DNA of 64,000 bases from Aptenodytes patagonicus (lineage: Eukaryota > Chordata > Aves > Sphenisciformes > Spheniscidae), in contig NC_134962.1 of the NCBI RefSeq assembly GCF_965638725.1, positions 1,805,501-1,869,500 on the forward strand, given 5' to 3'. Shown in pieces: positions 1 through 64,000 of this stretch (position 1 is its first letter; every line of letters begins with the position of its first letter). A model generated the notes under the pieces. It was not told the DNA's origin and made no database searches. It saw only the letters and a list, made by a program, of their open reading frames with translations. The position numbers and the translations under genes were made by a program.

Positions 1-1056
1 AGAGGGGAGGGTGTGAGCGAAAGCGACTTGGGATCTAGGTCTGCCTTTCTCTGGGACCTACTGAATTACTCTCCTGGAGCTTTCATTGTAAGTGCCTCAC
101 CTCTGATGAAAGAGTAGCTAATCTCTTTATATGTTGCCGAAAGATAGGGAATGGTAATTAGCTATTAAGTTACAATTGCAAGCTAAAAATCTTTGTTTTA
201 TGCAAATTACTGGGCTAATGAAGGTTGGAGGTTTCCATGGGAACTCCCAACACGGGAAGGTAGAGGGTGTGATATTTTAGAGCCGAGTTCCAAGCTCTGA
301 GTCTGTTTCCTATGTGGCTGGCTGAGTTGAGCTAATAAGTGCATCGGGAGACTTCCTCATCTCTGGGATCTCCGCGTAGCTTCATGACACAAGAGTACGA
401 GCCCCCAGTAACTGAGTGTTTGGTCCCTCCAGTGCCTCGGTGAGGTCGCAGGAACAGCCATGCCCTGTTTTACTATTGAAAGCTGACACAGAGGGAGCCC
501 AAGTGGCTTCTCTGAGATGACGCAGACAGCACTGTCCCTGTGCTAGTGCCACAGTTACGTCACAGGGACGAAGTGTGTCCTAGAGCTCTTTAATTTAGCC
601 TAATAGAGATTATTGGATCCTAATAACACAAAATTAGTATAGTGGCCTAGAGGAGCCTCATACCAGAGACATGAGCTGGAGGCACAGAATAAATACTGCA
701 TGCCACAGTGCCAAATTTTACTCTGATGGCATATGTCAGTCTGTGTGACCATCCTAGAAGGAAGGAAAGGAAGCATAAAAACTTCTGGATGACTCTGCCT
801 GGAACTATGAGATGGTATGTGCATTAAGTCAAGCGAGAGCTTTCGTTTAAGTAACTCGCTATGCAGTGTTTGTAAAAGGTGACAGCTCAGTAGGAACCGA
901 GTAAGGCTGAAGGAGCTGCTGAATGATTCTAGGCTGAGGGAAGTACACCGTACTGCCTTGTGAGGGGGTTTCATGCTGTGTGGGTGCCCCAGATGAAGGT
1001 TTTGTGTAGCAGCTTTTGTTTCTGTGTTTCACTGATTCGTCTCTTCCGTGCCACAG
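1..1056 (+). other. ZGPAT upstream intron sequence
   Basis: I see no coding exon here: the open frames are short and show no family motif. The stretch ends in the pyrimidine-rich acceptor of the 1057 exon, so it is most simply ZGPAT intron, with the upstream exons off the left edge. Confidence 0.6.
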
Positions 1057-1188
1057 TGATAGATTCGGGAGTTCCAGAGAACGGGGAATGGACTCCTGCG
1101 TGCAGTTCCTCTTTCGGTGGCTGGGAAGCCCATACTCGTGGTATCGGCTCCAAACTGCTTGTTCAGATGGGATACGAGTTTGGAAAAG
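1057..1188 (+). CDS. ZGPAT: ZGPAT coding exon: first half of G-patch
   Basis: Acceptor ...ttccgtgccacag and donor G|gtaagg bound this 132-nt exon. It begins with two bases of a split codon (phase 1) and ends one base into the glycine codon of the G-patch, so the domain is divided by the intron exactly within GKG-LG. Confidence 0.9.
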
Positions 1189-3050
1189 GTAAGGGGAGAA
1201 GGCGGTCCTGGTGCTGTGAGAGCCTGACTGCCTCGTCACCTCAGCCTCATGGTGGATCCTAAAGCTAGTTAAGAAAAACAAGATTTTCTGGATGAAGCTA
1301 AAGCTTTTCTTTGCTGAAGGGCCTGTTAGATAAGGCTCAAGCTATGTGATGAATCACACCTGCGTGGAAGTGTCAGAAGGAAAGAAGGAATAGCTATTTA
1401 ATGGAAGTACAGGCATATGTGTTCACCAGCCCCTGTATGGTAATAGCAAAAATTGGAGGCATTTGGAACCATGGTCAAGTTCGTGATTAAAGCCGTGAGA
1501 ACTGTTGTATGAAGTGTTCAAAGGCTCTGGGTAGAAGGGAACTGATCTGTGAAGCTTCTGATGTCTGTGTTAAAGCATCTCCTGGCTCTAGATGCAGACT
1601 TCAAAGCCTGCTGAACTAGCTTCTCACTACACAAATCGTATGGAGCCTTGGGGGCTTTAGGAGGGCAGTCTGCTACTTGCATTTCTCTCTGGTCCTCCCA
1701 GAGGAACCAAACCAGTTTTAAGAAGAACCTGGCTTGAGAAGCTGAGAATGTGAGGCTGAACCTAGTTTCACAGAAACCGGCCTGATGGATGGCCTCGGGC
1801 TTTTTATCGCATATCTTCTGCTCTAGAAGGCTCCTGTCACAGCATCCGCATCCACCATGCTGTGGCTTTTGCTGCTCCCCTTGACTTGGATGGTAGTCAT
1901 CGCTTTTTGTACCTCGAAAGCCTGTTTGCCTGTTCTAAGCTTGTTACTGTCAGCGTGAACTTGTGGTGGGAGGTGACTCAAGAGGGGATGTCCTCGCTTG
2001 CAGTAATCACTTGGTGTCTCTCCTCAGGGTTAGGGAAGAATTCTGAGGGCCGAGTGGAGCCGGTGCAGGCTGTGGTACTTCCTCGAGGGAAGTCCCTCGA
2101 CCAGTGTGCTGAGGTGCTTCAGAAGAAGAAACAGGGGAAGCTGGACCCGGGCAAATCGAGGAAATGCCGAGCAAAGGGAAACAGCTCTGGACAATCCCCT
2201 GCAGGCAGCCGTAAGCCCCCCCGCAACGTGTTTGACTTTTTGAATGAGAAATTGCGAGGGAAGAGCACTGGGGAGAAGGCTGGAGGGCTGGCACTGCCAG
2301 AGAGGAACAGCAAAGAGATCTACCATGCTAGCAAGAGCACCAAGAAAGCCCTGAGTGTCCGCCTCTTCCAGACAATGGAGAAGATTGAACAAACGCAGAG
2401 GGACATCAAAGGAATCCAGCAGGCCCTGGCACGCAATGTTGGACGGTAGGAAAACGTTCTTTTTGGGACTGCAGGATGAACTGAGAATTCTTGGCGCTTC
2501 TGGGAAGGGGCGGGCTTGAAATGAGGTATAGGAGGAACAAGTGGAACATATCTGGATGAGACCTAAGGGGAAGTGGAGGAGAGAGACTTTAGCGTGTGCT
2601 TCAGACCAGCTTGGACACGGGCAGGTGTGTCTGGGGTCCTTTGGCTGGAATTCAGCCTGTGGCAAAGGGAGGAGCTCTCTGAGGAAAGGTACTGGAGTCC
2701 TTTCCTTCTCATGCCCGTCTCTGCGGCATTGCTGTTGAGCATCACAGGAGGACATTTTCTAGCCCAGATTGTGCTGAGCATCAGGTTCTTCCTGGCTTTC
2801 AGCAGGTCACTTGCGCTAATCCCGCAGGAAAGGGCAAACCCTCCTGGGATGATGACAAGCCTTTCATTTTATCGTGCAGGATGACATTGCCGTAATGCTT
2901 TTTGCTTTCAGGCACAGCGTTGCTACAGCTCAGTTGGAGGAGAAGCTGGCTAATGCACACAAACAGCTGGGGCAGCTGCAGGCCCAGGAAGCCAGTCTGC
3001 AGCGGGAGCAGAAGAAAGCAGACACGCATAAGAAGATGACTGAGTTCTAG
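1057..3050 (+). CDS. ZGPAT: ZGPAT, zinc finger CCCH and G-patch protein (3' part, three exons)
   Basis: The three exons 1057-1188, 2028-2445 and 2912-3050 join in phase (1/1, then 2/2) to give the last 228 residues. The first carries an acidic or serine-rich lead-in and the start of a G-patch (TRGIGSKLLVQMGYEFGKG). The second completes it (LGKNSEGRVEP...VVLPRGKSLD) and continues into a basic linker, the RNVFDFLNEKL motif and a KIEQTQRDIKGIQ helix. The third is a glutamine-rich coiled coil ending KKMTEF. In mammals ZGPAT is a nuclear DNA-binding repressor that recruits the Mi-2/NuRD complex, for example at EGFR, and also associates with splicing machinery; that is family knowledge. The CCCH finger and Tudor-like part should lie left of the window. 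Identity is supported by the motifs and by the downstream LIME1, SLC2A4RG and ZBTB46. No break is visible. Confidence 0.93.
1189..2027 (+). other. ZGPAT intron within the G-patch
   Basis: The stretch has a GT donor (gtaagggg) and an AG acceptor. I see no repeat or secondary exon in it. Confidence 0.75.
2028..2445 (+). CDS. ZGPAT: ZGPAT coding exon: second half of G-patch and linker
   Basis: The acceptor is tctctcctcag and the donor CG|gtagga; 418 nt. It reads LGKNSEGRVEPVQAVVLPRG and ends ALARNVG-R, with the arginine codon split over the next intron. The reading frame continues to a TAG right at the donor if unspliced, which supports splicing here. Confidence 0.92.
2446..2911 (+). other. ZGPAT last intron
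   Basis: The donor is gtagga and the acceptor tttgctttcag. The short open frames inside it on both strands have no recognisable motif. Confidence 0.75.
2912..3050 (+). CDS. ZGPAT: ZGPAT last coding exon
   Basis: The acceptor tttttgctttcag opens a 139-nt coding part. It reads HSVATAQLEEKL, then a heptad-like QLGQLQAQEASLQREQKKA stretch, then KKMTEF and TAG. This is the conserved ZGPAT C-terminal coiled coil. Confidence 0.92.
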
Positions 3051-5150
3051 TCTCTGAGGAAGGCGTTTGACTGCAGTGATTGTCCTTCTAGCCAGCACCA
3101 GTGCTCGTGGCCTCAGAGCCTGGGTGGGCCATCCTGCTCCTCTGGGCCTCAGGCTGCCCAGCCTGAAAACTGGGCTGAAAAGCAGCGGTTTCTAAAACTA
3201 GATGTTTCTGAGCTCTGCTGGGAGGGGGAGGAGTACCCATCCGTCCAGCCCTGAAAGCATTCAGCAAGCCTGAGCCTTGTATAAGGACTAGCTACAAGAA
3301 ATACGATTCTCTGCTCTCTTGCACACTTCTTCCCTCTGTTACCACTGCAGTTGCACCTCCGTCCAGAGTCTGTAGCTCCTCGGGTGATAACACTGCTGGC
3401 TACGAACCAGCTGAGGAGGGGCTTTGAAAGCCCCACATCCTGCCATCAACTGTGGCTTGTGTTTGCAGCCAACCGACGAATGCAAGTGGAGGCAGGGTCC
3501 CGAGCACATTCCGGCGAAGCAGAAAGGGCTTGTGCTGGGTGAAAACAACAAAGGCAAATTGCTTCAGCTGCTCTCTACCTTCTGGTTTTTTGCTATGGGA
3601 TTTATCTGGGAACTCCGTTTTTTGGGGAGCAGTTCCTTGTAGCTTTAGTGTAATGAATAGACAGAAAATGGCAGCTCGGAGGTGGGTGCTAGTGGCCTCA
3701 AGCGTCAGATTTCATGAGTTTGGCTGCAAGAGTATCCCTAGGACATCCCTAAGCCTAACTCATTGACTTGGCATGGAAAGCTGCGTGATTCCACAAGCAG
3801 AGTGCCAAAGCCGGGGGAATAAGACTGCAGAGTAACAGATTCTCAAACTTCCTAGCTGCGAACAACTCCACAGGGAACCTTGTGATTTTTGCCATCGTTA
3901 CTTGAGTTTTTCTGTCCTAGGTGGCTCGCTGAACACAGGTCCTGCTATTAAAAAACCTCAGGATCCAGATCCAGGTCGGACTGGGCCCTGGATGAGCGCA
4001 AAAATCAGGAGGTCTGTATGTGCCCAGCATCCAGCCCTGTCTGTGGGAGAGCTTCAGGCTATGCTGGAAGCAGGCCAAGCAAGCGAAGTGCCCTTCCCTG
4101 CAGCGTGGAGAGTCTTTGGACAGGAAGGATGTTTTCTCCCCTAGGTTATATTCTGTGTTGGCGGCAGCCAGTCCTTGCCCCAGAGGAGATGGTGATTTCA
4201 TCAGATTCTGTTTCTGGTGGGACTTGTGCATTGTAATGGCTTTTAAAAAAAAAAAAAAAAAAAATTGTTTGCAATTTCATGCCAGTATCTTAAGGACACA
4301 TTTTTTTCTTAATTTAAGAAATCGAGTTCCTTTTATTCTGTGAGTCATTTTTCTGATGAAAAGTTTTGCTCCTTTAGTACAACCTTTTTTTATCCATTCC
4401 GAAGAAACTTACAAAGCTGTCAGCCTGGGCAGGGCTGCGCCTGCTTGTAGGGTCAGGCTGCCAAACTAACCCGAAAATCTAAAGCTGAAGGAGATACGAT
4501 CAGAGTTGTTCAAGTCATGTGGGATTTAGCATTGCTGCAGACACACCTCAGAAAACACAGAGCGACAGCAAAAGTAAACAAGATTAGTGTCTTCAGGAAA
4601 CCTGTTAGAGTGACTCTCCCCTCTTGGAAAGCTCTGGGATCCTGCTATGACGGGCACCGTGACGATGTGAAAGGTGGCGTGGGCTGCCTTGAGCACTTCA
4701 GCATCCATCGGTTTCTAACTAAATTGGCCGTATCATCTTCATTGTTCTGAATCCGTGTTCTCACGCACTGGGCTTAACTCAAGGGTTTAACAATGGCTGC
4801 TCAGTGCCCTTCCCTCACAAACGGCTGTTTGTTTCGCACACTCAAGTGTTGAGTGGTGACAAGGATTAATGTGCCCAGCTTAGCATGGGTGCTTGCTGAA
4901 GTGGCCTATGACTGGTGAGCTGAGCCGGGCAGAGAAATTTCTTGGGTTTGTTTTGTGCTCTGACACTATTTAACATCATCATCTCTTTAAGAATTGGGTG
5001 TATTAGCCCTGTGTCTCGGCTAAGTCGTATTTTGACCCTTCCTTGGGATTTCCACAGCCTTACTTGTCAGACTCCTATTCGAATGGCTGCTGCCTCTCAC
5101 CCGAGACAGTTCACGTCCCTGGTGAATAAAGTTGGTTTTTATTTTTTCCC
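3051..5150 (+). other. ZGPAT: ZGPAT 3'UTR (about 2.1 kb)
   Basis: From the TAG at 3048-3050 to the first good AATAAA at 5125-5130 there is no other splice or coding signal. A 20-nt A run lies near 4244-4264; it could cause internal oligo-dT priming and false 3' ends. The extent of the UTR is inferred from the polyadenylation signal only. Confidence 0.55.
5125..5130 (+). terminator. Polyadenylation signal AATAAA, probable ZGPAT 3' end
   Basis: A canonical AATAAA is followed within 10-40 nt by a U/GU-rich stretch (gttggtttttattttttccc), the normal layout of a cleavage site. Assignment to ZGPAT is by position. Confidence 0.6.
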
Positions 5151-8100
5151 CTCTGTCCTTGTAAGGCGTTGGTTCATTTGCAAGGTAACGATGACGTGTG
5201 GCAACCCATTCTTTCCTTATATTCACCTGCAGATAGAGAGCTGGTGCTAAAACCAGCTCGGTGGGAAGCGGAGCGCGGCAGAGGGTGCTCTTGTGTGCTG
5301 GGTGCCTGCAGAGCCCATCTGCAGCGCTGCTCGCAGCCAAGGCGGGGAGAAACCCAGCCTGCCATTGGGTGAAGCAACCACCTCTGCAGGCCAGGAAGCG
5401 AGCTGTGGTGTGTGCTGCATGGTACCTGCTCAGAGCTGTCTGCTCTAGAAGGAGCTAAAGAGGAGCGGGAGAGCTCAGATCAAGATGTCCGAAATGTTCG
5501 GGAACCCCTAATTAGGAATAACTCCGGGATAAAAGAAACTAAATTCTCCAGGTTGTCTGGCAAGGAAGAGAGCATGGTCGGGTTCCCGCTCTTCGCACTC
5601 GCCAGCTTTTGAGTTTCTGCAAAGTAAGTGGTGGTTGCTTTCTTGCCTGGCAAACTTGGGTATCTGCAACTAAACCAGGGGTTGAAAAATACTTAAAAAA
5701 ACCTTGATCCATATAGAAACTGCAGCGTTACCGGAGATGCCGTTGCAGCTAGCTAGACTGGACAGGCAGGATTCCTACACTGCAGCGGGGAAGCATCGGC
5801 TGGGTTAAACTTTCAGTCGGCTGCGAGGAGGGCTGCAAGCTTTGTGCCACTTAGTGCTTTGTGCTCTGGAAGCATCTGGGCTTAAAAAGGAAGAAAAGGT
5901 GTTTGAACTTGGCTGCGCTGCTGGGCTCCCATGGCTTGAATTTGGGGGTTGAGTGGGAACCGATTGCTTTTGCGGGGAATGAATTGTTGAGTTCAGAGGT
6001 GCGGGGCATTGCTTTTTTCAACAGGAAAAATTGCCAGTTGTCTTCTGGGGAGGGGGACTAGATTTTTTGCTTGCATGTGGAACAGCTCTTGGGGAACTGC
6101 TGAGCTCCTGGCTGCAGGTGAGGAGGCTTGAGGGAGTGTGGTCGTTGAAACGCTGTTCTCCGTAAACCTGAAATTATGTAAAACTACTGGATTTGTGGCA
6201 AGAAAACCACTGTGGTTGGCAGGTGATTCTCGAGAAAACATGCATCTCCTCAATACGCCCATCATGTATTTTGGAATCTGGCTTCCCATAACTGCAGCAC
6301 CGAGGTCTCGCCAGAGCTGGTGTCCCGCTGCGGCTCAGCTCTGCAGAAAATCTCTCTAGCAGGTTCTCGACTTCTGCTTAGAAGTGCATTTCTCTGCCCA
6401 AGTGAGTGTTTCCAGCAGTCACGGAAGGGCAGGAAGAAAGAAAAATGCTGTAACGATGTCGGCCTCAGCCAAAGCCGTATGGTGTGAGCAGGCAGGTCAC
6501 TTACCTTAAGGTTTTAAAATTATGTTTTCACAAAAGCCACTCCAGCACATGAGTAGCGATCAGGACTGTAATTAGAAGCGTGCGTCCAAGTTTTGTGACA
6601 TTTGGGTCTGGCGTTTAGAAATATAGTTGGCCCTTTCTAAATGAAACGCCTCCAGAGGAGTTTGACAATGAAATCTCTCCCTCCCGCTGTGGAAATGCGA
6701 GTGAAGTGGGTGAGATCTCGTGCCTGCTCCATGTTTGAAATAGTCTTAAGATTTACTAATTGCACCCCGTGGTCTAGGGCAGATTCACTGTTGTTGACTG
6801 ACTGTTATGGGGCTTTCACTTTTCGTAATTGAAAAGGAAAAAAAAGATCTACTTCTGCTTCTTGGGACTTTTTTTCAGTACAACTCCCCAAGGTACCCGA
6901 GCTGTGTTTGCTGCAGCCGTGTTTGCAATCACTGAGGGAAATCAGCTTGTAATGTTTGTCCTGGTTTCTTGCAAATACGCTTTTAGTAGTTTCATAGACT
7001 TTCTTCTCGTAACCCTGCGGTGAACGCTGTGTGCAGTTTTATGTGGGTCAATGAATCAGAGGCCAGGCAAAATCGTCAGCAGCAGCACTTAATTTTACAG
7101 TAATTTCAATCTTGTTTTCCTGAAGCCCAGCTGAGAAACTTGCGCCTTTTGGAGGAGTCACAAAAAACTCCCATGTCCTGGAGTAACAAACCGACCGCAT
7201 TTATCGTGCCTGTGCTCAGGTATCACGAAAGGGAGTTACTCCCTCCTCGGTGGGCTGTGGGTGTGCGTCGCAGGTACGCAACGGCTGTGACGGCTCTCAT
7301 CTTCAAAGCCATCTTGGCTTGCGGAGCCAGCGTGTTACAAAATGCCGTCTGCTGAGTCTCCTGCCCCGGAGAATAGCCCCGGGCCGGGAGATCAATAACT
7401 CTATTGGCACGTTCTGAAACTGTACGTTTCAGAAGGTCTGTTTGAGACTTTGCCTTGCAAACCTGCTCAGTCCTACCTGAGCGACTTCAGTCAGGCACTG
7501 GGTTTTCCTCTCAAATTGGTAATTCTGGGAGAACCAACGTGTCGTCCCAAGAAGTGGCTTCTCCCAGCGACTGCTGAGCCTGAAAGAGCGCGCGCTGGGC
7601 ATTTCTATAGATCAGAAATCCAGGAGCAACCATCGACCTCCTGCACAACAGAAAGTAGGTCAGAAGAATTTCTCTGCATTCATTTCAACTTAGGAAGCCT
7701 TTCCCTTTGTTCTTCAATCTTAAAAATTCAGGGATGGAAGATCCACCCGCTGTGGGATAAGCTGCCCCGTGTGTGCCTGCCTCGGCGTGCTAAAAGCTCG
7801 CACTTCGATTCCGACATAACGCCAGCTCCCAGCCATCGTACCTTGTTATAATTTTGTCTGCTAAACCTCAGAGCCTGCTCAGTTCTGCCCTGAACGCAGT
7901 CGCTTCTGCAGCCTGCGATCCTGTCGCTCTAATGAGCTAAACAAGTTCAGCGAGGACTGTCTAAAGCAGCTGCCTGTGTTGCAGGTAATCTGTATAACGT
8001 ATGCTCAGACAGAAAAGCAGTGTTGTCTAATTAAAACATCATTGGAGAGGGAACAGCCTTCCCTTCCCGGCTCTGATCTAAGCCAGTCTGTCCAGCCCGG

Positions 8101-10113
8101 TTAGTCCCTAAACCCTCCCTGCCTTGGTTTTCCCCGTTGAAATAATTGCTCTCCGGGAGTTAAGGCTTCAGTCAGGGAAGTTTCCAAAGGCATGGGAAGT
8201 TCTCAGATAAAGGGTGCTACAAGTGGGCAGAGACTTGCTGGTTATTGCGGTAAAGATGCACCAAAGGTGCTGCCGTGTGACGCAGGGTGCAGGGGAGAGG
8301 GGTGCGAGATCGGTCCCTCGATGGGCACGGACCTCCCCGCTCGCCCTCGGGCTGGGGCTGCTGTAGCACCCGAGGCTCACGCGAAACAGAGTAGCTTCTC
8401 ACCGGAGCTCGTCTGATCTTTGTCATCCGGATTAAGATCTGTAAGAGGGTGAGTAAGAGGTGCGCAGGTGCCCCACGGGCTTTCTGTGTCCCCAGCTGTG
8501 CCGGTGGAAGCTGTCCTGCTCGGCTGTGCCAGCCCCGTCCCGCCTGGGGACTCTGCTGCCGGCCTCGTCTGGATCAGTCACCGTGGCTTCTTCGAGCCGT
8601 GCTTTACTCCGGTGCTGAGAAACTGCCTTGATCTCTCTTTGGACGCTGGCGCGCAGATCTCTAGTAGCAGGCCAGCCTTTTTGGGGAGCGGGGCGCGCAC
8701 GGAGCTGGGGCTTGCACAGAGCTGGGAGCAGCAGCCGCCATCTTGACACTGGCGCGGGTGAAGTGGTGTCAGCTTTTGCTCTGGGCTTTGCAGCACACTG
8801 ATGGCTGAGCAGGGACGGGGACGATGGGACGGGGTGTCACCAAAAGGCCCCCTGGGAAAGGTGCGGGATCCTGACGGGCTGGGGAGCGTCTGCTCTTTGT
8901 GTCTGGCTCCCCGGCACCTTCATGCCTTTGCACCGCTTGCTCTTGCCTTGCCACTGCCGTGGTTTGCAGGGGAGTGCCTATTTCCTTATTCAAGGCGCAG
9001 GGAAGAAGGCTAGCTTTGGGCAAGGCACGGCTTTTTCTTTAGGCAGAGGAAAGTGGTCGAAAGGTCAGGCATTTTCTGCTCTCGTGTCACAGCACAGAGT
9101 GGCTGCAGAACCGGGGTTATGGTGGCAGAGGAGGCGCAGGGTCTGTGCATGCCGCGCTGCCTACGGCGAAGAGCCGGCCCGGCTGGGCTGGTGCTTGGTT
9201 GCGATCCCGCAGCTCCTGGCCCAAGCTCGGATCGTGCTGGGATGCTGCGGGGAGCGACCCGGCTTCCCGTGAGAGCGGACATGTCACGGTGGGGTTTGCA
9301 GGGCTGGGGTGGGCTCGGTCCCCCGGGAGCTCGCCGTGCACAGCGCTGCAAACGGGGTGACACCGGTGATGCTGGCAGCACCGTCGCTCTCACCCGGGAT
9401 TTTCTCCCTGGTGACTCCGCAGGTCCCATGGCATGGGTGGATGGGGCCGAAACCTGCGGGGCTCAGAGGGGCAGAGGGCGAGATCTGCTGCAAAAGGAGG
9501 GTGTCCCGCTGCGGGCTGCTGAGCCTGGTGTGCAAGGAGGGAGAGGTGGCTGCGAGGCTGAAGCTCGCCCCGTTTCCGGGAAGCTGAGTCATCTGTTTTC
9601 TCATCCCGTCTGGGCCACCCCACGATCCGTGCTGGGGAGCGGTGCCACGCCGGTCCCGCAGCCCAGGGCGGTGTCCCAGTGTCCCCAGAAAGCACACTGG
9701 CACTTTTGGGATGTCTCCAGAGGGTTTTCAGGGCCCATGGGCATCTCCTTTTCAGCATCTTGGTGGCAACTTGGGAGCTTGAATCCTGTTGGGTTTGTTG
9801 TGGTTTTTTGGTTGGTTTTTTTTTCCAAAAGGAGCAAAAATCTGAAGTTTTTCCAGGGGGTGGCAGAGCACCTGCTGCAGGGTGTCTGCACCAGGCTGGG
9901 CAGAACAGCGGAGGCATCACGGCGACCCTGGGGAGGGCAGCGGCTGGCCAGAAAGTGGGGCCCCGGGTGCATATCCTCCTCCAGAGCACCTGGAGAGACC
10001 CCCTGCCCAGGGGGCTGCGCTGCGGGGGCCCTGGGGGCCGCGGAGCACCATCTCATGCTGTGGTGAGCCCAGCAGCGCCTGGCTGCACCCCGACTTGTGT
10101 TTTCTCTCCCCAG
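5151..10113. other. Intergenic region ZGPAT-LIME1, no gene recognised
   Basis: Many open frames exist because GC content rises toward LIME1, but none has a recognisable domain or paired splice sites that I can support. The last 1.5 kb is GC-rich and probably includes LIME1 promoter and untranslated exon sequence. A polypyrimidine tract and acceptor (tttctctccccag) end at 10113, implying an upstream noncoding exon that I cannot place. Confidence 0.5.
8734..8745 (+). promoter_or_regulatory. YY1-type motif (GCCGCCATCTTG)
   Basis: The 12-mer is a strong match to the YY1 consensus (CCGCCATNTTG). Such sites usually lie at or just downstream of CpG-type start sites. It is 1.4 kb upstream of the LIME1 ATG and may mark a LIME1 upstream start; that is inference. 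Confidence 0.4.
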
Positions 10114-10150
10114 AGCTCGGCCCCGCAGCGGTGTCAGAAGCGGCTCCCCC

Positions 10151-10266
10151 ATGGCTGCAGCTGGCGGTGAGAGGCTGGCGCGGACCCCGCTCCTGCCGGC
10201 CAGCGCTGCCCTGGCCCTGCTTGGCGTCCTGGTCTACCTGGGCGCCCTGTGCGCTGCCTGCAGACG
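10151..10266 (+). CDS. LIME1: LIME1 coding exon 1: transmembrane segment
   Basis: ATG at 10151 after the acceptor at 10113. It encodes 38 residues plus two bases of the arginine codon; donor CG|gtacgc. It contains the only membrane span and the CxxC. Confidence 0.82.
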
Positions 10267-13036
10267 GTACGCGCTGCCCACGGCCCCCCTGCTTTCCCTC
10301 CTGGCGCTGGGGACGGAGTTGGGGGCCCCTTGGTGGCACGCGGTGGCTGCACGTGGAGACCCCACGTGTGCCTGTCCTGAGCTGGGACCGCTGGGATCTG
10401 CCGCTCTGCTCACCCCGAATCCCCAGCCGCAGCCCCAGTGCAACTCTGCCTGGCCTGATCCTGCACCCCTGTGCCTCGCTGCCCCCCGCCGCACCCCCTG
10501 TGCCCAAAGGAGCCGGTACCAGCTGGGGATGGGGGATGTGGCCTTGCAGGAGCAGCCTGGAGAGACCTGAGCTGCGAGCGGGATGGGCAGGATGGGTGAT
10601 GCCAGGGGTGACGCTGGGGATGCCCGGCATGGCTCAGGAGGGTGCAGGATGCGATTGAGCCCCCATCCAGCACGGACCGGGCTGCAGGGCTGGCGAAGGA
10701 GCAGGGTTGTGGGTTTGGGGGGTGCTGCTGCTCCAGCGAGGGGCACACGGTGACGCCCATCGTGGCCAGGTCGGGGGCCCGGGGCACCCGCTCCTTGCCC
10801 CCGGTTTGGCCGCCCGCCTCGGGCTCAGCCCTGCTTCTCCCTGCAGCAAGGGCAGGAAGAAGAAGGTCCCTCCAGACGGGGTGAAGCTGGTGGATGAGGT
10901 AAGCGCATGCTGGGTGGGGTGGCAGGATCAGCCCCGGGGGAGCTCTGGGCACCCCAGCTCCTGGCCACGTGCCTGAGGGTGTGTGTTTCCCCCGTTGCAG
11001 TCCCTGCTCAGGCAGACGCAGCTGCGGTCACTCAGCAAGTCCGACACAAAGCTGCACGAGCTGTACCGGGTGAAGGCCAGGGACGACAGTGAGTGGCCGT
11101 CGAGCTGGGGGAGCTGACAGGGGCCGGCGGCCCTTGGCAGGTGCCCCCAGTCCCTGCACCGCCCGGCAAGCGCGTCATGGCATGCGCACACGTGCCATGG
11201 TGCCCGCGCAGTGCCGGCGCAGGGGTTAGTGCTTGCTGCATCCCCGGCGTCCCCCCATCTCCTCTCCTCTCCCCGCAGCCCAGCGGCCAGCCAGCCTGGA
11301 TTTCCCCTGCGCCGCGGCCCTCCCCGCCGGTGCGGACTCCCTGCACAACTCCGGCGTCAGCGTCCTCCTGCACCGCGAGCTGCCCCAGATCCCCGTCCCC
11401 GAGCCCCCGGCCGCCTCCCCGGCCCCCGACCAGACCTACTCCAACCTGCTCTTCACCCCGCTGCGGAAGCCGGTGTCAGACACCGTCTACGAGTGCCTGG
11501 CAGTGCAGGGGGATGATGTCCCGGTGCCCCGTGCGCCTGCTGGCACCCAGGTGTCCCCCCCACGTGCCGGGCACGGGGTGGCTGATTACGCCTGTGTCCG
11601 CAAGGTGAAGAAGACGGTGCCCGCAGAGGTGCAGGATGGGGCTGTGGCGGGGCCTCCTGCAGCCCCGCAGAGGTGCTGGGACGGCACGGGCGATGCCCCC
11701 CGGGCAAAGGTACGGCTCTGAGGGGGTGGCAGGGATGGGGCACGGGGCCAGTGCTGCGCTTGCTGGATGGGGCACACGGGGGGCCGTGTAACGCCCTGCC
11801 TCCCTGTAACACCCGTGTTCAGAGCAGGGTGTAAATTAGGCTACTGCATTTCCAGTAGAGCTTTTAGGAGGGGCAGGATGAAGCTGAGACCCTGAGGGCA
11901 GGTGGTGCCCACAGGGCTGGGCTCTGTGCCCTGCAAAAGGCTCCCCGAGTCATGCAAAAAGCGGGATCCTGTTGCGGTTTAACCCGGCAGGCAGCTGAAC
12001 ACCGCACAGCCGTTCGCTCACTCACCCCCCCGGTGGGATGGGGGAGAGAATTGGGAAAAAAAAAAAGTAAAATTTGTGGGTTGAGATAAAGACAGTTTAA
12101 TAGGACAGAAAAGGAAGGGAAAATAATAATAATAATGATAAAAGAATATACAAGTGATGCACAATGCAATTGCTCACCACCCACTGACCGATGCCCAGCC
12201 AGTCCCCGAGCAGCGGTCACCACCCCCCCTGGCTAATTCCCCCAGTTTCTGTACTGAGTTTGACGTCCCATGGTATGGAATATCCCCTTGGCCAGTTTGG
12301 GTCAGCTCTCCTGGCTGTGCCCCCTCCCAGCTTCTCGCTGGCAGGGCAGGAGAAGCTGAAAAGTCCTTGACTAGTGTAAGCACTGCTCAGCAACAACTAA
12401 ACCATCGGTGTGTTATCAACATTGTTCTCGTACTAAATCCAAAATGCAGCGCTGTGCCAGCTACTAGGAAGAAAATTAACTCTATCCCAGCCGAAACCAG
12501 GACAGATCCCCAATGGGTAATCCACTGCTGGGATCCTGCCGGGGGCTGTGGGAAGCGGGGGGGGGGCAGAGGCGTGGGGATAGCCCGCAGTGGGCAGGGA
12601 TTGCCCCCAAACCCCCACCTTCCTTTTGCAGCTGGAAGAGATGTACTCGACGGTGTGCAAAGCCACCAAGAAGAAAACCCAGGTCCCCGCATCGTCCCCG
12701 AGGGCCGCGAGGGAGGCCGGTGCCGGGTGGCCGTCCCCCCGCCAGGAGGAGGGTGCCCCAGCCGGGTGCTGGTCCCCGGCAGCCCAAGGCTCCTCCGACC
12801 CCTGCTACGAGTCCATCAGCGACAGAGCCTGGACTGCTCAGGGCCGCGGCCCCGACCCAGACTACGAGGCTGTGAACGTTAACTGGAAGAAGGCGGCGAA
12901 ACGGGACAAGCCGGGGAAGCCCTGTGCCCCCGAGAACCTGTACGAAAGCGTCGGTGACATTTGGGCAGGGGAGTCCCGGCGAGCCTCCGGCAGGACAGCG
13001 GCCAACGGGCTGGAGGTGTACATCACCAACCTATAG
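10151..13036 (+). CDS. LIME1: LIME1, Lck-interacting transmembrane adaptor (five coding exons)
   Basis: Exons 10151-10266, 10847-10898, 11001-11088, 11279-11709 and 12632-13036 join in phase to a 363-residue protein, longer than human LIME1 (about 295). A short extracellular N-terminus leads to one membrane segment (residues ~17-33, LPASAALALLGVLVYLGALC). CAAC (CxxC, a palmitoylation motif) and a basic stop-transfer RRKGRKKK follow. The cytoplasmic tail carries spaced tyrosines: YSNL, YECL, YACV, YSTV, YESI, YEAV and YESV. It ends VYITNL. In mammals LIME1 sits in lipid rafts of lymphocytes; Src-family kinases phosphorylate it and it then binds Csk, Grb2 and other SH2 proteins. Start choice: the ATG just precedes the hydrophobic segment, and an in-frame ATG 54 nt upstream falls across the acceptor. 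The tail resembles PAG1 (CBP), but the syntenic position favours LIME1. Confidence 0.87.
10847..10898 (+). CDS. LIME1: LIME1 coding exon 2: basic juxtamembrane segment
   Basis: A 52-nt exon with acceptor cttctccctgcag and donor GAG|gtaagc. It encodes KGRKKKVPPDGVKLVDE; its first base completes the split arginine. Confidence 0.82.
11001..11088 (+). CDS. LIME1: LIME1 coding exon 3
   Basis: 88 nt, acceptor cccccgttgcag, donor A|gtgagt. It encodes SLLRQTQLRSLSKSDTKLHE followed by LYRVKARDD, a charged stretch of a kind shared by TRAP adaptors. Confidence 0.8.
11279..11709 (+). CDS. LIME1: LIME1 coding exon 4: first tyrosine cluster
   Basis: 431 nt between ctccccgcag and AAG|gtacgg. It contains TYSNLLFTP (a YxN motif suited to Grb2-type SH2 domains), VYECLAV and DYACVRKV. 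If the donor is not used, translation stops three codons later (VRL-stop), which would give a shorter tail lacking the exon-5 tyrosines. Confidence 0.83.
11965..11969 (+). repeat. Target-site duplication, left copy (GATCC)
   Basis: Exact 5-bp match to 12505-12509, immediately outside the LTR. Confidence 0.8.
11970..12504 (-). mobile_element. Solo LTR of an endogenous retrovirus, antisense in LIME1 intron 4
   Basis: The 535-bp element begins TGTTGCGG and ends CCAGGACA (TG...CA), with a direct 5-bp GATCC duplication on each side (11965-11969 and 12505-12509). Read on the minus strand it has the layout of an LTR: a U3-like start (TGTCCTGGTTTCGGCTGGGA), then toward the other end ATTAAACTGTCTTTATCTC, a polyadenylation-like region. 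No gag, pol or env sequence remains, so it is a recombined solo LTR. I recognise the sequence as a family common in neoavian birds, probably class III (ERVL-like), which agrees with the 5-bp duplication; the family name is not certain. Confidence 0.85.
12505..12509 (+). repeat. Target-site duplication, right copy (GATCC)
   Basis: Exact 5-bp match to 11965-11969, immediately outside the LTR. Confidence 0.8.
12632..13036 (+). CDS. LIME1: LIME1 coding exon 5: second tyrosine cluster and C-terminus
   Basis: Acceptor ttccttttgcag; 134 codons and TAG. It contains MYSTVCK (like the Csk-recruiting YSSV of PAG1), CYESISD, DYEAVN and LYESVGD. It ends ITNL, which fits a class I PDZ-ligand pattern (T at -2, L at 0). 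Confidence 0.84.
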   Translation: MEEMYSTVCKATKKKTQVPASSPRAAREAGAGWPSPRQEEGAPAGCWSPAAQGSSDPCYESISDRAWTAQGRGPDPDYEAVNVNWKKAAKRDKPGKPCAPENLYESVGDIWAGESRRASGRTAANGLEVYITNL

Positions 13037-13800
13037 CATCCCCCTGGGAGCGGGGTCCTTGCCGCGGGGTGGTCCCACCCTGGGCAGATGCAGTCGGGGC
13101 GGGGGTCCCCCCGGGACCGGCTTTCCAGGGGGTTGAGCCCGCAGGGACAGGCGCACACAAGCCCAACGCCCACCGGCGCGGCTGCATCCCTGCAAGCGCT
13201 TTCCGTATATATTTCATTTTACTTTTCTTTAAGCGTCCTTGTCCCATCCCAACCCACCCTGCGCCAGCAGGTTGACATCGGGGTGTCCCGGGGGATCATC
13301 CCAACATTGGGATGATGGCGGAGTCTGCAGGGTGACATCTGGCCCGAGCCGGGTGCTGGGTGCCACGTGGGAGCCCAGTGGGACAAGGCTGGCGCTGCCA
13401 CCAAGATGGGAACCGGTTTGGGACCGGTTGTGTTTTGGGGCGGGTGGTGGCAGGGCTGTGGGCCAGCCCCGTGGCCCTGGGCTGCAGGATCAGGCCCCTC
13501 ATCAGCGGCGTTACGCCGTGAGCGAGGGTGTCTGTCCTCTTCCCTCTGCCTGGGGGAGAGAAGGGCCCCGTCCAGCCCCTGGGAAGCCTTAAGCAGCTTT
13601 GCTCCCATCACTGAATGTCCCTGGTTATGGGGACCAGGGGCCAAGCCCCGTGCCTCGGTGCAAGACAGCGTGGGCCGGGGGCTCTGCTCCAGGATGGCTG
13701 CCTGTCCCCCATCACCCACTCCCACCTCTCAGGCACGTGCAAGGGTGCCTCCGTGAGCAGCCATCTCACAAACACCATTAAAAGGCTGAGAGGGGTTTAT
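13037..13800 (+). other. LIME1: Probable LIME1 3'UTR
   Basis: No AATAAA follows the stop. The first plausible signal is ATTAAA at 13777-13782, so the 3'UTR end is tentative. Confidence 0.4.
13777..13782 (+). terminator. Candidate LIME1 polyadenylation signal ATTAAA
   Basis: This is the common variant hexamer, with only a modest GU stretch downstream (ggggtttatccttgtc). It is the best candidate I see in the 3 kb after LIME1. Confidence 0.35.
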
Positions 13801-16469
13801 CCTTGTCAGGAGAAAACAAACTGGATCTAAAACTCTGGTTCTGATGGCTGGTGCTGCTGCTGCAGCAACCTGGTGGTGCCAGCGCCAGGAGAGTGGCTTC
13901 GGGTGCAGCGTAACCACAAGCGGGTGCACCCGCCCGCACGGATGGTTTTGCACCTCCGAGATGGGGATGTGCAGCCACCAAGAGCTGCTGAAACGGGGTG
14001 GGCCACCCCGGAGCAGGGACTTGCCATGGCTGTGCCTAAAACCACGGCTTGGGGGCTCTGCATGGGGTCAGGGTCGGAGCCGGGGTGCGTTTGCACAGCG
14101 CTTGCTGCCCACTTGCCTCCATGTTGCTCCCGCAGGTGCTGCAGCCTCAACGGGTGCCAAAAATGCTCGGGAGAGCTGGATGTGCACTCGGAATCCTCGG
14201 GCCCCGGGGGCTCAAACTTTCCTCCTCTCCTCCCCGCAGGGAGTTTGGCATCCCTGCCCCAAGGGACGCCCGGTGTCCCCCGGGGGATGCGCCTGGGGGG
14301 TGAGCTCTGAAGGCACTGGGAGGTGGGTGCTGCGCTGATGGTGGCCCTGGTTTCACTGCAGCCCCCCTGGATGTAGCACAGCTGCTTTGCATGGGCCGGA
14401 GGCTGCCCGACCTCGCGGCACAGTGGCCTGGTGCTCGCAGGAGCTGGCTGGGACCTGCGGCAGCAGAGCCGCTGTGCCGTGCGGCAGGCGGGCAGGCAGG
14501 AAGCCGTGTGCATTCCTTCTGCAGCTTTGCCCCTCCATCGAAGCGGGCGAAGAGATTAAAAATGAAAACAAGGCGCTCAGCAAAACCCGCTGCAGGCTGA
14601 AGACGTTAAAGCTGGGAGGCAGCTCAGGCGCTCGTGCCGCTTTGTCAGCCCCACGCTCGATGCCAAACCACAGCCGCTCGAGATAGAGGAGTCGGCCCCG
14701 GCAGCTGCTCCCATCCCCCTGCAAGATAAGGGCCCAGATAGAAAACGGCACGGGGCGGCTGGCGCCGATGCTGCCGCGCTCTTCCTGCTGCCGGCTGTGC
14801 CACACCGGCGCGTGGGCACCCGTCACACTGCCCCCGGCCGCATCCTTCCCCTGCTCCCTTTCTTCATCGTCCCATCCCTCCGGCACCACCTGAATCCCCT
14901 GGGAGCTGCCTTTGGGCTGCACTGGCCCCATGCAGGAGCATCACCTCCTTGCGGGACCACAGCTGCTTCACTCCCGGGGCAAGATGGGCCCTGCACTGCC
15001 CGCGGGGCCGGGACGGTGTTGGTGCTGCCCACGGGGTCGGGATGTGTGTACCACTGTGCCGCTTCCCCGGGGAAAGGCAGGCTCGGCATGGGGCTGCCCC
15101 CGGGCCAGGGAAAGCTTCTGCTCTCGCTGAGCTGGGGGCGGCCAAAGCATCTCCCAAACCTGCCCCAACAGCAGCAGGAAAAGCCCCGTGTGCAGGGCTG
15201 CCTGCTCGCCTGTAGTTCCCATGCTGCCTGTGAGACTCGGCAGAGCCGGACTCGCATTTAAATAAGAGAACAACTGCCCAGTCCTCGGGGCGATGGAAAA
15301 TGTGCCCGGAACCCCGGCTGGAGGCTCAAAAACTGGCTGGCGAATGAAGGATCCATCCCAAAACGTTGCTTGGAGTGTCGTGGTCCAGCTGGGAAGCTTG
15401 GGGCCGGTGTCAGAGCGAGGGGAGCGGGTAGGGCTGGGAGCACCCCTCCTTGTCCCAGGGGACAGCAGGCTCCCCGCTCCTCCCCGCTGGCTGGGAGCCC
15501 ACTCGGGGCCAGGCTCCCCGTCACGCTGGGAGGGGACGGTGCTGGGAGGGGACGGTGCTGCACGGTGCCGTTCCCGCAAGGGGGAGCGAGCAGGAGCCCG
15601 GCACACACTGTACAGTGCTGCACGCCACGCAGTGCTGCACTCTGTAGGGTGCTGCACGGTGCTGCATGCTGTATTGCACGCTGCATGTTGTCGCATGCTG
15701 TATGGTGCTGCGCGGTTCTGTACACCGTACTGCATGCTGGTGCGGTGCTGCACGCTGTAAGGATACGCGCACTGCGTGGCTCTGCACCCCACGTGGCTCC
15801 GCAACCCATATGGCTCCGCAGTCTGTATGGCTCTGCACGCTGTATGGCTGCACGCAGCATATGGCTCTGCACCCGGACCAGCTCCACACCCACACAGCTC
15901 TGCGCGCCATGTGGCTCCGGACCCCGTACAGCCCCATACTCCGTGCAGCTTCACACCCCATATGGCCCTGGACCCCATATGGCCCTGGACCCCTTGCAGC
16001 TCTGTACCCCACGAGCAGGCAGCCAGGCGGCTCAGGAGAGACAGGCAGCGCGGGCAAGGACCCGGCTCCCTCTGCAACACCACCCGGGAGAGGGGCACCA
16101 CAGCCCAGCCCAGAGCCGGCCCCAGCCCCGGCGAGGGCATCCAGGTACCACGGGAGCATCTCCCAGGGATGTGGTGCCGGGCTGCCACCCTGCCGAGCCA
16201 CCCTGCCCAGGAAAGGGGGTCGGGCTGGTGGCACCAGAGCCCTTGTGCAACGGGCCGGCGATGCTCACGGGAGTTGCACAACACCAAATCTGCTGGAGCC
16301 GCCAGCTCAGCGCTTCGGCTGGCGTTAACGATTAAACCAGAGCGGGGGGCAGCCAGCGGAGCCACCACCCGGGTCCCGCTGCGGCAGAGCCCGGGCTGGT
16401 TATCATAACTCCGGGGGGAGGAGAGGCGGCGTGCCTGCCGCCGGTGCTGCGGGGCTCAGTCATTAACTC
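13801..16469. other. Intergenic LIME1-SLC2A4RG, GC-rich, no gene recognised
   Basis: Long open frames on both strands are a by-product of GC-rich, stop-poor sequence and of the minisatellite at 15616-16013. I see no conserved domain and no convincing splice pairs. Confidence 0.55.
15616..16013 (+). repeat. 17-bp minisatellite
   Basis: From 15777 the array is clean, with about 14 successive 17-mers of the form TGGCTCTGCACCCCATA (e.g. TGGCTCCGCAACCCATA, TGGCTCTGCACGCTGTA, TGGCCCTGGACCCCATA). To the left, 15616-15776 is a more degenerate TGCTGCACGCTGTA version. Because 17 is not a multiple of 3, all frames cycle through similar low-complexity peptides, which explains the long spurious open frames. 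Confidence 0.85.
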
Positions 16470-16569
16470 NNNNNNNNNNNNNNNNNNNNNNNNNNNNNNN
16501 NNNNNNNNNNNNNNNNNNNNNNNNNNNNNNNNNNNNNNNNNNNNNNNNNNNNNNNNNNNNNNNNNNNNN
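16470..16569. other. Assembly gap (100 N)
   Basis: Exactly 100 Ns, the conventional size for a gap of unknown length. True sequence just upstream of the SLC2A4RG promoter is missing. Confidence 0.99.
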
Positions 16570-16821
16570 AATTCCGCCCTATAATAATAAAATCAGAACT
16601 TTTTGGGGACACCCGGCAACTTTCGGGGAGCCCCCCGACTTTGGCGGGGAGGGGGGGGGGGGGCGCGACTTTACGGGGGCCGCCCGCCGGTCTCCGAGTC
16701 CCAAAACTAACGGGGGGGGGACCCGAAACGCCGGTTTAAGGGACGGTGGATGGAGGGGGGGGGTCGGTTTTTGGGGGGCCCCGCGGGCAGCGCGCGGGGC
16801 GGCGGGAGGGCGGGGCGCGCG

Positions 16822-16832
16822 AAGATGGCCGC
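16822..16832 (+). promoter_or_regulatory. YY1-type motif (AAGATGGCCGC)
   Basis: Close match to the AAGATGGCGGC consensus, inside the CpG island 250 bp before the coding start. Confidence 0.4.
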
Positions 16833-16839
16833 TGCCGGC

Positions 16840-16890
16840 GGGGGCGTGTCGCGGCGGGGGCGTGTCGCGGCGGGGGCGTGTCGCGGCGCG
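16840..16890 (+). repeat. 16-bp GC-box repeat, three copies
   Basis: CGTGTCGCGGCGGGGG is repeated with starts at 16845, 16861 and 16877. Each unit ends in a G run that forms a GGGGCGTG Sp/KLF-like site. Confidence 0.75.
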
Positions 16891-16911
16891 TAAAGTGGCA
16901 GCGCGGCGGAG

Positions 16912-16916
16912 CCAAT
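16912..16916 (+). promoter_or_regulatory. CCAAT box 1
   Basis: AGCCAATAGG, a good NF-Y type site, 170 bp before the ATG. Confidence 0.5.
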
Positions 16917-16962
16917 AGGAAGCGGCGAAAGCGGCGGCCGCGTTCCAACCCGGGCGCGTTGG

Positions 16963-16967
16963 CCAAT
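16963..16967 (+). promoter_or_regulatory. CCAAT box 2
   Basis: GGCCAATGGC, 51 bp after the first CCAAT, the paired arrangement often seen for NF-Y. Confidence 0.5.
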
Positions 16968-17081
16968 GGCGGGGGGCGTGGGGGGCGTGGCCTGGCCGGC
17001 GCCGACACCGGGCCGCGCGCGGCGGAGCGCGCTCCCCCGCCGGGCCCGGCCGCGGCCGCCGCCGCCGCCGCCGCTTCCCGC

Positions 17082-17166
17082 ATGGAGCCCCCGCGCCCGC
17101 CCACGGTGCTGCTGGCCGCCGCCCGCCGCCGCCGCCGCGATCCTCCGCCGCCTCCTCCTCCCGAAC

Positions 17167-17203
<37 letters not shown>

Positions 17204-17216
17204 CGCCGCCCCGAAG
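17082..17216 (+). CDS. SLC2A4RG: SLC2A4RG coding exon 1
   Basis: 45 codons from ATGG to AAG|gtaccg. The product has runs of five Arg, seven Pro and twelve Gly, from GCC/GGC-type repeats. Least certain exon, because nothing in it is conserved in sequence with mammals. Confidence 0.72.
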
Positions 17217-20200
17217 GTACCGGGGGCGGTGGCGGCGGCGACCGGGGGGGAGCCGGGGGAGGGAGGGAGGGAGGGAGGGAGGGGGGGGGGGCGGTGACAG
17301 CTGACAGCGGCCCGCCCGAAACTTTCCCCGCCACTAAAATGGCGCCGCTCGGGGACAAACTTCGGGGGGGGGGGGGGCGGCGGCGGGGCGCGGGGGGGGG
17401 GGTGTCCCCCCCCCCCCCGCGCCCCGCCGCCGCCCCCCCCCCCCCCCCCCCGCCCCGGTCCCGGTAAATCCCAAGGGAGGGGGATCCGTCCCGGCGTTGC
17501 TGGTGGGTGAGAGCTGGGGAGATCCCGGCTGGATCCCCGGTGCGAACCAGGGGTTCGGCCAAGCTGGGAGGGGGGGGGGGGGAGGGAGGGATCCCGCTGG
17601 ATCCCGGGGTGGGGATCCACTCAGCGGGCTCTCCTTCCGTGGTCCCGGCTCGGCAGAGGCCTGGGGGATCTGCTCCGTGCTGGCGCCGGCGGACACTCCT
17701 CCCTTGGAGCAGCCCGCTCGGCTCCCTGAAGCGCTCGGGTGATCCCTGTTGGATCCCAGCCCTGGGGAATCTGCTCAGGGTCTGCCTGGGGAGGGATCCG
17801 CTCAGCCGGCCCGCGGGCGCTGCTGTCTCGGGGCAGCCCGCTCTGCTCCTGCCCCGCAGAGCTGGGGCGGGGGGGGGGGGGAATCCCTGCCGGATCCCGG
17901 CTCTGCCCCAGAGGATCTGCTCGGGATCTGCTGGAAAGGGATCTGCTGACTGCCAACACGTGGGCAGGCAGCACTGCTGTCCCGGAGCAGCCCAGTCTGG
18001 TTCTGCAGAGCTTAGGGGGATCCCTGCAGGATCCCAGCCCGGCTCGGGGGGGATCTGCTTGTGATCTGGCTGGAGAGGGATCTGCTCAGTGCTGCCACGC
18101 AGCCAGAGGACGGTGATCTCCTGGAGCAGACTCCCCACTCTGCGGAGCTCCAGGGGGATCCATGCTGGATCCCAGCCCTTTGGGATCTTCCAGGAATCTG
18201 CCTGGGGAGGGATCCACTTGGTGCTGACAGTCAGCCAATGGACGCAGCTGTCTTGAAGCAGCCCTGAGGAGCACACCGAGTCGGCTCCTTCCTTTGCAGG
18301 GCTCAGGGGAGATCCCTGCTGGATCTGAGCCCTGGGTGATCTGCCCAGGCACAGCTTGTAGAGGGATCCACCTGGTCGACAAACTTGACCAGCGAGTGCT
18401 GCTGACCTGGGTCAGCCCCACGGGAAGGGCTGCTCCCCACTTCTCGGGGGATCCCCACGGGGCCCCAGCCCAGTCCCAAGGAGATCATCTGGGATCCGCC
18501 TGGAGTGGGATCCACTTGGTGCCAGTGCTCAGTCAGTGGGTGCTGCTGTCTCCAGTTGGCACGGCAGGGCCAAGCCTGCTCCCTGCTCTGCAGAGCTCTG
18601 TGGGGATCCCTGCTGGATCCCGGGTGATCTGCTCAGAGCGGGATCCGCTCGGTGCTGTCATGTGGCACGTGGGTGCCGCCTTGGGGCCACCCTGCAGGAG
18701 GGTGTCAGGACTTCTTCTGGCTCTGCGGAGATCCCTTCTGGATCCCCACTGTGGCCCTGGGGATCTGCCTGGGGAGGGATCCGCTGGCAGCTGACGCTCA
18801 GCCGGCGGGTGACGGCACTGGGAGCAGCCTCGCGGAGGATGCTCTCTGTGCCTCTGCAGAGCGCCAGGGAAATCCCGGCTGGATCCCAGCTGCGACCTGG
18901 TGGGATCCACCTGGGATCTACCCCAGAGGGACCCGCCGAGTGGCCGGCAGGGTCCCGCCGCAGCCCTGCCTGCAGGCGCTGATCCAGCTCCCCTGCGCCG
19001 CCTCCCCTCCCCAGGGAGGTCGAGGGGATCCCCGCGGGACCCGGTGCTCGGGGGATCCCCCGCTGACGACCGCCGTCTCTCCCGCAGGCTCCTCTCCCCT
19101 GCGGCGGCCGGGGGCTGCCGGCGGGAGCCGAGGGCTGGCTGCCACGCCTGGGGGAGACGCTGCCGCGCCGGGAGCCGGCCAGCCGGGAAGCGATGCTGCG
19201 GGTGCTGGACGCCGGGCTGGAGCGATGCCTGGCGCTGCATTCGGCGTACATCCCCGTGCCCCGGCACAGGTAGGACCACGACGGCGGCGGAAAGGGCAAC
19301 GGTGACGGCGACCAGCCTGCCGAAACCTCCTGCCAGCACCGGCTTCACCGCGGGAAGCCGGGATTTTTTTCCGCCGGCTGCAAGAGGAGGACTTTGGCCA
19401 CTCGTCCGCAGCGTCGGGGTCTCCGACTGTGACGGGCCGTCCCGTGTACGGCAGCACCGAGGGCTCTGCCCGGCCGTGGCCCCGGCGGGTGATGAAGCAA
19501 GGCCCCGTACACGAGCCCTCGAGCAGTCGTGGTGCTCGAGCAAAGCCTCGCCGGCACTGAGCACCGCGACCGCTCGAGGGCTCGGAGAGCATCGCCGCTC
19601 TCCAGCGCCGTATTTATCCGTCCCCGCGGCATGAGAGGTTTGCAAAATGGCTTCTGTTGCTCCTGACCTCTCGCTTTTTTTTGTTTAATTTTTTTTTTAG
19701 GAGTTTGGTTTGGTTTTGTTGGGTTTTTTTGGGTTTTTTTTTTTCCACTTCAGGAAGTTGTTTGGCCCCAGCTGAGCAAACCCCGTGTTTCTCGGCACTC
19801 ACGGCAGGATGCAGGTGCCGGTACCCTCCGGCGCGGCGCTGCCCGCGGACGCGTAGGGTTCCCCCCCCCCCCCGGAGTGGTAAACAGCGGCGTTTTGGCT
19901 GGCTGCCTGTACTGCTGCCTGCTCCGCTGCCTGCACTGCTGCCCAGCGGGGTTTCAAGTCCGGCTGCTGGGATGACGCCTGGGGTCAGCCCGGCATCGCA
20001 GGGTGCTGCAAGGGGACGGGGCACCCATGGGTGCCTTTGCACGTGGTGATGCCCCCAGCACGGTGTGGCCACCGTGACCCTGCGCCACCCATGTCTCCCA
20101 ACCACAAGCCACCCCTGGGGTGGGTGCAGACCTGATCACCAGGGGTAGGGGGTCCCGGCACCTCGGTGGGTGATGGAGAGGGATGAAGGGTCCCAGGGGG

Positions 20201-21850
20201 GCCTCGTCCTTCCTCACTGCAGCCGCCCCCCCCCCCCCCCCCCCCCCCCCCCCTTTGCTCTCGCTGGCAGGAAGCTCTCGGGCAAGGCGGGCATCGACGA
20301 GGTGATGGCGGCCACGGTGCTCACCAGCCTCTCCACCAGCCCGCTGGTGCTCGGTCACCCGCCGGCCACCCCCGCCCCAGGTAAGAGCGTGCCCCTGTCC
20401 CTCCCCCCATCCCTGGACACGTGTCCCATGGCAGGCCCTGACCTTCCTCCTCCTCCTCCTCCTCGCCAGAGCCTGGCGGCGAGGTCTGGAAGGAGGCGCC
20501 CGCCATGTCCTCCAGCTGCAGCAGCAGCAGCAACACCAGCGGGGACTGGAGCTGGGACCCCCCCAGCGACCGCTCCACCCCCTCCACCCCGTCGCCCCCG
20601 CTCTCCAGCCACGTCCCCAGCACCTTCCTGCCTGCCCCGCTGCCGGACGAGGGCCCCGACGAGCCCGACGGCACCCACTTCGTCTTCGGAGAGCCCATTC
20701 CGCGGAAGAGGAAGGTGGGATGAAGTTGGGGATGAGGTTGGGCATGGGGATAGTGAGGAGGAGGATGAGGTTAGGGATGGGGATGACGGTGGGGACGAGG
20801 TTGGGGACGACAATGAGGATGATGTTGGGGATGGGGCTAACGCTGGGGACGACAGCGGGGTTGGAGATGAGGTTGGGGATGGGGATGATGTTGGGGACGG
20901 GGATGGGGCTGCCGGCCTGACGCCTCTCTCCTGCAGAACTCCACCAAGGTGATGTTCAAGTGCTTGTGGAAGAGCTGCGGCAAAGTCCTCAGCAGCTCCT
21001 CAGGGATGCAGAAGCACATCCGAACCGTGCACCTTGGGTAAGCGCGTGGGGTCCTCCCTGGACACCCCCAGACCCTCCCGGTGCCCCCTGCGGGGTCCTG
21101 CCGTGGGGGGAAGAGAGCCGCCCCAGCCAGACCCCGCTCTCCCCGCAGCCGGAAAGCTGACCTCGAGCAGAGTGACGGCGAGGAGGACTTCTACTACACG
21201 GAGCTGGACGTGGACGTGGACTCGCTGACGGACGGGCTCTCCAGCCTGACACCCGTCTCGCCCACCTCCTCGGTGCCACCCGCCTTCCCCGGCCCCGAGG
21301 CGCAGGGTCCGGCGCCGCCGGCGCTGCCGATCCCCGACCTGGCGCTGGCCTCCCCTCGCAGCCCCCCGGCCCCCCCTGGCCTCTGCCACGTCCACACCGA
21401 CCACGCGTACCAGGTGAGGGGGGGGGACGGGGATGGAGGGGCTGCCGCCGCCGCGCTCACCGCATCACCATCACCCTCCGGCCCCCCCCCCCCCCCCCCC
21501 AGCCGCTCGGTGCCGGCATTACAGCCGAGCTCTGACATGGGGCCGTGTCCTCTCTCGGCAGGGCTGCCCGGCCCCCCCGCGCCCGTCGGTGCCCCCAGCT
21601 GCGCCCGCCCCGCCGCCGCCCAAGCCACCCGCCGTCCCCAGGTGAGCCATCACCGTCCGCGCCCCTGCCCCCTCCCCTCGTGTCTGTGTTCCCCCCCACC
21701 CCCCCGCCCCCCGTGACGTGTCCCCCCTCTGCCCTCAGGAGGCCGCGGGGGGAGGCCAAGAAGTGCCGCAAGGTGTACGGCATGGAGAACCGGGAGATGT
21801 GGTGCACGGCGTGCCGCTGGAAGAAGGCCTGCCAGCGCTTCCTCGACTGA
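17082..21850 (+). CDS. SLC2A4RG: SLC2A4RG, SLC2A4 (GLUT4) regulator, complete, eight coding exons
   Basis: Exons 17082-17216, 19088-19269, 20271-20380, 20470-20714, 20937-21037, 21149-21413, 21562-21641 and 21739-21850 join in phase to 409 residues (human protein about 387). Order of parts: a low-complexity Arg/Pro/Gly N-terminus; a segment ending LHSAYIPVP; a conserved [20 protein letters not shown] block; a serine-rich region with [10 protein letters not shown], a likely nuclear signal; one C2H2 finger ([20 protein letters not shown]...H); the acidic [19 protein letters not shown] and [15 protein letters not shown] block; and a C-terminal C-clamp-like motif (CRKVYGM...[14 protein letters not shown]). 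The family (with ZNF395 and ZNF704) binds GC-rich promoter elements; human SLC2A4RG/GEF acts with MEF2 on the GLUT4 promoter. The start is the first ATG after the CpG promoter, but the frame stays open upstream, so a longer N-terminus cannot be excluded. Confidence 0.93.
17364..17451. repeat. Near-perfect G/C inverted repeat (hairpin)
   Basis: The left arm is G14-C-GG-C-GG-C-GGGG-C-G-C-G11 (17364-17402), the loop is TGT, and the right arm from 17406 is its exact reverse complement with slightly longer C runs. The arms are about 39 bp. Either a real hairpin/quadruplex-prone locus or a fold-back read error in the assembly. Confidence 0.9.
17500..18960 (+). repeat. ~140-bp degenerate minisatellite in SLC2A4RG intron 1
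   Basis: The motif GATCCCTGCTGGATCCCAGC recurs with the second GGATCC near 17750, 17890, 18028, 18165, 18317, 18615, 18738 and 18880, i.e. spacings of about 123-155 bp. Each unit also carries GGGGATCTGCTC, TGCCTGGGGAGGGATCC, a CAGTGCTG...CAGCC stretch and a CTCTGCAGAGCT segment. About 10 units; divergence between neighbours is high. Confidence 0.85.
19088..19269 (+). CDS. SLC2A4RG: SLC2A4RG coding exon 2
   Basis: Acceptor gtctctcccgcag, donor AG|gtagga. It reads [20 protein letters not shown] and leads straight into exon 3 through a split Arg codon; the end matches the family block HIPVP. Confidence 0.85.
19270..20270 (+). other. SLC2A4RG intron 2
   Basis: No exon seen. It contains T-rich tracts (19675-19745), a C run at 19861-19874 and the 28-C run ending 17 nt before the exon 3 acceptor. 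Confidence 0.7.
20226..20253 (+). repeat. 28-C homopolymer at the exon 3 acceptor
   Basis: An unbroken C tract placed where the polypyrimidine tract of the acceptor should be. Length is probably polymorphic and hard to sequence accurately. Confidence 0.9.
20271..20380 (+). CDS. SLC2A4RG: SLC2A4RG coding exon 3
   Basis: Encodes [20 protein letters not shown] followed by PLVLG, the most conserved N-terminal block of the family. The acceptor follows an uninterrupted 28-C run (20226-20253). Confidence 0.92.
20470..20714 (+). CDS. SLC2A4RG: SLC2A4RG coding exon 4
   Basis: 245 nt; [10 protein letters not shown], a serine tract, DWSWDPPSD and [10 protein letters not shown]. Donor AAG|gtggga. Confidence 0.92.
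20715..20930 (+). repeat. Purine-rich GATGAGGTTGGGGA-type repeat, SLC2A4RG intron 4
   Basis: Degenerate tandem units of GGGGATGA, GATGAGGTT and GACGAGG fill almost the entire 222-nt intron, from the exon 4 donor to about 10 nt before the exon 5 pyrimidine tract. The G runs every 6-9 nt make it quadruplex-prone in RNA. Confidence 0.85.
20937..21037 (+). CDS. SLC2A4RG: SLC2A4RG coding exon 5: C2H2 zinc finger
   Basis: 101 nt. The finger has C-x4-C (CLWKSC) and H-x4-H (HIRTVH) ligands; it ends HLG with the Gly codon split. Confidence 0.94.
21149..21413 (+). CDS. SLC2A4RG: SLC2A4RG coding exon 6
   Basis: 265 nt; [20 protein letters not shown], then [17 protein letters not shown] and a proline-rich tail ending HAYQ. 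Donor CAG|gtgagg. Confidence 0.94.
21562..21641 (+). CDS. SLC2A4RG: SLC2A4RG coding exon 7
   Basis: 80 nt; [20 protein letters not shown] and on to KPPAVP, linking in phase to exon 8. Acceptor tctctcggcag, donor AG|gtgagc. Confidence 0.88.
21739..21850 (+). CDS. SLC2A4RG: SLC2A4RG coding exon 8: C-clamp-like end
   Basis: [15 protein letters not shown], then a [14 protein letters not shown] core and LD-stop. Four cysteines (C, then C-x2-C, then C) with basic residues form the C-clamp DNA-binding pattern seen in the ZNF395 group and in TCF proteins. Confidence 0.95.
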
Positions 21851-22565
21851 CGCTGGTGCCGCCGGTGCTGCCGCGGCGGCGCTCCCTCCTTCTTGCACAT
21901 TTTGCACTTGAGGTGCCTTCGCGCCCCGCCTGCCGCCCCGGGGCCCCCCCGGACTCAGGGAACGGCCCCCCGAAAGCTTTATGCACACAGCACCCCCCGC
22001 CACGGAGCTCATGTCCCCCCCCCCCTATTTTTCCTTTGAAAATAAGCTAAATCTGCCCCCCCCCCACCCCCCCACCCCCCCCCCCCCCCGGCCTTGCCAG
22101 CACCGCGGCGGGGGCTGGCGGGGGGCAGCCGGCTGCTCCGGGTCCCCCTCCCCATGCCGGGTTGGGGACCCCCCCCCCAGGGCCAGGGGCTGCCTATTGC
22201 TCAAATAAGCTGTGCCTGCGGCCGGCGGGGGCTCGGAAAAGGGGGTGTCCGTTCCTGCCCCCCCACCTGCTCTCGGGGGCGGGGGGGGGCCCCAGTGGCC
22301 AGGGCAGAGGTGGGCGCCTGCCCCCCCCCCCCCCAACCCCCCCCGAGGGGGTTTTTACTCTTTGTATCATCGTTTCTCTCTATTTTTTGTATTGGGGGAG
22401 CAGCCGCTCCCGCCGGGGCGATGCTCCGGGAAGTGCCTGCAGGAACGCGCCCATTTGCACTAAGCCAAACTGCACAGGAAGATTTCTTTTTTTTTTTTTC
22501 CCCCCCCCCCTCCTTTTTTTCCTTCGTGTGTTTTTATTTTTTAAATAAAATATATGAAAATTCGT
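21851..22565 (+). other. SLC2A4RG: SLC2A4RG 3'UTR
   Basis: Runs from the stop to just after AATAAA at 22544-22549. It has many C runs (22018-22024, 22060-22090, 22320-22335) and one T run; no further coding. Confidence 0.75.
22544..22549 (+). terminator. SLC2A4RG polyadenylation signal AATAAA
   Basis: Canonical hexamer 0.7 kb after the stop, in an AT-rich island (TTTTTATTTTTTAAATAAAATATATG) within GC-rich surroundings. Confidence 0.75.
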
Positions 22566-22569
22566 ATTT

Positions 22570-22680
22570 TTAAATACTCCCTCCCAGGGCACGAGAGCGC
22601 ACTGGCCGCGGTGCTGCGGCAGCGTGATGCCTCCAGCCCCGGGGGGGGGTTTTAAGGGACTTTATTCCCTTCAAACCCCT

Positions 22681-22711
<31 letters not shown>

Positions 22712-23655
22712 TTTTCTCCCATCTCGTCCTGTCACTCGCCTGCCCGGGCAGCGGCTCAGGACTGGGTTTGGCCGGGCCACCCCTCCCCACGCAAGGATGG
22801 GTGGGATGGGGACGGGTGCGTGGCGCTGCCACCCCGCCTGGCCTCACCCCCCGGGGCTGTGCCAGGGCAGTTCCCCCCCCCCGCCCCGGCAGGAGGGGTC
22901 CCTTTGCATCAGGGACCCCCCTCGCCCGCCCCTTACGGGGGGTTCCCCTCGCAGGGGGTCAGACCGCTTCGGCCCCGTGGGCCGGGCCGGTGCTGCGCCA
23001 GGCTGGGCCCCCGCTTGTCCCCGACGCGGCGCCGACGGGGATTTGACGTGTCAGATCCAGAAGGAAAAAAAAAAATAAATAAATATTTGGATTTTTTTTT
23101 TTTTTTTTAAATCATTACTGTTCTTTACGTAGCTTTAAGACGGGCTCTGCGCTGCAGGGTGGGCAGCCCCGGGGCTGTCCCCCCCCCCCCGACATCCCGC
23201 ATCCCCTGGGGACGGCATCGCCCCGTGCGTCCTCCCAGGAGCTGTGCAAAAGGGATTATTTTAATTTCAAATAAAGCCCTAAAAATAAGGAAATTGCCAC
23301 CAACACTTCCACACCAGGGGAGGGGGGGACGGGGGACGGTGAGCCAAAGGCACCCATTTGGGGTGGGCATGGGAAAGGGAACGGCAAAGGCAGCATCGCC
23401 CCCAGGCTGGGGGCGAGCCGGGCTCCCCGCGGGGGGCGAGGGGGGATTTTGGGGAGCGGGGACCCCCCCGTGGCCCCGTCTCGGCTCCCAGGAGCAGGCG
23501 AGGGGGGGTGTGCGTGGCCCTGCAGCATCGCAGGGCTGCAGCTGGGTGGTGCCCACGGCCCCCGGACGGCACCGTCCTTCGCCCCATCCGTACGCACGCG
23601 ACGGGGAGGGAAAAAACCCAACATTAAAAAAAAAACCCCAAAAACCAAACCCAAG
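22570..23655. other. Space between convergent SLC2A4RG and ZBTB46 3' ends
   Basis: No gene is recognised. C-rich (34-C run near 22682-22710) and A/T runs. A second plus-strand AATAAA at 23270-23275 could serve a longer SLC2A4RG transcript. Confidence 0.55.
23270..23275 (+). terminator. Secondary plus-strand AATAAA
   Basis: Canonical hexamer in TTTCAAATAAAGCCC. Possible distal 3' end for SLC2A4RG; no transcript evidence. Confidence 0.25.
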
Positions 23656-23681
23656 ACAAAATTGTAGCAGCAATTTCCCAA

Positions 23682-23687
23682 TTTATT
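23682..23687 (-). terminator. ZBTB46: ZBTB46 distal polyadenylation signal
   Basis: On the minus strand AATAAATTGGG is followed by a strong GU/U-rich element (TTTTGTCTTGGGTTTGGGGTT). It is the last good signal before the SLC2A4RG 3' end and gives a roughly 5 kb 3'UTR. Confidence 0.6.
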
Positions 23688-25452
23688 GAAACTGATTGAT
23701 TTTTGCAAGTATGTCTAAGCTAAATCCCATCACAAAGTAATTATAGTCGAGAGGCACGCCTCTGGCATGCCCAGGCGGACGAGGAACCGGGAGATCAACT
23801 AGAAAATAAGGTCATATTTACCTGAACTACATTTACAGAAAATCAGTACAACACAGCCATGTTCTCCCACTGACTTCTGGTTACTGAAATCTCCTCGACC
23901 TCCCCAAAATATTAAACACATCTTCAATACAAACACAGGTTTATAATAATTAATATAAAGTCAGTATAATATAGAATATTCCCAGCAAAAAAAAAAAAAA
24001 AATCAACAATCTTCAAACGCTGTCCTTTTTTGTTTTTTGTTTAGCTTTATTTTTGTAGACAGGTTTAAAGCACGTTGAAAAATAAATATATATGAAAGCA
24101 TACACACAGCACTCTTACTATGCGGAACTGAAAAAAAAAAGGGCAGAAATTCAAAACACAATATAGAATCTAAAAAATAAAAAGAACCATTAAGTATGGC
24201 TTTCTTAGGAGTTGCACATGTCACAGAATGAGCTAAAATAAGATTATCTTTCATAATATTGCAAAAAATTCCAGTTTTTGCATTATTTTCATGGAGTTTC
24301 TTTCCTAAAGGGCGATGTGCAAAACGGGAAGCATCGAGGCGGGGGGTGGGGGGTGCCCGGGGGGGGCTCGGCCCCAGCGGGGACGGGGACTCCCTCGGGG
24401 GCACGAACCGAGCCCCCGTCCAGGTCATCGATCCCAAAAGACACACACCGAACGCCAAAGCAGCGCGGCTTTCGCTTCGGAGAAGCGGAGTATTTAAAGG
24501 CATGAGTCGGGAGAAGAAATAAAACGGGGCCTAATGCTAGAGCGGGTTTCCTTTCGTACAAAAAGAAAAGAAAAGGAAAAAAATCTTTCTTTTGTAGTCC
24601 AAAACACTGATTTTTCATTAAAAAAAAAAAAAGAAAAAAGGTCAGGCGCTTTTGCCAACCTTCGTCAGACACATCCCCCTCCCACCTCCGCGCAAAACCA
24701 CTCCAGCTGCCAGGCTTTAGGGCGACCTTAAAGTGTACAAACCCGGGTAATTCCTGGGTTTTAAATAAAACTCTTGGAAATAACGAGTGGAGAGGAAGCC
24801 GTGCAAGAACCTCCTTTGTCCTGGCTGCGTAAGGTGTTCTGCAGACGCACCAGCAGGCCGAGGCCCCCCTGGCGCGCCGCCCGCTGCATTCCTCGGGGAC
24901 CTTTCCTGGAGGGCAAGGGCAGGACGATGCCCTCCGCACCCCGTTCTGCGCGAGACGGTCGCAAAGCACGGCTTGAAACGCTCTTCGTGCTCCTGGCACA
25001 CTTTCGTATTTAAAAAAAAAAAAAAATAATAAAAATGAGGATGATAAATTCGGGGGGGGGGGGAACATTTACAAGTACGTATGAATACTTAAAAAAATTA
25101 GTTGCAAGTTATTGAGACCAAGTGTATCAATTTTTTACCTATAAGGGAGTTATTTTTTTTGAAACTAGATCTGTATATACACACACACACATATATACAT
25201 TTAGAAAAAATTAAAAAAAGGGAACCTCAGTGAAGTATACAAAGCCCTGAAGGGAAAATACAAAGACGAGACGCTGGAGGTTACTCGAGCTAGTGTTGGA
25301 TACGACAGGCAGAATGACTGGTTTTTCGTTTAGAACTCGACGAGCAGAGGTTTGCATAGGCAGCGGGTCCAAGATGCGCCTGGAGAGGAGCCCGAGAGGT
25401 CCGGTCAGCGTGGAGCAGCTGAGGAAGTTTTATAAAGTTTCAGCATTTAAAA

Positions 25453-25483
<31 letters not shown>

Positions 25484-27417
25484 CCCCAATTCCTTTTTTC
25501 GAACCCAAGCCTCACGAAGCGCCCGCCGGAGCACGGGAGTTTGAAGCCTAGTTCCTGCATTTCCAAATCGGCACACCTCCATCAAAACAAAGCACTTAAA
25601 ATATACAGCAGGTGTTAGAAGGATTTTATTTGGTATATATAGTGTGTGTTAGTAATATAGAAGCGTGTGCTAGATTATAGTTGTAAAAGTTAGCTTTTAC
25701 GTGGATTTTTCCATTTTTTTCCTCTCCTTTTTTTGATCTATTTTTTTGCATCCTCGGCTCAAAGAGCTTCAAAGCGGCACTACTAGGAAACACTTCTGAA
25801 AGCCACCCGGCTTACTGCCCACCCTTTAAAAAAAAAAAAGGGGGGGGGGAAGGAAAGAAAAAAAGTATAAAATATTTCCAAGGGAATTGCAAAGTAAAGC
25901 TAAGCACCCCGTAAATCCGATTACAAACCCCAGTCACCCAAGGGCGAGGGCAGGGAGGAGCGAGGAAGAGGAGGACTCGGGCCACCATCTCCTGCTCCTC
26001 CTCGGAAGGTGCAACGGCAGCTGCACACACCGGCATCGGAGCAGACGGGCGAGACGGAATGTCACAGAAGCCGCGGGGTTTTGACCGGTTTGGGTTTTAC
26101 AATTTTTTTTTAAATAGGTTTTTACATATAAAAAGCAAAGCTACGGATATGTTTTAAGTACTGTATGTATTTGTCTACGCGTAACAGGTGAGGCTGCAAG
26201 TTCAGGACCTCAGACACCCCCTACCCCCCCTCCATATTTACAGGATAAATGACAATAAATAGAGCCCGCACTCCGAGAGGCAAAAGTCAGGGTAACGAAA
26301 CGGCGACCTCGCTCCGGGACCCCCCCCACAACCGCTACGACTGCTGGAAAAAAGGTATACAAAAGGTCCAATCGTAAAATACTGGGTTTGTGTACGTCCT
26401 TTTAAATACGGTAGGAGGGCTTTACAAGAAGCTAAAATGCAAAATTACATTTTTACAGTTCAGTAAGAATGTTTCTGCATGACCCTACCGCTCTGTTCTT
26501 GAAGTATTTAAAGAGGGTTATCCATTCTCACTAGCTAAAAGCAACAAGTCCCGCTTAACTCCTTCAATCCCAAGGCTCAGCAGCGGCAGAGGCGGCGCTC
26601 GCGTGGCCTCACGGAGCCAAACAGGGGATTTGAGGAAAGACCCATGTTTCCGAATCACTGACGTGCACTAAAACCGACAGGCCAGGAGCCGCCGGGGGCT
26701 CCCAGCGAAGGCGATCGTCGGCGTCAACCGGGATGATGCACGCAGAGAGAAGGCGGCGAACGTCTGCAAGGAACTGAGGAGCAGAGAAGGGGATCGAACG
26801 CCATAAACCCAGGACGCGACTTAAATCGGGGAACGAATAAAGAACCGGCTACTGCAGGTGCCAGGATCAAGGCTCCCACCGCGCTCCACCAAATCCTGGT
26901 GCCGAGTGGCTTAAATCCTTCAAGATTATTTGCTTTACTGGGGTTTATTGTACAAAATACTTTTTATTTCCTTTACTGGGTGGAACCACGCTTTCCGTTA
27001 AGGACCACCAGACCTGCAAGAACGCCCTCCACCCCGCGGGGATCGCCTGTCCCACCACGGGAGGAAAATAGCACCTTTAGTCATTTGGCTTTCTGGTAAC
27101 AGGTTGTCTTTTGTGCCAGGTTTCAAGATACCATCGTCACAGACGTCGTATAAAATTGCTCCACGGCAAGGAAAGAGTGAGGTCTTCAGCTTTTTTTTTT
27201 TTTTTTTTATTTAAAAAAAAGCACCAGAAGCAAAGAGGTGAAGGGTAAAACAAGCTGCTTCTCAGGAGCAAGACACTTCCAACGCACTTTGTTGCTTTTG
27301 TCAGTTAGGTGTAGCTGGAAGAAGGCAACAGTGGCCGATATGAACAAGGGGAATCCAGCTACCTGGAGCAGCCCCTCAGAGCCCCTTAGGAGACGCTGGG
27401 AGAGAAACCTGGTTCTT

Positions 27418-27452
<35 letters not shown>

Positions 27453-27770
27453 TTTATTTGAAAATTTACATGGAACCAGTGCAGCTAAAACTGAAGGTTT
27501 TCGTCATGAATTAAGTAGGCGTTATGCCTACCGACGATGAATGAAGTTTTTTAGCTCGGCAAGGCAGAACAACGTACCCAGGTGAAATCCTGGCCCCACC
27601 AAAGTCTACGGGACGGGAGCAGCAAGATTTCCACCCAGCTGGGATGTCCTCACCTTGGCTCCTCGCGTTTCCCAGTTCATCCTGCACTTTGCTAAATGCC
27701 TCGTTTTTGCTACGGTTTGCATATATTTACGAAAAAGGCAGCTGAGCAAAGGGAGAAAAGTGAAGATATA

Positions 27771-27798
27771 TGTAGAGAAGAACGACAGGTAGAGAATT
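27771..27798. repeat. 28-bp exact repeat, copy A
   Basis: TGTAGAGAAGAACGACAGGT followed by AGAGAATT; identical to 29164-29191. Lies in the ZBTB46 3'UTR. Confidence 0.85.
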
Positions 27799-28618
27799 AC
27801 CTGTGTCCTTTATAGCAAAGTGTGCTTCTGGAAGCACCAACGCGCATTTCAGCGACCGTGGATAACCAAGGCTGGAAGATGGGATGTGGGTAAGATGCCA
27901 GTAGGTCGAAGAAACGTCATAATCTTTCTTTTTTTTTTTTTTGATGGTGATTCTTTTGGAAGCTGAGTCTAAGACAGGAATTCGTAAGGCTGTAATCTGA
28001 CTTGCCTTTTGATCGATTTGGCTCCATTAGAAAACCCCTCTCTTTAAATAGCTTTGCAAAAGGCCTGTATCATCAAGGGAAGCCCTCCAACACATACATC
28101 GATTTGCTCTCACAACGTTGGCTTGTAATTCCACTGCCGCCGGGATTTCAGCACGCAGACAAGGTGTTTAAAAAAAAAAAAAAAAACCAAAACAAACCAA
28201 CCACCACCACCAAAAAAAACCCTCTGCTTCGGACACAAAAATCTCCCCGGTGTTTGGTTCAGGGTGGGAAGGGTACGAGGACTCATGCTTCACCCAGCCT
28301 CCCCATCGCGCAGCGCTCACGCCTGCAGGAACTCTACCTCACTCGCATGCAACCTGGCTGGCTCGGCCGGAGGGGCGGCCGCGGTCGGGGTTGTTCATGA
28401 AGGGAGAAGGGGGAAGGCGAAGTCAGTCGAGTCGCTGGAAGCGACATTGCTAAGACAGTATCTGAGTGGAACAGAGAAGGACTTGTTTAGAAAACACAAG
28501 AGTTATTTTGCACACATGGACGACAACAAGGCTACTTAGTTTTTCCAACATACTCCTTCCTCCCCCACCCTCCCTCCCCCTAGAAACAACAGAGCGAAAC
28601 AAAAACCGAAAAAATTCC

Positions 28619-29005
28619 CTAGGAAATCCAGGTAAAATCCTTGTCGTTCTCCCCAGAGTTGTCCTGCTCCTGCGGAGAGTCGACATCTTTGTCATCATCT
28701 AAAATCACATCATCTTGTGACATTCCTACGTCATCCTTCCACTTGATGTCGTCGTCGTCTCCCATCTCCTCGTCTCCTTCCACTTTGATGTCATCCGGGT
28801 CTTCCATGTACTGGCCTTCCCCGGGGTAGCACTCGTCTGGAGACCCTTCTCCCCCGTTGTGGTCCAGGTGACCAGCTATGCCTCGACCAGAGCAATCGGC
28901 ACAAACTCCATGGCGGCGAGAGCCGTGCTTAATCCCCACGCTGGCCGCAGACATGAACACTCGGTTGCACACTTTGCAGACGTATTTTTTATCTTTGCTG
29001 TGGAC
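28619..29005 (-). CDS. ZBTB46: ZBTB46 last coding exon (canonical)
   Basis: Acceptor ctccttttccag, phase 0. 128 codons plus TAG. It begins VHSKDKKYVCKVC, contains the glycine-rich GIAGHLDHNGGEGS and the acidic DDDDIKWKDDVGM region, and stops after FTWIS. Confidence 0.94.
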   Translation of the reverse strand, partial: VHSKDKKYVCKVCNRVFMSAASVGIKHGSRRHGVCADCSGRGIAGHLDHNGGEGSPDECYPGEGQYMEDPDDIKVEGDEEMGDDDDIKWKDDVGMSQDDVILDDDKDVDSPQEQDNSGENDKDFTWIS

Positions 29006-32000
29006 CTGGAAAAGGAGAACGATCAGAAAAGTTAATGCCAACGGAGACGGATCGAGAGCTGCAGGGAAGGACACGCTCCCCTGTCCTTCTGCAAAGGCAA
29101 AACCACCGCAGCCCACGACTGCAACCTGAGATCGTCACGGGCTTTCATCGTGACGATGATATTTGTAGAGAAGAACGACAGGTAGAGAATTTTCCAGCCC
29201 ACCGTGATTAATTCAACCCTGTAACGGTGTCATACAACGGAAAATCCTTTTGAGACTGCCTTTTGATCATCAAACTAGTAGTTCAGAGAGGAACTTTTAT
29301 CGCTTTATTTTTTTTTTTCCCTCCCCTTTTCTTTTTGTTTTTTCTGGGGTGCAATACTTGCATTGCACCACCACCACAAGGAAAACTTTAAAAAAGAAAA
29401 AAACCCCACCAGCCCCAAGCACTGGTTCTCTGCAGACCAGAGCAGAACAACCCACGATCAGACCAGTGCTAACGTCACGTTCATTTAGCCGTTCCTCTCC
29501 TGATCCCACTGCTGCCGAGAACCAAGGAGTAGGAGCACCGCTAACGCATCCTGTACCTCTAAAAAAAAAAAAGTGCAGTCGAATGCACTTCTAACCTTAT
29601 TTCTGACTACTCTGGTGGCTGAAAAATGGTTTGTCACAAATGTTTCTGTCTATAAATCATGCTGCATTTTATGTCCGAGAGTAACAGGCATACACAGCTA
29701 TCACACTTACAGAATAAGCGGTAAGTGGGAAAACGCTCTGCAGGATACCAGAAATCACTTCAAGATTCAACCTTCGCTACACAATAAGCAAAATGACATA
29801 ACCTGAGAAGCACAGAAACACCTAGTCAAAGGTGAAATCTGTCGCTGGCTACTTTTGCCATGTGTGGAAGGCAAGGAGCTTGCTCAAAACGTTCACCTGC
29901 TCCTCTTGCAAAGGAAACGGCCAACCAATGCAGCGAGAACTCCTGAATTCCACCACGAGGAGCCTCATCAGGTACTTTCATATATATATATAAAAAAATA
30001 AATATATATTAATTTTATTTACATATGGAACAGTCCAGTTGGAAAGGACCTACAACAATCATCTAGTCCAACTGCCTGACTACTTCAGGGCTGACCAATA
30101 TATATTATACATATTTTTTTTTTCTTTTTTACATATTTATTCTTTATTTTTTTATATATTAACGCCACACTGGGACAGCCCAGGAGCTCGCCTTGGCCAG
30201 TGCCCTGTCGCTGGCACCGATCAGCAGGAGACGCTTTGGGAAGCGGTGTAGAAGTACAGAAGGATCCACCTTGTGAATCCAGTGACCAGTGATCTGGGGT
30301 GGTCCCGAGCAAGCCGTTTCGTGCAGACCATCAGCTACCAGAGCCTCTGGGCACCTATCGCCAGTGCCTAATCCTTTTTTCACCTCATTTATTCTTTTCA
30401 TGCTCACAACGGCCTGTAGCGAAGGTTTCGCTGGTTAAACATGCCTTGCCTGGAAAAGTCCTTCCTTTTATTTTAAACCAGCTGCCTGGCGAGGCCAGTT
30501 CCCCGCTCCTGCCCCAGCACGGGATCACCTGCTCTTGCAACCGGATTCTCCATAACCCTGCGCTCACTGCTCATCCGGAATACCCAGCCGAGCTAAAGGT
30601 ATTTGGGAAGAGGACAAATTGACCCATCTTACCCCCTCAGCCCTCACTACCCGCAGGACACTCGCTCAGGCTTTGTATTGCACCGGTCCCAACCGCGTTC
30701 AAAGCCCGCGAGCTCTTCTGATGTGCTCTGGCTTCAGGTTCTCCTCGCTCTGAGCTAGTCCCCGCGATGTATTCTTCAACTGCATCAAGCAAAGTAATTG
30801 TATTTTTTTATTTTTTTTTTTTTTTTTTAAAAACTACGTGTAAGCTTTTTTAAAAGTAGTTGGACAGGGCTGGTCAAAGCCGTCTAACAGGCTCAAAGGG
30901 TATCACTCATTTTTAACTGTTAGAAGAATGATCTTCAGGCATCAAAAGCTGAACAGGATTACAGAAGGTGGTCGAGGGTGCAGAATAAGGGCTAAAAGAG
31001 CCATACAAAAACGAAATTATAAAACAGGTACTAAAACAATGCGTAATTGAAATATCTGTTAAAAAAACTGATTACCTCTCTCCCCCTCTCTTCCAACCCT
31101 GACAGTTCAGTCAGCATATTCAAAGTGAACCACATTACTGGATGCAGCTGAGCAGCGATTAATCTTATTTCCCTTATTGCCAAATTACTAAGTACTAAAC
31201 ACAGAAATGGCGTTTGGTCCTCAGTGTCTGAAAATGCCACTGGAAAGACCATATTCTAACTGACTAAATACCGATATTCCAAGGGAGAGAGGGGAAAACG
31301 TTGTGCTGACACCGTCCTATATTTCTGAAAAAAATTTTTCAAAAAGGGAAAGTTCTCAGAAATAAAATGATGGCGGCGACCAGCCGGCACGACAAGGGGC
31401 TCCCTGCTGCAAAACTAGTAACGGATCTTGAAATCTGCGCGCTTGCAGCAGGACTAAAGCTCACTGCTGGGAGCTGCCTCCCGAACGCCAGAACCCCAAC
31501 ACCCCACGGAAATAACGAAGGGACGTCTCGGGGAGCGGGCAGTCCCCCGAGCAGATGGCTGGGCACTCATCCAAAAAACGGACACACGCGCATGGAAGGA
31601 AGCGGTAGTAGATGGTGGGGTTTTGAACGCCACAGCAACTCATCACCCAAGCCCCTCCATCGTCCCCCGGTGCAAGGGGCCGGGGCTAACTGCCCGCCCG
31701 GTGCAAGGCAGCGCCGCCATTTGGCAAGCCGCGCCGCGCCGCCGGCATCTGCTGCGAGTGGACAACCGGCTTCCAGCTGACCGGGCGGCAGCTCTTCCCA
31801 GGAAAAGGCACACGCTTTTGCAACAGCAGCAGGGACGGGGCGAGCTGCATAGGCGGTGTAAGGCCTGCAGTAATAACCAAGTTCGCTATGGATTTAAAAA
31901 AAGAATTTGAAAAAAAAAAGTAATTTTTTAAAAAAAAGCTACTGCAAGGAAACAGCAGCTCAGTTCGCAAACAAAACCGCTCTTTCCCATCTAAATTTAT

Positions 32001-35000
32001 CCTGCCAGGTTTAAGCAGTTAGCAGTCGCTTGTGATGCTGCGACAGACCAGGTAAGAAAGTCCAGTACGCGTGGAGACAAATCACTTCAAACTAGAAGCA
32101 AGAAACTTTCGGTTCAGGTTTTTTTTTTTAAGCTGAAAACCTTGAGGATATTACAGGGGTAGCGCTTCCTTCTGGACACAGCCCTTTCACTGCAACGGGG
32201 CGAGAAACCTCGGTTTATGCTCTGCCACCACACGGGAGTATCGCTTGAGATGCAAAGCTTTTAGAAAGAAAATCTTGTTTTTAATTTAATATTCCAATTC
32301 AAAGAAAACAAGTGTTTCTATTCTATTTAAATTTTATATAAAGACTATGAAAACATGCTTTTTAATTTGAGCTAAACAAACTAAAATAGTCCCTTTTGTC
32401 TTTGGTTATCAGCTGAGGAACTGAGAGAAACATGGGTTTTGCTGTGTTAAACCTACTTCCTTTTCCTACGTCTTATTTTTATAACATGTATTTTTATTTG
32501 ACGCACACCAGCATTCATCTTTACAGATTTACCCAAGAGTTGACAATTAAGCCCCAAAATATCATATGCACCGGAAATAAGATGACAAGACAAGCAAAGC
32601 GCACGAATCCAGCAGCTAATCTTGCCACAAGCGCTTCAGCCAGCCTGCACGACCGCTTTTGTAAATGAAGATCACGGTGTCATTTGCATATAAGAAAATA
32701 CCCCTTTTCGTAGCTTCGTTTCAAAAGAAACTTCAGATAAATAACGGAACTGGAATTTTTCTGGGGCCTTACTTACAACAGTACCAAAAAAACCCCTGAA
32801 TCCCTGTCCTTTTTTTCTTTGTTGCATCCATTCCAAGATACCTCTGAGTCATTTATGGCTCTTTGGAAACGAAAACAAATTGGTATTGTCAGGGTTGCAC
32901 TTTTTTCAGGAATTGGCACTAAAAATTTGTAATCCAGCTGGTATTTTCTAAACTAGCTTCATTCCTGACATAAAAGAAGTCATACAGAGATTCAGACAGA
33001 CATATATCCTCTCCTGTATGTGTTCACAAACAGCTGATTTCACCCCCCCTGGGTGTATAACAGAACTTGAACTTCAGACTCAACAGAACCAAGTCACTCA
33101 CCTAGAATGAGTCCAGCAGCAAAAATTGAGAACTAAAATTAATTTGCAGACCACCTCAGTTTCGCTCCTGGAGGATATAATGCATTTTCCTGCCTTCCCC
33201 ACAGTACGTAAAGATATGCTGATTCTCATTAGGATAGAAATTTATAGAGCAAGAAAAGGAACTGCAAATTTTGTTACACTCGAACCAAGTTGCGTTACTG
33301 CTGTTAAACTGCTTTTGAAGGAAGGCAGGCAAGGGGACGCACGCGCTTGCAGGACTGGGGTGAGGGCATTAAAGCTCTTTGTGGCTTTTTGAGAACTACA
33401 AGCAGGAAAACATTAATTACTCTAAGCACACCTCCTCCAGTAAGAATTCTTTACATTCAAAATTTAATAGATAATATAAATATGATGTAGATAATATAAA
33501 TATGGAAAAAGTTATTTCAATGACCTCAACAAAGCAATTCTTTGAGTCACTGAAACTGTCACTCTTGTGATTTTTTTTTTTTAATATCTCACTGTATTAG
33601 AACCCCACAGCTACCATGCCCAGTATTTAAAAAAAAAAAAAAATTGAAGTTTTCTCTACAAGCTTAATTAGAGGGGCACCAGAACTTGCTGGTGTGCATT
33701 ACTGAAATAATTACGTAGAAACTATTTGCTCTTCCACAGTATCACCTCTATACCAAGCTTTGAGACACCACTTTAAGATGGGAAATTAATTCTCCCCTGA
33801 AAAAAAAAGCAAAAAGTTTGGCTTAAAATTTTGTTTCTGAAGAAGTTGTGAAAAGCCAGACAACGGCACCAGCCAGCCTCCTAGTCGGCTTTGAGCAGCC
33901 GTCTTTAATAAGGCGTAGCATTATTGTCGATAACTAAGCATTGACGGACCAGAGTAGCTTCGCCTGGAATTCTTCTTGCTGAGCGACTTATTTTAAAGCT
34001 TTCCGCACCAAGTCATTCAACCTATTAAAAACCCCTTCCTTTCCCACCCTGAAGACAGCATCAGCTATTCTACCTCCCCTCCCTAACGCCCAGGCTCTCC
34101 CCGGCCGTCGGGGTTGCATGGGAAGGAGAAGGCTGCGCTGGAGAGCGAGGCTGGCTTTGCGGGGCTGGCTCAGCCCCGGCTGCTTCGAGGTGCAACTCGG
34201 GAAACCCTCCGGCCGAGCTAGCAGAGCAGGTGGAGGTTAGCTCTGGATGAACAGGCAGCAAAACACGGGCCCTTTGAAAGGCAGGGAAAAAAAAAAAAGA
34301 CACTGGAGAAGCCTTCAGAGGAGCCCCAGAGGGGAAAACAAAATACAGACCTAAATCAGATGAAGCTCCTGTTATCTTTAACCTAAACAAATCGGCTGTT
34401 TCCACCCAGCGCCTGCCCTCTTACCAAGGTGTGCCGCTTCATGTGCTCCCGGCGGGTGAACTTCTTCCCGCAGATCTCACAGGGATAGGGTCTTTCTCCC
34501 GTGTGGGATCGCATGTGTCTCTTCAGGATGCACTGATGCATGGCTGAAAAACTGCAGTACGGGCACTTGAATTTCTTCCTGATGACCGTGAACTCGTTGA
34601 CTGTAAGAGAGCAGGCAAAACACGCAGATTACTTTCAGAATGTCTCAAAACGGTCAGTCTTCTCGTTTACTATTTCGCTATTAAATTAGTTCAGTGTGAA
34701 ATCACACTCTCACCTCTTAACCATCTACAATTTTTTTTAATCCTTATACTGTATTATTGCACTTACATTATTAAAGCTAAGAACTTCAAGTACTTTCATC
34801 AGAGAAGCTTTTGAACAAGCCAATACACAAACATTTAGCAACGGTCTGTAACACACATTGCCTAACGCTTGCTAAATGGCAAATAAAGAGGGCTGACAGT
34901 CTGCCGTAATTCTGATTTATTATAATGAATTACCCTAAATATCAAGATCTAAAATTCTAACACTATGATTTGTGGAAGAAGGAGCTCGCCGGGAACAGAA

Positions 35001-38000
35001 GACCACAAATTAACACCCCGACAGTGCCACGCTCTTTAGTTTTATTTACGGGGCGATGCAAGAATATCATCACACACTCCAGGAGTATTTCAATGAAGGT
35101 GCAAGAGACTAAGGATTACCCACAAGAAACAGGACAGTTACAACAAAAACACACGCTACATTATCCAACTCAACTAGTATTAGCATTGCGGCATGGATAC
35201 AGAAATATAAAGGGATGCGTAATGTTGAATTACAGCATGACCCTTGCAAGCCTCCTTACAAGACAACTGTATGTAGCCCTTGATGGACTCTTTTTTCTGG
35301 CCCCCCCCCAATCGTATTTTGCTGAACTAGAAACGGGATGAATTCTTTGAAGTCATTCTCACATTGTTGATTCTTTTCTTCTTGTCATCTCCTCAGAAGC
35401 GCACTGAAAGCAGACCCAGGGGAGGCGTACAGTATTGACAGCCCAAGGGTCTAATTTGCCAGCAGAACGCACATGGCAGCTGCCTTGGTATTTCCTCCTC
35501 CAAACAAAGTCAAAGCGCAATATGCAAAATACAGCAGGTGAAATGCAGAATATTTGCTATTCCCTGAAGACATCCACCCACTGTACGTTCGGAAGCGACT
35601 GTCCACATAGATACGATTTTAAATCTCCACCTTCTAATAATTCTATTGCTTTCCATTAGTATGTTAATTTTCACCCACTTTTCTCCTAATTATCATCATT
35701 TCTCAAAGCAATATATTGTTTACATAACAACGAGGGAAAAAAAGAACGCCAAGTTCTAGTTAATCACCTTAAGTACGCTATCGTGTATGTAAATGGCTTT
35801 TGGTAAATGAAAACAGTCTATGTAGGAGAGCTAAGGGAATAAGGGAAATACCAGACCTACTATATGGCTTCTAACATACTGAGCACTTCCCAATATTTTT
35901 AGATGTTTATTGAAACGTTATCTCCTACAAATGCCCTACCAGCTGAACGCACACTGCATGCTCTCAGTGCACACAGATAATGCCCTGGGAGTTACACCGC
36001 GCGCTGAAAAACAGCTACTTAAAAATGGCCTTTCTTAAGAAAGCCAGCAGGCCCACGTACTCGGTGGCGTTTACTTTAATGCCCGATTTGTGGGCTGCTT
36101 TTTCCTTCTGTTTTTTAAATTTGCTTTGTCTTGTATTTGCAATACAGATAAGACAATGGGAAGAGTAACTGCATTTGTCACTCATTTAAAAGCGCAAACT
36201 ACGTGATGCAAACTACATGTCTAAAGAGACATCTTTAAACAGGGTCACACCACCCTTCATAATCGGAACAAACATTTCAACACAAGCTCATCTTAAGAAA
36301 AGTACGCTAAGAAGTTTTTTATTGTTCTAACGCAGACTAAAAGCATGGTTCAAGATCTTAAAAGTTGCCATGATATGAATTTTGTCTTCGCATTTGTTTT
36401 GACTATTTGGGATTAAACATATCCTCCACGCAGGTAACTGTGTGGAAAAAAATACTCCCTTTGATTAGCGGTTTGAATTGGATCTAATGTTCTTACATTC
36501 TTTTCTCGTGCTCCTAACTCGCTGCTTTGGGCTGCTCAGCAGCTGTGGCGGTCCATCTTACAGGTGCTTTTTTTTGGTGGTTTGGTGGGTTTTTTTCAGC
36601 ACGTTTGTAAAGCTGTCAAGAGAATTTTCTAGCCCAAGGCGGGGGGGGGGGAAGCCTACTCACCATTCACCTGGCCCACGGCTGCAATAGTGACGACAGG
36701 GAAAGTGAATGCTAAGAGTATTTTATTCACCCGTCAGTAAAGATTCCTCACTGCGATCAGGCAGAATGTTGAAGGGCTGGTTTCGAGTGACCACGCGCAC
36801 GTGCACTCGCGCTGCTTTGGGAACCTCCCGGAGGAGACAGTTCAGCACGGCCTGATGCCCAGAGCCTTGTGCAAGCTCTTGTTGATAACCTAGCAACTTG
36901 GCCGGGCCGCACAGCCCTTCTCCTACCCCATGCCTAACTTCTGATTTATAGCGGGTTTTGGTTTTTTTTTTTAAACAAATAGAATGTGAAAACTCTTTCT
37001 CTTTTATATTACAGGAAAAGTATTTTTTGCTTTATTTTCTCCTTTGGATTGGACACCCCCTTGTCTATACAATCAGAGGCAAGGAGCCCACTTTTTTCCT
37101 ACAGGAAAGTCTTAAGCAAGTATCAATTTTACGATACAAAGCTATTTATGATAAATACGTTTCAGGTTTGATCCTGTAACGGCTCGATTATTAGCGATAG
37201 GCCACACAAACACTTACGTTCCCCAGGATCACTATAAACCTATTACTATGGAGTCTAGACAAGGTAAGCAAGATATAAGCTGATCAAGGGAAGTCAAGAG
37301 GGGACACGTAACCCTCCTTCCTCCAGTCCAAGGCCACGTCCAGTACTGAACACCACAAACGTGCTACATGTGTAGCCCACAGCTAGCAGGACGAGCTGCT
37401 CAGCAAGTCGGGTTTAACCACCCACTCCGGAAAAAAATGACATGGAAATACTCACAGTAACACCAGATACCAAGATTACCAAGCAAAAGTGCTTTGGAGA
37501 AGAGAATACCACAAAACCCCTTATTTCCCGCATCGCCAGATTGTACCTGATCCCGTCATTTCCTAAATGACCAGGTGCCTCCTCTCATTTACAGTCCGTA
37601 CCTGTCCCCTCGCTTTGTGGCTGAGCTACCGTAGAAGCTGAGAAGGCCACTCCGCACCTTTGGTGCACAACCGGCACCGTCGGCACGCTACACTCACACA
37701 CAGCCATCTACACCTTTACGTTTCCAACACATAAAGGTATTTCCAACAACGTATTCGTAACACTTTCTGATTACAAGATCCCTCATGCTTACTTTTGCCC
37801 GTATTCAGCTTAAATCGCTCGACAATAACGTTTTCAGCTTCTAGTATGCTTGTATTTAAAAATAGTCACAGAACACTTTTTGCAGCTCTAGTTTTATTGA
37901 AAACTATTTTTTCACCAAATAGCCATATATTTAGTTCTTGTATCCACAAAAGTAAACACCTGAAAAATAACAACATTATTAGAAAAATGACTGTATTGCA

Positions 38001-41000
38001 GAGTTAACATTTTCACAGTACTGTTAAATATATGCACCCACAAGTACATATATTTAATGAACAACATACCAGCTTTGGTATGAGTACAATCTTTTGTCTA
38101 AGTGACAATATTTTATAGAGCTTACGTATAGCAGCATTAAGGACCTAAGAAATAATCTTTAACAAGATCATGAAGACCATTAACAGTAGTGCCACAGATA
38201 ACTAGCTACTGGACCAACTATGGGAAGAATAGCACCAAGAAATGGAGAACGAAATACAAACAGTGCCGTAGTAAAAATCTATGTACTTAACTTCACGAAA
38301 GTACTTACAGAAGATGTGCATTTTTAAAACCAACACAACAGTGCTTGGAAAAAAGCCTTTGGTATTGTCATCTCCAGTAACTTTACTTATTTCACTGAGG
38401 CTGTTAAATGAAATAGGCTCCTACATCCCTGACTTGAGAGAAGAAAAAGCACTAGTGATATACTGCCCGATAGAGCTACTTTGTAGTAACTCTGTAAACT
38501 GATATGTAGTTAATAATCACTGAAATACTACACTAATTTGGTTATTACGAAGAATTCACAAACTTCAAGAGAATTCTTGTCCACTTAATCCTCGTTATAT
38601 TTAAGGTTATAAATAGCAAGGTGCAATTTAACTGTCAAACTTACACGTCCCATCATCTTCCCATGCCATTTTCTAACACAAAAATCCTACTTTTAAGAAG
38701 TTTTCTACACAAACTCTGTAAGCCGCTGCTACGTTATACCCTACGGTTTTAACATTTTAAAAAAAACCTACTCCTGGTCCTGAAGGGAAACGCTGGAAGT
38801 TCTCAGTGCCGAAGTCAGGAAGCACTCTGATGTACAGGCCAAGTAAAATACTACTTAAACCTCTGTTAGAGAGAGAATGAGTTGACCTGACTATAGAAAA
38901 ATAGTTCCATGTTGAATTCAATTCTCAAATATGAGAAAAAATGAACAAACATGAAACGTCATTAACTATTATCGTGTGAACGAAGCCTTTTAAAAATTTG
39001 CTGAAATTACTTTCGCTGGCATCTTACTTTTCCGATTCAGACAAATTCTGCCACGCTGCTCCCAAATTTCCAGGTAAGGCTCATTTTGGTCACAACTTTC
39101 TCTTCTGGCTCGGCTTTCTCCTTCCTCACTCGCTGGTTATTTAAGAGCAAAATAAATTACGAGGCAGTTAAACTGACATCTGTACGAAGGGAAGCTGACA
39201 GGCTATAAACTATACACATTCACAGGCGGCCGTGATCCACAGCGCCAAAGATGTCAATGGGAACAAGAGCGAAAAACACGAACGTGACTTTGCAAAAAAA
39301 AATAAAATTTAAGAAAATGATCGAAGTATGGCATACTACACTGTATCAGAACATATTCTCAACTCTGACCGCACCCTGCTCAAACAAAGAGTAAGAACTA
39401 AGCCAAGGAGGGAAACTCTGGCTTCCCAACCCTCAGAAAGCCAGCCCTGATGTGGCACGGAGCGCTCTCCCCGAAGCTCCGACTCACAGCAGGAACCGGC
39501 AGGGCAGCGCTGCACCGGAACGTACCTGTTCCCTCTCTACGAGAGCAAGGGCAGCAGGAACCAGATGATCTCTCTCACCTAGCTTTCCACAGGAAACAGC
39601 TTTGCAAGAAACTCTCCACTGGAGACCCCCAGGCTGCTCAAGTCCAACTTTGTGCACGACCAAATATTTCTCATTTTTGTCTCCCTGAGATGCGACAACA
39701 TTATGAGAAAGAGCTTTTCTGAAGGACCCTAAAGATCAGTTGTAGAAGTTGCTTTCGTCTCCTCAGCTCGCTCTCTCGCACACTAAGGAGAGCAACCCTA
39801 CAACGCTAAAGCTCAAGCTGCTGACAAGCCGTGCTGTACGCAGCGCAGCTGGAAAGCACTACACTTGATTATGCTACTTTCGTTTAACAGTTACTATAAT
39901 CTGGTTTTGCATGTAAATATATAGCAAGAGACATAAATATTTAATCTTTTAAAAAAATAAATGAATTTCATATAATAGTATAGGAATTACAGTAAGACTT
40001 CTCCCTCCAGTAACAACCATTACTGATTTTGTATGTGCACCCAAGGTTACAATTAGATCTTCTATGTAAACCCTCCTCTCCTCTACATTCACTTTGGCTA
40101 ACTTAATTATATAAAACAAACAAGTCCGAAAATTTACAGAATTCCTGAAAGCCACAGCCATACTCTAGTATATTTTAAAGAGAGTCCTAAAAATACCCAA
40201 ACATAGTATTGATAAAATATACAAGCCTTGCAACAACTTTCAAGCCCAAATAATATACCCTGTTGCACATATGAACAAGCAGCATGTTTTTCTCCTTTAA
40301 ATGACACAGAAAACCAGACTTATAAACAGCTTACAGGACCGAGCAACCTAGTGCCTTCACAGCTCCTAATCTCAAGCTGAAAAACCCTGAAATGCCCGAA
40401 TTGTCTAGTGGACAGAGCGCTAGACCAGAACTCAGAAGACTGAATTCTATTATTAATTCTATTGCTAACACGCTCAACAAGCTGAGCTATGTTATTTTCC
40501 CAGGGAATACGAGGAAAACATCACCATTTCTTTTATAAAGCACTTTGAGATCTACTGAAAAAAAAAGTTTAAGGTAGTATAAGCCCACAGTATGATCACA
40601 CCAATAAGATAGCCAAAGTGCCCATTCTATGGACTGACAAAAGTTGTCTTTGGACAAAAATTGCACCGTGGCTGCAGTTACACAGTATCTGGAACCAGCA
40701 CATTATCAACCTGATCAGCTTTGGGGAGTTACTCTATTGTATTAACACCTGTGGTACGTTTATTTGCAGCGCGAGAACAACGGAACAATTTGCTTTTCCT
40801 GGTTTAAAAGAAGTGTCTCATATACGCAACAGTAGCTACGCGTCCTCAGGATCCTTGTTTTGTCCTACACTGTCCAAAAGCTCAAACCCGCCCAGCTGGG
40901 CAGAGCCCAGGTAACACGCTTTCCCGTGGTTAGTGAGGTTCTTCTGTGTACCGAAGCCCTTGCCACAGAAGAGACACACAAAAGTACGCTCGTTCGAGTG

Positions 41001-44000
41001 CACAGACATAAGATGCCGGTTTAAGTCTGTCTTGTCTCGAAACAGCTTGGCACAGTTAGGACACTGCATCTTCTTACAGTTGAAGTGGATGGTCTTTTCA
41101 TGCCGATCCATGTTTGATTTCAGAGTGAAGCTCGCGGGGCATTTGGAGCACTGGAAGCGGGCGAGCTGGCCAGGAGGCAGGCTGTCAGCAAGGCCGGGCC
41201 GGGAGCAGTCAACCAAGTCGAACGGGAGAAGCATGGAGAAAGCATGCTCGTGGATGTGCTCCTTCAGCTCTTCAGCACACTGGAAAACCCTCCTGCAGAA
41301 ACCACAGGTCAGCCTCTTGGCTAGGGCTGAATCCAGGAACAGGCCATCAGTGGTTATGTCCATGTCTTCGGATCTCGAGAAACTCGTATCTAAAATAGAA
41401 ATACACATACGCAAGTACAAATCAGCGTCTTCTGGTATAAAATAATGATAGTTTAAAAAAATATTTTTCTCTCTACTTACCCAAATCAGAGTTATCAAAC
41501 TGCCAAAGTGCTAAAAATCCATCATAAGTGGCCTGCAAACAAAAAGCATACTTAAGTTAAGGCAAGCATTTACAAGAACACATCTTTGTAGCTAGTGCTC
41601 AGACTCCCATCTTATCATTGCCTTCACCCCTTCTTTAACGGAGGCTCATCGTTTGACTCGGCAACCCTATTTGCCTTTACAAAGCTTTCGCGTCAAAGCG
41701 GCTAAGTTAACTGGGCCGTATTTTGCAAGATTTGGTGTTTAAGGACAGTAATCAACATGCCTATTTAGGTCCTGGGTAACTACTCAAGTTTTCAGTCTTG
41801 CTAAGCACCTGCAGCTCCCACTCAGGCCAATAGGAAAGAAACACTGGATAGAAAATGTCTAGCAGATACAACAGAACTGGAAAATTCTCCCTTAGCCTTA
41901 CATAGCTACTTTTTCTTTCCACACAGAAAAGCCCATAGAAAACAAACACCTTCTGGGTAGTTCCCTTTATGCAACGGTCTCTGGCATCGCTGATCCAAAT
42001 TATAAATAAAAGCGGATTTTTTTTTTTTTCATAAAGCATTTGCAATATGCCAGCGTGCGGCAGATGGCAACCCTCTATGAGGCAGAGGCACGATGCAGCC
42101 TGGGCAGGTCTGCCGGAGACCGGGCAAGCAGCTACCAGCCGTTCTTAGCAGCTCACTTTCCTCTAAGGTGACTGCAAAGGAAAAAAATCTGTGTTTCCAC
42201 CCATTTGTTTAATGGAACTAAAGGCTCATTCAAGAATACTAAGAATAAGAAATGCCACAGAAAGCTATGGATTTTATGTCAAATTCCTGGCTCCCGTAAT
42301 ACAGAAAGCCAGCCTGCTTCTATCTGAATTTAGACAGTTACAAGAAACCCAAATGCAAAACACCAGAAGTGGGCAATGGATAGCTGGGGTCTCGGCTATC
42401 TTTATGCCGTTATTATATTCTTGTATGCAGTGTTTTGCAAACAAAGGGATTTACAATAAAGAAGACATGTATACTTTAAAAAAAAAATAAAATAAAATAC
42501 AGTTTTCTGAATACAAGTTCTGCTGAGGTAAGGCAGAAAGGATAAAATTAGGACAGCACCAGCCCTGACCTCAGACTTCTAGTTTTAAAATAACCTATAT
42601 AAAAAAAAAAAAAAAAAAAGGCGAACAGATCAAAGTATAAGGTATTACAGTCTTTCAAAGTACTCCTAACTGGGGAGAATTTGATCAAACAGATACCTTT
42701 GCATTTAAATTTCTTTGCATTTTTCCCCACGATCTTACCTGGGTTGAGGAAGGCACCTCTCCTTTTATCATGGTTTCTGGTGACATTTCACCAGAAGAGC
42801 AGATCTCAGGGGGGCTCTGAGTGGCAAGGTGTGATGAAGGCAGCGGGGGAGATGGTGCTTCCACTTTGCCATCACATTCGCCCCTTGAACGATTCAAGTT
42901 GGTGCCAGGCCCTGGGGAACACAGGAAACGAATCTCACCCACGTGAACTAGCACCAGCTGGTGGTTTTAAAAAAGGCCTTGCAAAGGCAGCGCACCAGCA
43001 CTCGCAGCTTATCTTCTGTCAGTGGGAGGGAATGCAGCAGGACAGTGATGCCAGGCTTTTTGTTTGTTTGTTTTAAAACCAGCCTCCCCACCCAAAATGC
43101 CTCGTCTGTGCGTGATGTATGCGGTGGAGTTATATCGCATGGCACGGTCACTAAAGAGTCCGTCGGGAGAAAGAAGCACAGGGCAGCACAAACATCCAGA
43201 GCAATCGCATTTCTGAAAGACACCTCTTGGAGAAGCACCATTTCAAACACACACATTTCAATCTTTAAGTAACATACACACCAACTTTATTCTGCTACTA
43301 ACTTTCTTGAAAATGTACATCAAAGCTTCAGATCTCAAGATTTGACCGTGGTGTTTTATTTAATATAGTACTGTCAGTCCTTGATCTCAAAGTGCTTTAC
43401 AAAAGATTGGAAAAAATATTCCTTTCATTCTATAGCTAGCAAGCATGGAAGTTCAGATATTTGTACAAAACTATTCAGTCACACCTGACAGTCGTTACAT
43501 TCTAAAAATCTACTGTAGTTAAAAAGGAAAACATTATTTGTCCAGCCGAAGCAGAATCGTAGCCTCTTGCCTACGCTGTAGCAACAGCCAAATGGTAAAC
43601 AATATTCCAGAAACTGCACTGATAATCAATGACAAATCTACGTACAAATAAAGACTGTGTAACCAAGATCGGCATACATTACAAGTTGTTAAATGAATTT
43701 TAACAGACACCTTGACTGAATATTGGAATGACATATTGAGCAGGTCATTATTTTTGAAAAGCAAGCAGGCGAAATCAGAAGCAAATATGGCATAAAAGTA
43801 AACAAATTCATATTTAAAGCACTCAATGCCCTAAAGGCTTTTTTATTTCTAACACAAAAGAGTCTGATTGAAACCTTTACACGTATAAAACCCACACTCT
43901 TTAATGCAGCTACAAATAACAAGTCAAAGTTTATACTATGTCTGAATACAATACACTGTGATCTGGGTCACAACAAAGCATTCGAGTGAAACCACACAAA

Positions 44001-47000
44001 GGTTTCTAAATGCGAACAATCCCAAACCTAACTTTTTATCAGCTATCAAAGGAAATTCTGCTCTTGTGCCACAGGCTGGATGTTTGATTTACCTTCCTCC
44101 TCTTTGATCGCAGATTGAAATCTTTCACAACTTAGTTAACTCTATTCAAGTGTGATAACAATACGTCAAGTTTTCATTTTGGTGGTGCTCATCTATTGCT
44201 GTTATAATTTAGAGGCAGGACAACAAAATGCTAAAACCCTGTAAATTCAAGATAGGAAAAAATGGGGGGAAAAGTGAATTCATCAGTATTTCCCGTTAGA
44301 AACTGTTACCAGGAATCCAGCTCTCCAGGTCCATAGCGGAATTCCTGCCTAGACATCCACACGTTCCTTTTTTTCCCCTCAACATCCCAAACTGATTCAA
44401 ACTGCCCTGTTTACATTGAAGCTATGCACTGTGACCATGGACAACTGAGAGGCGTCTCTGGGTTGCACTTCCTTAAACAAATGGTATTTTAGCATACAGT
44501 AAAGATAAGCCAGTGGGGTCTGGCTTGATTAATGCTTTATTAGCACCTTTACAGAATTACAGAGGTTCCCAAGAAGCTATGCGCTTCTTAAAGCAAAAGT
44601 TAAGGCTAATGAATGAGCAATGAAATAGTCAGGAGAAACAATAAACTCAATCATCCAACATGAGCCACAAAGATGTACAAGGCAACAAAGTACAAAGATT
44701 ATTTTTAAAACAATAATTAACATTTATTTGCTTTCAACAACTGCAAGTAACACCAGAAGAGAGACCCCCATAAATGACCCATACTTTGTACACGAGAACG
44801 CAAACAGCACCTGAAGTTATGTTTTGTCCCATTCTGACTAGTACTGTGAGAAACCTTTTTCCCCTCCTAAATTTGTATTGAAATGAATTTTAATGAAAAG
44901 TATTTTCATTTCTAAATCAGAAATCAAAAGTGCTTTCCTTCAGTCAGCTTCGCGTACGGAAGATGATGCACTGGTGTAGCATTATTTATATGAATATAGT
45001 ATTCTCTGACAGCTCGACAGTAAACTATTGTGGAAAACAGAAAGGCAAAGGTTATTATATCTCATTTAAAATTGCATCCATTCTCCCCTAAATCTTGGTT
45101 AACCACGTACAAAAATTCTGTGCCAAACTGAATACCTTTAACTCCCTCTTGGGAAAGTTGACCACTGTGTAAAATGTATTCCTTTAACATCCAGTGTGAG
45201 TATAAATTATTGGCTCCAATGAACCACTGACTAAAAATAACGTATTAGCTGGTTTGCCCAAAAGAAAAGGGCTCTGTGTACCATGTAATCACTTGGACAG
45301 CAAGCTTCATAGGAATTGCTTCTATAAACAGTTTCAGTTGCAACAGGGTAAACAGGAAAAGCCAAACTTAGACATATAAAAAAATAGGCAATGTACTATT
45401 CTGAAAGTGTGGAAGAGTCGCCCTTTAAGGTAGTCAATCGCCCCAAAATCTGAAAGTTTTCTGACTTTTTTTTTTAAATGAGAAAACAAAGATGTAAACT
45501 AACCAACTCATTTTCTAATGAATATTAAAATTCTCATTCTCTTGATTATACTTGGCAAAACCATCTAAAAGCATTCAACTAAGGCCTTTGAGACTTTTGT
45601 AGATGTGGTGTAACCGTACGGAACAATGCTACCAAAGTTCAGTATCATAAATTAAATAAACCACACATTTTTAAACCAAGGAGCTCAGCGGAACAGCACT
45701 GCTGAAGTTGGAAATCAGTACAGAATAACCTGCTTTTACAGACAAACCATGAAAACATGTAAGAGAGAAGGAAAACTGAACCTCTTATATTGTCTTATCT
45801 GAAAGACATCCCCAACAACAATGCGGGTTCAGTAACTAATGGTACCCAAGACGACCTCAGTGTTACCCATGAATAACTGACACACAGTTTTCTGCAAAAC
45901 CTGCATATTCTTTAGGTTTCTGACGAGCATATGAACGACGTCAGTCTTGATCATACACCATGAACGTCATAAATTCTCAGAGCCCTTCAGCTGCAGGTTA
46001 TCTGGCAACTGTGTTACCCGAATGGCAAGATATTTAATTTTTCCCTTCTGATTTTAAATTAGTTTGAGCTGGTTAGCTATAGAAACGCTGTACTTAGGTT
46101 TGGCTACATCACAGTGAGACAACACCCCCCACACATCCCGGGCTTCATTTTCCATCAGCAGAATGTTAAGTAATTTCACACTTCATAGGATCATTACAAC
46201 ATACAATGAATTAGGAAAAAAGAACTTGGGGTAAAATGAAAACCTTGGGGTGTCCTCTATTAACTTTTACAACAGTATGAACTATGCGGAAGAAAAATGA
46301 AAACTTGCAATGTATGCGGTAACTTGGAGAGTAATATCCCCTTCAGAAACAGCTCATCAGAATTTTAAACGTGTATAATATACTCTTCAGATCTGTCCAC
46401 CTCCATTAAGTCTTTTCCTCCAGAAAAGAAAAATAAACATGAACACCGCTCCTTGAGTCAGTTACTTACTGTAGCGCTTCATAAGAGAGTACGAAGACAA
46501 TCCAGTGATAGCAGTTAAGATTAAAAACACACTCCACATCTTTTAAACTCGAGAGATTGATCACTTAAAATTCTTGAAATTAGTGCGTTTCCCTTTCAAA
46601 TCAGACAGATTAAAAAAAACTGTGCCGGTTTTGGGTTTTAAAAAAAAGAAAAAAAATCTTTTTCACTGTGCTCCTGCCTACTCCCCCGCCTTTTTTTTTT
46701 TTTTTTTTTTAATATAACCCAGGACTTAAAATGACTCAACATCCTCAAATTGTGTTTGAAGAAAAATGTGAAAAACACCTACAAAGCTAGCACCAACCTA
46801 GACTGTGCTTTTAGATCTCCAGAATCTTCTTACCACTTGCTTTACTGTTGTTTTATACACTGAAAATTCTCATTAAACTTGACGTCCTATTGTATTCAGT
46901 AATGACCACTTAAAAGCAAGCAAGTCTCATATCAGAACATCTTTTTCAAGTGATTAAAATAAATCAATACCTGTGAATCTGAAGAAGATGAAAGAAAAAT

Positions 47001-49123
47001 ACGTCCCTTAACTCCCTGCCTCTGTAAAAATCCTCTCACCAGGCCACAGCCACATCCACCACAGACCAAGCGAGCAGTCTTCCTTTTGTCTCATGCAATT
47101 CACCTTGCTTCCACAGAAGTGAGGTAATTGAAGCTTGGCTGAATGAAATTCAAGTAATAGTGAGAGGACTGGAAAACAGGGACCTCAAATACAGGCTGGA
47201 AGGCCCTCCTGAGTCACCGCACCCCTCAGTGAGCTATCATTTACCCCCTTTTCTAAATCTATGAAGCTTTATTTTAAACCCAGTTGGTCTTCTGCCTACA
47301 CCATGCCTGTTCCTGAACTCCGCTTCTCAGCTGGTTAGGCAATCTCTAATTTCTAGCCCAAATTTATGACTGCCTTATACTCATTTGTCTTTATGCCAAG
47401 TGGTCCTTCAGCTTTCAAGTAAAATCTAAAACCCTCCAACCAAGAGGAGGATGATGGAAAAAGGGCAGCCCCGTCATTATTCCAGTTTATCATGACAGAA
47501 AATGGAACCGCCGATTTCACCTGTCACGAGTCACAGATCCGAACACGCGGTGCATAAATCGCCCTCGCAGCCGTGCACCGATCTACGCTCCCACCCGTCC
47601 CGGTGCCAGCTGAGGGCACTCTTCTCACTGCACGCAAGCCCGGCGATTAAACTGCTGCACAGGATCTTTGCTATTTCATTGCGACGACGGGATTTTCAAC
47701 CCAGGAGCCTAGTTCGAACCATCTAAATCTGATTCAATTGGAGATCATTCAGTAAGCGAACTACTGTGGAAGTAACAAGAACACTGCATTAGCAATTCTC
47801 CCCCAAACATTAAAGCTGCAGAATAAGGTACAAAAACATTTTTCTCCTCTAAATTTAGGAAGATTTTTTAAAAAATAATTCTACTGTTCAGACATGAGAA
47901 GCAAAAAGAGATACTAAGACCAACATTATGTTGTGCAGTTTTTTCCCTTTATCGTACAACCCAAGTGACCATTAAAAGTTACCTATTTTTTTTGCCATCA
48001 AGGAAACTAAAAATAAATACCTTAAGTGAACTTTTCTTTCTATTTAATTGGTCAATTTCCTCAGTATAGATTAAAGTAAACCTTTTCTGCTGGAAACTAA
48101 CACGTAGTACTCAAAGCCACCACTTGCTCTATTTTAGGTCACAAATACTATCTCCATCTTCTGAGAGTGTTATTAAAATACAGCATTAATAATTTCTCTT
48201 CCTTTGTGCACTGGAGAATCAAACTATTTTACGACTGCAATGAAGAAAATACGAAAGTATGCTGAAAAATAAGCTGTCCGCACATAACGGTACATATCAG
48301 CCATCTCCAACAGATCACCAGTAGAAAAACATTCGTTTCCATGAGCAAGTATAACAAAACAATCAATAGCTGCTCATTACTTAGAGAGAGGTCTAAAAGT
48401 AAACACCAAGAAGTAAAGATCACACGATCTACAAAAATCACAGCTGTTTCTACAGACACGGGAGCAGCAGTCAAGGCTCCTTTCAACATTAGGCAATTTT
48501 GGATTCAAAACCTTTGCAGCTACTTCTTTTACCATAAGGACTCAAATACTTCGTATTTTGTTTGTAAGTACCATTTCGCAAACAAGTAAAAGAAATCTGA
48601 GGACAAGCACTACATACACATACACTAAATACTTCCTTCCATGGCTTCAGCGGTTAACATTAAAGTTGGATCGATACCAAACACAGGTTTTCAAATTTTA
48701 TGGAAAGTGGGATTAAGCAGGACTTAAAACTGGATATAAACATACCAGTAGTAATAAACAAGACAGTGACCTGTATTTTCGTCTCACTAAAGATTTCACT
48801 TAATGTATCAGTAAACAAAAAATATAAAAACACAAACTTACGAGAGAGAGAATGCGTGCCTTTGGGTAAGTACTCAAACAGCAGAGAACTATCCTCTCCC
48901 AGCATGTCGGCTTTCAGAGACAGCAAACTGTTCTTACTCATGAGAGCCGCGCGCAGGTTGGCGACGGTGGCAGCCTGGAGCGCATCCTCCTTCTCCGGAG
49001 TCAGGGGCTGAGAGATGTAACTGGCTTCCCCAGCGATGAGGGCTTCGTCGACGTTCGCGTAGGGGTCCGACCGCTCCACTCTGCTGTCAGAGCTGCTGGG
49101 CTCTGTTACTGTCACATCAGCAC
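28619..49123 (-). CDS. ZBTB46: ZBTB46, BTB zinc-finger transcription factor (3' part, canonical isoform)
   Basis: Exons 48842-49123, 34425-34600 and 28619-29005 join in phase (1, then 0) and give the last 280 residues. The first is the region before the fingers (TEPSSSDSRVE, QPLTPEKEDAL, KNSLLSLKADML, LFEYLPKG). The second carries C2H2 finger 1 (FKCPYCSFSAMHQC...H-x3-H) and most of finger 2 (YPCEICGKKFTRREHMKRH). The third completes finger 2, adds a finger-like YVCKVCNRVF...H-x4-H and RRHGVCADCSGRG, then an acidic tail ending KDFTWIS. ZBTB46 is a nuclear repressor that marks classical dendritic cells and endothelium in mammals. The N-terminal BTB exon is not in the window and must lie beyond 64000. 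The acidic tail also resembles ZBTB10, but gene order supports ZBTB46. Confidence 0.93.
29164..29191. repeat. 28-bp exact repeat, copy B
   Basis: Identical to 27771-27798, here in the last ZBTB46 intron 160 bp upstream of the final exon's acceptor. A TGCCTTTTGATC word also recurs after both copies (near 28005 and 29260). Confidence 0.85.
30020..30097 (-). mobile_element. CR1 LINE 3'-end fragment
   Basis: TTGGAAAGGACCTACAACAA and TCATCTAGTCCAACTGCC are the antisense of the standard avian CR1 3' tail. Only about 80 bp is recognisable; the element's sense is minus, the same as ZBTB46. Confidence 0.8.
34425..34600 (-). CDS. ZBTB46: ZBTB46 zinc-finger exon (canonical)
   Basis: 176 nt; acceptor ttctcttacag and donor TTG|gtaaga. 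The first two bases complete a Leu codon with the C left by the 48842 exon, giving SLS-L-NEF. Encodes one whole and most of a second C2H2 finger joined by a TGERP linker. Confidence 0.95.
34601..40758 (-). other. ZBTB46 intron, between the alternative terminal exon and the canonical finger exon
   Basis: AT-rich, with no further exon recognised. A SINE remnant lies at 40397-40590. The short open frames lack domains. Confidence 0.6.
40397..40590 (+). mobile_element. Ancient tRNA-derived SINE remnant (MIR/CORE-SINE type)
   Basis: The head GTCTAGTGGACAGAGCGCTA is tRNA-like, followed by ACTCAGAAGACTGAATTCTA and, at the end, TAAAGCACTTTGAGATC (40536-40552). The layout matches amniote MIR-type elements. 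It lies 170 bp downstream of the alternative ZBTB46 AATAAA. Confidence 0.65.
40759..40764 (-). terminator. Polyadenylation signal for the alternative isoform
   Basis: Minus-strand AATAAA, 72 nt after the alternative stop, followed by CACAGGTGTTAATAC. It would give a very short 3'UTR, consistent with a real terminal exon. Confidence 0.5.
40836..41389 (-). CDS. Alternative ZBTB46 exon 3: four zinc fingers and stop
   Basis: The acceptor tgtatttctattttag opens a 554-nt coding part. Fingers 2, 3 and 4 are in tandem with 7-8 residue linkers; finger 1 is separated by about 35 residues (LLPFDLVDCSRPGLADSLPP region). All zinc ligands are intact. Finger helices read CAEELKEH, LKSNMDRH, DKTDLNRH and TQKNLTNH. 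Ends TAG at 40836-40838. Confidence 0.85.
40836..49123 (-). CDS. ZBTB46: Predicted ZBTB46 isoform with an alternative four-finger C-terminus
   Basis: Exons 42739-42911, 41481-41532 and 40836-41389 lie inside the intron between the shared exon (48842-49123) and the canonical finger exon. Phases run 1 to 1, 0 to 0 and 1 to 1 without a mismatch. The new tail is 259 residues: a Ser/Pro-rich linker (57), a 17-residue segment (ATYDGFLALWQFDNSDL), then finger 1 LTCGFCRRVF..., finger 2 FQCSKCPASF..., finger 3 MQCPNCAKLF... and finger 4 FVCLFCGKGF..., with C-x2-C-x12-H-x3/4-H spacing; finger 4 ends H-x3-C. It stops at PEDA. None of the ten-plus splice and finger positions is broken, so it appears functional. 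I do not recognise this tail from mammalian ZBTB46. Alternatives: a separate gene nested in the intron, or exons used only from the BTB exon. Confidence 0.72.
41390..41480 (-). other. Short intron between alternative exons 2 and 3
   Basis: A 91-nt intron, gtaagtagag...tattttag. Its small size explains why the terminal open frame appears to run on to 41498. Confidence 0.7.
41481..41532 (-). CDS. Alternative ZBTB46 exon 2: 52-nt small exon
   Basis: Acceptor gctttttgtttgcag and donor TTGG|gtaagt are both near-ideal. It encodes ATYDGFLALWQFDNSDL and leaves one G, which with AT of the next exon gives Asp. Too short for simple ORF calling; found by its splice sites and phase. Confidence 0.72.
42739..42911 (-). 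CDS. Alternative ZBTB46 exon 1: Ser/Pro-rich linker
   Basis: 173 nt; acceptor cctgtgttccccag, donor CAG|gtaaga. Two leading bases plus the C of the shared exon give Arg, then PGTNLNRSRGECDGKVE and on to GEVPSSTQ, ending in phase 0. Contains no cysteine-histidine motif. Confidence 0.72.
42912..48841 (-). other. ZBTB46 intron downstream of the shared exon
   Basis: AT-rich; I see no coding exon, apart from the SINE tail at 43376-43420 and T/A runs (46688-46712). Confidence 0.6.
43376..43420 (-). mobile_element. SINE tail fragment of the same type
   Basis: The minus strand contains TAAAGCACTTTGAGATC (43383-43399), a 17-nt exact match to the 40397 element's tail. Only the tail is recognisable. 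Confidence 0.5.
48842..49123 (-). CDS. ZBTB46: ZBTB46 shared exon before the zinc fingers
   Basis: 282 nt, acceptor tcgtcacgcag, donor C|gtaagt, phase 1 at both ends, so its inclusion or skipping keeps the frame. Contains 93 whole codons (ADVTVTEPSS to GTHSLS) matching the segment just upstream of the fingers in ZBTB46. Confidence 0.92.
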
Positions 49124-49288
49124 CTGCGTGACGAAAGATGCCGTCAGAGATGCAAACAAATTCCTGAGACGAGGCACACTGACCACGCGTGCCCGTCTAA
49201 CCATGGGTCCAAATAACTGAGAACCGGGAATTTATCATCACCTGTTTCGGCCTTACTGTCACTTTTCACCTGAGAGTGTTGTTTCGCG

Positions 49289-49308
49289 CCCCCCCCCCCC
49301 CCCCCCCC
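49289..49308 (+). repeat. C20 homopolymer
   Basis: Unbroken run of 20 C, 170 bp upstream (in gene sense) of the shared ZBTB46 exon. Confidence 0.9.
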
Positions 49309-50778
49309 TTTCCAAAAGTCCGAAGATGAACTTGGCCGTTCAGAGGCTCGATAGAAAGCACACCCACCCCACAGCTGGGGGTTTCTGTTCTTCCAGCCTG
49401 CGCCCACCCGCGCCCTGCGCTTCTGCCCCATCAACGGGTCTTAACTTCAGTACCACGCGCTAAGAAGGCAGGGCAGAGGGAGAGAGATGTGTACAACCTC
49501 CCCCACAACCAGTAACTGGCTAAAACTTTATTTATTTATTTTAAACTAAGATTTCCGGATAGTCTGCTAGTACTGAAATTACGTTCAAATGTTTAAGTTC
49601 TGTTCTAATTTTACTCCAATAGTCCAAATTTTCATTCTTTCATTTCTTCCCCATGATGAAGGTTTTGAAAAATCCAGTAATCAAGAGCCACTAATAGTGG
49701 ACTGCTAATTAGTATAAATCCCCTGGGGTCACTTATCTGAAAAGTACACAGTAACCAGTGGTTCCCAGCATATATCACAGGGTAGGTTTTATACAGAAGT
49801 GATACAGTTAAAAACAAGAAACAAAAGACACAGATCAGCCACTTTACAACAGGTAGCTACAAAGAAGCTGTATAAAAACGTAACGGACTATTAACAAAAC
49901 ATCAATTAGTGAACCCAAACAAAAATGAAAAAGCTATGATAAGGTTAATTCCTCCCTGCGAAAACACCATTTATTTTTGTATTTTTGGGGAGGTCTAGTT
50001 AAAGATTCTCTTGTTTGAGCTTTGACTCTCTTATAGTCTTAAATAATTTATGTATTGTTATATACAGGAAAGTGACTCTCATACTCCTTCTCTATCCTTC
50101 ACATGAAACAAACAAACAAACAAAATATCTACAAAAAGGGCTGTTACCCCATTTATAAAGTGTGTAAACCAAACTGCAATTACCTATTCCAGAATCTGCA
50201 GCAGCAGAACGTAGCTGACGTGCTCAAAACCCAGCCAAGTACCTGGCAAACAGGGCTAAAGCTTCCCAATAAACGAATGCCTTTGCAGCATTTGTACTGT
50301 CAAGATGTAGAGGGAAAAAATCCAAATAGAAGGCATTGACAATGAGTGATCAGATAGACAAAGAAGATGTTTTGCAGATCCTGAACGTTTTATTGCCTCC
50401 CAGTTCAAAATACGTTTAAATCTACTTAATGCAAGAGGCAACTATTCCAGTTCAAAATAGTGGTCTGACGCGTACAAAATTAACACTCGGCTGCTTTCAT
50501 GAATTCATCTTGCGCTCCTCAGGGCAAGGAATTCAGGTGTTGTCCACATACACCACAGCAATAAGCTTATTCCCGTACAGAAGGTTTCACAGCAGCAGAG
50601 CTTACAAGAAGGCAAGAGGAAGAGTGTAGCACACCAGCACTCGGTTGTAGCGTTCAACCAACTTCAAACCAGGGCAAGACATCAATCTGCATAGCCTTAT
50701 TAAAAAATGCTAACGAGGACACTGGTACAGTGCCTACCTCCTGTAACCTGGAAAATGGCTAAAGGAAAATCATTATTT

Positions 50779-50896
50779 TTATCTCCATTTTACAGGTGGT
50801 AACTGCCAGAGAAAGACGCGGTGACTTGCTCAAGGTGTCCAGCCCGTGAGGCCAGGATCAGACAGTGAATTTCCCAGTCCCAGCCCGGGCACATCA
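50779..50896 (-). mobile_element. MIR-type SINE remnant
   Basis: ATCTCCATTTTACAGGTGGT, then GTGACTTGCTCAAGGT, then GGATCAGACAGTGAATTTCC follow the antisense order of the amniote MIR core. Diverged, no flanking duplication seen. Confidence 0.6.
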
Positions 50897-51549
50897 GGTT
50901 CCTCAACACGTTCAGATTTACTTTACTAAGCTGTACTGTACTGCCAGTACCTCTTGCTGTTAACTTTTTCTACTTCCTTTAAAAAACAAAGAGCCTCAAA
51001 GCAAACAATAAGGAAAAAACAATCATTAGCAGAGCACTCCTACACCCCGGAGATGTAAGGAATACCCAAGGCTGGGGGCTACAAACACAGTAGCAGCAAC
51101 TACGTGAACTATCAGAGACGCTCTCTCTTTAAATCAAACCATTTTCCCTCCTCCATCTGTGTTTTGCTTGTATAATCTCTTATTATCAGTTTTATTAAAT
51201 CTTAGCCAAGCAGAAGAATTCAACTGCTTTGAATTTTTGCATATTTTGTCATTCCTCTGTTACTGAGCGAGCGGTTAACAGGTCTATACGTTTTTTCTAG
51301 ATGATAATGAAGTTTGTTTTAAAAACAAACATTTCTGCGTAAAGGGAAATTACAAGAGTTTAAAAAACAGCAGCTGTTACAAAAGGTGGCAAAGAAAGTA
51401 AATTCTAGCCCATTAAACTGGTAATGCAACAGACAGCTTTATCAAATCAAAGCGATGATAATCCTGCTATTCCTCTGCTCCTCACCACCTACATGGCAAA
51501 TCACAGCAAATGACTTGGGCCAGAAAGGGTGTTTGTCAACAAAATGGTG

Positions 51550-51720
51550 TTGCCAAATTACTGGGCAGGCAGTAAATCACCTTGCGTTTTCTCCCGTCCT
51601 TTTTCGTAGCCAATTACAGATGCTGATTGACAGTTGCCAGAATCTGTTGCTGCCTGCTGCACATAAACACTAATTGCTAAAACACATGCAGATTAATTGT
51701 AACCACAACAAGACATTAAA
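51550..51720. promoter_or_regulatory. Candidate intronic enhancer: TALE/homeodomain site cluster
   Basis: Within 100 bp: CAATTA (51611), a perfect PBX-MEIS/PREP composite TGATTGACAG (51624-51633), TAATTGC (51671) and GATTAATTG (51691). Clustering is seen directly; regulatory function is inference. Confidence 0.3.
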
Positions 51721-54700
51721 TGTTCCTCAAAAGCCAAGATTAGAGACAGACAGTGAAACAGAGGCTTTAGAGCTCCCAGTATTTATAGCTGATGTAACCT
51801 AATCAAATACACATTAAGGCAAAATAAATATCCACTTAGTCTCATAAGTACTAAAATACTCTCAGTACACCAAAACCCAAAAATGCATGAAGTTCCTCTT
51901 CACGGTGCCTCCAAAACCACTTCTCTCTTTTCTTTAGAATACAGCTTCTTTTAACAAGGTTTAGCCAAAGAATTATATGAATCAAAAGTATCCGTCACTG
52001 CCCAGTAATCTAAACTGTTTACTACAGTGCTTCAACAGTATGTAAACCAAGCTTTAGTAAATGAGCTTCTATTTTGCAATTTTTCAAGGCAACGGGTCAC
52101 GTGGCAGCCCAAGAGCTCCATCCAGCTCCTCCACATCTCATTTTTCCCACCGCTGAGACAGTCCCTGCGACTGCACGGATTCCAGGCACCGCTCGCAGGA
52201 AATCCCGATCGGGGCAGCGAGCTAAACATGGGATTAATGCTGCTCTAAAAAAACTGAGCTCATTAGTCTCTTTAACAAATAATTATTTTGCAGTTATTCT
52301 ATTACACCAGCCTACTTTCCAAAACACAGAAGCTTTAGAAAAGCTTTAGTAGTTTGTTGACTTGAAGGTTTTTTTTGTAATTATTTTTACTTTCAAATCA
52401 AACACGGGGAATACTTTTACGGTTTTGGCAACGGTAGTTCCATGCGTCCCTGAAACTCCGAAAGCAACACTTAACTGGTGAGGTTCTTATTTACACATGA
52501 AAGCCTAAAGTAAAACGAATACATGAAGCCCAATTACAAGCACCTTCTCACAGACACCACACATCCCAGCTGAGCACCGCACGACAAAACGCACTTCATT
52601 CCCAACCACACCGACCAGGCAGGCTTTAACAGATCCATAAACAGGAATAACGCTCACGCCAGTATAACACGAGCAGTACAACATCCCAAGCGCACGCAGG
52701 GTGGCTGTTGCGCAGAAATTTACACTTGGGCAAAACAAAACTGAGCTGTATGCTTGCTCTGCAAGGGAAGTACAGGCACAGGAAACTCGCTTGCTTTGCT
52801 ACACTATGCAAAGCCCAAATCCAGATCAGAAATCCCATTTATCAGCAGGCATACCACTGCTACCAGAAGAAAAGCAAAAGACAAAACAAAGAAAAAAAGA
52901 TTTTACTGGAAACTCTATAAACTGAGCTCTTGTCATAAACCCAGGTATGAGAAAACCAAAGCAAAAGGCAGGGACCTGTCAACCACAGTGTATCAGCATC
53001 AAGGTCATCACTGGTGAGAAATTCAGCATTACATATATTTTTAGTTCCCTCCCCCCTTTTTCTTTTAAATGAAGTTGTACTAGTCAAAAAAAAAAAAAAA
53101 AAAAAAAATCAAGAAGTACTACAGACATCTGCCAGCCCCTTGGGAAGGGCTACGGCAGAAATAAAGGTGATGCAACTCACTAAAAGTATCCAAGTGAAAT
53201 GTTAACGTGATAAATTATTTTCCAAGATCTAGGAGAAAATTGACAGTAAAAAGCATTAAACCTAGTCAAACAACTGAAAAAATATACATGCCATCTCAGA
53301 AAGACCGTGGAAAAGCTGCTCCATTTTAAAGAATCCATTTAGGTACCTTAATTAATTACTTCAATACACAGAAACTTTTTCTTGTTTTTCTTCTCCCTCC
53401 CTTCAGTCACTTTTCCTCGGTACAGCTTAAACTCAGCTGTTACCAAACTACCTCCTCATGTCTGCTTCTCTCACACCATTTATTTCTAGTTTGTGTTTTT
53501 ACCTTCTCAGTAAACCCCGAGTCGTGTTTTCTGTTGTTTCCCAGACTCCCAATGCTATTATTCTCTTTCATAATTTTTTTTTTTTAAATAATTTTTTCCT
53601 CTTTCAACTTTTATTCCTGCTCTCTCATGTACATAGTCAAACATCTAGAAATCTGTAGCTGGAGGACTAAACCCATGAGAAAAGAGAAAGGCATGAATAA
53701 AAGCCATACAAGATTACATCTGCTGCTGGAAAATTCAAAGCAGAAACAAACTCTTCCCCAAGAACTAAAGGCAACGTTTTGCCAGGTTGCTATTCCTCAA
53801 TATTGCTCTTTTCATTACGGTCTCAAGGTAAGAGCAGATCCAAGAAGTCTGTCATCTTCTCTTCAAAGTCCCTTTCTGTTTGGCAGAAATACAAAGCAGC
53901 AATGTTTCCCCCTCGGCCTTCTGAGTTTCCAGGATGATGAGGTTGCCTGACGCACATCGTCAAGCGACTGCCTACCTAATCAAAGTGGCCCAGCGGCCAG
54001 TGAGGTAGGGGGGTCAGCCAGCAAACACGGCACTCCTTGAAAGGAGTGCAACGGGATCTAGCTTATCGTTTACAGCCAAAGCTTTAAGCCAGTTTCTGTA
54101 AGTTTTCTCTATCGCCCTGGCAAATTTCAGGAAGCTTTTAGGAGCCCCTCCAGCCCCTCCTCAACCCTCCTCGAATTTAGCGCTTTTTCACACAGCATGA
54201 GCCATTCCTCCAAGCACACCTTTCTGAACGGGAGGTTATCACTGCTCAGCGCCTGGAGTAAACTCTTTACAAGTCCCCACAACCTCCAAAACCAACGGCA
54301 ATTCAAGCCACCTCCTATCACAAGAAGGGTCCTTACCCCTTCTGCATAGCTCACCCGATCGCACAGCTCCAGTACGTGTTTTGGCAGAACTTAAGCCTGT
54401 GGGTGTTTCAGCAGAACGAACGCCATCGTCCTGCCGGTTTCACCAGCATCCTTTCAACCCGACATCAGTACCACCGTCAACTAAACCCAGCCAAAGTCTC
54501 TGGCTGCCTGCATTTTGTGGACACTTGCCAAAGCTAGGGGTGACAGCAAGATCCCACAACTATCTGGAGCTAATTAAAGAAACACTGGATAATCTTATAT
54601 CCTACTCTTATTTATAAAGCACACTTGACAGTCAAACAGTAGAACCCCCAGCTAAGTCCACCAAATACTTTCCCTCCTATAGGCAAACGTGAAGCAGGGC

Positions 54701-55037
54701 TGGCAAGTCATACTGCTCATTTTCTTTTTAACATATGTGAGAACAAAGCGCATAAAACCCACAAAGGTTTGGGTCTCTCCACCAAAGTTTATAGGTGGAG
54801 AGAATATTCTCTTTTTACGTAAATTAGGGTGGAAAGGTGAAGGGAAGGAAAGACAGACTTTCAGGTACGCGAGTCCTGCTGTCAGAAACAGGAAGGCAAG
54901 CACCAAGGGAAGTACAGTTTGAAAACAACAGCAACTGAAGATACATCTTAAGGGGTGTCACCAACTGACAGCGAGCGAGTAGCCGTCCTGACTTGTGACA
55001 GCGTTACTGCTGCATTACCTCAATCCATTTTTAAGAA

Positions 55038-55825
55038 CCGTAGAATAAACTAGGTTGAAAGTGACTTCAGGGCTACTTTTAGAGTTAGATCCCTTTGCTC
55101 AGGGGCTTGCACAGCCAAGTTCTGAATAGCTGCAGGGAGAAAGATACCACAACTTATCTGGGCCCTTCCTCCATCATTTGACCACTCTGTGAAGAATTTA
55201 CTCCTTTTACCCCATGAGAATTTCCCTTCCTGTAACTTGTGTCCATTACCTCTCATCCTTTCTCCACACACCTCTGAGAAGGGTCTGGCTCTGGACAATC
55301 CATCCACCCCCCTTCTCTTCTTCAAGGATAAACCAAGCTGTCTCACCCTCTCCTTGTACACAACATCTCAATGGCCTCGGCTGGCTTGTCAAAGTCATCC
55401 TTGTCCTGGAGATCCCCAAACTGGATCTTGTACTCCAAACGTGGTCTCACTTCCCTTGACATGCTAGGTACGCTCTTCATAAGGCAACTGAGCATGCAGC
55501 CAGCCTTCGCTGCTGCGAGGGCACGCAGACCCCTCTTCAGCCCGTTACTCACCAGAACACATTTTCTGCAAAGCTGCTTTCTCGCTCCTTGGCTGCCAAC
55601 CCATACTGGTACATGGGGTTATTCTGTCCCACATGCAGGACTTCACATTTGTCTTTGTTGAATTCATGCTGTGTCTGGCACCGCTGCCTTCCAGCATATC
55701 ATTCCTCCCAGTCTGGTGTCGTCCAACAACTTGCTGAGGGTTCACTCCATCCCACCGCCCAAGTTGTTAATGAACAAAGTAAACAGCATCGGCCCTGGAA
55801 GCTACCTGTGACGGATGCCAGCATC
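55038..55825 (-). mobile_element. CR1 LINE 3' region fragment (~0.8 kb)
   Basis: In order on the plus strand it is the antisense of the avian CR1 3' part: GGTTGAAAGTGACTTCAGG, GAATAGCTGCAGGGAGAAAG, CCCTTCTCTTCTTCAAGGAT, CTCCAAACGTGGTCTCACTT, CATGGGGTTATTCTGTCCCA and CTTGCTGAGGGTTCACTC. Diverged and missing most of the body, so an old, dead copy. Open frames over it come from the element. Confidence 0.85.
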
Positions 55826-58583
55826 ACACTTTCTGGGGTAGTTGTTTAGGATCCCCTGCACACAGCTGGGTAACTTTTAGTGTGGTGGCAAATGTCTTTG
55901 TTTGTTTGTTTGTTTAAAACATGACAGGCGGAAAGGGCAGAGGGGGGCAACGGAAGAGGTTGCAACGTTAGCAATTCCTTCTCCCACCCCAAATGCTCAT
56001 TCCTGCATCCACCCCGCTACTCCCTCAGTTGTACCAAAACTACATGTATAGTTGTGAGGTGAACTTGAGACAGGAACTAATATGTTAAAAATAAAATTGG
56101 TTTATTAAAAAAAAAAGTTATTTTTAAACCCAGATCAGTTCCCCGATCCGGTTCACTACATGGTTGCACAGACATTTTCACCGGAACAACTGCCGGAGAG
56201 CGTGGGGGTGCAATTAAGTACCAAGGGAAAGTGGGAGCCACTTAAACTCAGCTTTTCTTTCAAGGACACTGCCAAATTATGACCCGTGCTGAACTCTTCT
56301 GGAAAAAACCTTAGGTGAAATCAAAAACTTATTTTCTGAGGTTCTTCTACCTATTTGTGTCAAGTATCTATACAGATCTGCCTGACAGTAGATTTCATCT
56401 AAAATTTCAGGGATGATGTTGCTTGTATAAGCGTAGGAAGATTTGGCTTGATCTCCTTCAGTGCAAAAGATGTAATTAATTTTAAAAGTCACAGAAAAAA
56501 AAGAAAAAAGCTTTCATTTCCTACTGTTTTTTCTTGGGAATAAAAAAAAAAAAAAAAAAGGATCACCCAGGCTGGTAGAAAAATGACAATCTTGTACCAG
56601 CTGCTAAAAATATCCTCAAAGCTTGTATTTCAGATACCCCCTCCTTTCTAACAGAAATCCTTCAAAAGTGTTTCACAACTTACTATTTGTTAAGCAAACC
56701 CCAGCATTCTCACATACTGTAATATTTACATAGAGAAGTGATGCCATGAGCTATATTGGTTTTGATTAGCACTATTTTACAAACATAATAGTATACATGA
56801 CGTGGATATAATAAATGCGCGCAGCATTCAAAATAAGCTCCAATTTCATTACTCAGGAAACTATCATGCAAACATAGATATTTAACCACAACGTGTATGA
56901 ACATTAAAAACTGCTTTTACGTTAAAGACTGTAAGATATCTTAAGTGAATCGTTATGGAACCAAAACCGCGGGCTCCTTCAGGCTGCGCTTTCCCACCCC
57001 TCCTCTTCCAGGTTTGAGTCCTACTACAGCTTCTCAACTGTGACTCAGCAGGGCGACCTGGGACACCGTCCTGCACTGTCGGGATTTGAGTTGCTGAGAA
57101 ACACCATCCTGCCTAAAACTGCAAATTTCCAATGCTGTTACTGTTTCTGGAGGGCTCAGGGGGGAGTCCTTGCCAACTGAAAGGCAGCTTTCATCATATA
57201 GGTTTGAATATACTTTTCAAGCCTACAGCCATAGGATGTTCACCATATCCACACCATAGAATTTGTATCACCAAAAGAAACATTCTCCTCAATACCTCTA
57301 GAATAGTATTTCTAAAATAATTAAACAGACTTGTTCTACACAAATATGACCTGGTTTTATACTGATATTTCTGCAGTGGTATTCTAAAAGCACAAGTATA
57401 TCTCCATCTTTGTTTTCCTCAAAACAGTAATCAGTGTACAAATATCAACTGGAAAATTCCCCCCACTGCTCCAGGTATCTGGGGGGAAAAAAAAAAAAAC
57501 AAACAACCTCTTTCCTGTGATATTTGTTTTTCTAACTTTGAATCAAATTCTGCAGATATTTTTCTGTGGGCTGTGTCAGCAAAAGGAGCTCCTGGCCCCA
57601 AACCCAGCTGCTTGTTGCCACTCTCCCACCGCCTGTTAGTGACCCCGACTCAACTGTTGATACTACAGTTTGGGCTACAAAGTAAACCTGGTCAACCAAC
57701 TGATCTTCCCCAAAACAAGATACCACAAGACGCCCAAATCCAAAGAGGGGGAAAATGGTTAAACTGGGTGAGTTAATTATTTTTGAAACTACTGTAAAAT
57801 GGAATAATAAAGTGGTCTTCGCAGAAGCAGGAATGACCGAGCAGTGCAGAAATACCTTAAGCCACACTCTTTTTTCCCCAAAATATGCAGACTATCACTT
57901 TAAAAATATTAAGGTTGACTGCAAGCTTAACCTCTTTTTCTAAGTCTCATAACTCAGGCAGTAAAAGGACTGATACTATTCTCTGCTGCTCCTCAGTACA
58001 GTCTCTTGCTGCACATCTGCACATGAACAGACACAAACATGAAGGGATAGAAATATAACATCCAAGTATCACATTAAATATGAACACTAGTACTCATGAA
58101 ATGACAAGATGCTGAGTTATAAACTTTGAAAATCATCGAGAACAAATATTTACCTTTTGAAACAACTGCTTGCAAGAAATGGAAAAAAAAAAATCTGAGA
58201 CCAATACAGCAAAGTTAGTTTTTGGGTTTTATTCCTAGACACTGCATCTAAAGAATGAATTCCTACTATGTTTTAATGCAAAAGCAGCACTTCAAATAGG
58301 AAAGTGAAAGTCCTGAACAGCAGTGATTGTAAAGTAGGATTAGAATTGTTTTTTTAAGTTAAGATTTTGAAACCTTCTTGATTTCTTACTTGTAACTTCA
58401 GTAAAGAAACAAAAAAGGGTAAAATGGAAAAGTTGAGATCTCTGTAAAGATGAGCCTAGCGTAACCTTGGCACAAGGAACAAATCAAATAGTGAGAAGGG
58501 CACTCAAGAGAGGGGAAGTGCCTCTGATCTCTGGAGTTAAAGCAGATTAACAGAATCAGGGCTGTTACCATAGGGAGGAGGAA

Positions 58584-58603
58584 GGGGGGGGGGGGGGGGG
58601 GGG
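58584..58603 (+). repeat. G20 homopolymer
   Basis: Unbroken run of 20 G inside otherwise AT-rich intron; quadruplex-prone and length-unstable. Confidence 0.9.
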
Positions 58604-61600
58604 CTTTGGAGCCTGGGGAAAATGGAATGCAGGGTGGGGAAAGGAAACAGACACTGAGCTTTGAGCTAAAGCTGGTTTAGGGTGGAACCATTTTAAAGCC
58701 AGGGTGTAGCCAGGGAATAAGTGTCTAGGTTTAAAGCAGTGATTTTCATTTCCAGACTTGAAAATAACCTCACCTAACCCTTTAATAACAAAAACTCAAA
58801 AGAGTTATTCCTGCGAAGATTGCATCCTAATAATTTCATTAGCCTGTAACTGTGGTGATATGGAGAACCTGAATTATTCACTGAGCACTCTCTGCAATGT
58901 TTCTGCAAAATTCAGCATATGGACACAGAGGTCAGGGCGCTGTGTTTTTTGTTTGCTTGGGTTTGCATTTTGCTGCAACTAGCAGCTACCTCCATGCAGT
59001 AAACTTCATGCACGTGAAGAGAGTACCAAAGGCGGTCTAGAAACCTGGGCAGCTCCATAAGCCAGAGGAATGCAGAACATGGGCTAAGCTGATTTCGGCA
59101 CTAAGAAAGAATTCTGGGGGTGGCATTACAGCACAAATCTGTAACCCCTCCAGGTCTGGCTGAGAAAGAAAGCCTGGCGTCACTGACTACCACTGCTTAA
59201 GATGTCGAAATATCTCCCCAGTAAAAACATCACTAAAACCCCCTCAATTGTAGCAAAGAAAATTTTAATACCTTGCACCATGACTACAACTTCATGAAAA
59301 GCAGGTAGAAAAATGCAGTAATTCACTTAATTTTCCAAGTGGCAGGCAATTTGTCATTTACTATTACCTACCCTCAAAAATACTCCAACACCTTTCCAAT
59401 AAGCTGCATGTTTTGATCCAAAACATCTATCCTCCTTAAAAAGCGATCCTTCCAAAATTGATCATAAAAGAATGATCTAAATAATGAACTAACAGTAGGA
59501 AACTATTAAAATTTGAGCCCGTGTTCTTTTAGGACATCAGATATTTATCTGACAACTGAAATTTTAACCAGCCTAGTTTTCATTCATGGCTGTAACAAAT
59601 ACTTAAACACCTGCCTTAAATTTTTACATTGCAACCAGAACTTGGACCACGGCAGATGGACTTGAGACTCCATCTCTTCAAAGCAAAATCCATTTAAAGG
59701 AAGAGTAAATGATTGTGTTCTGTCCCAGTGATGTTTTTTTTCAGCTGCCACGCTACGCGGATCATTTCAACACTGCACGCTTTCAATCTGCCTGCTAAGA
59801 CGTCCCTTAGCATCTCCTTCAATACATTTGTTTTCGTCCCATAAAAATCTACAATTTACCAATATATCTTTATTTTAGATAAGATGAATAGTGCATACCC
59901 AGGATGTGATACCACGCCTCACAAAAAATACACTTTTCGTGCACTTTTTGAGGAGCAGGGAAAGAAGTTTTGTAAAGGTCAGAGTAGACGGCTCAATCTG
60001 CCACTAATGGGAGACAGGCAGGGCAGAACAGCATGTGGGAGCACTAGTGTTTACTGTGCAGCCGCATTTCAAGCTGGAGCAAGAGGTTTTTAATATTGGG
60101 CTGCAAAAGTTACAGAGAAGAGTGAAGAATGACTGTACAGGAAAGAGTTAGTCTCAGTAAGTTTTATCCATCTCTAACGGGAATAGCTGATTTTTAGGCT
60201 TTTCTACCCAATTAATTCATTGTGCCTTAACGCTCAACAGGTATTCCCGGTACAGACACGTTCTGGTTTAACCTTGCTCCCTCACCTCTTCAGTCTGTCT
60301 CAGATACCACCTTTACTACACCGAATTCAGGCTCTTTATTCTCAGAACTCGTTCTCAGTTCTCTTTTTCTATTGTCCCTCTTCCCGTTCCTTATACTCTT
60401 CTCTCCTATACCACACTACCCCTCCTTCGCTTTCCCTATCTCTATTCCGTGTTGGCATAAGCCTTCACACCAAATAGCCTCCGTCGCAGATTGCAAAGCC
60501 CCATTCTTTCTGAACTCGTTCACACGGCATTTTCTTCATTTCTTCATTAACATTAACCTTCAGTGCTAGCCTGCAGATCTGCTTTTCTCTTCTCTTTTAA
60601 ACACCAGCTCTTCTGGACAGGTAAATTGATTATTTATAAAGCATCATGTAAAGCCAGAAGTATTATACAGGTTTTGCAGAGCAAAAATCTTAAAGAGTTC
60701 CTTAAACACCTGAATCCTGAATACAAACACCATGCTCAATTTTTTCCTCTTCTCATTATGCAAGACATCTATTCCACTACTTGGACAAATATGCTTGCCA
60801 AGTATCACAACAGAAACAACAGAGTTTTCACTGTTTAAAAAAACAACAACAACAACAACAATAATAATAATTTTTTCAAAAATCAAGGAAAGATTTGAAG
60901 ATTTGCATTGAACAGGTGAGACAGTTACAGGAAGCCCGGTAGCTTGCTGAGAAAAAGACTTTTTTTGCAAGCATAAAATAATCCTGTAATAAGACAATCT
61001 ACACATTCACCTGCCTGCACTCAGACAGGTCCAGAGACCTCACCTGCACAAAATTAGCCGAGAGTTCAGCTAGACAGAGTTCTTTCTTGCCTCTCTCTGA
61101 AGCCTTCCGAAATGTAAATTCACTGTATGATCCAACTGTTAAGCATCTGTGCTCGCCAACAACTCCTGTAATCGTAACTTGCTCTCTAGAAACCAAGACA
61201 GAAAAAGGGATAGGAAAAGGCTTACGACACCAGCCGTCTCCAGTCTGCACAGAGAGCCAGTAGCACAACTCCCTGCAGCAGGCACTGAAATCGGATTGTG
61301 TCACCGGAAAATGAAGAACTTGACCGTCTCCTCACCACAAGGGAGGAAACTCATGCAAAATTAAAGATTTTGATGGGAAAATATTAAAGGAACTTGGAAC
61401 TCTGCAAAGTCAGAAGGATATAATGAAGTCCTGTCCATCCTTCCCATGAAGGTGGCTACTCTGGGCTGGCTTAAGTCCTGAAGCTTTTCTTACAGAATAC
61501 AACAATTTCACTACATGTCACCAAAGTAAAGCAAAAAGTTCCTGAACTGGTGTGTCTTTAAAAATGACTGTTCTGTTTTGAAAATAATTAGCTTCATTTC

Positions 61601-64000
61601 ACAGTCAATTGGCACATAAAAATTCACTCGCAGCTTTAGGATGCAAACACTCAGATGTGTGGGAGTATTTCCTTAGAAATAAATTCCTGAATCATAACTA
61701 CTATGCTTGAACTAACACATTAATAAAACCATCATTAAATTCTTCAAAAGACACCCTCCAAGTGACAGAGTTTTCCATTATATGAAGAGGCCAAACCAGC
61801 AACATTTTGCTAGCTTAACAGCTCTTCTAGTGAAGATAACTGTCCTCTCTGGTGAGAACATTTTAAATACCACCCAATCCTGTAGTCCAGGCGCTCAGGA
61901 TGTGTAATCCTGTAGAAAGCTTATCCAGCAACGTTAAAGGAACAACAACCTAAGGAAAATGAAGATGCACAAGACACAAGACTACTTCTGAATTTCATAA
62001 GCATCTTTAATATTAAAACTAACAAATAGGAATATGTTTCTTTAGAAAGCCTACGAAGTTCAAGAAAAAAGGTTAAAATAAAAGGCAGACCTGTTATTTT
62101 GGCAAGTCTGTGGAGGAAATTCTTCTTGGCTCAGTTATGAAGAAAGTTATTATTTATAAAAGCCCATCCTCCAGTTTACTTTGGAGAATTGCTGTTCCAA
62201 GTTAATGCGGCTTGGTGAGGAAAACATATATATGAATGTTTCATACAAGGAATGACAGACTGACATCCTGAACAACCCAAACAGGATGAGAAAGAAAAAA
62301 CCTAATGTGTTTTATGCTAAACAGAGAATCCAAATTAATAAATTGAAACTAGCATGAAAAGATGGTCCTCATCAAGCTCTGTGCTTGACTGATACCACCC
62401 TGTAGAAACTGAGAGCTTAATCACATTCTCAGTCTAGCATCTCGACTTAAGCTTGGATTCTTTTGCAAATCTTATTTGACCATTCTTTCTTGGAGGAAGA
62501 AGACACACTCTTCATGGCAGACATTAAGAATCTCAGCTATTTCCATGATGTTAGATTACCATTAATAAGATTACTCCAGACACTCCTTTTTATTTTAATC
62601 CGTAGTGTGATCAAATTCAAAGACTCTCAGCAGCATCCCACCAGCATCTGGAAACGAATCAACTGATTCAGAAAGAATATTCTTATCCTTTCAATTAAAA
62701 AAAAAAAAAAATCTGTGTCTTTTTGAGGCCCCATTGCATCATATTTAAGTACAGTCTACTGTATTTGAGACATTTTAGTACACTCTGCCTGCATCGATAA
62801 GAACATGTTTCTCACTGAAAGAAGCACCACTGTGAAGTGTAAATGAGCTGTTAGTTGTTTCAAAAGCAAAGTTTCAGTGACTGCAACGAGTTTCTTTGCA
62901 ATATAACATAAATTAAGTAATCCTGTGTAACACAGGAGTAGGGGAGTTTTTTTATCTGTGAAGTATACTGCCTCAAATAATCACTGAATTAAAAGGGTGA
63001 TCCAATGGTTACTTGCAAGATCCACCTTCCAAAATGCTGCTTGCATGTTGCTGAAATGCAATGCTGCTTGCAAGCAAGACCAAATGAGTATCTTGCACAG
63101 TTTCAGGAGTAAGACGCTAACATTGAACTTTTAAGATGGACTCTCCTAAATCAACTTTTGCATTGCCAGAAGGTCTGCGTTAGTCCTCCAGTATAGAGGC
63201 ATTTGCAAATGGTACCCAAGTTATCCCACAACGAGGGCTTTCAGACTTAACAAGCAGCATCTTAAAATAACTGAATAGATCAGAAAAGTGAATGAGCCTC
63301 AAAGAACAAAGAGTTCTAGGTAACTTTTTTTCCTTTTAGCTACTTATGAAAGAACATTCAGCACCCATTTCCTCAGCAAAGGAGTACCCTTCCATCTTAG
63401 CTATGAACAATACAGATAGGGACACTTCTAAATAAATGAGGTAAAGAAAGAGCCCTAGGCTATGAAGTCTGTTTTAAAGAACGAAGCCTGACACTACTAA
63501 ATCAAAGACAGCTTCAAGCTGAAATTTAAACACATCCCAAATACTCACTGCACAGTGCAGACACCTGCCATTATCTGTTTTCACACAAGAGAATCATTTT
63601 TTCTTCATGCACAGGAGCTAAGTTTGCAACACCTCCAGACTGCTTCTGAATTCTAGCAGGAAAGTGAAGAACCTGGGGTACCAATAACCAACCTAAGCAG
63701 AACCCTGTAGGCCTTGGCAACTTGGGAGATGGAGCAGTTCGCAAGAGGGTTGCTTCCACCTGCTGGAGATGGGAAATATTAATGTCAGACCAAAAGACCC
63801 TACTGCCTGTAGGGACCAAGATGGTGATGGTCTGGGGTAGCGGGGGTGCTTTCACGTCACACTGAAAGAGAAGCAATCTCACCCCAGCAACCAACTCGGA
63901 TTTCACCCAAACCACACAGACACACACGAGCACATGAGAGGCTTGCTGCTGACAAGGTGTCCAAGTGCTAACTGAAACTGAACATGCACAGATCTCAAAT

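Follow-up and report, generated by a model that had tools for sequence, protein, structure and literature searches.

In ZBTB46 of Aptenodytes patagonicus, three extra exons (A, B and C) on the minus strand lie inside a 14.2 kb (14,241-nt) intron and join in frame to the shared exon at 48842-49123. We estimate at about 85% the probability that this one gene gives rise to several proteins that have the BTB dimerisation part in common and differ in their DNA-binding fingers. The window, which is the whole stretch of 64,000 nucleotides that was analysed, carries ZBTB46 on its minus strand, and the features of the locus are collected in Table 1. The layout is established by the sequence, reading frames and splice sites found here, together with three non-canonical forms that are present as gene models in other species.

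Table 1. Features of the ZBTB46 locus, numbered from the first letter of the window unless indicated
Feature	Position	Strand	Description
BTB exon	L009 3145..2176		970 nt; 2-3 kb beyond the window's end
Shared linker exon	48842..49123	-	282 nt; phase 1 in, phase 1 out; used by all four forms described
Alternative exon A	42739..42911	-	173 nt; phase 1 in, phase 0 out
Alternative exon B	41481..41532	-	52 nt; phase 0 in, phase 1 out
Exon C, hybrid	40836..41389	-	554 nt including TAG; terminal (four fingers) or internal via donor 41078
C-short	41078..41389	-	312 nt; exon C to internal donor ACT/GTAAGA, phase 1; in-frame join to canonical finger exon
Alternative finger 1	41244..41306	-	C2H2; contact positions variable
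Alternative finger 2	41085..41150	-	C2H2
Alternative finger 3	40998..41063	-	C2H2; terminal form only
Alternative finger 4	40914..40976	-	C2HC; terminal form only
Candidate poly(A) signal, AATAAA, of the terminal form	40759..40764	-	weak alone
Canonical finger exon	34425..34600	-	176 nt; phase 1 in
Canonical last exon	28619..29005	-	stop TAG

The canonical exons were assembled into a product of 593 residues, the frame of which is open to the stop. The BTB exon, the shared linker and the canonical finger exons are present in order, as in a ZBTB46 orthologue; BTB residues 1-125 are identical to those of ibis, turtle and opossum ZBTB46 models (125/125), and the canonical finger exon shows 58/59 identity to ZBTB46 models in the orthologue comparison. 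Two of the six window ORFs that were tested matched Pfam families, namely LIME1 at 11230-11718 (1.8e-8) and G-patch at 1766-2446 (1.1e-4, slightly over its cut-off). LIME1 and ZGPAT are the neighbours of ZBTB46 at the human locus, and these two matches fit the ZBTB46 neighbourhood. A run of unknown bases at 16409-16918 (100 N in the whole window) marks an assembly gap adjoining a GC-rich stretch.

In human ZBTB46, a circular RNA of 1255 nt is made of exons 2 and 3, and the finger domain is encoded by exon 4, according to an excerpt of a published report (PMC13421333). Together, the bird BTB and linker exons measure 1252 nt (970 + 282), which by length fits the human circle. The shared linker exon would thus match human exon 3, and the alternative exons would lie in the equivalent of human intron 3. 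In the window, the shared exon ends in a single base C followed by its donor (CTC/GTAAGT). In gene models from emu (P0001) and Melanerpes formicivorus (P0040), the shared exon is cut short (AALM/R) and followed directly by exon A; the shared exon of the window has a matching ATGA/GTAAGA, an internal alternative donor there too. In a black swan model (P0005), the shared exon is skipped and the BTB exon is joined directly to exon A.

The introns around exons A, B and C are all GT-AG and the joined frame is open, which bears out the coordinates, splice sites and phases that the first-pass annotation had assigned to the three exons. Its count of 259 encoded residues is correct when the split codon is included, with 258 following that codon. 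Ranked by a simple donor matrix, the donor of A is first, that of B seventh and the internal donor of C 70th among the 974 GT dinucleotides in the intron. Computed joins yield forms of 593, 665, 668 and 772 residues, all open to their stops, of which the terminal form (the shared exon plus A, B and C) has 665 residues, versus 593 for the canonical product. When B is skipped, the joins of A to the canonical exon and of A to C shift the frame and meet early stops (489 and 475 residues, respectively), so A and B must travel together. A direct join from the shared exon to C is also open, at 590 residues. The modules join in phase 1, the sole phase 0 join being that between A and B, which makes the modules interchangeable. 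The AATAAA was correctly placed by the earlier annotation at 72 nt after the stop, starting at 40764. As strong evidence for a terminal exon, however, we rejected it, because the same 14,241-nt intron contains 24 AATAAA or ATTAAA hexamers.

Exon C scores well over the Pfam cut-offs for C2H2 fingers. A search of all six frames of the window with a simple finger pattern gave eight matches, seven on the minus strand and one on the plus strand. Exon C accounts for four of them and canonical ZBTB46 for two; the other two (62283 minus and 57565 plus) each have stop codons inside or directly next to the match. The finger cluster of exon C is therefore more than chance. Four fingers are present, as annotated at first pass, but the fourth is of the C2HC type (CLFCGKGF..NHGKAC) and not C2H2. 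The description of the new fingers as unrelated to the canonical ones holds to the extent that alternative fingers 3 and 4 share only generic finger similarity with the canonical finger exon (18/50 residues). No second copy of the tail was found among the best-scoring candidates in the 1.35 Gb assembly, in which the next best match has 38% identity over 80 residues. Among solved chains, the highest scores go to proteins with many fingers, including ZNF568, PRDM9 and CTCF.

Protein databases were searched with three tail queries, which returned 79 matches for the window tail, 109 for the koala tail and 125 for the spotted gar tail (best 120 used). Together, the matches listed comprise 164 distinct proteins, of which 122 contain the tail's second finger and 114 contain both this finger and a BTB-region motif; the remaining matches include partial models and generic finger proteins. 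That 114 proteins join the same tail to the ZBTB46 BTB region supports the original proposal that the exons are alternative C-terminal ends of this gene. Names among the matches include ZBTB46 of land vertebrates (emu, great tit, black swan, turtles, alligator, tuatara, lizards, geckos, platypus, echidna, many marsupials and caecilians), ray-finned fishes (gar, bowfin, sturgeon, paddlefish, reedfish and teleosts) and cartilaginous fishes (Pristiophorus, Heptranchias, Heterodontus and Narcine). Terminal-form models named ZBTB46, mostly as 'isoform X..', are found in emu, great tit, turtles, tuatara, lizards, platypus, echidna, koala, caecilians, spotted gar and sharks. A further form, in which A and B are followed by the canonical exons, accounts for 11 of the 164 proteins among the matches listed, including those of kiwi, painted turtle, opossum and wallaby. 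Matches at 35-44% identity (P0055, P0062, P0070 and others) were considered as a possible third alternative end; this was rejected, as those that were read run from A and B into the canonical exon and had matched through A and B. By convention, names with 'PREDICTED' or 'isoform X' denote automatic gene models, and the database models of the tail look automatic. Since public gene models already contain the exons, their existence is no novelty. No published description of them was found among the matches listed when open-licence literature was searched by ZBTB46 and its alias BZEL.

The first-pass annotation had proposed that the BTB part is kept while the fingers are swapped. Models of the terminal form agree with this, but exon C can instead stack fingers through the donor at 41078, which is of only moderate strength. 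The resulting stacked form of 772 residues places the first two alternative fingers ahead of the canonical ones. The corresponding junction, two residues past finger 2, is seen in 11 of the 122 proteins with the second finger (ten bird cluster representatives and the electric ray Narcine). The three largest stacked-form bird clusters hold 191, 57 and 54 sequences, although members of these 90% clusters need not all be of one form. At the junction codon, the other 111 proteins have Lys (41), Arg (36), His (17), Cys (11), Trp (3), Gly (2) or Glu (1); the codon was seen as DNA only in the window and is elsewhere deduced from the residue. A codon of the type NGT, which the donor requires, is possible for Cys (six of seven bird representatives, alligator and catfishes), Arg (nine of eleven lizards, tuatara, gar, sharks and some teleosts) and Gly (caecilians), and impossible for Lys (spiny-finned teleosts), His (marsupials, monotremes and two of three turtles), Trp and Glu. 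Because His cannot be encoded by NGT, a stacked junction at that site is impossible in the models with this residue (13 from marsupials, 2 from monotremes and 2 of the 3 from turtles). From this distribution of residues, the stacked form may be old and repeatedly lost. In a Varanus komodoensis model (P0054), exon C passes to the canonical exon after finger 1 rather than finger 2, which reflects either another internal donor or a model error.

To assess conservation, 97 tails were aligned to the window tail, after eleven with canonical sequence and six without the cut motif had been left out of the 114; many of the 97 come from related species. The four ligands of finger 1 are kept in 97/97, and its contact positions vary, with Glu at three of four in the window. 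Finger 2 is nearly invariant, a result that is partly circular, as the tails were chosen by the finger 2 pattern and the matches were found through shared 5-residue words. The ligands of finger 3 (C 97/97, C 95/96, H 97/97 and H 97/97) and finger 4 (C 94/95, C 95/95, H 94/96 and C 93/96) are kept almost throughout. The contact positions of finger 3 are D (97/97), T (96/97), D (97/97) and R (94/97), and those of finger 4 are T (95/95), K (94/95) and N (92/95), followed by a fourth position that is Thr in 87/95 and Asn in the window. Elsewhere in the tail, the sequence drifts: between the window and spotted gar, identity is 18/49 in exon A, 2/17 in exon B and 3/18 at the C-terminus, and exon A of the window matches that of emu at 50/57 positions and that of koala at 44/57. 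The canonical fingers are more conserved than the alternative ones, with 58/59 identity to alligator gar for the canonical finger exon versus 57/79 to spotted gar for alternative fingers 2-4. Several models depart from this pattern and speak against a uniform role. In the garter snake (P0049), the last His of finger 2 is replaced by Pro and a Cys of finger 3 by Gly, and the protein ends early; fingers 3 and 4 are shortened in a pheasant model (P0041); and finger 4 is broken in Alligator sinensis (P0021). The terminal fingers thus look decayed in some lineages, judging from these sequences, some of which could reflect gene-model or assembly errors. The quail and pheasant models keep the ligands of fingers 1 and 2, so that either half of exon C may be retained or lost independently of the other.

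These observations lead us to propose the following scheme. After the shared exon, the transcript would either be spliced to the canonical finger exon or include A and B; after A and B, it would either be spliced to the canonical exon or enter exon C. At the signal level, exon C has the two elements of a composite terminal exon, a donor (ACT/GTAAGA) after 41078 and an AATAAA at 40764, and protein models of both the terminal and the stacked kind exist in birds. Should the poly(A) signal win, C would be the last exon, and the protein would gain four new fingers and lose the canonical ones. Should the donor win, the first two new fingers would be stacked ahead of the canonical ones. We infer from the DNA that the exons are used in RNA in this bird, that splicing and polyadenylation compete at exon C and that the forms have different DNA targets.

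Other explanations of the same exons were weighed against this scheme. The stacked form could be the main bird product. Exon C would then normally be internal and end at 41078, and whatever follows (fingers 3 and 4 with their stop and poly(A) signal) would represent minor or decaying read-through. Stacked forms do make up the largest bird clusters, the pheasant model retains fingers 1 and 2 with shortened fingers 3 and 4, and the ray also has the stacked junction; however, cluster sizes mirror which birds were sequenced, nearly all 97 tails have intact ligands and contact residues in fingers 3 and 4, and the junction codon is His in the marsupial, monotreme and turtle models described above. 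We consider this explanation unlikely. Less probable still is that the tail form acts as a regulator, dimerising through its BTB domain and drawing canonical ZBTB46 off its sites. Such a role would accord with a BTB part common to all forms and with a finger 1 whose contact positions are mostly Glu in the window and variable among the 97 tails, but from fishes to birds fingers 3 and 4 hardly vary at their contact positions, which points to binding of a specific DNA.

It is very improbable that exons A-C are a separate gene or a pseudogene within the ZBTB46 intron. The intron is long, and 8 of the 122 proteins with the second finger have no BTB motif, some of them being named partial or hypothetical. 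Against this, the other 114 link the finger set to the BTB region, the phases fit at every junction, conservation extends to cartilaginous fishes, and no parent gene was found in this genome among the best candidates scored. The reading that we prefer remains one gene that encodes several proteins with a common BTB part and different fingers.

No placental ZBTB46 with the tail is named among the matches listed of the three tail searches, and eight unnamed matches lack the second-finger pattern. Placental proteins are present in the database, as an elephant shrew finger protein matched the koala tail. As clusters stand for several sequences and the best 120 of the 125 matches to the spotted gar tail were used, these results are a strong hint, not proof, that the tail was lost in placental mammals. 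No frog or salamander is named among the matches listed of the same searches. Tentatively, and at slightly less than even odds, ZBTB46 would be a locus as old as jawed vertebrates that both swaps and stacks fingers by means of a hybrid exon, providing a second DNA-binding domain either apart from or fused to the first; this capacity would have been lost in placentals, leaving a reduced gene in mouse and human. ZBTB46 is among the markers that define classical dendritic cells, and if this proposal is true, what has been learned of its dendritic-cell biology in mouse and human concerns a reduced form of the gene. If many vertebrates make finger-variant forms, the targets in birds, reptiles, marsupials and fishes could not be inferred from mouse. 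Putative plasmacytoid dendritic cells of chicken, unlike those of mice, are reported to contain ZBTB46 RNA, in a source whose excerpt mentions no isoforms (PMC10634274); this contrast makes form-specific expression of interest. ZBTB46 would also be a vertebrate counterpart to the arthropod TTK-type BTB factors that, in the excerpted account, have several DNA-binding ends (PMC11426971).

Canonical ZBTB46 (BTBD4, zDC) is a product of the same gene without A, B and C. Another vertebrate factor with alternative finger sets is ZFP64, which has no BTB domain; a PDB entry named 'Zinc finger protein 64, isoforms 1 and 2' was among the structure matches. A composite terminal exon combines a donor with a downstream poly(A) site, and splicing and polyadenylation are thought to compete there, as stated in an extract of PMC5928244. 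The usual outcome, in the same extract, is a shortened coding region, whereas the terminal choice at exon C of ZBTB46 would bring in a different finger set. In Drosophila, common BTB exons of lola are joined to alternative C-terminal exons that encode different C2H2 or C2HC fingers, and multiple isoforms go with TTK-type BTBs, which are called arthropod-specific, according to portions of the cited reports (PMC1947980 and PMC11426971 for lola; PMC11426971 for TTK-type BTBs). The lola-like character ascribed to ZBTB46 at first pass applies in part: a common BTB part is joined in frame to an alternative finger exon, both in the sequence and in database models, but a strict pattern search of both strands of the window finds one extra finger cluster rather than about 20 alternative ends. 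Whereas lola has at least 20 forms, made by cis- and trans-splicing, ZBTB46 has one extra finger set in cis on the same strand, the exon of which can also stack fingers; with all parts on one strand, trans-splicing is not needed. We therefore file vertebrate ZBTB46, which works like the arthropod BTB loci with alternative finger ends but has few such ends, as a variant of that class and not as a member.
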